Below, in pieces: positions 1 through 25,648 of a DNA stretch of 25,648 bases (positions within the stretch are counted from its first letter, which is position 1; each line of letters begins with the position of its first letter). Below the pieces are notes generated by a model that did no database searches, was not told the origin of the DNA, and saw nothing but the letters and a program-made list of their open reading frames with translations. Origin of the DNA: a virus. The translations under genes and the position numbers were made by a program. Location: positions 1 through 25,648 of the IMG/VR virus record IMGVR_UViG_3300032285_000298; one strand, written 5' to 3'.

Positions 1-1
1 C

Positions 2-148
2 CCAAGATGCAAATTGTCAATGGCGCAAGCCCGTGAAATCAGACAGTTACGCAAAGATGGCGTTTCAGCCCGTGACCTTGCTCAACGCTATGAAATCAGC
101 TTGCCATCAATCAAAACGCTGCTTAGAGGCCACTCCTACAAGGAGTAA
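2..148 (+). CDS. Helix-turn-helix protein, C-terminal part only
   Basis: An open frame enters from the left edge and ends at TAA 146-148, giving 48 residues with no start inside the window (an internal Met is at residue 7). The sequence [10 protein letters not shown], then [19 protein letters not shown], then RGHSYKE reads as a resolvase/homeodomain-like helix-turn-helix: a first helix, then LAQRYEIS, the turn and a recognition helix. Such a module is common at the C-terminus of phage HNH endonucleases and also occurs in small stand-alone DNA-binding proteins; the missing N-terminus prevents a choice. It ends 2 bases before the gp10-like gene and its last codons carry that gene's AAGGAG site. 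Confidence 0.6.
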
Positions 149-150
149 AT

Positions 151-2133
151 ATGCCTGATTTTGGTTTTGTTGGGCCTAGCTATGAAGCACCCTCAATTTT
201 TCAAGAAAGCCAGGAGTGCATCAATTTCTTTCCAGAGATTGACCCACTCAAGCAGCCTGGCACGCGGGGCATTGTTGCGCTTTATCCAACCCCAGGGTTA
301 ACCCTACAAACCGTATTAAATACCGCTGAAGTGCGCGGTCTTCGCACATTGTCGGGCGGTTCGCAAATGATTGCGGTTTGCGGCGTTTACGTTTATGTCT
401 TTACGTCTAATCTGACCCCGACTATTGTCGGCACGCTTAACTCATCCACAGGGCGTGTTGGCATTACCGACAACGGCATCAACGCTTACATTGTGGACGG
501 GGCTTATCGGTACACTTGGCGCATTTCCACTCCATCTAACGCCATCTTTACCGGTTCTGTGTCAGGCACGACCCTGACCGTTACGGCCATGAGTTCGGGC
601 ACGATTACGGCTAACCAAAGTCTGACCGGCGTGGGCGTGACCGCAGAGACCGTTATTACGGCTTTGGGGACGGGAACTGGCGGGGTTGGTACTTACACGC
701 TCAACACATCGCAAACAGTCTCAGCGCAGTCTTTGAGCAGCACTGCAGTCGGCGCTCGATTCACGGCCACAGTTTCTGGCACAACAATGACTGTCAGCGC
801 GGTTGCGTCGGGCACAATTTACCTTGGGCAAACAATCCAAGGCGCAAGCGTTACGGCAAACACAATCGTTACCGCGCTTGGAACAGGAACGGGTGGGACG
901 GGTACATACACCATCAGCAATTCGCTAACAATTGCGGTTGGTCAAACCATGTATGCGCTGAACTTCAGCGTTTTGCCTTCTACCGATGGCGCATTTAGCG
1001 GTGCGAATTCTGTTGACATTGTGGACAACTACTTTGTTTACAACGACCCTGGCACTCAGCTTTGGGGCGCATCAAATCTGTTGTCTCCCATTTCGTCTAA
1101 TACATCCTATTCGCTAAAAGACGGAGCGCCCGACAAGCTGGTGGCGCTCATCGTTGACCATCGTGAAGTCTATTTGATGGGCGAAGCATCGTCCGAAGTG
1201 TGGACAGATGTCGGCGCGGTTCAGTTTCCATTTCAACGCATTCCAGGCACATCTACCCAACAAGGCATTGCGGCGCAGTTTTCTGTTGCCCGCCTTGGCC
1301 CATCGTTCGCCTATGTGTCGCGCAACAATCGCGGTCAGGCGCAAGTGATGCAGATGAATGGCTACATCCCACAGCGCATTTCTACCCACGCTGTAGAGAA
1401 TTCGCTGACCAATCAATACATTGATGACGCGATTGCATGGACGTATCAGCTTGAAGGCCATGAAGTCTATGTTTGCACATTCCCAACCATTGAGCTAACT
1501 TGGGCATACGATTTCACCACGCAAATGTGGCACAAGTGGCTTTACACAAATACGGATGGCTCATATAGCCGCCATCGCGGAAACTGCTGTGCAGTCTTCC
1601 AGGGCATGGTGTTGGTGGGCGATTATGCCAATGGCGCAATCTACAAACTTGACAAACTTAATTACACCGACAACGGCCAAAATGTTCGTCGGTTGCGCCG
1701 AGCGCCTCACTTGACCACAGACCTACAGCGCCAGTATTTTGAAGAATTGCAGATTCAATTCCAACCAGGTGTAGGCACAACGGGTTTATCTACAATTCCC
1801 AACATTTTTATCAATTCGCCCTATTACATTTACCCTGATGCGACCTTCGCCATTGGTGCGCTTGAAACTTACATTCTTGGGCTTCAAGCTACTGTTAACA
1901 ACGCCACGACCACGACTTATCCACAGGCTATGTTGCGTTGGTCTAATGATGGCGGCTCCACATGGTCTAAAGAATATTGGGTCACCATTGGACAACTAGG
2001 CAAGTACCGCAACCGCGCTATTTGGCGGCGGCTTGGACAAGCGCGGGATAGGGTCTTTGAAGTGTCTATCACCGACCCTGTGAATGCGGTCATCATCTCT
2101 GCTAACTTAAAAATGAGCGCAGGAGAAAACTAA
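151..2133 (+). CDS. Packaged DNA stabilisation protein, P22 gp10-like
   Basis: Tail accessory/head-completion factor that in P22 binds below the portal and keeps packaged DNA in the head. The N-terminus [20 protein letters not shown], followed by [10 protein letters not shown], is the diagnostic start of the phage stabilisation family. The protein has 660 residues against about 470 for P22 gp10. The excess is largely explained by two tandem Gly/Thr-rich beta-type repeats at residues about 133-195 and 204-270. The conserved body resumes afterwards ([44 protein letters not shown]). The start is set by AAGGAG six bases upstream. The gene overlaps the next one by TAATG. The position after the head genes in a circular map agrees with P22 order. 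Confidence 0.92.
547..960 (+). repeat. Two tandem Gly/Thr-rich repeats inside the gp10-like gene
   Basis: Codons 133-195 and 204-270 encode two copies of one module, period about 71 residues. Each begins VSGTT(L/M)TV, has a central SGTI segment and ends with ALGTGTGG(V/T)GTYT. The copies are diverged in DNA, so this is an old protein-level duplication and not a recent DNA repeat. The motif occurs in other phage tail-associated proteins. An added surface or carbohydrate-contact domain is a guess. Confidence 0.8.
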
Positions 2134-2363
2134 TGGCACTTTCAAACACCCAGCAAATCAACCCTTATCCACAGGCTGAATTCTTGGATAAGACCACCAA
2201 CCGGCCTACCCGTTCATGGCAGCAGTTTTTCCTCAATCTGCTTAATTATTCATCAGCTACTACGGCCACAGCGGGTTCAGCCACATTGCCAGCTAACCCC
2301 GTTGGGTTCATCAATGTGACTGTAAACGGGAATGCGTACAAAATTCCGTACTACAACGTATGA
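2133..2363 (+). CDS. Small virion-region protein, unknown
   Basis: 76 residues, start ATG overlapping the gp10-like stop (TAATG), with AGGAG upstream inside the previous gene. The N-terminal half (NPYPQAEFLDKTTNRPTRSW, then QQFFLNLLNY) carries an aromatic-rich segment often seen in small phage proteins encoded among tail genes. The C-terminus is a short beta-rich stretch (GFINVTVNGNAYKIPYYNV). No catalytic motif, signal peptide or membrane segment is seen. Co-expression with gp10 and the ejection proteins suggests a minor structural or assembly role, but the function is unknown. Confidence 0.75.
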   Translation: MALSNTQQINPYPQAEFLDKTTNRPTRSWQQFFLNLLNYSSATTATAGSATLPANPVGFINVTVNGNAYKIPYYNV

Positions 2364-2746
2364 AAACCGTTCAGGAAATCCTTGCCGCTGACTTGGGTAA
2401 AAACTACCCTAAGAAAGCCATCACCACCCAACAATACTACGACGGGCTGATGGATGCGTTGCGCGGAAAATACAAGTTATATCGTGAGGACAACACGCTA
2501 TTTATCGCGCATGACGTAGATGATGGTGTTGAATTTCATGCTATGAATGGCGACAGAGCCGACAACTTGGTCAAAAATTGCAATGCGTTCTTTGATAAAA
2601 TGTCAGAAAAGGGCTACAAGTACGCCGTTACCTATTACGACAACCCCAAAATCACGACGCTTTTGGTGCATTCCAAGTACCCTTATGAGTCAGAAAAAAT
2701 TGACGATGGGGAATATCGAACCTATAGATTTTTAGTGAGGTTATAA
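2360..2746 (+). CDS. Conserved-looking phage protein, unknown
   Basis: 128 residues, ATGA overlap with the preceding gene, so probably translationally coupled. The protein is mixed alpha/beta, with ITTQQYYDGLMDALRGKYKL near the start and a C-terminal half rich in Tyr and Lys (FFDKMSEKGYKYAVTYYDNP). No membrane or catalytic signature is recognised. It sits between the gp10-like gene and the first ejection-type gene, where P22-like phages carry small assembly or ejection accessory genes. It resembles small phage proteins whose role is undefined. Function is not assigned. Confidence 0.7.
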   Translation: MKTVQEILAADLGKNYPKKAITTQQYYDGLMDALRGKYKLYREDNTLFIAHDVDDGVEFHAMNGDRADNLVKNCNAFFDKMSEKGYKYAVTYYDNPKITTLLVHSKYPYESEKIDDGEYRTYRFLVRL

Positions 2747-4819
2747 ATGGGAGCAATAAGTGTAATGCCAATCATGGGGGATAGCCCAAAGTATTCGCAA
2801 CAATACTCAACTAATCTGCCGCCAGCATTGACAGATGAAAATGGTAATCCATTGCCTTTAACTTATGGCGACCCCATTTATAGCGTAGGAAGCCGCGATA
2901 ATCCATCTCAAATTATTGGTAGAGTTGGAATGATTCCTGTTAGAACAGGAAGTGCACGGGATGGTTTTACAACAACATTTCAAGATGACCCTGCATATCC
3001 TAAATCTCAATCATTAACTAATTTGCAAAAAGGTGTTGCCGCTGGGAATATTCAAGAAACTGGCCTTTATACACCCGCAACTACATCCCATTCAGACGCA
3101 TTTAATCCACAAGGAAAAGCATCTGCATATAGTAGCTATGACCCAGCAACAAACGCGGTCACTTATTATGACCCTGCTGGAAATGTCACTCAAGTAGGCC
3201 AACAAACCCACGCCGGTATTGGGTTTATGGGCGACTTAATGAACCAAATTGGGACTGGTTTAGCAAAAAATGATTTAACCCCACTTACGCTAGGATTGAT
3301 GGCCGGTGCAGGCGGCGCGGGTTTAATGGCTGATACCGGAGGTTTTGCTGGATTGAATCCAGGCATTGACCTTGGCGCTGCTACACCGGCTGCTGGCACG
3401 TCATTGTCAAACCTTGCCGCAATGGATGGTGGAAGTGCATTGACTGCTGCTGTAGGTGGTGGTGGCGCAGCGCCAGCATTAACGCCCGCAGCACTTGAAT
3501 CATTAACCGGTCAAGCGGGATACGGCGTAAATGCCGCCGCCCAAGCCGCCGCACCTAGTCTTGGGGTTAATCCTGCAATTGTTGGTAGTGGCTCATTAGT
3601 TGGTGCGCCATCAATGAATGCTGCACAAACGCTAATTGGCGGGCCTACTAATGTAATGTCGTCGGTTGTTTCTCCTACTTCACCAATTACGCCCGCTGCA
3701 CCAGTTGCGCCTCCTGCTACTGCTTATCCTGTTTCAACACCATCCGTTAATGGATATTCGTTGGGCGATATAGCTGCCGCCACGCCTGTGGAAACCGCTG
3801 TTCCCGCCGCTGGAATGTCGGCTAATGAAGCCATTGCGTCAGGAATGGGGCCAGGCTCTGCTGGCGCTCAAATGGCTGCTACTGGTGGATTGAATGCTGA
3901 ACAATTGGCCGCTGCCGCTGGCACAACCGGCGCTGGCTCCGCGCTTAATGGTTTGGCAACAACAGGAAATGCAAGTTCACTGACGGATTTGCTCAATCAA
4001 GGTTCATCAGGAATTGGCAATTTGCTAAGTCAAGCTGGTAACGCCATTGGCAATACAGTTAATGGCTTGTCGGGAACTCAACTTGCCGCGCTAGGAACAG
4101 GCGCAGCAGGGCTATACAACGCCTCTGCGACCCGTGAGGCAATGCAACAAGCCATTGGCGCACAACAGGCTGCTACAGCCGCCTCGCAGGGCACATTGGG
4201 CAACATCTACAACCAACAGCTTGGCTATCAAGCACCTTACCAAACGGCAGGCGTTGGCGCAGTAAATCAGCTTGCGGGCATGACCCCGTATTTGACGCAT
4301 CAATTCAATGCGGCAGACCTACAAGCTGGCTTGGCTCCAAACTATGACTTCATGCTGCAACAGGGCCAACAGGCCAATCAGCGGGCGGCTAATGTTGGTG
4401 GTGGTGCGCTAGGTGGGAATGCGCTGACCGGCCTTAACAGGTACACCCAAGACTACGCGGGCAATGCGTATCAAAACGCATTTAATAATTATCAAAATCA
4501 ACGGACAAACATTTACAACAATCTTGCTGGCATAGCAAACATTGGACAAACTGCTAACGTGGGCGCAGGAACCGCTGGCACAAACTACGGTCAGGGAACT
4601 GTTGGCCTTAACACCAGCCTTGCAAACGCTCAAGCCGCTAACATTCTTGGTCAGGCTCAAGTCGGTGCGGGTGGCGTTACAAACGCGGCTAACACGGCAT
4701 TCTTGGCGACCTTGTTGGGACAAAATACGCCGACTGCAGGAACAACGCCCACCAGCGGCGGTACTTCAATAAGCGATTTTGCAAAATTATTGACAGGCAT
4801 TAAAGGTCTGATGGGGTAA
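2747..4819 (+). CDS. Ejection-type internal virion protein (DNA transfer protein-like)
   Basis: 690 residues, very rich in Ala, Gly, Asn, Gln and Thr. The C-terminal third (about residues 445-650) has the pattern of phage DNA transfer or injection proteins: an Ala/Gln-rich helix (REAMQQAIGAQQAATAAS), the signature QLGYQAPYQTAG, then GLAPNYDFMLQQGQQANQRA, and Asn/Gln/Tyr-rich helices ending near QRTNIYNNLAG. The first 440 residues are low-complexity Ala/Gly/Pro sequence with little recognisable structure. It is the first of three consecutive large genes, like the P22 ejection set (gp7, gp20, gp16). GAGG precedes the ATG at a proper distance. Assignment to one particular P22 gene is not possible. 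Confidence 0.8.
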   Translation: MGAISVMPIMGDSPKYSQQYSTNLPPALTDENGNPLPLTYGDPIYSVGSRDNPSQIIGRVGMIPVRTGSARDGFTTTFQDDPAYPKSQSLTNLQKGVAAGNIQETGLYTPATTSHSDAFNPQGKASAYSSYDPATNAVTYYDPAGNVTQVGQQTHAGIGFMGDLMNQIGTGLAKNDLTPLTLGLMAGAGGAGLMADTGGFAGLNPGIDLGAATPAAGTSLSNLAAMDGGSALTAAVGGGGAAPALTPAALESLTGQAGYGVNAAAQAAAPSLGVNPAIVGSGSLVGAPSMNAAQTLIGGPTNVMSSVVSPTSPITPAAPVAPPATAYPVSTPSVNGYSLGDIAAATPVETAVPAAGMSANEAIASGMGPGSAGAQMAATGGLNAEQLAAAAGTTGAGSALNGLATTGNASSLTDLLNQGSSGIGNLLSQAGNAIGNTVNGLSGTQLAALGTGAAGLYNASATREAMQQAIGAQQAATAASQGTLGNIYNQQLGYQAPYQTAGVGAVNQLAGMTPYLTHQFNAADLQAGLAPNYDFMLQQGQQANQRAANVGGGALGGNALTGLNRYTQDYAGNAYQNAFNNYQNQRTNIYNNLAGIANIGQTANVGAGTAGTNYGQGTVGLNTSLANAQAANILGQAQVGAGGVTNAANTAFLATLLGQNTPTAGTTPTSGGTSISDFAKLLTGIKGLMG

Positions 4820-4824
4820 AAATT

Positions 4825-6315
4825 ATGGCTGATGCTTTCACCGGATACCAAAACGCTTTGCCGCAAACGTCCCTTGCGGACATGATGAACCTTGCCTCAT
4901 CCGCGCAGCAATACAAACAAGCGCAGGCGCTAAACCCATTGCAATTGCAACAAGCGCAAGTGACATTAGAACAATTGCAACGCATGAATCCTGAGTTGTT
5001 CAAAGAAGCGCAAGCCCGAGCCGCACAAGCAGTCACAGAATCTGGCGTGTCATCGCAAACAGCAGCACCTCGCGTTGCTACCGCGCTTTTGCAGCCTGGA
5101 ATCGCTCAAGCACAACTAGGCAAAGCGCAAACAGATTTAGCTACATCACAATTAGAAAATGTATCGGCTCAATATCGCGCTGGCGCAAGGAAAGCATTGG
5201 ATTTGATTGATAAGCCAAATCTAAAATATCAAGATGTTGTTGGCGAACTAACCGCATTTATGAAGCGCAATAACGCCTCAGATGATGCTATTGCCCAAGC
5301 TGTTGCAAGCGTTCCAAATACAACAGACCAAAAAACTCTTAAAGCGGCTGTAAGTGATTTTGCATTGAAATCATTGACTTCCGAACAAGAAATGAATAAA
5401 CGTTTTCCTGCTGCAACCGCAACAACTACGGAAGCAGGAAAAACATTTATTACGCAACCAGCCGCATTTCCAAAAACTATGCCAAAAGTTACGCAAGGCG
5501 TTGCGGGTGGTGGTCAAGGTATGCCTCAACCCGAACAAGGTGCGCCTCAACCAATTGGGCAAGCCGCCCCTCAAGGTCTTCAACCTGCACAAATGGGCGT
5601 TGTCGGCATCAGCGCACCAATTAAATCAACTTATCCAATCCGCGTTGGTCAAGGTGCTGGAACATATACACCCGCTGTTGGTGAAGAAGAAGACCGCGCT
5701 ACCGGATTAAAAATGCGCCAAGCATTGACCGCAAATCTGAACACTTCGGCTCAAATGAATCGAAATTTAGAAGAGTCTCTAAAGTCAATTACTAAATTAG
5801 ACCCCGGTGCATTTTATTCATCAGGTTATGCAGGAACTATTCGTCGAAATTTAGCTAATTTTTTTGGCAGTTCAGATTACAAAGAACTGTCTAAAAACCT
5901 TGCTAATTTGGAAATTGCACAATTGCAAGCACAAGGGCAATCATTACAAACAGATTCGGGGAAACATTTGCTTGCTAAGGCTTCGGGTGATGAAACATAT
6001 AATCCTGATGTGTTAATGGACATTGTTCAACGAACCGCTGCAACACAAAAAGAATTACAACTAAAAGCACCAGCAATTCAAACATTTACTCAACGATTTG
6101 GTGATGCAAATTATGCAAAATTTAATCAAGAGTGGTCTAATAATGCGGATTCAAAAGTGTTCCAAGTAATGAACATCATTGACAGAGTAAAAGACCCCAA
6201 AGAACAAAAAGCGCAAATTGACGCATTGCTTGGCGCAGACAAAGCAAAACGCAAAGAGTACCTAGAAAAATACGACAACATTCAAAAACTAGTTAAAAAT
6301 GGGAGCCTAGACTAA
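4825..6315 (+). CDS. Second ejection-type internal virion protein
   Basis: 496 residues, helical and Gln/Ala-rich. The N-terminus (LADMMNLASSAQQYKQAQAL, followed by QLQQAQVTLEQLQRMNPELF) is a long amphipathic or coiled-coil helix. A Pro/Gly/Gln linker follows at about 205-260, then a charged helical C-terminus with an acidic and lysine-rich end. No signal peptide or catalytic motif is visible. Length, composition and position between two similar genes fit a protein packaged in the capsid and ejected with the DNA. The gene follows the previous stop by five bases, with a weak GGGG upstream, and overlaps the next gene by TAATG. Confidence 0.72.
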   Translation: MADAFTGYQNALPQTSLADMMNLASSAQQYKQAQALNPLQLQQAQVTLEQLQRMNPELFKEAQARAAQAVTESGVSSQTAAPRVATALLQPGIAQAQLGKAQTDLATSQLENVSAQYRAGARKALDLIDKPNLKYQDVVGELTAFMKRNNASDDAIAQAVASVPNTTDQKTLKAAVSDFALKSLTSEQEMNKRFPAATATTTEAGKTFITQPAAFPKTMPKVTQGVAGGGQGMPQPEQGAPQPIGQAAPQGLQPAQMGVVGISAPIKSTYPIRVGQGAGTYTPAVGEEEDRATGLKMRQALTANLNTSAQMNRNLEESLKSITKLDPGAFYSSGYAGTIRRNLANFFGSSDYKELSKNLANLEIAQLQAQGQSLQTDSGKHLLAKASGDETYNPDVLMDIVQRTAATQKELQLKAPAIQTFTQRFGDANYAKFNQEWSNNADSKVFQVMNIIDRVKDPKEQKAQIDALLGADKAKRKEYLEKYDNIQKLVKNGSLD

Positions 6316-9050
6316 TGGCCGACATTCGTTCTCTTATTGCTGGTGACGAAGAACAAGCGTCGGCTGTTGCACCGGCTGCAAGAGCCGCTGCATCGCCTGT
6401 TCTCGTTAGACCGGCTCCCACAATTCAACGAACCACGCCCACAGCGGCACAAAGGGCAGAAGTTGAGGCAAACAATGCTGCTGACCTAAGAACAATTGCT
6501 GAATCCAAACGCCAACAAGCAACAGCACTTGCCCAACAAATGGCAGGCCATCTACAAAAAGGTGACACGGCTTCTGCGACCAATTTGGCCGCGCAAATAG
6601 GCGCACTTAATCGGGAAATTCAATCTATTGGCGGTCAACCGATTGTTATGCCAACCGCAATGCCTGCTGCTGCGCCCGTTGCGGCACCTGTTGCGCCTAT
6701 GGACGCTCGAACATTGATTGCCGGTGATGGGACAATTGCCCAACAAGCTACTCCGCCTCCACCGCTATCGCCTGTGGCAAAGCATTTCATGGATGCGTTT
6801 AACACCATACGAAGCAACAAGCCTGCATTTCTTGCATCTACGGCTGACGTTGTAGCAAATGCGCCATCTGCAATATTGAATCTTATTGGCACAGCATCTG
6901 GTCGTTTAACTGGTGAAACACCGGAAAAATCTCAGAAAATTGGCCAGGCTATATCATCTTTTGCAGCTAATCCATTTGGGCGACTTACAGGAACAACGGA
7001 AAGCCCGCAATATCAAGGATTGCAAAGTGCTGTGGCTGCACCTTTTGAATACGCAGCAAATAAAATTTCGCAAGTCACGGGAATGAATCCTGTTGATGCA
7101 AGTTTATTGGTTGGTGCTGGAACAATGGCATTGCCTGAAGCTACAAAGTTTGTGGCTAAAAATATTTCTGAAGCATCAGCATTACCAACTGTAAAAGCAG
7201 AAAAAACAACAACTGCTCAAGCAGAGCAACGCACTGCCGCAAATGCCGCTGCTGCTGACCAATTGCGTCAACAATTTGCTGCTAAACAAGCTGCTGCTCG
7301 GGCTGCAAAACAAGCTCAAGCACAACCCGCCGCACAAGCTGCTGAACGGCCTGCCGATTTTGGTGCTGCTTATGCTGCTTCCGCAGAGCCTCCATTGTTT
7401 AAGCCGCCGGTTGAATTGACTCCTGATGAAACTGGTGTTTATCGTGAAAAACCGCCGCTTGCATTGCCTGGCCCATTTGGTGAGGAACCTGTTGCACCCG
7501 TTGCGGCAGCAGAGGCCCAACCTGTTGCGGCAGAAATGCCTTCTTCTGTTGGTGCTGCTGGTGTAACCCATGAAAATGCTGTGCGTGCTGCGTTGGCTGA
7601 AGCGCGTCCAGATTTGCAAGCAAGTCTTGCTAATAGGGCGCCATCTGAAATTACGCCCGAAGAATTAAGCGCAATACAAATTCATAACAAATTTGCAAAA
7701 GTTGACCCTGACTTTATTCCTACTGAAGGACAAGCAACACAAGACATAGCTAAATTGTCTGATGAATATAATGATAAAGCAAAACCTGGATATGAAGATT
7801 TGCGGAAGAAATTTGAAGAACGAGACCCATATTTAATTAAAGGTTTCAATAATGTCAAAGAACAATTTGCGCCTGACAGCACTGGAGTTGGACAACAAGG
7901 CAAAGCTAATAATGTTTTGGAAAAAGTAAAAACAGAAAATGTTGATGTAGATACAAGAAACATTAAAAATGCTTACGAAAGTTTAAAAGATGAAAATGGA
8001 AAGTTTCCAATTGATTTAAGTCAAGTGGCTGCTAATGCGTTTGAAAAAATAAACGCAGAAGACAACATGGAATATTTGCCAACCAAAATTAAAAATAAAT
8101 TAGAAAAATATCAACAAGGTGGCGAAGCAAATTTAAATTTGTTTGAAAATTTATTGTCTAACATTGCTTCAGAGCAAAGAATGGCAAAACAAGCCGGTGA
8201 TGGAACAACAGTTCATGTTCTTGGATTGGTGCGAGACGCTGCTGAAGCATTGCCAATGAAAGGCGAAGACGCAATTAGATTTAAAGAAAAAGCAGACATT
8301 GCGAGACGTTTATTTAAAAATCAAAAAGATTTGTTAGACCCAGAAAAGCCAACATTTAACAAACTTTATTCATTAGCATATGAAGATAATAGAACGCCAC
8401 TTGAAATGGCAACGGGCAATGTAGCGCATCCAGCGGCAAAAAATTTCTTTGAAAATTTTGTCATAGGAAATAAGACTACATCGGCTGATTTAAGCCGCGC
8501 CATTGAGTTGGTTGGAAAAGATTCACCTGCTCATCACGAAATTATTTCGGGATTGGTAGATTATTTAAAACAAAAATCAGGCGTAATAGATGACAAAGGC
8601 AATGTAAGCCAAAAAACATTGCGAACAGAATTAAACAAACTTGGCCCTAATTTAGACTTGATTGCGGGTTCAGAAGTTGCTAACAGATTGCGAAATATTG
8701 GAGATGTAGCAGAATTGTCTGAACACGTTAGAAATCGTGGGGGCGGTAGCGCCAATGTATCGCAAACAGCTATTACTAACGAACGACAAGCATCATTGGA
8801 AGCAGTTAAAGATGTTGGAATAGGGCTTGCTGAAGGCGTAGCAAATTTAAAAACAGGCGGTCTTTACGGAACAGCAATGTCAGCATTAGCGCCGGTATTT
8901 AAAAATAGAAGAGACCGCGCTATACGAGCAGCAGAACTTGCAAAACAAGAAGAAGCTGCAGCGGCACAGCGCGCAAAAGTTACGCGGATAATTTCGCCTG
9001 CTGCTGGCATTCAGTTAAAAGATATGCTTCCACCAAATACCAAGGACTAA
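6315..9050 (+). CDS. Third and largest ejection-type internal virion protein
   Basis: 911 residues. The N-terminal 140 residues are Ala/Pro-rich and contain the short motif R(S/T)LIAGD twice, at about residues 5-11 and 132-138. A hydrophobic Ala/Gly-rich stretch covers about 170-300 (including DASLLVGAGTMALPEATKFV) and could interact with membrane. An Ala/Gln helix (about 300-345), a Pro-rich linker and a long charged helical region (about 430-850) follow. The last part is encoded by strikingly AT-rich codons (AAA, TTT, ATT, GAA) compared with the flanking genes. GGAG upstream and TAATG coupling support the start. By place and size it is the counterpart of P22 gp16 or gp20; no lytic transglycosylase motif was recognised. 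Confidence 0.7.
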   Translation: MADIRSLIAGDEEQASAVAPAARAAASPVLVRPAPTIQRTTPTAAQRAEVEANNAADLRTIAESKRQQATALAQQMAGHLQKGDTASATNLAAQIGALNREIQSIGGQPIVMPTAMPAAAPVAAPVAPMDARTLIAGDGTIAQQATPPPPLSPVAKHFMDAFNTIRSNKPAFLASTADVVANAPSAILNLIGTASGRLTGETPEKSQKIGQAISSFAANPFGRLTGTTESPQYQGLQSAVAAPFEYAANKISQVTGMNPVDASLLVGAGTMALPEATKFVAKNISEASALPTVKAEKTTTAQAEQRTAANAAAADQLRQQFAAKQAAARAAKQAQAQPAAQAAERPADFGAAYAASAEPPLFKPPVELTPDETGVYREKPPLALPGPFGEEPVAPVAAAEAQPVAAEMPSSVGAAGVTHENAVRAALAEARPDLQASLANRAPSEITPEELSAIQIHNKFAKVDPDFIPTEGQATQDIAKLSDEYNDKAKPGYEDLRKKFEERDPYLIKGFNNVKEQFAPDSTGVGQQGKANNVLEKVKTENVDVDTRNIKNAYESLKDENGKFPIDLSQVAANAFEKINAEDNMEYLPTKIKNKLEKYQQGGEANLNLFENLLSNIASEQRMAKQAGDGTTVHVLGLVRDAAEALPMKGEDAIRFKEKADIARRLFKNQKDLLDPEKPTFNKLYSLAYEDNRTPLEMATGNVAHPAAKNFFENFVIGNKTTSADLSRAIELVGKDSPAHHEIISGLVDYLKQKSGVIDDKGNVSQKTLRTELNKLGPNLDLIAGSEVANRLRNIGDVAELSEHVRNRGGGSANVSQTAITNERQASLEAVKDVGIGLAEGVANLKTGGLYGTAMSALAPVFKNRRDRAIRAAELAKQEEAAAAQRAKVTRIISPAAGIQLKDMLPPNTKD

Positions 9051-9051
9051 C

Positions 9052-9594
9052 ATGGCAGTAAATTTATCACCCATCGGTAACGGGTTTCAATTCTTCACCA
9101 CGACAGGCTTGCCGCTTACAGGTGGGTACATCTACACCTATGTGGCCGGTAGCACTACGCCTGCGGCAACCTACACCACATCGGCGGGAACGACTGCGAA
9201 CACCAATCCTATCCAACTTGGAACGGATGGTCGGCCACCGCAAGAGATATGGCTCACGGCTGGCACAAATTACAAGTTTGTCCTCACCACTAGCGCCAAT
9301 GTCACAATCCAAACCTACGATAACCTTTATGGAATCATCGGAACAAGCCCATCTGTCAGCGCCGTACCATCGGGCGGCATCATCATGTGGTCGGGGTCTA
9401 TTGGGTCAATCCCATCAGGCTACTACCTTTGCGACGGGACAAACGGCACGCCCAACCTTAAAGATAGCTTCGTTGTTGGTGCGGGTAACACCTACTCAGT
9501 CGGCAACACTGGAGGCTTCACCAGTTCGGTGACATCGAGCGTCGGCACAAATCTTCCAACCTACTACGCCCTGGCGTTTATTCAGAAGTCATAA
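9052..9594 (+). CDS. Short fibre: tailspike-like head-binding domain plus tail-collar domain
   Basis: 180 residues. Residues about 1-95 match the pattern of the P22 tailspike head-binding domain: TGLPLTGGYIYTYVAGSTTP, then NPIQLGTDGRPPQEIWL, then YKFVL. Residues about 105-175 match the phage tail-collar domain of short fibres: GGIIMWSGSIGSIPSGYYLC, then DGTNGTPNLKDSFVVGAGNT. There is no long beta-helix or hydrolase region, so it looks like a short adhesin and not an enzymatic tailspike. AAGGA lies at a good distance before the ATG, one base after the previous stop. It probably attaches to the portal/gp10 tail machine and contacts the cell surface. Confidence 0.82.
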   Translation: MAVNLSPIGNGFQFFTTTGLPLTGGYIYTYVAGSTTPAATYTTSAGTTANTNPIQLGTDGRPPQEIWLTAGTNYKFVLTTSANVTIQTYDNLYGIIGTSPSVSAVPSGGIIMWSGSIGSIPSGYYLCDGTNGTPNLKDSFVVGAGNTYSVGNTGGFTSSVTSSVGTNLPTYYALAFIQKS

Positions 9595-9597
9595 ATC

Positions 9598-9768
9598 ATG
9601 GACGAAACACTTGCAAAATTGAATAGCCACGAAGCCGTTTGCGCGGAGCGTTATGAGCAAATCAATGTGCGCCTTGACCGCTTGGAAAAAGTCATTATCT
9701 GGTTTGCTGGAGCCATGTTGACCGGTATGGCAGGCATCATCTATTCATTGTTGACCCATGCTAAATGA
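9598..9768 (+). CDS. XhlA-like small membrane protein of the lysis cassette
   Basis: 56 residues: a charged amphipathic helix (about 1-31, ending EQINVRLDRLEKV) followed by one transmembrane segment (about 32-52, IIWFAGAMLTGMAGIIYSLL). This arrangement is that of haemolysin XhlA-type proteins that accompany phage holins. The Shine-Dalgarno is weak, but the stop overlaps the next start (ATGA), so it belongs to the lysis cluster. It could assist the holin or be an accessory membrane protein; the assignment rests on topology and context. Confidence 0.65.
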   Translation: MDETLAKLNSHEAVCAERYEQINVRLDRLEKVIIWFAGAMLTGMAGIIYSLLTHAK

Positions 9769-10037
9769 GATGGTTTGTCGCCTTGTTTGTGTTGTCCTTG
9801 ATGGCAGCGGCAACGGTGCGGCATGAATGCAGCGTTTCTGATTTTGTAAACATTGCGTCAACAACAGACCCAAAGGAACGATATGAAAGAATACTTGAAT
9901 GGCTTGATGAATCAGGCCCGTATTGCACTAAGCAAAGTCTTGGACTCATTTACAACAATTTGGCGCAAACGCTAGGCACAATTGACAGCGTAAAGATTCG
10001 CTCAAAGATAGAAAAACTGTACGAAAGGGCAAAGTGA
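9765..10037 (+). CDS. Small exported protein in lysis cassette, unknown
   Basis: 90 residues. The first 17 residues (MRWFVALFVLSLMAAAT) form a signal peptide or N-terminal membrane anchor. The mature part is helical and contains two cysteines (residues 22 and 53) that could form a disulphide in the periplasm: ECSVSDFVNIASTTDPKERY and GPYCTKQSLGLIYNNLAQ. It is coupled to the upstream XhlA-like gene (ATGA) and to the holin gene (TGATG). It lacks the lipobox or the long coiled coil of Rz/Rz1 spanins, so a spanin call is not supported. Function unknown. Confidence 0.65.
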   Translation: MRWFVALFVLSLMAAATVRHECSVSDFVNIASTTDPKERYERILEWLDESGPYCTKQSLGLIYNNLAQTLGTIDSVKIRSKIEKLYERAK

Positions 10038-10288
10038 TGGAACCGAAAGACAAGCTGATTTACATGGTGACCATGATGGTGACCGCCACACTTTGTTCCG
10101 TTGTCGTTGTCCTTATTGGGGCATTAGTCCACGGCTTGTTTGTCAAGGAAGTAGACAACACCAAGATTTTTGAAATCATCGGCCCAGCTTTTCAGACCAT
10201 CGTTGGTGGACTTATCGGATGGTTGTCCGGTCTAAAAGTTGGTTCCCACATGGATGACATCAAAGCAGGAGAAACAAATGGCGCTTGA
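10037..10288 (+). CDS. Holin candidate with two hydrophobic segments
   Basis: 83 residues from ATG 10037; a GTG three bases upstream also reads in frame, but the ATG forms a TGATG overlap with the previous stop and has GAAAGGG upstream. A strong membrane segment covers about residues 8-32 (YMVTMMVTATLCSVVVVLIG). A second, weaker one covers about 47-67 (GPAFQTIVGGLIGWLSGLKV). The C-terminus is charged. Size, topology and location two to four genes before the endolysin fit a small holin. The end of the gene carries the AGGAG site of the truncated GTA-type holin fragment. Confidence 0.65.
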   Translation: MEPKDKLIYMVTMMVTATLCSVVVVLIGALVHGLFVKEVDNTKIFEIIGPAFQTIVGGLIGWLSGLKVGSHMDDIKAGETNGA

Positions 10289-10361
10289 CCCCGTATCCGC
10301 ATTGCTAGACATTGGTGGCAAGGTAATGGACAGGCTTACCACGACCGTTTTGGCAAAGTAA
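10278..10361 (+). pseudogene. 5' fragment of a GTA-type holin gene
   Basis: A 27-codon frame starts at ATG 10278 with AGGAG upstream, overlapping the holin stop. Its first 19 residues, MALDPVSALLDIGGKVMDR, match the start of the intact protein encoded at 10818 (MSLDPITALLDLGGKVMDR) at 15 of 19 positions. The DNA copies differ at many third positions, so this is a diverged copy and not a fresh duplication. Similarity stops at 10334, one base before the HNH stop codon at 10336-10338. The remaining 8 codons are read from the endonuclease antisense strand. Best read as a remnant left by the endonuclease insertion. Confidence 0.75.
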
Positions 10362-10767
10362 CAGCGTCATGCTCTGTAAGGCCACGCCTTAGTCTTAGCA
10401 AAATCGTATAGTATGTTAGCCCTGTTTTTTCAGCCCATTCAGCAATTGGCATTCTTTGGCCCAATGCTTCAACATAACGTGTATTTGACCTGTTGCGTAC
10501 TTGCATTGTTTGGTTTGCCCATCTGCAATTGTCTTTGGAATACCCTTTTTTTGTATCAATTCGGTCAAGCGTCATCCCATCAGGGCGTTGGCCCATATCC
10601 GCTAAAAACACAGCAAAATCATCCCAAGTTTGGCAAATGGTTATCCCTTTGCCTCCATAATATTTGTACTGTACGCATGAGGGTGTATTGCAACGTTTCC
10701 GCATATTTGCCCAAGCCTTATAAGTGGGCGAATGATTTTTTCTTTTTGCGTTTCCATGCATTGACAT
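10336..10767 (-). CDS. HNH homing-type endonuclease, inserted in the lysis cassette
   Basis: 143 residues on the strand opposite to the cassette. The central region has the usual phage HNH/intron-type layout: YYGGKGITICQTWDDFAVFL, then RPDGMTLDRIDTKKGYSKDN, then CRWANQTMQVRNRSN. LDRID with NCRWA are the signature parts. The C-terminal 40 residues (IAEWAEKTGLTYYTILLRL, then RRGLTEHD) look like a helix-turn-helix DNA-binding module. GAAAGG upstream of ATG 10767 supports this start; a second ATG follows two codons later. The gene lies between a 5' fragment and an intact copy of the same holin-family gene, which indicates a mobile, free-standing endonuclease. Confidence 0.85.
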   Translation of the reverse strand: MSMHGNAKRKNHSPTYKAWANMRKRCNTPSCVQYKYYGGKGITICQTWDDFAVFLADMGQRPDGMTLDRIDTKKGYSKDNCRWANQTMQVRNRSNTRYVEALGQRMPIAEWAEKTGLTYYTILLRLRRGLTEHDAVTLPKRSW

Positions 10768-10817
10768 ATCGGCCTTTCATTAAGTTAACGACATAATTGT
10801 ACACTACCGGAGTTATC

Positions 10818-11225
10818 ATGTCCCTAGACCCAATCACAGCACTACTTGACCTTGGCGGCAAAGTTATGGACAGGGTTTTTCCTGACCCTGCCCAAGCTGC
10901 GGCTGCCAAACTAGAACTGTTCAAGCTGCAACAAAGCGGTGAGTTGTCCATGATTGCCGGTCAAATGGACATCAACAAGGCAGAAGCGTCCAACCCGTCT
11001 ATCTTTGTAAGCGGTTGGCGGCCAGGCATAGGTTGGGTCTGCGGTGCAGGCTTTGCTGTCCAGTTTGTTATTGGCCCATTGGCCGAATGGGGCAGCGCGG
11101 TTTACGGCCATCCAATCAAGTTTCCGCCTATGGACATGGGCACGATGATGCCTTTGCTTTTGGGAATGCTTGGCCTGGGTGGTATGCGTACTGCTGAAAA
11201 AATCAATGGGGTCGCCTCCAAATGA
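10818..11225 (+). CDS. GTA-type 3TM holin family protein
   Basis: 135 residues. N-terminal helix MSLDPITALLDLGGKVMDR, then FPDPAQAAAAKLELFKLQQS, then a membrane hairpin from WRPGIGWVCGAGFAVQFVIG and a last hydrophobic segment MGTMMPLLLGMLGLGGMRT. This order is that of the GTA holin 3TM family, found next to endolysins in phages and gene transfer agents. ATG 10818 with CCGGAG upstream is preferred over the upstream in-frame TTG at 10797. The stop overlaps the endolysin start (ATGA). With the candidate holin upstream, the cassette has two holin-like genes; which one forms the lethal hole is unknown. Confidence 0.85.
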   Translation: MSLDPITALLDLGGKVMDRVFPDPAQAAAAKLELFKLQQSGELSMIAGQMDINKAEASNPSIFVSGWRPGIGWVCGAGFAVQFVIGPLAEWGSAVYGHPIKFPPMDMGTMMPLLLGMLGLGGMRTAEKINGVASK

Positions 11226-11746
11226 AAGACAACTTTGATGCGTCTTTTGACAAAGTAATGCAGTCGGAAGGCGGTTACGTTTGGGACAAAGATGACGCTG
11301 GCGGTGAGACTAACTTAGGCGTTACCGCAGGCGCATGGGCTGCTTTTCTTGGCCGACCAATAGAGCCAGGCGAAATGAAAGCGCTGACTAAGGAAACAGT
11401 TAAGCCATTTTACCGCGCCATGTATTGGGACAAAGTAAAGGGTGATGACCTACCCATAGGCGTTGATTACGCCGTTTTTGACTTTGCGGTGAACGCTGGT
11501 ACTAGCCGCGCTGCAAAGTTCCTCCAGCGGGCTGTAGGGGCCGTGGATGACGGTGTTATTGGCGGCGGCACATTGGGCAAAGTTGCTGTGACCAACAAAC
11601 AAAGGCTACTTGCCAATTTTGCTGACCAAAAGCAACGGTTTTACCAAAGTCTTGCAACCACCAACCCTACTCAGCAAAAGTTTCTCAAAGGCTGGCTGGC
11701 CCGCGTAGACCAGGTACAAACCGCAGCAACATCAATGCTGGCGTGA
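11222..11746 (+). CDS. Endolysin, glycoside hydrolase family 108
   Basis: 174 residues, the usual size of GH108 phage muramidases, which cut the glycan strands of peptidoglycan. The N-terminus has the catalytic signature FDKVMQSEGGYVWDKDDAGG with Glu16 in the SEGGY motif, followed by TNLGVTAGAWAAFLG. The second half (VDYAVFDFAVNAGTSRAAKF, LQRAVGAVDDGVIGGGTLG) matches the C-terminal peptidoglycan-binding part of this family. No signal peptide is present, so export depends on the holin. The gene is coupled by ATGA to the GTA-type holin and its last 15 bases overlap a convergent gene from the leftward operon. Confidence 0.92.
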   Translation: MKDNFDASFDKVMQSEGGYVWDKDDAGGETNLGVTAGAWAAFLGRPIEPGEMKALTKETVKPFYRAMYWDKVKGDDLPIGVDYAVFDFAVNAGTSRAAKFLQRAVGAVDDGVIGGGTLGKVAVTNKQRLLANFADQKQRFYQSLATTNPTQQKFLKGWLARVDQVQTAATSMLA

Positions 11747-11932
11747 CATTTCAATTAGCGCGGCGTGCATCAACGTTGCGCTTTCAATGGCCTCAAGCGT
11801 CTTGCTAATAGCTAATTCGTATTTCTTTTCTAGCACGGCCCAATGCGCGTCTTTAAGCGCCTTTTCAGCGTCCATGCAAGGTTTAGCATAATCAATTAAA
11901 GTGTTGGGCATAAGTTTGGTGTCCATAATCAT
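11732..11932 (-). CDS. Last gene of leftward operon, helical protein, unknown
   Basis: 66 residues, mostly helical (MDAEKALKDAHWAVLEKKYE, then LAISKTLEAIESATLMHAAL), with no membrane or catalytic motif. ATG 11932 has AAGGAG eight bases upstream and overlaps the stop of the preceding gene (ATGA); an alternative in-frame ATG lies two codons downstream. Its 3' end overlaps the endolysin 3' end by 15 bases, making the two operons convergent. Possibly a small antiparallel helical dimer; function unknown. Confidence 0.65.
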   Translation of the reverse strand: MIMDTKLMPNTLIDYAKPCMDAEKALKDAHWAVLEKKYELAISKTLEAIESATLMHAALIEMSRQH

Positions 11933-12348
11933 GTGTTCTTCTCCTTTGTAGCGGCTTCACCAAGCCTAAAAAACCGTAATTCAGATGTGGTCATGTTGTG
12001 ATATTCATTACCCAAGTAGTCGGCTAACTCCTCATCCGTCAGCCCCACCCATTCGCGCTTTGGTGGGGTGGTGTAAACATCAACACGTTCGTAATGCTTT
12101 GGGTGGCCTAAAAATTGTTCTCCTGCCTTACCAATAATTCCATGATGTTCACCTATCAAAAGTAATGTCCACGCCACAGGCTCCTGCGCCACACCGCAAT
12201 CACACGGCCCCGCAGGGTACGCTGGCCCGTTATGCACCGCGCAGTCAGACCAATGCAGCTTGTCCACAGCCATAGCCCTCTTAGCAGGAAAGCCGCCGCC
12301 TTGTCTGCGCTCGATGTCCTCAAATGCTTCGTCTTCTGCTGTTTTCAT
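11929..12348 (-). CDS. Phage protein with Cys/His cluster and WVGLTDEE motif, unknown
   Basis: 139 residues from ATG 12348, chosen because it overlaps the upstream stop (ATGA); the frame stays open to a TTG nine codons further up. The N-terminal half has HWSDCAVHNGPAYP followed by CDCG, a Cys/His-rich segment that may bind metal. The C-terminal half carries REWVGLTDEELADYL, a short motif common in modular phage hypothetical proteins. Such proteins are widespread in phages and prophages of beta- and gammaproteobacteria without known function. Confidence 0.75.
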   Translation of the reverse strand: MKTAEDEAFEDIERRQGGGFPAKRAMAVDKLHWSDCAVHNGPAYPAGPCDCGVAQEPVAWTLLLIGEHHGIIGKAGEQFLGHPKHYERVDVYTTPPKREWVGLTDEELADYLGNEYHNMTTSELRFFRLGEAATKEKNT

Positions 12349-12557
12349 AGCATTCCATTCTTTAGTGTGATGCAAGTGCCTTCAAGCTGGGTGACCATTT
12401 GACCGCCTTTGAGCGCCATCTTGCGTAGGTTATCTTTCTGTTCATCTATCGCAGCGCGACATTGTTGGTCGGTCTTGAACCAAGTTTGCGTTTGCATAAA
12501 TTGGCAATGCTCAACCATACAAACAAACAACACAGGGATGTAAATAACTTGAATCAT
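12345..12557 (-). CDS. Small exported or membrane-anchored protein, unknown
   Basis: 70 residues from ATG 12557. This start is fixed by the ATGA overlap with the preceding micro-gene, although the frame is open further upstream to a TTG. The first 16 residues (MIQVIYIPVLFVCMVE) are a short hydrophobic signal or anchor. The rest is polar and helical with cysteines at HCQF, QQCRAAIDEQ and GTCI, suggesting a periplasmic domain with possible disulphides. It resembles small Cys-containing exported phage proteins; no function is assigned. Confidence 0.6.
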   Translation of the reverse strand: MIQVIYIPVLFVCMVEHCQFMQTQTWFKTDQQCRAAIDEQKDNLRKMALKGGQMVTQLEGTCITLKNGML

Positions 12558-12682
12558 GCTATCAATCCCCATACGACTGCACATATCAAGGACACACTTA
12601 GCACAAAGCAAAAAAGGGCAATGACCGTCTTCATCAAATCAAAGAAGAAATCACCACCAGCGTCAGTGTCATCATCGTTCAT
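12554..12682 (-). CDS. Micro membrane protein, 42 residues
   Basis: Start ATG 12682 overlaps the upstream stop (ATGA); another in-frame ATG sits two codons earlier. The protein starts with an acidic patch (MNDDDTDAGGD), then FFFDLMKTVIAL and one long transmembrane segment (about residues 16-42, LFCFVLSVSLICAVVWGLIA). It ends in ATGA with the next gene. Overlaps on both sides are the main reason to believe it is a gene. Function unknown. Confidence 0.6.
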   Translation of the reverse strand: MNDDDTDAGGDFFFDLMKTVIALFCFVLSVSLICAVVWGLIA

Positions 12683-12816
12683 TTGCATTTTTCCGTTAAA
12701 AGCGATTTCATGCTGTGGCACGATGGTTCGCAAGACTTGTATCCAATGGTAAAACCAATCACAACAATCGTGGAAACCAATCCGATTGCAGCAAAAAAAT
12801 CAGCAACGTATTTCAT
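12679..12816 (-). CDS. Micro membrane protein with Cys-rich tail, 45 residues
   Basis: ATG 12816 follows CCGGAG at good spacing and overlaps the stop of the HTH gene (ATGA); its own stop overlaps the next start. A single transmembrane segment covers about residues 4-26 (FFAAIGLVSTIVVIGFTIGY). The C-terminal tail holds three cysteines (SCEPSC and EKCK). Topology suggests an inner-membrane protein of the early leftward operon; no family recognised. Confidence 0.62.
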   Translation of the reverse strand: MKYVADFFAAIGLVSTIVVIGFTIGYKSCEPSCHSMKSLLTEKCK

Positions 12817-13019
12817 AGCTTCTCCGGTGTTTGCATGACATAACGGGCATAACGCTTTTTGTTGTGTTTCTCAATGATGGTCTCAATGTTCCATCCACCT
12901 TTTTTAAGGTCAAACACAATAGCCGCCAGGCGAAAACATCCGCATCCGTTCAGCGCGTCAATCGGAGTCAGGCTGATGCCAGCCCGCAGCTTGTTCAATA
13001 TCCAATCAGTTTGTGACAT
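12813..13019 (-). CDS. Helix-turn-helix protein, HTH_39-like
   Basis: 68 residues. The sequence TDWILNKLRAGISLTPIDAL, then CFRLAAIVFDLKKGGWNIET, matches the small winged-helix type domain (HTH_39) found in phage and prophage proteins: two helices, a turn with an Arg-Leu-Ala recognition helix and a basic wing (KKGG). A basic tail follows (HNKKRYARYV). AAGGA lies six bases before ATG 13019. It may be a transcription factor or a small nucleic-acid binder of the leftward operon. The 94 bases upstream of it hold no gene. Confidence 0.75.
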   Translation of the reverse strand: MSQTDWILNKLRAGISLTPIDALNGCGCFRLAAIVFDLKKGGWNIETIIEKHNKKRYARYVMQTPEKL

Positions 13020-13113
13020 AAAAATCCTTAAAGGTGGGGTACTCGCTGCACTGGTAGGTTTTGGTGACCCCTTACCGCTATCTAGCTGACCAGCATCCGC
13101 TTTCCCCCGTTAA

Positions 13114-13365
13114 TCAAAATGGCAAATTTTCATCATCATCTTTAGGAAACCCGTCATCTTTAGGGAATCCATCTTTAGGGCGCGGCTGGTTAAGGTACGC
13201 CATGCCATTCCATCCACCTTCAACAATCGGGATAGAGCGCAGCTTCATCATCAGGCCAGCCTTGGTTTCCATGACCACGCCAATGCGCTGATACGAGTTT
13301 TTGGTCTCGCCTTGTTTGTTTTGATAGGTTCCGTCTTTGACGGTGATTTCATAAATGATTGCCAT
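13114..13365 (-). CDS. SSB-like protein with acidic C-terminal tip
   Basis: 83 residues. The first 60 residues are beta-rich (MAIIYEITVKDGTYQNKQGE, then KNSYQRIGVVMETKAG, then MMKLRSIPI) and fit a small OB-fold-like protein. The tail is low-complexity and contains GFPKDD twice, ending DDDENLPF. This strongly resembles the acidic tip by which SSB proteins recruit partner proteins. It is followed at once by the ERF annealing protein's partner gene order (ERF lies directly upstream in transcription), which fits a ssDNA-binding role. AAAGGG precedes the ATG. Not a standard long SSB, so the call rests on the tail, size and context. Confidence 0.6.
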   Translation of the reverse strand: MAIIYEITVKDGTYQNKQGETKNSYQRIGVVMETKAGLMMKLRSIPIVEGGWNGMAYLNQPRPKDGFPKDDGFPKDDDENLPF

Positions 13366-13367
13366 GA

Positions 13368-13976
13368 TTACCCTTTAAGTGATTCAGCTTGTTTTTTGAT
13401 TGAGCTGCGAGTCTTGCTGTCAAGCATTCCCCACAACGCCATTTTTTCCTCTACATCGGTGATGCCCGAATATTCATCAACCGCACCGATAAGGTCATTG
13501 GCGCTCATGCGCTCACCAATGGCTGCCGCAACATCCGCAATGATTGCCATGCGGTGTGAGGAAACCAGGTCAGTCTTGGTGGCCGAAACTTTTGGCGCTG
13601 GGGTCTTGGATGCCGCATTGCCATCATCGTCCTCGGGTGCTATCCCGCAAGCCGCCATCAGGCTGTAGCGTCTGGCGTAAGTCAAAGCCGAGCCATACCC
13701 TTGCGGGTCTTGTTTAGCAGCAGGAACGTGCAGCTTGCCGCATTCCAATGTTTCGCCCGATTCGTGGACAAACACCGTTTCCACGGTCACGCCGGTGCTG
13801 TCCTCGCTAGTGCGCTGCACAAGGGCTATTCCTGCGCTATTTAAGGCATCTACAACCGCTTCAATACAACCGGCAAGGTCAACGTACTTAGACCGGAAAT
13901 GCGGGTTTGTAGACGTTTTTAACGCCGGTGCAAATCCGCGTTGGGCGCGTACTAACGCTGATGCAATGTTTTTCAT
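13368..13976 (-). CDS. erf: ERF-family single-strand annealing recombinase
   Basis: 202 residues, typical of the ERF family, which anneals complementary single strands during phage recombination and genome circularisation. Visible signatures are NPHFRSKYVDLAGCIEAVVD (about residues 24-43), VETVFVHESGETL (about 65-77), QGYGSALTYARRYSLMAACG (about 92-111) and the acidic EDDDGN (115-120). A Pro/Lys linker and a helical C-terminal domain follow. AGGA lies upstream of ATG 13976, which overlaps the previous stop (ATGA). The SSB-like gene two bases downstream is a natural functional partner. P22 also uses Erf. Confidence 0.93.
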   Translation of the reverse strand: MKNIASALVRAQRGFAPALKTSTNPHFRSKYVDLAGCIEAVVDALNSAGIALVQRTSEDSTGVTVETVFVHESGETLECGKLHVPAAKQDPQGYGSALTYARRYSLMAACGIAPEDDDGNAASKTPAPKVSATKTDLVSSHRMAIIADVAAAIGERMSANDLIGAVDEYSGITDVEEKMALWGMLDSKTRSSIKKQAESLKG

Positions 13977-14191
13977 ATGCGTATTCCTAAGTTTCTAAGT
14001 TGTTGTCGAATGCTTTGAACTTCTTTATTTGTTTTGCTCCACTCATTTCTAGCTTTTTCCGAATTGGCTAAACATTCTTCTAATGGAAATTCTTGGCGGC
14101 GTTCACTTCCAATTGCATTTATTACATTAGCGTTTGCTTTGTCCAAATCACTATAGGCTTTTTTTAATTTTGCTTTTAGTTCATCAATCAC
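13973..14191 (-). CDS. Coiled-coil protein, unknown
   Basis: 72 residues starting at GTG 14191. The GTG is well supported by GGAGGTGA three bases upstream and by the GTGA overlap with the preceding stop. The protein is highly charged and helical (MIDELKAKLKKAYSDLDKAN, then SEKARNEWSKTNKEVQSI), with heptad-like spacing that suggests a coiled coil. The codons are AT-rich. It is coupled to the ERF gene by ATGA; an accessory role in recombination is possible but unproven. Confidence 0.7.
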   Translation of the reverse strand: MIDELKAKLKKAYSDLDKANANVINAIGSERRQEFPLEECLANSEKARNEWSKTNKEVQSIRQQLRNLGIRI

Positions 14192-14379
14192 AAATCACCT
14201 CCAAAATCAATTCCACAATGTTCACAAGTGAAGTACCAAAGCACAGTCACATCATCAAAAGCATGGCGGGTTAAGTCGCCACAATCACGCCCGCACTCAG
14301 GGCATTCGTAGTCTTCACGCTTTGGGGAATTGAGCGTGGAGCCACTTAATTTGTTCGTCTCTAAATCTAATTCGTTCAT
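14188..14379 (-). CDS. Small zinc-ribbon protein
   Basis: 63 residues with two Cys pairs, CPECGRDCGD (about residues 26-35) and CEHCGIDFGG (about 52-61), separated by a beta-type stretch (DVTVLWYFT). This is a rubredoxin-like zinc-ribbon knuckle arrangement. ATG 14379 has a modest GGAA upstream. Its first 65 bases overlap another small ORF in a different frame (14315-14494). It could bind nucleic acid or a host protein; function unknown. Confidence 0.72.
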   Translation of the reverse strand: MNELDLETNKLSGSTLNSPKREDYECPECGRDCGDLTRHAFDDVTVLWYFTCEHCGIDFGGDL

Positions 14380-14494
14380 CTTTTAATTCCAATTGGTCGC
14401 ACAAATATTGAACATAAGTTTGTAAGCAAACTGCGGGGTCTAGCTTGGTTTTGCAGTCGGCAATGATTTCATCGGCGTTGTTGCTAGTGACCAT
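14315..14494 (-). CDS. Small helical protein overlapping the zinc-ribbon gene
   Basis: 59 residues from ATG 14494, with GGGA eight bases upstream and an 11-base overlap with the preceding gene. It fills what would otherwise be a gap of about 100 bases. The N-terminal half contains three cysteines; the second half is a charged helix (LELKDERIRFRDEQIKWLHA) of coiled-coil type. Its 3' 65 bases lie inside the zinc-ribbon gene in another frame, so either both are real or one is shortened. No family recognised. Confidence 0.5.
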   Translation of the reverse strand: MVTSNNADEIIADCKTKLDPAVCLQTYVQYLCDQLELKDERIRFRDEQIKWLHAQFPKA

Positions 14495-14681
14495 GTTTTT
14501 GTTCCCACATCAGTTCGGCCTGAACTGTTTTAAGTTCATGGCGCGTGTTGTCTAAGATGTCGCAAACGTCGCGGAGATAGGCCCGCAATGCACCGACTTC
14601 ATACGCCAGCCGGTCAGCAGGGTCAGCGTTGTATTTCATGGAATGCGTTTCGGCAGCTTTGATAAGTTCGTCAGCGTTCAT
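14484..14681 (-). CDS. Small helical protein, unknown
   Basis: 65 residues from ATG 14681, with AAAGG eight bases upstream and ATGA overlap with the previous gene. Entirely helical by eye: NADELIKAAETHSMKYNADP, then RLAYEVGALRAYLRDVCDIL, then NTRHELKTVQAEL, with heptad-like leucines. Similar short helical proteins are common in phage early operons. Function unknown. Confidence 0.68.
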   Translation of the reverse strand: MNADELIKAAETHSMKYNADPADRLAYEVGALRAYLRDVCDILDNTRHELKTVQAELMWEQKHGH

Positions 14682-14890
14682 TTGTAAAGCCTTTCTGAGA
14701 TGTATTTGATAAGGTAAGCGCGAGTGCGGCCGTTAAGGTAGTCAATCCACTCTAGCCCGTCTTGAATGACTGAATAAATGGTTACAGTGCCATCAATGCT
14801 GCTTTTTTCATAAGCAACCAACAGCTTGGCAAATTCGCCGTTTGCTTTTAAGTCCCACTCAACTTCCATAAAAGTGTGTAAGGTAGGCAT
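14678..14890 (-). CDS. Small protein, unknown
   Basis: 70 residues from ATG 14890, with GGAGGA four bases upstream; it starts directly after the TAA of the preceding gene. The sequence looks alpha/beta (MEVEWDLKANGEFAKLLVAY, TVTIYSVIQDGLEWIDYLN). It shares its general layout with the protein encoded next upstream (14891-15085): an N-terminal beta part followed by a (V/L)E(W/F)ID(Y/I)L core and a helical C-terminus. The two may be distant paralogues. Function unknown. Confidence 0.66.
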   Translation of the reverse strand: MPTLHTFMEVEWDLKANGEFAKLLVAYEKSSIDGTVTIYSVIQDGLEWIDYLNGRTRAYLIKYISERLYK

Positions 14891-15085
14891 TTAGTCCTCC
14901 AGCGTTTTGTTGAGTTGTTCTTCAATCCACTTAAGCAAGTCTTTGCTCAAGATGTCGATAAATTCAACGCCTTGGTGCTTGATAGACCAAATGCTTGTCC
15001 ATGTTTCGGTAGGCTCATCCAAGCGGTTGATGTCATATTCAATGTCAAAGACCGCGCCTTCGTATGTGAACTGAGTTTCATTCAT
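14891..15085 (-). CDS. Small acidic protein, unknown
   Basis: 64 residues. The frame is open further upstream, but ATG 15085 is clearly the start: GGAGGT lies upstream, and the codon overlaps the stop of the micro-gene before it (ATGA). The protein is acidic, beta-rich at first (TQFTYEGAVFDIEYDINRL, TWTSIWSIKHQGVEFIDIL) and ends in an amphipathic helix (LLKWIEEQLNKTLED). The VEFIDIL element resembles LEWIDYL in the next gene, suggesting an old tandem duplication. Function unknown. Confidence 0.68.
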   Translation of the reverse strand: MNETQFTYEGAVFDIEYDINRLDEPTETWTSIWSIKHQGVEFIDILSKDLLKWIEEQLNKTLED

Positions 15086-15174
15086 ACGCCACCTCCGACA
15101 AAGTAGCCGATGGTGTAAGCAATGATGGCAATGGCTGCCGTGGTAATGATGGAATCCCATGTTTCTTTAGTCAT
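15082..15174 (-). CDS. Micro membrane protein, 30 residues, first gene of leftward operon
   Basis: ATG 15174 with GAAAGG at good spacing. The stop overlaps the next start (ATGA). Residues about 8-26 form one membrane helix (SIITTAAIAIIAYTIGYFVG) with a Gly-rich end. It is the promoter-proximal leftward gene, a place where lambdoid phages carry early regulators. Its size and membrane nature give no clue to function. Confidence 0.6.
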   Translation of the reverse strand: MTKETWDSIITTAAIAIIAYTIGYFVGGGV

Positions 15175-15220
15175 AAAAACCTTTCTAGGGTCAAAACATC
15201 GCGTTGTTGCGATGACTGAA

Positions 15221-15238
15221 TGTTAAGCTAGATTAACA
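15221..15238. promoter_or_regulatory. Operator-like site 1
   Basis: TGTTAAGCTAGATTAACA: perfect TGTTAA/TTAACA inverted repeat with a 6-base centre. It matches site 2 at 15 of 18 positions in the same orientation. Probable binding site for the adjacent Cro-like protein; this is inferred from symmetry, repetition and position. Confidence 0.6.
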
Positions 15239-15295
15239 ACTATTCATCAATTAAAGTTGCGAAATGCTATAGGGCAAACCCTAATGGCAAAATCA

Positions 15296-15313
15296 TCGTA
15301 AGCTAGGTTAACA
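15296..15313. promoter_or_regulatory. Operator-like site 2
   Basis: TCGTAAGCTAGGTTAACA, sharing 15 of 18 positions with site 1 but with a less perfect left half. It lies 7 bases before the Cro-like start codon, where bound protein could block rightward transcription. Confidence 0.55.
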
Positions 15314-15320
15314 TCGGGAG

Positions 15321-15473
15321 ATGGACAAAGCAGAAGCAATCAAACGTGCAGGCACAGCCAGCGCACTGGCCCGAATCCTGGGCATCAGCAGTGCAGCCAT
15401 TTCCCAATGGAAGGCAATCCCGAAAGCTAGGCTGTGGCAGCTAAAAGCAATGCGGCCTGAGTGGTTTCAGTGA
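15321..15473 (+). CDS. Cro-like / YdaS-type repressor
   Basis: 50 residues, the size of Cro/YdaS-type DNA-binding proteins. The helix-turn-helix LARILGISSAAISQW (about residues 16-30) is followed by the characteristic IPKARLWQLKAM (about 33-44), matching the Cro arrangement of an Ile-Pro-x-x-Arg after the recognition helix. It probably binds the two operator-like sites just upstream and turns down one or both early promoters. GGGAG touches the ATG directly, which is too close for a normal Shine-Dalgarno, so translation may be leaderless-like or weak. No CI-type partner is encoded opposite it. Confidence 0.8.
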   Translation: MDKAEAIKRAGTASALARILGISSAAISQWKAIPKARLWQLKAMRPEWFQ

Positions 15474-15574
15474 AGACTTTTTTCTTCTATGCTTTGCTGG
15501 TGGTCTTGGCGGTTAGTCATGCGCCGTTTTGGGCGTGGATGATGTTTTTGTTCTTTTGCTACACAATGACTTAA
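15470..15574 (+). CDS. Micro membrane protein, 34 residues
   Basis: GTG start overlapping the Cro-like stop (GTGA), so translation would be coupled. The product is one hydrophobic segment (MKTFFFYALLVVLAVSHAPF, then WAWMMFLFFCYTMT), either a single membrane helix or two short ones. No separate Shine-Dalgarno is visible. The overlap and hydrophobic character make it credible, but short hydrophobic frames occur by chance. Confidence 0.45.
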   Translation: MKTFFFYALLVVLAVSHAPFWAWMMFLFFCYTMT

Positions 15575-15594
15575 ATTTATGTATAATCCAACCC
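15560..15594 (+). promoter_or_regulatory. Candidate promoter for the structured RNA
   Basis: Perfect TATAAT at 15582-15587; the best -35 is the weak TACACA (15560-15565) with a 16-base spacer. Expected start of transcription about 15594, immediately before the first hairpin of the candidate RNA. Confidence 0.4.
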
Positions 15595-15756
15595 GTCTAG
15601 AGTGGCATCTAGGCGATGAACAGATGGAAATAACCCCGCAGGGTACTGTGTGGTCTTGTCGTACGGCAAGCGAGTCTTTTGACCTTCTGTTCAATCGTCT
15701 TGCTGTTGCTCTCGCCAAGAGCCAAGACCACAGAGCATCTTGCGGGGTTTTTGCTT
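15594..15756 (+). ncRNA. Candidate structured phage RNA ending in a terminator-like U-run
   Basis: The region contains a 5' hairpin (GTCTAGA 15595-15601 with TCTAGGC 15608-15614), then a long closed structure. AACCCCGCA (15632-15640) pairs with TGCGGGGTT (15741-15749), 9 perfect pairs. Inside it TGTGGTCTTG (15649-15658) pairs with CAAGACCACA (15723-15732), 10 perfect pairs. Within that, GCGAG (15670-15674) can pair with CTCGC (15711-15715). The 3' arm runs into TTTTT and then TTTT, like an intrinsic terminator. With TATAAT just upstream this gives a unit of about 160 nt. An attenuator, a put-like antiterminator or a regulatory RNA are all possible. A 93-codon frame crosses it but has no Shine-Dalgarno. 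Confidence 0.45.
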
Positions 15757-15852
15757 TTGGACAACGCAATGCGGTACGTCGGTGGTTGCGTCTGAGATAC
15801 CCTGCTGCACGAGCAAGCCAAGGCAGGGAGCGTGGGCTAAGGATAGAGCGCG

Positions 15853-16002
15853 GTGGTTGAAATAGTCTGTCCAGTGCGATGCGATGACATGGCTCCGAAA
15901 AGCAAGTCACGGCACAGAGCGAACTTTGGTTTTGACCACGGTAAGGCTGTGCTTTGCTCCAACATTCACCAAAAAGCAATTAAGGAGATAGCAGATGTTT
16001 GA
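15853..16002 (+). CDS. Small cysteine-containing protein, 49 residues, GTG start
   Basis: A GTG start with AAGGA nine bases upstream opens a 49-residue frame that ends 8 bases inside the next gene. The product begins with VEIVCPVRCDDMAPKSK, continues SRHRANFGFDHGKAVLCSN and ends IHQKAIKEIADV: three cysteines plus histidines, possibly a small metal site. The short overlap with the next gene and the Shine-Dalgarno argue that it is real; an internal ATG at 15889 is a less supported alternative. No family recognised. Confidence 0.45.
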   Translation: MVEIVCPVRCDDMAPKSKSRHRANFGFDHGKAVLCSNIHQKAIKEIADV

Positions 16003-16360
16003 ATCAGGATTTGATAAGTTTTGGACTGCTTACCCAAAGACTCCGCGCAAGGGCGCAAAGTCTGAATGTAAAAAAAAATGGGTCAAGTTTTACTGCGAGA
16101 CTCAGGCCGACCAAATCATCAAACACATAGAGTGGATGAAAACCACTGAACAATGGCTCAAATCAGATGGCGCATTCATTCCCGCGCCTCTTGTCTACCT
16201 TAATCAACAACGCTGGGACGGGGCTGAAGTGCCTGATATGCCTGACAAAAAACGGGTGGATTCAGCACTGCAAAAGATTTATGAAGATGACAAAAAAGCC
16301 GCGCCTATGCCTGACCATATCCGTGAACGCTTGAACGAACTGCGAATTCGCCGTGTATGA
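15995..16360 (+). CDS. Replication-initiator-like protein (C-terminal module, FDKFWxAYPK type)
   Basis: 121 residues. The sequence FDKFWTAYPKTPRKGAKSEC, then a helical middle (QIIKHIEWMKTTEQWL), then GAFIPAPLVYLNQQRWDG, is the module found at the C-terminus of many phage replication initiators and replisome organisers, where it follows a winged helix. Here it stands alone as a short protein. AAGGAG eight bases upstream sets the ATG. Position early in the rightward operon fits a replication role, perhaps helping to recruit the host helicase. No helicase, helicase loader or polymerase is found in the window. Confidence 0.7.
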   Translation: MFESGFDKFWTAYPKTPRKGAKSECKKKWVKFYCETQADQIIKHIEWMKTTEQWLKSDGAFIPAPLVYLNQQRWDGAEVPDMPDKKRVDSALQKIYEDDKKAAPMPDHIRERLNELRIRRV

Positions 16361-16517
16361 CCCTATTGCAATCCGTGAGCGCGTCTTTGCTGACATGGTG
16401 CGCTTATGCCATTTGCCAGCTTGGAAAGAATGGGCCTGGCGCGAAGTGCAGCGCATGGATGAAGATGACTTGTTTGCGGGCATCAAAGCCCACGTTTTGG
16501 AGCAGATGAAAAAATGA
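16353..16517 (+). CDS. Small protein, GTG start, unknown
   Basis: 54 residues from GTG 16353, overlapping the previous stop by 8 bases; the stop overlaps the methyltransferase start (ATGA). The product (MYDPIAIRERVFADMVRLCH, then PAWKEWAWREVQRMDEDDLF) has ordinary protein composition with charged helices. A competing ATG frame at 16357 gives an implausible Cys/Trp/Ser-rich product. No Shine-Dalgarno is clear, so coupling is likely. Function unknown. Confidence 0.6.
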   Translation: MYDPIAIRERVFADMVRLCHLPAWKEWAWREVQRMDEDDLFAGIKAHVLEQMKK

Positions 16518-17854
16518 AATTTCTTTCTGTTTGCAGCGGAATTGAGGCGGCAAGTGTTGCCTGGCATCCATTGGGCTGGGAAGCGGTAGCATATTCAGAG
16601 ATTGAGCCATTCCCTTGCAAGGTGCTACAACACCATTACCCAGCAGTGTCCAACTTGGGCGACATGACCAAATTTAAGGAGTGGCCTGATGCAGATGTCG
16701 ATGTTTTCGTTGGAGGAACACCATGCCAATCTTTCTCAGTCGCAGGACTCAGAAAAGGATTGGATGACCCTCGTGGCAACCTCATGCTTACCTATCTTGC
16801 CATTGCTAAACAATATCGCCCCAACTGGTTGGTTTGGGAGAACGTCCCCGGCGTTTTGTCCTCCGCTGATGGACGGGACTTTGGTTCCTTCCTCGGAGGG
16901 TTGGCAATCCTCGGGTATGGGTTCGCATACAGGGTGCTTGACGCTCAATATTTCGGAGTGGCACAGCGACGCAAACGTGTGTTCGTTGTCGGATACCTTG
17001 GAGATTGGCGACCTGCCGCAGCGGTACTTTTTGAGCGCCACAGCCTGCAAGGGCATCCTGCGCCGAGCCGAGAAAAGGGGAAAGCAGTTGCCGCCAGCAC
17101 TAGCACAAGCCCTGTCTATGGCGGCTCAGACCCAAACACCTCAGATACCGTGACAAGCAAATGGGCTAAAGGTAGTGGCGGCCCAGTTGGTAATGAGTGC
17201 GGATTGTTTGTAGCGCAACCAATTGCTTTTGATGCTTACAACCAAACAACATCCGAAACAGTCACCGCATTGCGTTGTGCTGCTGGTGGCGTATTTGATA
17301 ACACGGTGGCGCAACCCATTGCATTTGCTCAAAATACGCGAGACGAAGTAAGAATAGTGAATGGTGATGGCAATATTGTTGGAGCATTGTCCGCGCAACC
17401 TGGAATGAAGCAAACATCCTATGTAGCGTTGCCGACAGCAACATTGCAACCCATTGCATTCAGCGGGCAGATGTCAAACCCGCAGACTGATGTGGACATG
17501 ACTCAGACATTGGGAGCCAAGAATCCAATGGCGGTGGCGCAACCAGTCTATGAATTGCACAGCCAAGACAGCAGGGTGCGGGAATTAGGAGATGTATGTA
17601 CAACGGTATCAGCTACTTATGGCGCTGGCGGTGGCAATGTGCCAATTACTTTGATGCCAGCAATGGCAGTACGCCGCCTAACACCCGTAGAGTGTGAGCG
17701 TTTGCAAGGGTTTGCTGACGGATACACCGATATCCAATCAAAAGGTAAGCCTACCCCTGATGGGCCTCGATACAAAGCACTAGGCAATTCAATGGCTGTG
17801 CCTGTGATGGCATGGATTGGCAAAAGAATTCAAGCGGTTGATGCTTTGTTATGA
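16514..17854 (+). CDS. C5 cytosine-specific DNA methyltransferase
   Basis: 446 residues. Transfers a methyl group from S-adenosylmethionine to carbon 5 of cytosine in phage DNA, probably as protection against host restriction. Motif I is FLSVCSGIEAAS (3-14). Motif IV is GGTPCQSFSVAG (67-78) with catalytic Cys71. Motif VI is ENVPG (109-113). Motif VIII is QRRKRVFVVGY (151-161). Motif IX is RRLTPVECERLQGF (387-400). Motif X is YKALGNSMAVPV (420-431). All are intact. The target-recognition region (about 165-385) is long and Gly/Thr/Ser-rich with four (V/L)(A)QP(I/V) repeats. The recognition sequence cannot be predicted. No cognate restriction enzyme is nearby. ATGA coupling on both sides. Confidence 0.95.
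   Translation: MKFLSVCSGIEAASVAWHPLGWEAVAYSEIEPFPCKVLQHHYPAVSNLGDMTKFKEWPDADVDVFVGGTPCQSFSVAGLRKGLDDPRGNLMLTYLAIAKQYRPNWLVWENVPGVLSSADGRDFGSFLGGLAILGYGFAYRVLDAQYFGVAQRRKRVFVVGYLGDWRPAAAVLFERHSLQGHPAPSREKGKAVAASTSTSPVYGGSDPNTSDTVTSKWAKGSGGPVGNECGLFVAQPIAFDAYNQTTSETVTALRCAAGGVFDNTVAQPIAFAQNTRDEVRIVNGDGNIVGALSAQPGMKQTSYVALPTATLQPIAFSGQMSNPQTDVDMTQTLGAKNPMAVAQPVYELHSQDSRVRELGDVCTTVSATYGAGGGNVPITLMPAMAVRRLTPVECERLQGFADGYTDIQSKGKPTPDGPRYKALGNSMAVPVMAWIGKRIQAVDALL
16689..17153 (+). CDS. Embedded alternative-frame ORF inside the methyltransferase gene
   Basis: A 154-codon frame lies wholly inside the methyltransferase gene in the +1 frame. ATG 16689 is preceded by a perfect AAGGAG at 16676-16681, seven bases away, which is ideal spacing. 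The product has a Cys/Ser/Thr-rich N-terminal part and a C-terminal part SLSDTLEIGDLPQRYFLSAT, then ACKGILRRAEKRGKQLPPAL. The latter reads like a genuine basic domain, and I recall similar sequences annotated as separate proteins in phages beside C5 methyltransferases. Whether they are translated or annotation artefacts is not settled. Function unknown. Confidence 0.5.
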   Translation: MQMSMFSLEEHHANLSQSQDSEKDWMTLVATSCLPILPLLNNIAPTGWFGRTSPAFCPPLMDGTLVPSSEGWQSSGMGSHTGCLTLNISEWHSDANVCSLSDTLEIGDLPQRYFLSATACKGILRRAEKRGKQLPPALAQALSMAAQTQTPQIP

Positions 17855-18144
17855 GACACGCCGCTAGAGTTGACGCGAATCAAGGTGAGATAGTTGCCGC
17901 GCTAAGGGCATCAGGAGCCTCTGTATTCGTTCTAAAGCTGCCGGTAGACCTGTTGGTAGGCTACGCGGGAAAAACGGCCTTAGTCGAAGTCAAAGACCCA
18001 ACCAGCGCCTACGGCAAAAAAGGGCTAAACGTTAAGCAAAGCGCGTTTCTGATGGGCTGGAATGGCGGGACGGTGGCCCTGATTGATTCGGTAGAAGCCG
18101 CGCAAAACCTCATAAGGAACATGAGTGATAGTTCACCTGTATAG
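17851..18144 (+). CDS. PD-(D/E)XK-like nuclease, VRR-NUC-type
   Basis: 97 residues. NQGEIVAALRASGASVFVL gives the first helix with Glu13. PVDLLVGYAGKTALVEVKD (31-49) gives the core: Asp33, then Glu46-x-Lys48, the PD-(D/E)XK active-site triad. KQSAFLMGWNGGTVALIDSV is the usual following strand-helix. Such short proteins resemble phage Holliday-junction or VRR-NUC-type nucleases used in recombination and DNA processing. ATGA overlap with the methyltransferase and a 20-base overlap with NinB place it in the recombination block. Substrate is inferred. Confidence 0.68.
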   Translation: MRHAARVDANQGEIVAALRASGASVFVLKLPVDLLVGYAGKTALVEVKDPTSAYGKKGLNVKQSAFLMGWNGGTVALIDSVEAAQNLIRNMSDSSPV

Positions 18145-18526
18145 CCCTACCCAAGCCACCACAGTGATGAAAGACCTATGGCCAAAGGTCAAGGAATCGC
18201 TTGCGCTTGGCAAAAAAATGCGCTTGGAAATTAAGCAAAGCAGGCGCAGCACCGAGCAAAACGATATGTTCCACAGCATCATTGAGAAAATCGCCAAGCA
18301 AATGGCCACCGCAGGGTCAGCGTGGACTGCCGACGATTGGAAACGCCTGCTGATAGACCAATGGGCGCATGAGACCGGCCGCAAGATTGGCAAGGTCGCG
18401 CCAAGCCTGGATGGTGAACGGGTTGTGCAGCTTGGCCTGCAGTCTCACAAATTCACGGTGGAAGACTCAAGCGAGTTCATTGAATTTTTAATTGCCTGGG
18501 CAACTAATAAAGGAATTGACGTATGA
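18125..18526 (+). CDS. ninB: NinB-family recombination protein
   Basis: 133 residues, near the usual NinB length. Family signatures: LEIKQSRRSTEQNDMFHSII (about 34-53), WTADDWKRLLIDQW (about 67-80) and SSEFIEFLIAWATNKGI (about 114-130). NinB (Orf of lambda) binds ssDNA and acts as a recombination mediator that helps load strand-exchange or annealing proteins. The start is GTG 18125 with AAGGA six bases upstream; the next in-frame ATG would delete the first strand. The partner in this phage would be the ERF and SSB-like proteins of the leftward operon. Confidence 0.85.
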   Translation: MIVHLYSPTQATTVMKDLWPKVKESLALGKKMRLEIKQSRRSTEQNDMFHSIIEKIAKQMATAGSAWTADDWKRLLIDQWAHETGRKIGKVAPSLDGERVVQLGLQSHKFTVEDSSEFIEFLIAWATNKGIDV

Positions 18527-18714
18527 AATGCCCTGTGTGCGGCGCATGGACTTTTGTAAAACAGACGGTACTGAAAGATGACAACTCAAGGAAACGACGC
18601 TATGAATGCGCTAACGAACACCGGTTTTGGACGGGCGAAACAATCCTATGTCAGAAGCAAAAGCCTGCTAAAAGCAGCGCGAAGCCTGCCTTGTCAGCAT
18701 TGCGGGCTGGATGA
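18523..18714 (+). CDS. Small zinc-ribbon protein with basic tail
   Basis: 63 residues. The N-terminal MKCPVCG, then a second partial site (RRYECANEHRF), form a compact CxxC...C/H ribbon similar to the N-terminus of NrdR-type proteins and of many short phage proteins. The tail (QKQKPAKSSAKPALSALRAG) is basic. The start overlaps the NinB stop (ATGA). The last 113 bases overlap the next gene in another frame, so the tail may simply be what that overlap allows. Likely DNA- or RNA-binding. Confidence 0.68.
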   Translation: MKCPVCGAWTFVKQTVLKDDNSRKRRYECANEHRFWTGETILCQKQKPAKSSAKPALSALRAG

Positions 18715-18946
18715 CGGGACTGTGGTGGCCGCACACACAAATTGGGGCGGCGGCAAAGGACGGGGAATAAAAGCCTCCGACGATTTAATTGCCAGCCTGT
18801 GCTTTCGGTGTCACTTTAACTTAGACCAGGGCGCTACCTTGTCCAAGCATGAGCGACAAGCCATGTGGCAAGCCGCCCATGAAAGGACTATTTCCGCATT
18901 GAAGGCAGCGGGGCATCCGATTGAGTTTCATGAGACCGATGCATAG
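18602..18946 (+). CDS. YbcO-like (DUF1364) HNH-type nuclease
   Basis: 114 residues from ATG 18602, which has AAGGA nine bases upstream; an ATG at 18578 also reads in frame but lacks a good site. Visible are ARSLPCQHCGL (first Cys pair), VVAAHTNWGGGKGRGIKASD (His of the beta-beta-alpha-metal fold) and LIASLCFRCHFNLDQG (second Cys pair with His). This order is that of YbcO-type prophage proteins, suspected structure-specific nucleases located in nin regions next to NinB. Overlaps the zinc-ribbon gene at its 5' end and a convergent gene at its 3' end. Confidence 0.78.
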   Translation: MNALTNTGFGRAKQSYVRSKSLLKAARSLPCQHCGLDDGTVVAAHTNWGGGKGRGIKASDDLIASLCFRCHFNLDQGATLSKHERQAMWQAAHERTISALKAAGHPIEFHETDA

Positions 18947-19103
18947 GATGGGCATGGGCCGCGTCCGTACGCTCATGGGTTTTAAGTTCTTTCTCAAGTT
19001 CCATGACCTTGCGGCGCTCGGCTTTGTATTCGCGTTCAATGACGTAGTTAGAAGGCTGGGTGTGTTTGGCCTTTTCAGCCGTAAACTTAAAATTTGTAGC
19101 CAT
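18888..19103 (-). CDS. Leftward small basic protein inside the rightward operon, unknown
   Basis: 71 residues on the minus strand, with AGGAG nine bases before ATG 19103. The product is polar and helical (NYVIEREYKAERRKVMELEK, then a His-rich HAHPMHRSHE tail). Its last 59 bases overlap the YbcO-like gene antisense. An upstream promoter is not certain. It is the only leftward gene among the rightward genes, a layout typical of late-acquired single genes. Function unknown. Confidence 0.55.
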   Translation of the reverse strand: MATNFKFTAEKAKHTQPSNYVIEREYKAERRKVMELEKELKTHERTDAAHAHPMHRSHETQSDAPLPSMRK

Positions 19104-19145
19104 AGCAAAAAACTCCTATAATGAGATGCCCATTGTGGCACAATG
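19094..19145 (+). promoter_or_regulatory. Promoter and palindromic operator between divergent genes
   Basis: A rightward TATAAT (19117-19122) has a weak -35 TTGTAG (19094-19099) at 17 bases. Just downstream at 19131-19145 lies CATTGTG-G-CACAATG, a perfect 7+1+7 inverted repeat. At the DNA level it looks like an operator at about +3 to +17. As RNA it could fold as a 5-pair stem with a 5-base loop. Confidence 0.45.
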
Positions 19146-19172
19146 ACATTTTAACCTTGCAAGGAAAAAATT

Positions 19173-19505
19173 ATGGGATACGAAGCTAAAAGCATTCCGA
19201 ATGCCGGAAAAGCCGATATGTCGGGCATGAAGAAGGTCGGTGTGTCGAAAGTTGACCGCGAATACGGCGGCGCAAAGAGCATGACCGGCGCTACCCCTCC
19301 CAAGGGCGCAACCGCCTCTGATACCTCCGGTGAGCGCAAGATGCCCATCGAAGGCGGTGTCGGCATGGGCAAGGCCGATGGCCTGGGTCTGCGCGAAGCC
19401 AAGCATATGGGTATGCACGATGGCCGCATGGGTGAGATGAAGGGCGGTAGCCGCGAACACGAGTGCTACACCCACGAGCGCATCGAACACGAGCAAGACA
19501 AATAA
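19173..19505 (+). CDS. Gly/Lys/Met/His-rich protein, unknown
   Basis: 110 residues with AAGGA eight bases before the ATG. Low-complexity and hydrophilic: MSGMKKVGVSKVDREYGGAK, then KMPIEGGVGMGKADGLGL, then KHMGMHDGRMGEMKGG and an acidic/His tail ending HEQDK. It lacks hydrophobic core segments and is probably disordered or nucleic-acid/metal binding. It is followed by a hairpin terminator and preceded by its own promoter-operator region, so it may be expressed separately from its neighbours, perhaps at high level. No family recognised. Confidence 0.65.
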   Translation: MGYEAKSIPNAGKADMSGMKKVGVSKVDREYGGAKSMTGATPPKGATASDTSGERKMPIEGGVGMGKADGLGLREAKHMGMHDGRMGEMKGGSREHECYTHERIEHEQDK

Positions 19506-19513
19506 GCGGGTCT

Positions 19514-19538
19514 CCGAGACGCGGTAACGTCTCGGTTT
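19514..19538 (+). terminator. Hairpin terminator after the Gly/Lys-rich gene
   Basis: CCGAGACG-CGGTAA-CGTCTCGG: eight perfect pairs with a 6-base loop, followed by only TTT. Probably partial termination, since genes continue on the same strand 24 bases later. Confidence 0.6.
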
Positions 19539-19562
19539 CCCTGACCACATAGAAAGGGCTAT

Positions 19563-19757
19563 ATGGCTGAGAGCAATTGTAAGATATGCGTCTATTTCGC
19601 TGAAACTGACCGAATTGGTCAATGTCGGCGTTATCCGCGTTTCGTCACTAAACACGAAACTGAATGGTGCGGCGAGTTCCGAAAAGACCCGCCAGTAGCC
19701 AAACGGCAGACAAAAACACTCAAACTCCGAAAGGACAATGATGTTCAAGCCGCTTAG
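19563..19757 (+). CDS. Small Cys-rich protein, unknown
   Basis: 64 residues, AAAGG six bases upstream. Four cysteines in the pattern CKICVYFAETD...GQCRRYP...TEWCGEF form a likely metal (zinc or Fe-S) site in the first 40 residues. A basic tail follows (AKRQTKTLKLRKD). Proteins with this C-x2-C...C-RRYP...WCGEF pattern are common in phages and have no known role. Its 3' end overlaps the GroES-like gene by 17 bases. Confidence 0.72.
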   Translation: MAESNCKICVYFAETDRIGQCRRYPRFVTKHETEWCGEFRKDPPVAKRQTKTLKLRKDNDVQAA

Positions 19758-20019
19758 AGACAAAATCATCGTTAGGCCCGAAACGCGCATCAAGAGCGAT
19801 TTATGGGTTAAAACCGCAGAAGCGGACACCGTTGGCTACATCACAGCCGTAGGTGACGAAGCCGCCGCCGAAGGTTTAAAAGTCGGCGATAAGGTTTATT
19901 TTGGTACGTTGGCTAAAGACTACCAAAACGAATACCTTAAATTTGATACCATTACCATTGACGACCAGCGCCATCTCCGCATGAGTTGGCAGGACATTTG
20001 TTTTGTGGAAGAAGTATGA
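19741..20019 (+). CDS. GroES-like (Cpn10) co-chaperonin
   Basis: 92 residues from ATG 19741, preferred over the adjacent ATG 19738 because AAGGA is better spaced. MFKPLRDKIIVRP (1-13) matches the GroES first strand. The following segment (about 16-30, with SDLWVK at 19-24) corresponds to the mobile loop that contacts GroEL. TVGYITAVGDEA, LKVGDKVYFGT and the closing LRMSWQDICFVEE complete the Cpn10 fold pattern. No GroEL is present, so it would act with host GroEL, like T4 gp31, to help fold a phage protein, plausibly the coat. The usual mobile-loop Ile-Val-Leu is replaced by Leu-Trp-Val. Confidence 0.82.
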   Translation: MFKPLRDKIIVRPETRIKSDLWVKTAEADTVGYITAVGDEAAAEGLKVGDKVYFGTLAKDYQNEYLKFDTITIDDQRHLRMSWQDICFVEEV

Positions 20020-20189
20020 CCAAAGACCTAATCACTCTCAGAATCCAAGACCTCATGGCTAAAGGCCGCGAACTGGAAGCGCAAATTCACCAAGTAAATG
20101 GTGCATTGCAACAATGCCAATGGATGCTAACCGAACTGGAGAAGCAAGATGCCCCTAAAGAAATCACCGACACCCAAAGCGCTGAGTGA
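20016..20189 (+). CDS. Coiled-coil protein, unknown
   Basis: 57 residues from ATG 20016, which overlaps the GroES-like stop (ATGA); upstream in-frame codons are not supported. One long helix (LRIQDLMAKGRELEAQIHQV, then NGALQQCQWMLTELEKQ) of coiled-coil type. Small helical phage proteins of this form often precede terminase genes. The 3' 41 bases overlap the next gene. Function unknown. Confidence 0.65.
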   Translation: MTKDLITLRIQDLMAKGRELEAQIHQVNGALQQCQWMLTELEKQDAPKEITDTQSAE

Positions 20190-20286
20190 GAACATCAAGG
20201 CCGAGATAAAGGCTGGCAAACCGCCCAAGCAAGCGGTAGCCATTGCCTACTCGGTTAAGCGCGAAGCAGAGAAAAAGAAAAAGTGA
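20149..20286 (+). CDS. Small basic phage protein (AGKPPKQAVAIAYSVKR type)
   Basis: 45 residues, GGAG eight bases upstream. The product (ALSENIKAEIKAGKPPKQAV, then AIAYSVKREAEKKKK) belongs to a recurring type of small lysine-rich phage protein with the core GKPxKQAxAIAYSVKR. It is very basic and may bind DNA. The stop overlaps the GTG of the terminase small subunit (GTGA), so it may be tied to packaging expression. Role unknown. Confidence 0.7.
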   Translation: MPLKKSPTPKALSENIKAEIKAGKPPKQAVAIAYSVKREAEKKKK

Positions 20287-20687
20287 CCGAAGAAAAACGC
20301 CCCGTTGGTCGCCCATCCCTATACAAGCAGGAATACTGTGAGCGTGTAGTGGAGTTGGGAACTATTGGCAAGTCTATTGAACAAATAGCAGCCGATATAG
20401 GGGTTTCTACTAGGGTCTTATTCGATTGGCGTGATAAGCACGAAGAATTTCTGCACGCCTTGGAATATGCAAAGGAATTAGAGCAGACATGGTGGGAAGA
20501 CCAAGCACAGGCTTACATGGTTGAAACGCACCAAGGGCCGAAGCTGAATGCGTCATTGTGGTCACGTTCAATGGCTGCACGATTCCCTAAGAAGTACCGT
20601 GAGAGCGTCAAACAAGAGATTACAGGCGCAGATGGCGCACCGTTACTAACCGGCATTGAAGTCAGCTTTGTCAAGCCGAAAGAGTAA
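20283..20687 (+). CDS. terS: Terminase small subunit
   Basis: 134 residues from GTG 20283 (GTGA overlap). The start VGRPSLYKQEYCERVVELG, then KSIEQIAADIGVSTRVLFDW, is the helix-turn-helix of phage packaging proteins, which recognises the packaging site. EFLHALEYAKELEQTWWEDQ forms the helical oligomerisation part, and ARFPKKYRESVKQEI leads to a short C-terminus that contacts the large subunit. Location before terL is the standard order, here separated by 163 bases carrying a tRNA-like gene. Confidence 0.85.
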   Translation: MTEEKRPVGRPSLYKQEYCERVVELGTIGKSIEQIAADIGVSTRVLFDWRDKHEEFLHALEYAKELEQTWWEDQAQAYMVETHQGPKLNASLWSRSMAARFPKKYRESVKQEITGADGAPLLTGIEVSFVKPKE

Positions 20688-20762
20688 CAACACGCATGAG
20701 GATTGGTCTCGGCATATTGCTGTGATAGACGGAGCCGCTAGAAAAGGTCAGTCTTCATCCGT

Positions 20763-20833
20763 GTTGGTGTAGCTCAGAAGGAGAGCGCCCTGCTGTGTCG
20801 GGGATGTTGGAGGTGCGAGTCCTCTTGCCAACA
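20763..20833 (+). tRNA. tRNA-like gene, anticodon GTG (His) by position, degenerate anticodon stem
   Basis: 71 bases fold as a cloverleaf. Acceptor GTTGGTG (20763-20769) pairs with TGCCAAC (20826-20832), seven pairs with two wobbles, discriminator A20833. The D-arm is GCTC/GAGC with a 7-base loop containing GG. The T-arm is GGAGG/CCTCT with loop TGCGAGT (T55 replaced by G). The anticodon loop CTGTGTC would give GTG at 20795-20797. The anticodon stem has only three pairs (CCCTG against GGGGA), base 37 is T, there is no extra 5' G as in true tRNA-His, and CCA is not encoded. Could be a decaying tRNA, a tRNA-like decoy, or a poor-scoring real tRNA. Confidence 0.6.
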
Positions 20834-20850
20834 ACCTATAAGGGGCAAAT

Positions 20851-22134
20851 TTGTCAAGCCAAGTTAAAGACGCAGTAGCCAAAGCACAGTTTCCGGTCAA
20901 GCTGGAATGCCTGTTTCAGCCTGAAAAAAGCCGCTACCGAATCTTGCATGGTGGCCGCGGTGGGGCTAAGTCTTGGGGCGTTGCTCGGGCATTGCTCATA
21001 AAGGGCGCACAACGCAGCTTGCGTATCCTTTGCGCCCGCGAGTTTCAGACTTCCATCAAAGATTCCGTTCACAAGCTGCTGTGCGACCAAATCATTGACT
21101 TAGGGCTAGAGGGCTTTTACGAAATCACCCAAGCCAGCATTCGGGGTAAGAACGGGACTGAGTTTGCCTTTGTCGGCCTAAAGAACAACGTCGCTAATGT
21201 CAAATCCTACGAAGGCGTGGATATTTGCTGGGTGGAGGAAGCACAGACTACCAGCCGCTTATCGTGGAACATCCTGATTCCAACCATCCGCAAAGAAGGC
21301 AGCGAGATATGGGTCACGTTTAACCCTGAGTTGGAGACCGACGAAACCTATCAGCGGTTTGTGCTACACCCGCCTGAGAACGCCATTGTCCAAAAGATTA
21401 ACTGGTCGGACAATCCTTGGTTCCCTGAAACGTTGATGCTGGAGAAAGACGCGCTCAAAATGCGCGACATTGAGGCATATAACACCGTGTGGGAGGGAAT
21501 CTGCCGCCAAACTGTGGATGGCGCTATCTTTGCCCGCGAGATGCAGATGGCCGAATTGGATGGCCGCATCACCAAGGTGGGCTATGACCCCATGAAGCCG
21601 GTTCACGCCGTGTTTGACTTGGGCTGGTCGGATGCAACCGCAATATGGTTTGTGCAGTTCATCGGCATGGAGACTAGGCTAATCCGCTACCATGAGGACA
21701 ACCAAAAGACCATATCCGACTACTTAGCCAAGATGCAAACCTACGGCTATATGTACGATACCCTTTGGCTGCCGCATGACGCTGAGAACAAAACGCTTGC
21801 CGCTGCAGGGCGAAGCATTGACCAAATCGTGCGCGGCGCAGGCTATAAGACCAAAATAATCCCTAGAACGCCGATTGTGGACAGTATTAACGCGGCGCGT
21901 ACCCTGTTTAGGAATTGCTGGTTTGATAGGGAAAACTGCTACGATGGGCTACAATGCTTGCGGCATTACCGCTACGAGGTTGACCCCGACACCAAAATGT
22001 TCAGCAAAAACCCGCTGCACGACCAGTTTTCGCACGGAGCCGATGCTTTCCGTATGCTTGGCCTTGTTGTAAATGAGCCGCGTAAACGAGTGTCAAAGCC
22101 AACTTTCGTTCAACCACAGAATTGGATGGGCTAA
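20851..22134 (+). CDS. terL: Terminase large subunit (ATPase and nuclease)
   Basis: 427 residues from TTG 20851, supported by AGGGG five bases upstream and by lack of an ATG before the conserved N-terminus. Walker A is GGRGGAKS (34-41). Walker B is ICWVEE (125-130), with the catalytic Glu. The ATPase coupling segment is WVTFNPE (154-160). The RNase H-like nuclease domain has Asp256 (VFDLGWSD), Asp310 (WLPHD) and Asp398 (SHGADAF). It powers DNA translocation into the procapsid and cuts the concatemer. The family resembles PBSX/P22-type terminases. Directly followed by portal. Confidence 0.93.
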   Translation: MSSQVKDAVAKAQFPVKLECLFQPEKSRYRILHGGRGGAKSWGVARALLIKGAQRSLRILCAREFQTSIKDSVHKLLCDQIIDLGLEGFYEITQASIRGKNGTEFAFVGLKNNVANVKSYEGVDICWVEEAQTTSRLSWNILIPTIRKEGSEIWVTFNPELETDETYQRFVLHPPENAIVQKINWSDNPWFPETLMLEKDALKMRDIEAYNTVWEGICRQTVDGAIFAREMQMAELDGRITKVGYDPMKPVHAVFDLGWSDATAIWFVQFIGMETRLIRYHEDNQKTISDYLAKMQTYGYMYDTLWLPHDAENKTLAAAGRSIDQIVRGAGYKTKIIPRTPIVDSINAARTLFRNCWFDRENCYDGLQCLRHYRYEVDPDTKMFSKNPLHDQFSHGADAFRMLGLVVNEPRKRVSKPTFVQPQNWMG

Positions 22135-24216
22135 ATGGACGAATCAATCATTGACGAAGCAAAGGACTTTCTCAAACTTTGCAACGACGCGGACACAATG
22201 AACCGCCAAGAGGCGCTCGAAGACCTTAAATTTGTCTCAGGCGGCGACCAATGGCCGGTTGACCTACAAAACTCCCGCAATCTTGAATCGCGCCCTGTCC
22301 TGACAATCAATAAGCTGGATGGATACTGCCGCCAGGTGACCAACCAGCAGCGCCAGCAGCGCCCACGCATCAAGGTTCACCCAACAAACACTCAGGCTGA
22401 CGTTAAGACCGCCGAAATCATCGAAGGCATATGCCGCCATATTGAGATTAACTCCAATGCGGACAATGCCTACGACACCGCTTTTGACCATGCCGTACGA
22501 ATGGGCTGGGGTTATTGGCGCGTTACAACCGACTATGTAAAGCAGGACAGCTTTGACCAAGAAATCTTCATTGAAGCTATCCAAAACCCGTTCACCGTCT
22601 ACTTTGACCCCAATTCCGAGGCCGTAAACGGTTCGGACGCTGACCGCTGTCTCATCACCACCATGATGAGCAAAGCCAAATTCCGCGAGTTGTACCCTGA
22701 TTCCGACGATGGCAGCAGCTTTACCCAGCGCGGTACGGGAGACAGCCAATCCGAATGGATTACTAAAGAGGACATCCGCATTGCGGAGTATTTCTACACC
22801 GTGCGCGAACCCGCCAAGCTGGTCAAACTGTCCGATGGCACTCAGGGATTCATGGATAAAGACATGAAAGAGCGCATGGCCTTATCCGGTTTGACCGTAG
22901 TTGATAAACGTGATTCATACAAAAAAGTAATAAAGTGGAAAAAGTTAACCGCCATTGAGGTTATTGAAGAACGCGATTGGCCTGGCTCTTACATTCCCGT
23001 TGTTCCCGTCTATGGCCGCCACATTGTCATCGGCGACAAACGCAAGAAATTTGGCATGGTGCGCCACGCTAAAGACGCGCAGCGGATGTATAACTTTTGG
23101 CAAACAACCGTCACAGAAAGCGTCGCGCTGGCTCCCAAAGCCAAGTGGTTGATGGCCGAAGGGCAGGACGAGGGCCACGAGACCGAATGGGCGGCAGCGA
23201 ACATTAAGTCGTTCCCGCTGCTGCGCTACAAGCAAACCGACATTGACGGACAGCCCGCGCCGCCTCCACAGCGCCTACAGCCCGAACCGCCTCCAAGTGG
23301 CGTAATGGCCGCGTCTGCAATGATTAACCAAGACATTGCTACGCTGATGGGTATCTTTGACCCAAGTCAACAACTGCCTGGAAACATCTCCGGCAAGGCG
23401 CTGAACGGCCAACAGCAACAAGTTGACCTGACCAACTTTGATTTTTACGATAACCTGACCAAATCCATCGCGCAGACCGGCACGATTATTCTTGACCTTA
23501 TCCCCAAGATTTACGATTCCCAGCGGGTGATGCGGATTATTGGAGACGATGGCAAACCTGACTTAGTGAACATCAACGAGCCAAAACAAGACGCACAGGG
23601 CGTTTACACCATCATGCACGACATGACCGTGGGCGAATACGATGTGGTGATGGATACCGGCCCAGGCTACAACAGCAAGCGCCAAGAAGCCGTGGAATCA
23701 ATGGTCAATATGCTTAAGGTTGACCCTGCGCTTATGCAGCAAGCTGGCGACCTTATCTTCCGAAATATGGACTTTCCTGGCGCGGACATCATTGCTGACC
23801 GGTTGGCCGCGGCTAACCCGATGGCGCAGATTGACGATAAATCACCTGTGCCGCCACAAGTTCAAATGCAACTTAAGGCAAATCAAGCGCAAATGCAGAA
23901 GATGCAGCAGGCTATCCAGCAAATGCAGCAGATGATTAAAACCCGCCAAGACATCGAGCAAGTTAAGCAGGATGCCGAGACCAAGCGGACGCTTATTAAG
24001 GAAACCAACCGCGCCCACGATATTGAACTGCGGAACGAAGAACGCCATAAAGACATGGAAATGCGGACAAGCACCACAGCGCACGATACTGTGCTTAAAA
24101 CTCAGACGCAATTGGAAATTGAGCGCATGAAGGGCGAAATTGCACTATTGTTGGCGCATTTAGACAAGGCATCGACGCACGCGGCATCGTTGGAAACAAC
24201 TGAGCGTGCAATATAG
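22135..24216 (+). CDS. Portal protein, P22-type
   Basis: 693 residues (P22 portal is 725). The N-terminal part (QEALEDLKFVSGGDQWPVDL, then SRPVLTINKLDGYCRQVTNQ, then QRQQRPRIKV) is the diagnostic start of the P22 portal family, and FDHAVRMGWGYWRVTTDYV and NPFTVYFDPNSEA follow. The stem/wing region includes VVPVYGRHIVIGDKRKKFGM. The C-terminal 110 residues are Gln/Met-rich coiled coil (MQKMQQAIQQMQQMIKTRQD), like the P22 portal barrel. It forms the dodecameric DNA gate and docking site for gp4/gp10-type tail factors. ATG follows the terL TAA directly. Confidence 0.93.
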   Translation: MDESIIDEAKDFLKLCNDADTMNRQEALEDLKFVSGGDQWPVDLQNSRNLESRPVLTINKLDGYCRQVTNQQRQQRPRIKVHPTNTQADVKTAEIIEGICRHIEINSNADNAYDTAFDHAVRMGWGYWRVTTDYVKQDSFDQEIFIEAIQNPFTVYFDPNSEAVNGSDADRCLITTMMSKAKFRELYPDSDDGSSFTQRGTGDSQSEWITKEDIRIAEYFYTVREPAKLVKLSDGTQGFMDKDMKERMALSGLTVVDKRDSYKKVIKWKKLTAIEVIEERDWPGSYIPVVPVYGRHIVIGDKRKKFGMVRHAKDAQRMYNFWQTTVTESVALAPKAKWLMAEGQDEGHETEWAAANIKSFPLLRYKQTDIDGQPAPPPQRLQPEPPPSGVMAASAMINQDIATLMGIFDPSQQLPGNISGKALNGQQQQVDLTNFDFYDNLTKSIAQTGTIILDLIPKIYDSQRVMRIIGDDGKPDLVNINEPKQDAQGVYTIMHDMTVGEYDVVMDTGPGYNSKRQEAVESMVNMLKVDPALMQQAGDLIFRNMDFPGADIIADRLAAANPMAQIDDKSPVPPQVQMQLKANQAQMQKMQQAIQQMQQMIKTRQDIEQVKQDAETKRTLIKETNRAHDIELRNEERHKDMEMRTSTTAHDTVLKTQTQLEIERMKGEIALLLAHLDKASTHAASLETTERAI

Positions 24217-24220
24217 ATTC

Positions 24221-24259
24221 GTGGTATAAACCACAAACCTTACCCGTGAGGCTCATGGG
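24221..24259 (+). promoter_or_regulatory. Two leader hairpins before the scaffold gene
   Basis: GTGGT-ATAA-ACCAC (24221-24234) and CCCGTG-AGGCT-CATGGG (24243-24259, one G-T wobble). Neither is followed by a T-run, so they are not clear terminators. They may protect mRNA ends or set different levels for portal and scaffold/coat. Confidence 0.4.
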
Positions 24260-24279
24260 GAAAATACTTAGGGAAACCT

Positions 24280-25182
24280 ATGAGTGAAAAAGAAGCCGGT
24301 CATGTTTTGACCAGTGAGAATTCGGCAGATTTTTATGCAAATCGACTTGGTTTAGCTGCTAGTGATACTGACGAGGCTGGGGTTGAGAATACTCCCTCAG
24401 AGCCGTCAAAGGATACGAAACAGAGTGAACAGTCAGCAGACGATGATGCCAAACCGACAGAAGAACGGAAGCAGAATCCGAAACTCGAAAAGCGGTTTTC
24501 AGAGATAACCAAGCAACGCGAACTTGCCAAACAAGAAGCAGCGCAAGAACGTGAAGCAAGGCAAAGGCTGGAAACCGAGTTAGCGGCAATACGCCAGCAA
24601 GCAGCGCCTCAACCGGTGCGGCAAGCGAACGCAGAGCCACAGCCGAGCCAATTTACTGATGCTTTTGAATATGCAAGGGCATTGGCAGAATGGTCGACTG
24701 AGCAGGCATTGGTAAAGCGAGATAGGGAAGACGAGAATCGCAGGGTTGATGCGGAACGCCAAAAGGTCATTGCGACTTGGGCCTCCAAAGTGACAGCAGC
24801 GAAATCTGAAATGCCCGATTTTGATGACATGGTTGCGTCAAGCAGCGTGGTCGTTGGTGACCACATTCGGGACGCAATATTGGAAAGTGATGTAGGCCCA
24901 CAAATCCTGTATCACCTTGCAAAAGAAGATGAAGCTGCAAAGCGTCTAACTTCTATGTCGCCAGCGCAGGCGTTACGCGAGATTGGGAAACTGGAGGCGC
25001 GGTTTGAGAAGCAAACTGAAACCAAGCCAAGTAATTCTGTCGGTCGAAGTAAAGCACCACCGCCGATTAGCCCTATTCGCGGAACGGGCAAGATGAGTGA
25101 TGTGTCAATTGGCTCTGACGGTCAATTTCACGGAACTTATCAAGCCTGGAAAGAAGCGAGAAAAGCTGGTCGAATCCGCTAG
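24280..25182 (+). CDS. Scaffolding protein
   Basis: 300 residues, close to P22 scaffold (303). Highly charged and helical: an acidic Ser/Asp/Glu-rich N-terminus, a coiled-coil centre (LEKRFSEITKQRELAKQEAA, then REARQRLETELAAIRQQ), and a basic C-terminus ending YQAWKEARKAGRIR, which resembles the coat-binding helix-turn-helix end of P22 scaffold. AGGG seven bases upstream of the ATG. Placement between portal and coat is the P22 order and is the main support. It directs coat assembly into procapsids and then leaves. Confidence 0.82.
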   Translation: MSEKEAGHVLTSENSADFYANRLGLAASDTDEAGVENTPSEPSKDTKQSEQSADDDAKPTEERKQNPKLEKRFSEITKQRELAKQEAAQEREARQRLETELAAIRQQAAPQPVRQANAEPQPSQFTDAFEYARALAEWSTEQALVKRDREDENRRVDAERQKVIATWASKVTAAKSEMPDFDDMVASSSVVVGDHIRDAILESDVGPQILYHLAKEDEAAKRLTSMSPAQALREIGKLEARFEKQTETKPSNSVGRSKAPPPISPIRGTGKMSDVSIGSDGQFHGTYQAWKEARKAGRIR

Positions 25183-25201
25183 TATTTTTAGGAGTTTGTA
25201 A

Positions 25202-25648
25202 ATGAGCAACAATCTGTTGACCATCTCCAAAATCAGCAATGAAGCATTGATGGTTTTGGAAAATGAACTGACTTTTACGTCAGAAGTAGACCGCAACTAC
25301 GACGACCAATTCGCTGTCGTTGGTGCGAAAATCGGTAACACCGTAAACGTCCGTCGCCCTGGCCGCTTTATTGGTACTACTGGCCCAGCGTTGAACGTGG
25401 AAGACTTTAACGAGACCTCGGTTCCCGTTACTTTGTCGACCCAGTTCCACGTTGATACCCAGTTCACCACTCAAGACTTGGCTTTGTCGCTGGATATGTT
25501 CAGTGACCGTGTTCTCAAGCCCGCTGTGGCCGCCATTGCCAATAAGATTGACCGTGATGGTCTTGTTATGGCTAAAAACAATACCGCCAATATCGTCGGT
25601 ACTGCTGGTACGCCTCCAACTGGTTTGATTACCTACCTGACCGCAGGC
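25202..25648 (+). CDS. Major coat protein, P22-type, truncated at right edge
   Basis: 149 codons seen from ATG 25202 (AGGAG upstream, 19 bases after the scaffold stop). MSNNLLTISKISNEALMVLE, then ENELTFTSEVDRNYDDQFA, then GAKIGNTVNVRRPGRFIGTT, then VPVTLSTQFHVDTQFTTQDL is the N-terminal arm and HK97-fold start of the P22 coat family. The segment SDRVLKPAVAAIANKIDRDG continues the fold. P22 coat has 430 residues, so about two thirds lies beyond the window. Codon choice is less AT-rich than in the ejection genes, as expected for an abundantly made protein. Confidence 0.92.
   Translation, partial: MSNNLLTISKISNEALMVLENELTFTSEVDRNYDDQFAVVGAKIGNTVNVRRPGRFIGTTGPALNVEDFNETSVPVTLSTQFHVDTQFTTQDLALSLDMFSDRVLKPAVAAIANKIDRDGLVMAKNNTANIVGTAGTPPTGLITYLTAG

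Follow-up and report, generated by a model that had tools for sequence, protein, structure and literature searches.

What does a phage keep between its Cro-like gene and its replication gene, if not another gene? The window examined here (the whole analysed stretch of 25,648 nucleotides, virus record IMGVR_UViG_3300032285_000298) is a P22-like podovirus, whose portal protein shares 65% identity with those of two spring-water phage genomes and 43% with that of Rhodoferax phage P26218. Its left and right early genes diverge within 15160-15321, leaving no space there for a repressor of the cI type. An original prediction, made from the letters alone, had described a candidate structured RNA unit in front of the replication gene, and our comparisons confirmed 15594-15757 as a predicted non-coding RNA gene with a sigma-70-type promoter, a 5' hairpin and a long stem running into a U-tract. 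The features are as follows.

15321-15473, + strand: Cro-like gene just upstream (P22_Cro, 2e-11)
15560-15587, + strand: putative sigma-70-type promoter (-10 TATAAT at 15582-15587, weak -35; relatives carry TTGACA/TATAAT at the same place)
15594-15615, + strand: P1, 5' hairpin of 8 pairs with the invariant loop GTGGCA at 15602-15607 (98.6% of cells paired; two-sided change in 4 of 8 pairs)
15617-15624, + strand: pseudoknot strand x, in the hypervariable linker between P1 and P2 (linker-loop helix in relatives; covariation)
15633-15658, + strand: 5' arm of P2, the long stem (outer plus inner part; conserved G.G mismatch; 97.9% paired)
15663-15673, + strand: 5' arm of P3 (92.9% paired; two-sided change in 6 of 11 pairs)
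15686-15693, + strand: pseudoknot strand x', apical loop of P3, partner of 15617-15624 (linker-loop helix in relatives; covariation)
15695-15706, + strand: 3' arm of P3 (covariation on the alignment)
15708-15722, + strand: P4 hairpin, loop CGCCA (covariation on the alignment)
15723-15748, + strand: 3' arm of P2 (covariation on the alignment)
15748-15758, + strand: U-tract, intrinsic-terminator-like end (TTTTTGCTTTT), with a run of 5 or 6 T behind the stem's GGG (122 of 125 distinct copies)
15995-16360, + strand: replication-initiation-like gene downstream (phrog_9474, 1.9e-15)

Most of what the original prediction had reported could be read again directly: the upstream TATAAT, the nested structure within 15632-15749 with 9 perfect pairs outside (15632-15640/15741-15749) and 10 inside (15649-15658/15723-15732), and the 3' arm running into TTTTT (15748-15752, then GCTTTT). 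The 5' hairpin is also real, with 8 pairs instead of the 7 first counted, one of them G-T (15594-15601/15608-15615). A repeat search recovered the arms of the long stem (30 nt, 83% complementary). The claim that such pairing is unlikely by chance was borne out by a folding energy of -77.8 kcal/mol for 15594-15760 (167 nt; z -6.84), with 0 of 200 dinucleotide shuffles equally stable. Beyond these earlier points, the locus has a pseudoknot, the helices P3 and P4, possibly a contact between two loops and, immediately downstream, another structured module.

Could the locus nevertheless be a protein gene? A 93-aa frame spanning 15579-15860 retrieved 159 relatives as a tblastn query (80 kept), which is the point in its favor; however, the nucleotides shared by these relatives are translated in differing frames. 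Because a set retrieved in this way is biased toward the window frame, coding was tested on copies found by DNA pattern: among the matches listed, the frame is open in only 54 of 92 distinct copies, and no more than 17 of the 92 agree in length modulo 3. The frame has no match in Pfam or PHROG, and the base-pair changes are compensatory. On these grounds the protein gene was ruled out; it stands refuted on present data, with next to no probability left to it, and the coding-constraint check thus agrees with the earlier opinion that no credible gene explains the structure.

Relatives of this main type come from uncultivated phage contigs. The loci held 192 complete and 6 incomplete places; some contigs are duplicated, and the safer count is at least 131 distinct sequences, 125 of which were parsed as the full-length set. 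Since the promoter hexamers of the window by itself lack significance (1 against 1.0 expected), the case for a promoter is made by the upstream regions of the relatives. At least 5 of 6 consensus bases are present at -10 in 122 of 135 distinct upstreams and at -35 in 68 of 135 (best of spacings 15-19; chance expectation ~3), with a perfect TTGACA in 43 of 135. The -10 ends 4-7 nt ahead of the start of P1 in 131 of the 135, a spacing that puts the expected transcription start at the base of the 5' hairpin. At the opposite end, where 8-10 T fall within the next 12 nt in 125/125 distinct copies, a G+C-rich stem directly followed by a U-tract forms a putative intrinsic terminator, whose stem closes over ~100 nt. 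Conservation, promoter and covariation together speak for the regulatory RNA of ~160 nt, with its own promoter and terminator-like end, that had been suggested.

Neither Rfam 15 nor the cultured-phage collection contains this RNA family. Over the whole window Rfam 15 returned a tRNA elsewhere (a tRNA gene at 20763-20833; RF00005, 44.8 bits) and no family at the RNA element, and over 15150-16050, at E up to 5, two weak unrelated matches only. Blastn against INPHARED and PLSDB gave no match for the element, one search yielding short matches only (E >=0.2). The exact pattern had one match among the 84,980 species genomes of GTDB, L202, which was rejected as a chance hit, its surroundings being without the rest of the element; minus-strand matches of the model at the same place were discarded as mirror images of the stem. 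No description of the element was found in the open-access literature, and the passages on phage motifs in PMC2864571 hold none.

Covariation support for the structure is very strong. In an alignment of 63 copies, modelled as P1, P2, P3 and P4 plus the pseudoknot and the loop-loop contact, 95.8% of the cells are paired and 26 of 60 pairs show two-sided change; covariation reaches 0.301, whereas shuffled alignments give 0.146 (0/500 as high) and slid controls stay at or below 0.088. The long stem of the original prediction covaries as well, two-sided change being seen in 10 of the 24 P2 pairs of these copies. In the pseudoknot, where x pairs with x', the central columns show four Watson-Crick types each and the outermost two pairs are kept in only 38 and 42 of the 63 copies. 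A linker-loop helix was found in all 125 full-length copies (6 to 18 pairs, only one copy having as few as 6), and 92 distinct linker words occur among them. The mean score of x with its own x' is 10.6, against 6.0 for mismatched alleles, and 1.8% of the mismatched combinations reach the median own score. The P4 loop GCCA (15714-15717) is complementary to the P1 loop TGGC (15603-15606) in 63/63 copies, never varying; a P1-P4 kissing contact, which is without covariation support because both loops are invariant, is possible and only a suggestion.

How this helix changes can be seen by comparing distinct copies that share at least 95% identity over the upstream 60 nt (26 pairs). Averaged over these pairs, divergence is 0.022 upstream, 0.043 in P1, 0.072 for the 5' half that follows, 0.035 for the RNA's 3' half and 0.016 in the downstream 200 nt, and it amounts to 0.324 in x and 0.289 in x'. 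Linker divergence exceeds 0.3 in 19 of the 26 pairs; the linker segment as cut also takes in a small number of unpaired bases that separate x from P2 and that vary too. L170 and L188, for instance, are identical in P1 and in both the 5' and 3' halves and 1% different downstream, while x differs by 43% and x' by 44%; the window and L008 are identical over the upstream 60 and downstream 200 nt, with a linker 53% different. By another measure, the linkers of 26 pairs with the rest 96-98% identical show a median identity of 0.50, the same as in unrelated pairs, and 6 pairs with the rest >98% identical mostly share the allele. Judged by these comparisons, the x/x' helix is a lock that is hypervariable yet compensated; the pattern of swaps speaks for selection acting on which lock a phage carries, and it hints that the co-changing strands may be a switch telling self from non-self.

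The main rival is recombination around a purely structural helix, as frequent recombination between phages could also be the source of swapped alleles. Here the conserved parts of the small RNA would bind a protein of the host or the phage, or another RNA, and the pseudoknot would be a strut of free sequence. Such a role agrees with the invariant columns outside the pseudoknot, with the tolerance of many helix sequences (the 92 linker words) and with the finding that x and x' have no second target in their contigs, where matches elsewhere number 2 and 4 nine-mers against 4.9 and 4.9 in the control, that is, not above control. What neutral drift does not easily explain is an x/x' divergence more than 10 times that of the flanks in recently separated pairs, with both strands changing, and we consider the strut somewhat unlikely.

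Furthermore, related phages carry predicted RNAs, unrelated in sequence, with the same logic at the same place. The core of one class of downstream module (class A, below), used as an independent probe, gave 77 new places with enough upstream sequence among the matches listed; 71 of these 77 have the main motif, L203, L205 and L253 deviate from it slightly, and L206, L258 and L267 carry other 5' RNAs. With the rep protein alone as the probe, 67 of 80 loci were examined: the main motif is present in 38, the upstream region is too short in 4, and 25 differ. Among these 25, L347, L362 and L305 hold a variant of the main type or carry the main RNA at a greater distance upstream, L314 is of the L206 type (covariance model scores of 57.0 bits, and 54.8 bits for L206 itself), L353 is of the L285 type, eight belong to a second large type (type 3), eight more to type 4, in which x/x' match in seven and are broken in L328, and L358 and L363 are similar by eye. 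No such RNA lies within 900 nt in L360 (24 of the 25 differing regions were viewed, all but L359). L353, L358, L363 and L365 were missed by the automatic finder and read by eye. By chance, a long loop will match the upstream 45 nt over 7-8 bases not infrequently; single cases of other types therefore prove little, and it is the covarying sets that carry weight. L367 (MW202520), an annotated phage genome, shows by eye a promoter, an x and a terminator loop x' at ~6450-6680, behind an HTH gene; nothing similar was seen by eye in the annotated relative MW202674.

Type 3 is such a set. It has at least 92 distinct copies, 91 of the 92 with 7 Watson-Crick pairs between the 5' hairpin loop and the terminator loop, and among the matches listed 89 copies fall into five main alleles (41, 22, 21, 3 and 2). 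All 7 loop-loop pairs are present in 27/27 aligned copies, with two-sided change in three columns; covariation of the whole structure is 0.231 vs 0.128 (0/500), the number of further pair types lying below shuffles. Type 3 has no match among the cultured phages of INPHARED. The same allele behavior in an unrelated RNA counts against the strut described above.

The link between two hairpin loops in type 3 does, together with complementary strands of free sequence and largely orthogonal alleles, suit another reading, namely a self-assembling RNA in which x and x' pair between molecules and alleles avoid mixed assemblies. The phi29 pRNA multimerises through complementary loops. Like phi29 pRNA, GOLLD and ROOL, the present RNA is structured and linked to phages, and it too has complementary strands; unlike them, it differs in size, place and architecture, with no Rfam match to any of the three. 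The 5' linker and the terminator loop are also well placed for pairing within the chain, and the types seen have a terminator-like end. We hold self-assembly to be highly unlikely.

How, then, might such an RNA act? The structure, the pseudoknot, the promoter and terminator signatures, the position, the non-coding nature, the compensated lock and the same logic in unrelated sequences are all shown at the level of sequence, while transcript ends, termination, read-through, action in trans and immunity are inferred. We propose tentatively, at somewhat less than even odds, that the element is a self-specific attenuator or small RNA, or an immunity-type control, acting on the replication operon through x/x'; an attenuator, which the original prediction had also named, appears plausible and the best reading of the structured RNA. 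The sigma-70 promoter would yield an RNA of ~160 nt beginning at the base of the 5' hairpin, which would fold as a pseudoknotted intrinsic terminator, x near the 5' end pairing with x' in the loop of the terminator stem. The majority of transcripts would stop at the U-tract and become a stable small RNA, and read-through would provide the replication operon with its leader, the 3' module coming first and the rep gene after it. With x/x' as the specificity lock, pre-existing small RNA would recognise x or x' on new transcripts of the same allele, and this recognition would push them toward termination.

The order of promoter, x, terminator loop x', 3' module and rep stays constant while the sequences are exchanged, which fits termination control of the replication operon. 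Since x and x' lie in one molecule, their pairing may be purely intramolecular, and against self-specific control stand also the lack of a separate target above control in the own contigs and the broken x/x' of L328. As for the setting, a Cro-like gene lies directly upstream on the same strand at 87 of 140 loci, and ERF-type genes lie leftward on the other strand at 98 of 140 (many loci are incomplete). In 20 records of 22-36 kb (possibly incomplete; the window included), P22_Cro occurs in 13, and the search for tyrosine integrases (PF00589), serine recombinases (PF00239), S24 repressors (PF00717) and ParA-type ATPases (PF13614) was negative; therefore, classical prophage immunity is unlikely. 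A bolder form of the proposal, in which an RNA-only self/non-self locus with dozens of largely orthogonal x/x' types, exchanged like immunity regions and with its diversity selected among co-infecting relatives, controls the replication operon with no sign of lysogeny genes, we regard as rather unlikely.

The proposed control logic would be close to that of the P4 CI RNA, of IsrK and of loop pairing in the I-complex plasmids, although the window RNA belongs to none of these by the tests run. P4 CI RNA, the immunity RNA of the P4 satellite phage (seqA/seqB/seqC), blocks replication genes through premature termination. The window RNA and its relatives resemble it and c4 in their position as an untranslated leader of replication genes, in RNA complementarity and in the proposed logic of premature termination (excerpts of PMC4825925). 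In contrast, the window RNA and its relatives have no Rfam match to RF01695, the family listed for c4 RNA of P1/P7 in a row of PMC2864571; one segment there faces two leader sites (seqA and seqC), whereas here one complementary pair lies within one pseudoknotted RNA, with its own terminator, no lysogeny genes detected and very many alleles. IsrK of prophage Gifsy-1 is a small RNA with a promoter, an intrinsic terminator and a read-through messenger downstream (PMC4825925, in part). A putative promoter, a terminator-like end and a downstream gene are present here, the transcripts being predicted; there is no sequence or Rfam match, the neighbors of IsrK are an antirepressor and antQ, and the same excerpts describe no hypervariable lock for it. 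In the I-complex plasmids (IncK, IncB/O, ColIb), loop pairing sets replication and compatibility, and one loop base switches specificity (sections of PMC10724649). A separate antisense RNA is used there, whereas here both strands are in one RNA; a simple consensus scan found no minus-strand sigma-70-like promoter in 15200-16200.

Clustering the neighborhoods of the loci revealed nothing outstanding as a partner protein. By eye, these clusters gave no pointer either to a counter-defence RNA, a decoy or mimic that diversifies to evade recognition. A hypervariable segment within a conserved frame would suit such an RNA, but the variation sits in the paired lock while the exposed loops are conserved, and we give it a very slim chance. 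The family is large, structurally well supported and located at the start of an early operon before the replication genes. A compensated, wholesale change of a pseudoknot between near-identical leaders is unusual and makes a specificity role directly testable; if self-specific control is true, it would provide a large group of uncultivated phages with an RNA-based system of competition or copy control.

What follows the terminator bears on one more reading. The downstream features of the window are the following.

15753-15971, + strand: 3' structured module, class A (39 copies: 91.9% paired; covariation 0.480 vs 0.183 shuffled, 0/500)
15763-15769/15786-15792, 15800-15805/15823-15828, 15830-15832/15849-15851 and 15912-15917/15947-15952, + strand: class A helices (covariation)
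15841-15844/15869-15872, + strand: short pseudoknot of class A (outside the covariation count)
15898-15905, + strand: variable direct repeat, first copy, after GGCTCC (repeat comparison)
15972-15979, + strand: variable direct repeat, second copy, after TCACCA (repeat comparison)

The modules after the U-tract are structured and exchangeable; in the 140 distinct copies that extend far enough, they comprise 86 of class A, 25 of B, 10 of D, 6 of C and 2 of E; 11 are unassigned, 8 of which are class A variants by eye. The predicted energy of class A is unexceptional (z 0.70). A leader that works in cis by antitermination or by modifying RNA polymerase (put-like or EAR-like), in which the 3' modules act and the 5' RNA gates them, would agree with the position at the start of the rightward operon, with a terminator before the replication genes and with conserved, structured 3' modules. 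The original prediction had named a put-like element as well, and HK022 put and the present RNA do share an early position in a rightward operon laid out as in lambdoid phages. HK022 put is not known to have a promoter or terminator of its own. It measures ~70 nt, with two stem-loops, and is present in two copies, one on each early operon (passages of PMC9378689), as opposed to a pseudoknotted RNA of ~160 nt with its own promoter that occurs, as the class A core does, only once in the window. The put-like label is not supported, and with 3' modules of several unrelated kinds we find antitermination improbable; self-specific control by x/x' remains the reading we prefer.

The direct repeat, whose copies are 74 nt apart, varies between phages and matches within a phage, at least 7 nt being shared in 57 of 63 distinct cases. 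For that of class A, no complementary partner strand was found at a constant place; several AAAAGCAA-type repeats match TTGCTTTT behind the terminator. Depending on the phage, the place between terminator and rep gene is taken by one of at least five unrelated classes of module. The end of the class C module in L151 (3397-3470) matches the int-alpA RNA of Rfam (RF02996, 37.0 bits, cutoff 35.8). L197, a single copy, has from 6156 a long and very different 3' module with a T-arm-like stretch, which ends in the same GGCTCC/CACC direct-repeat arrangement as class A.
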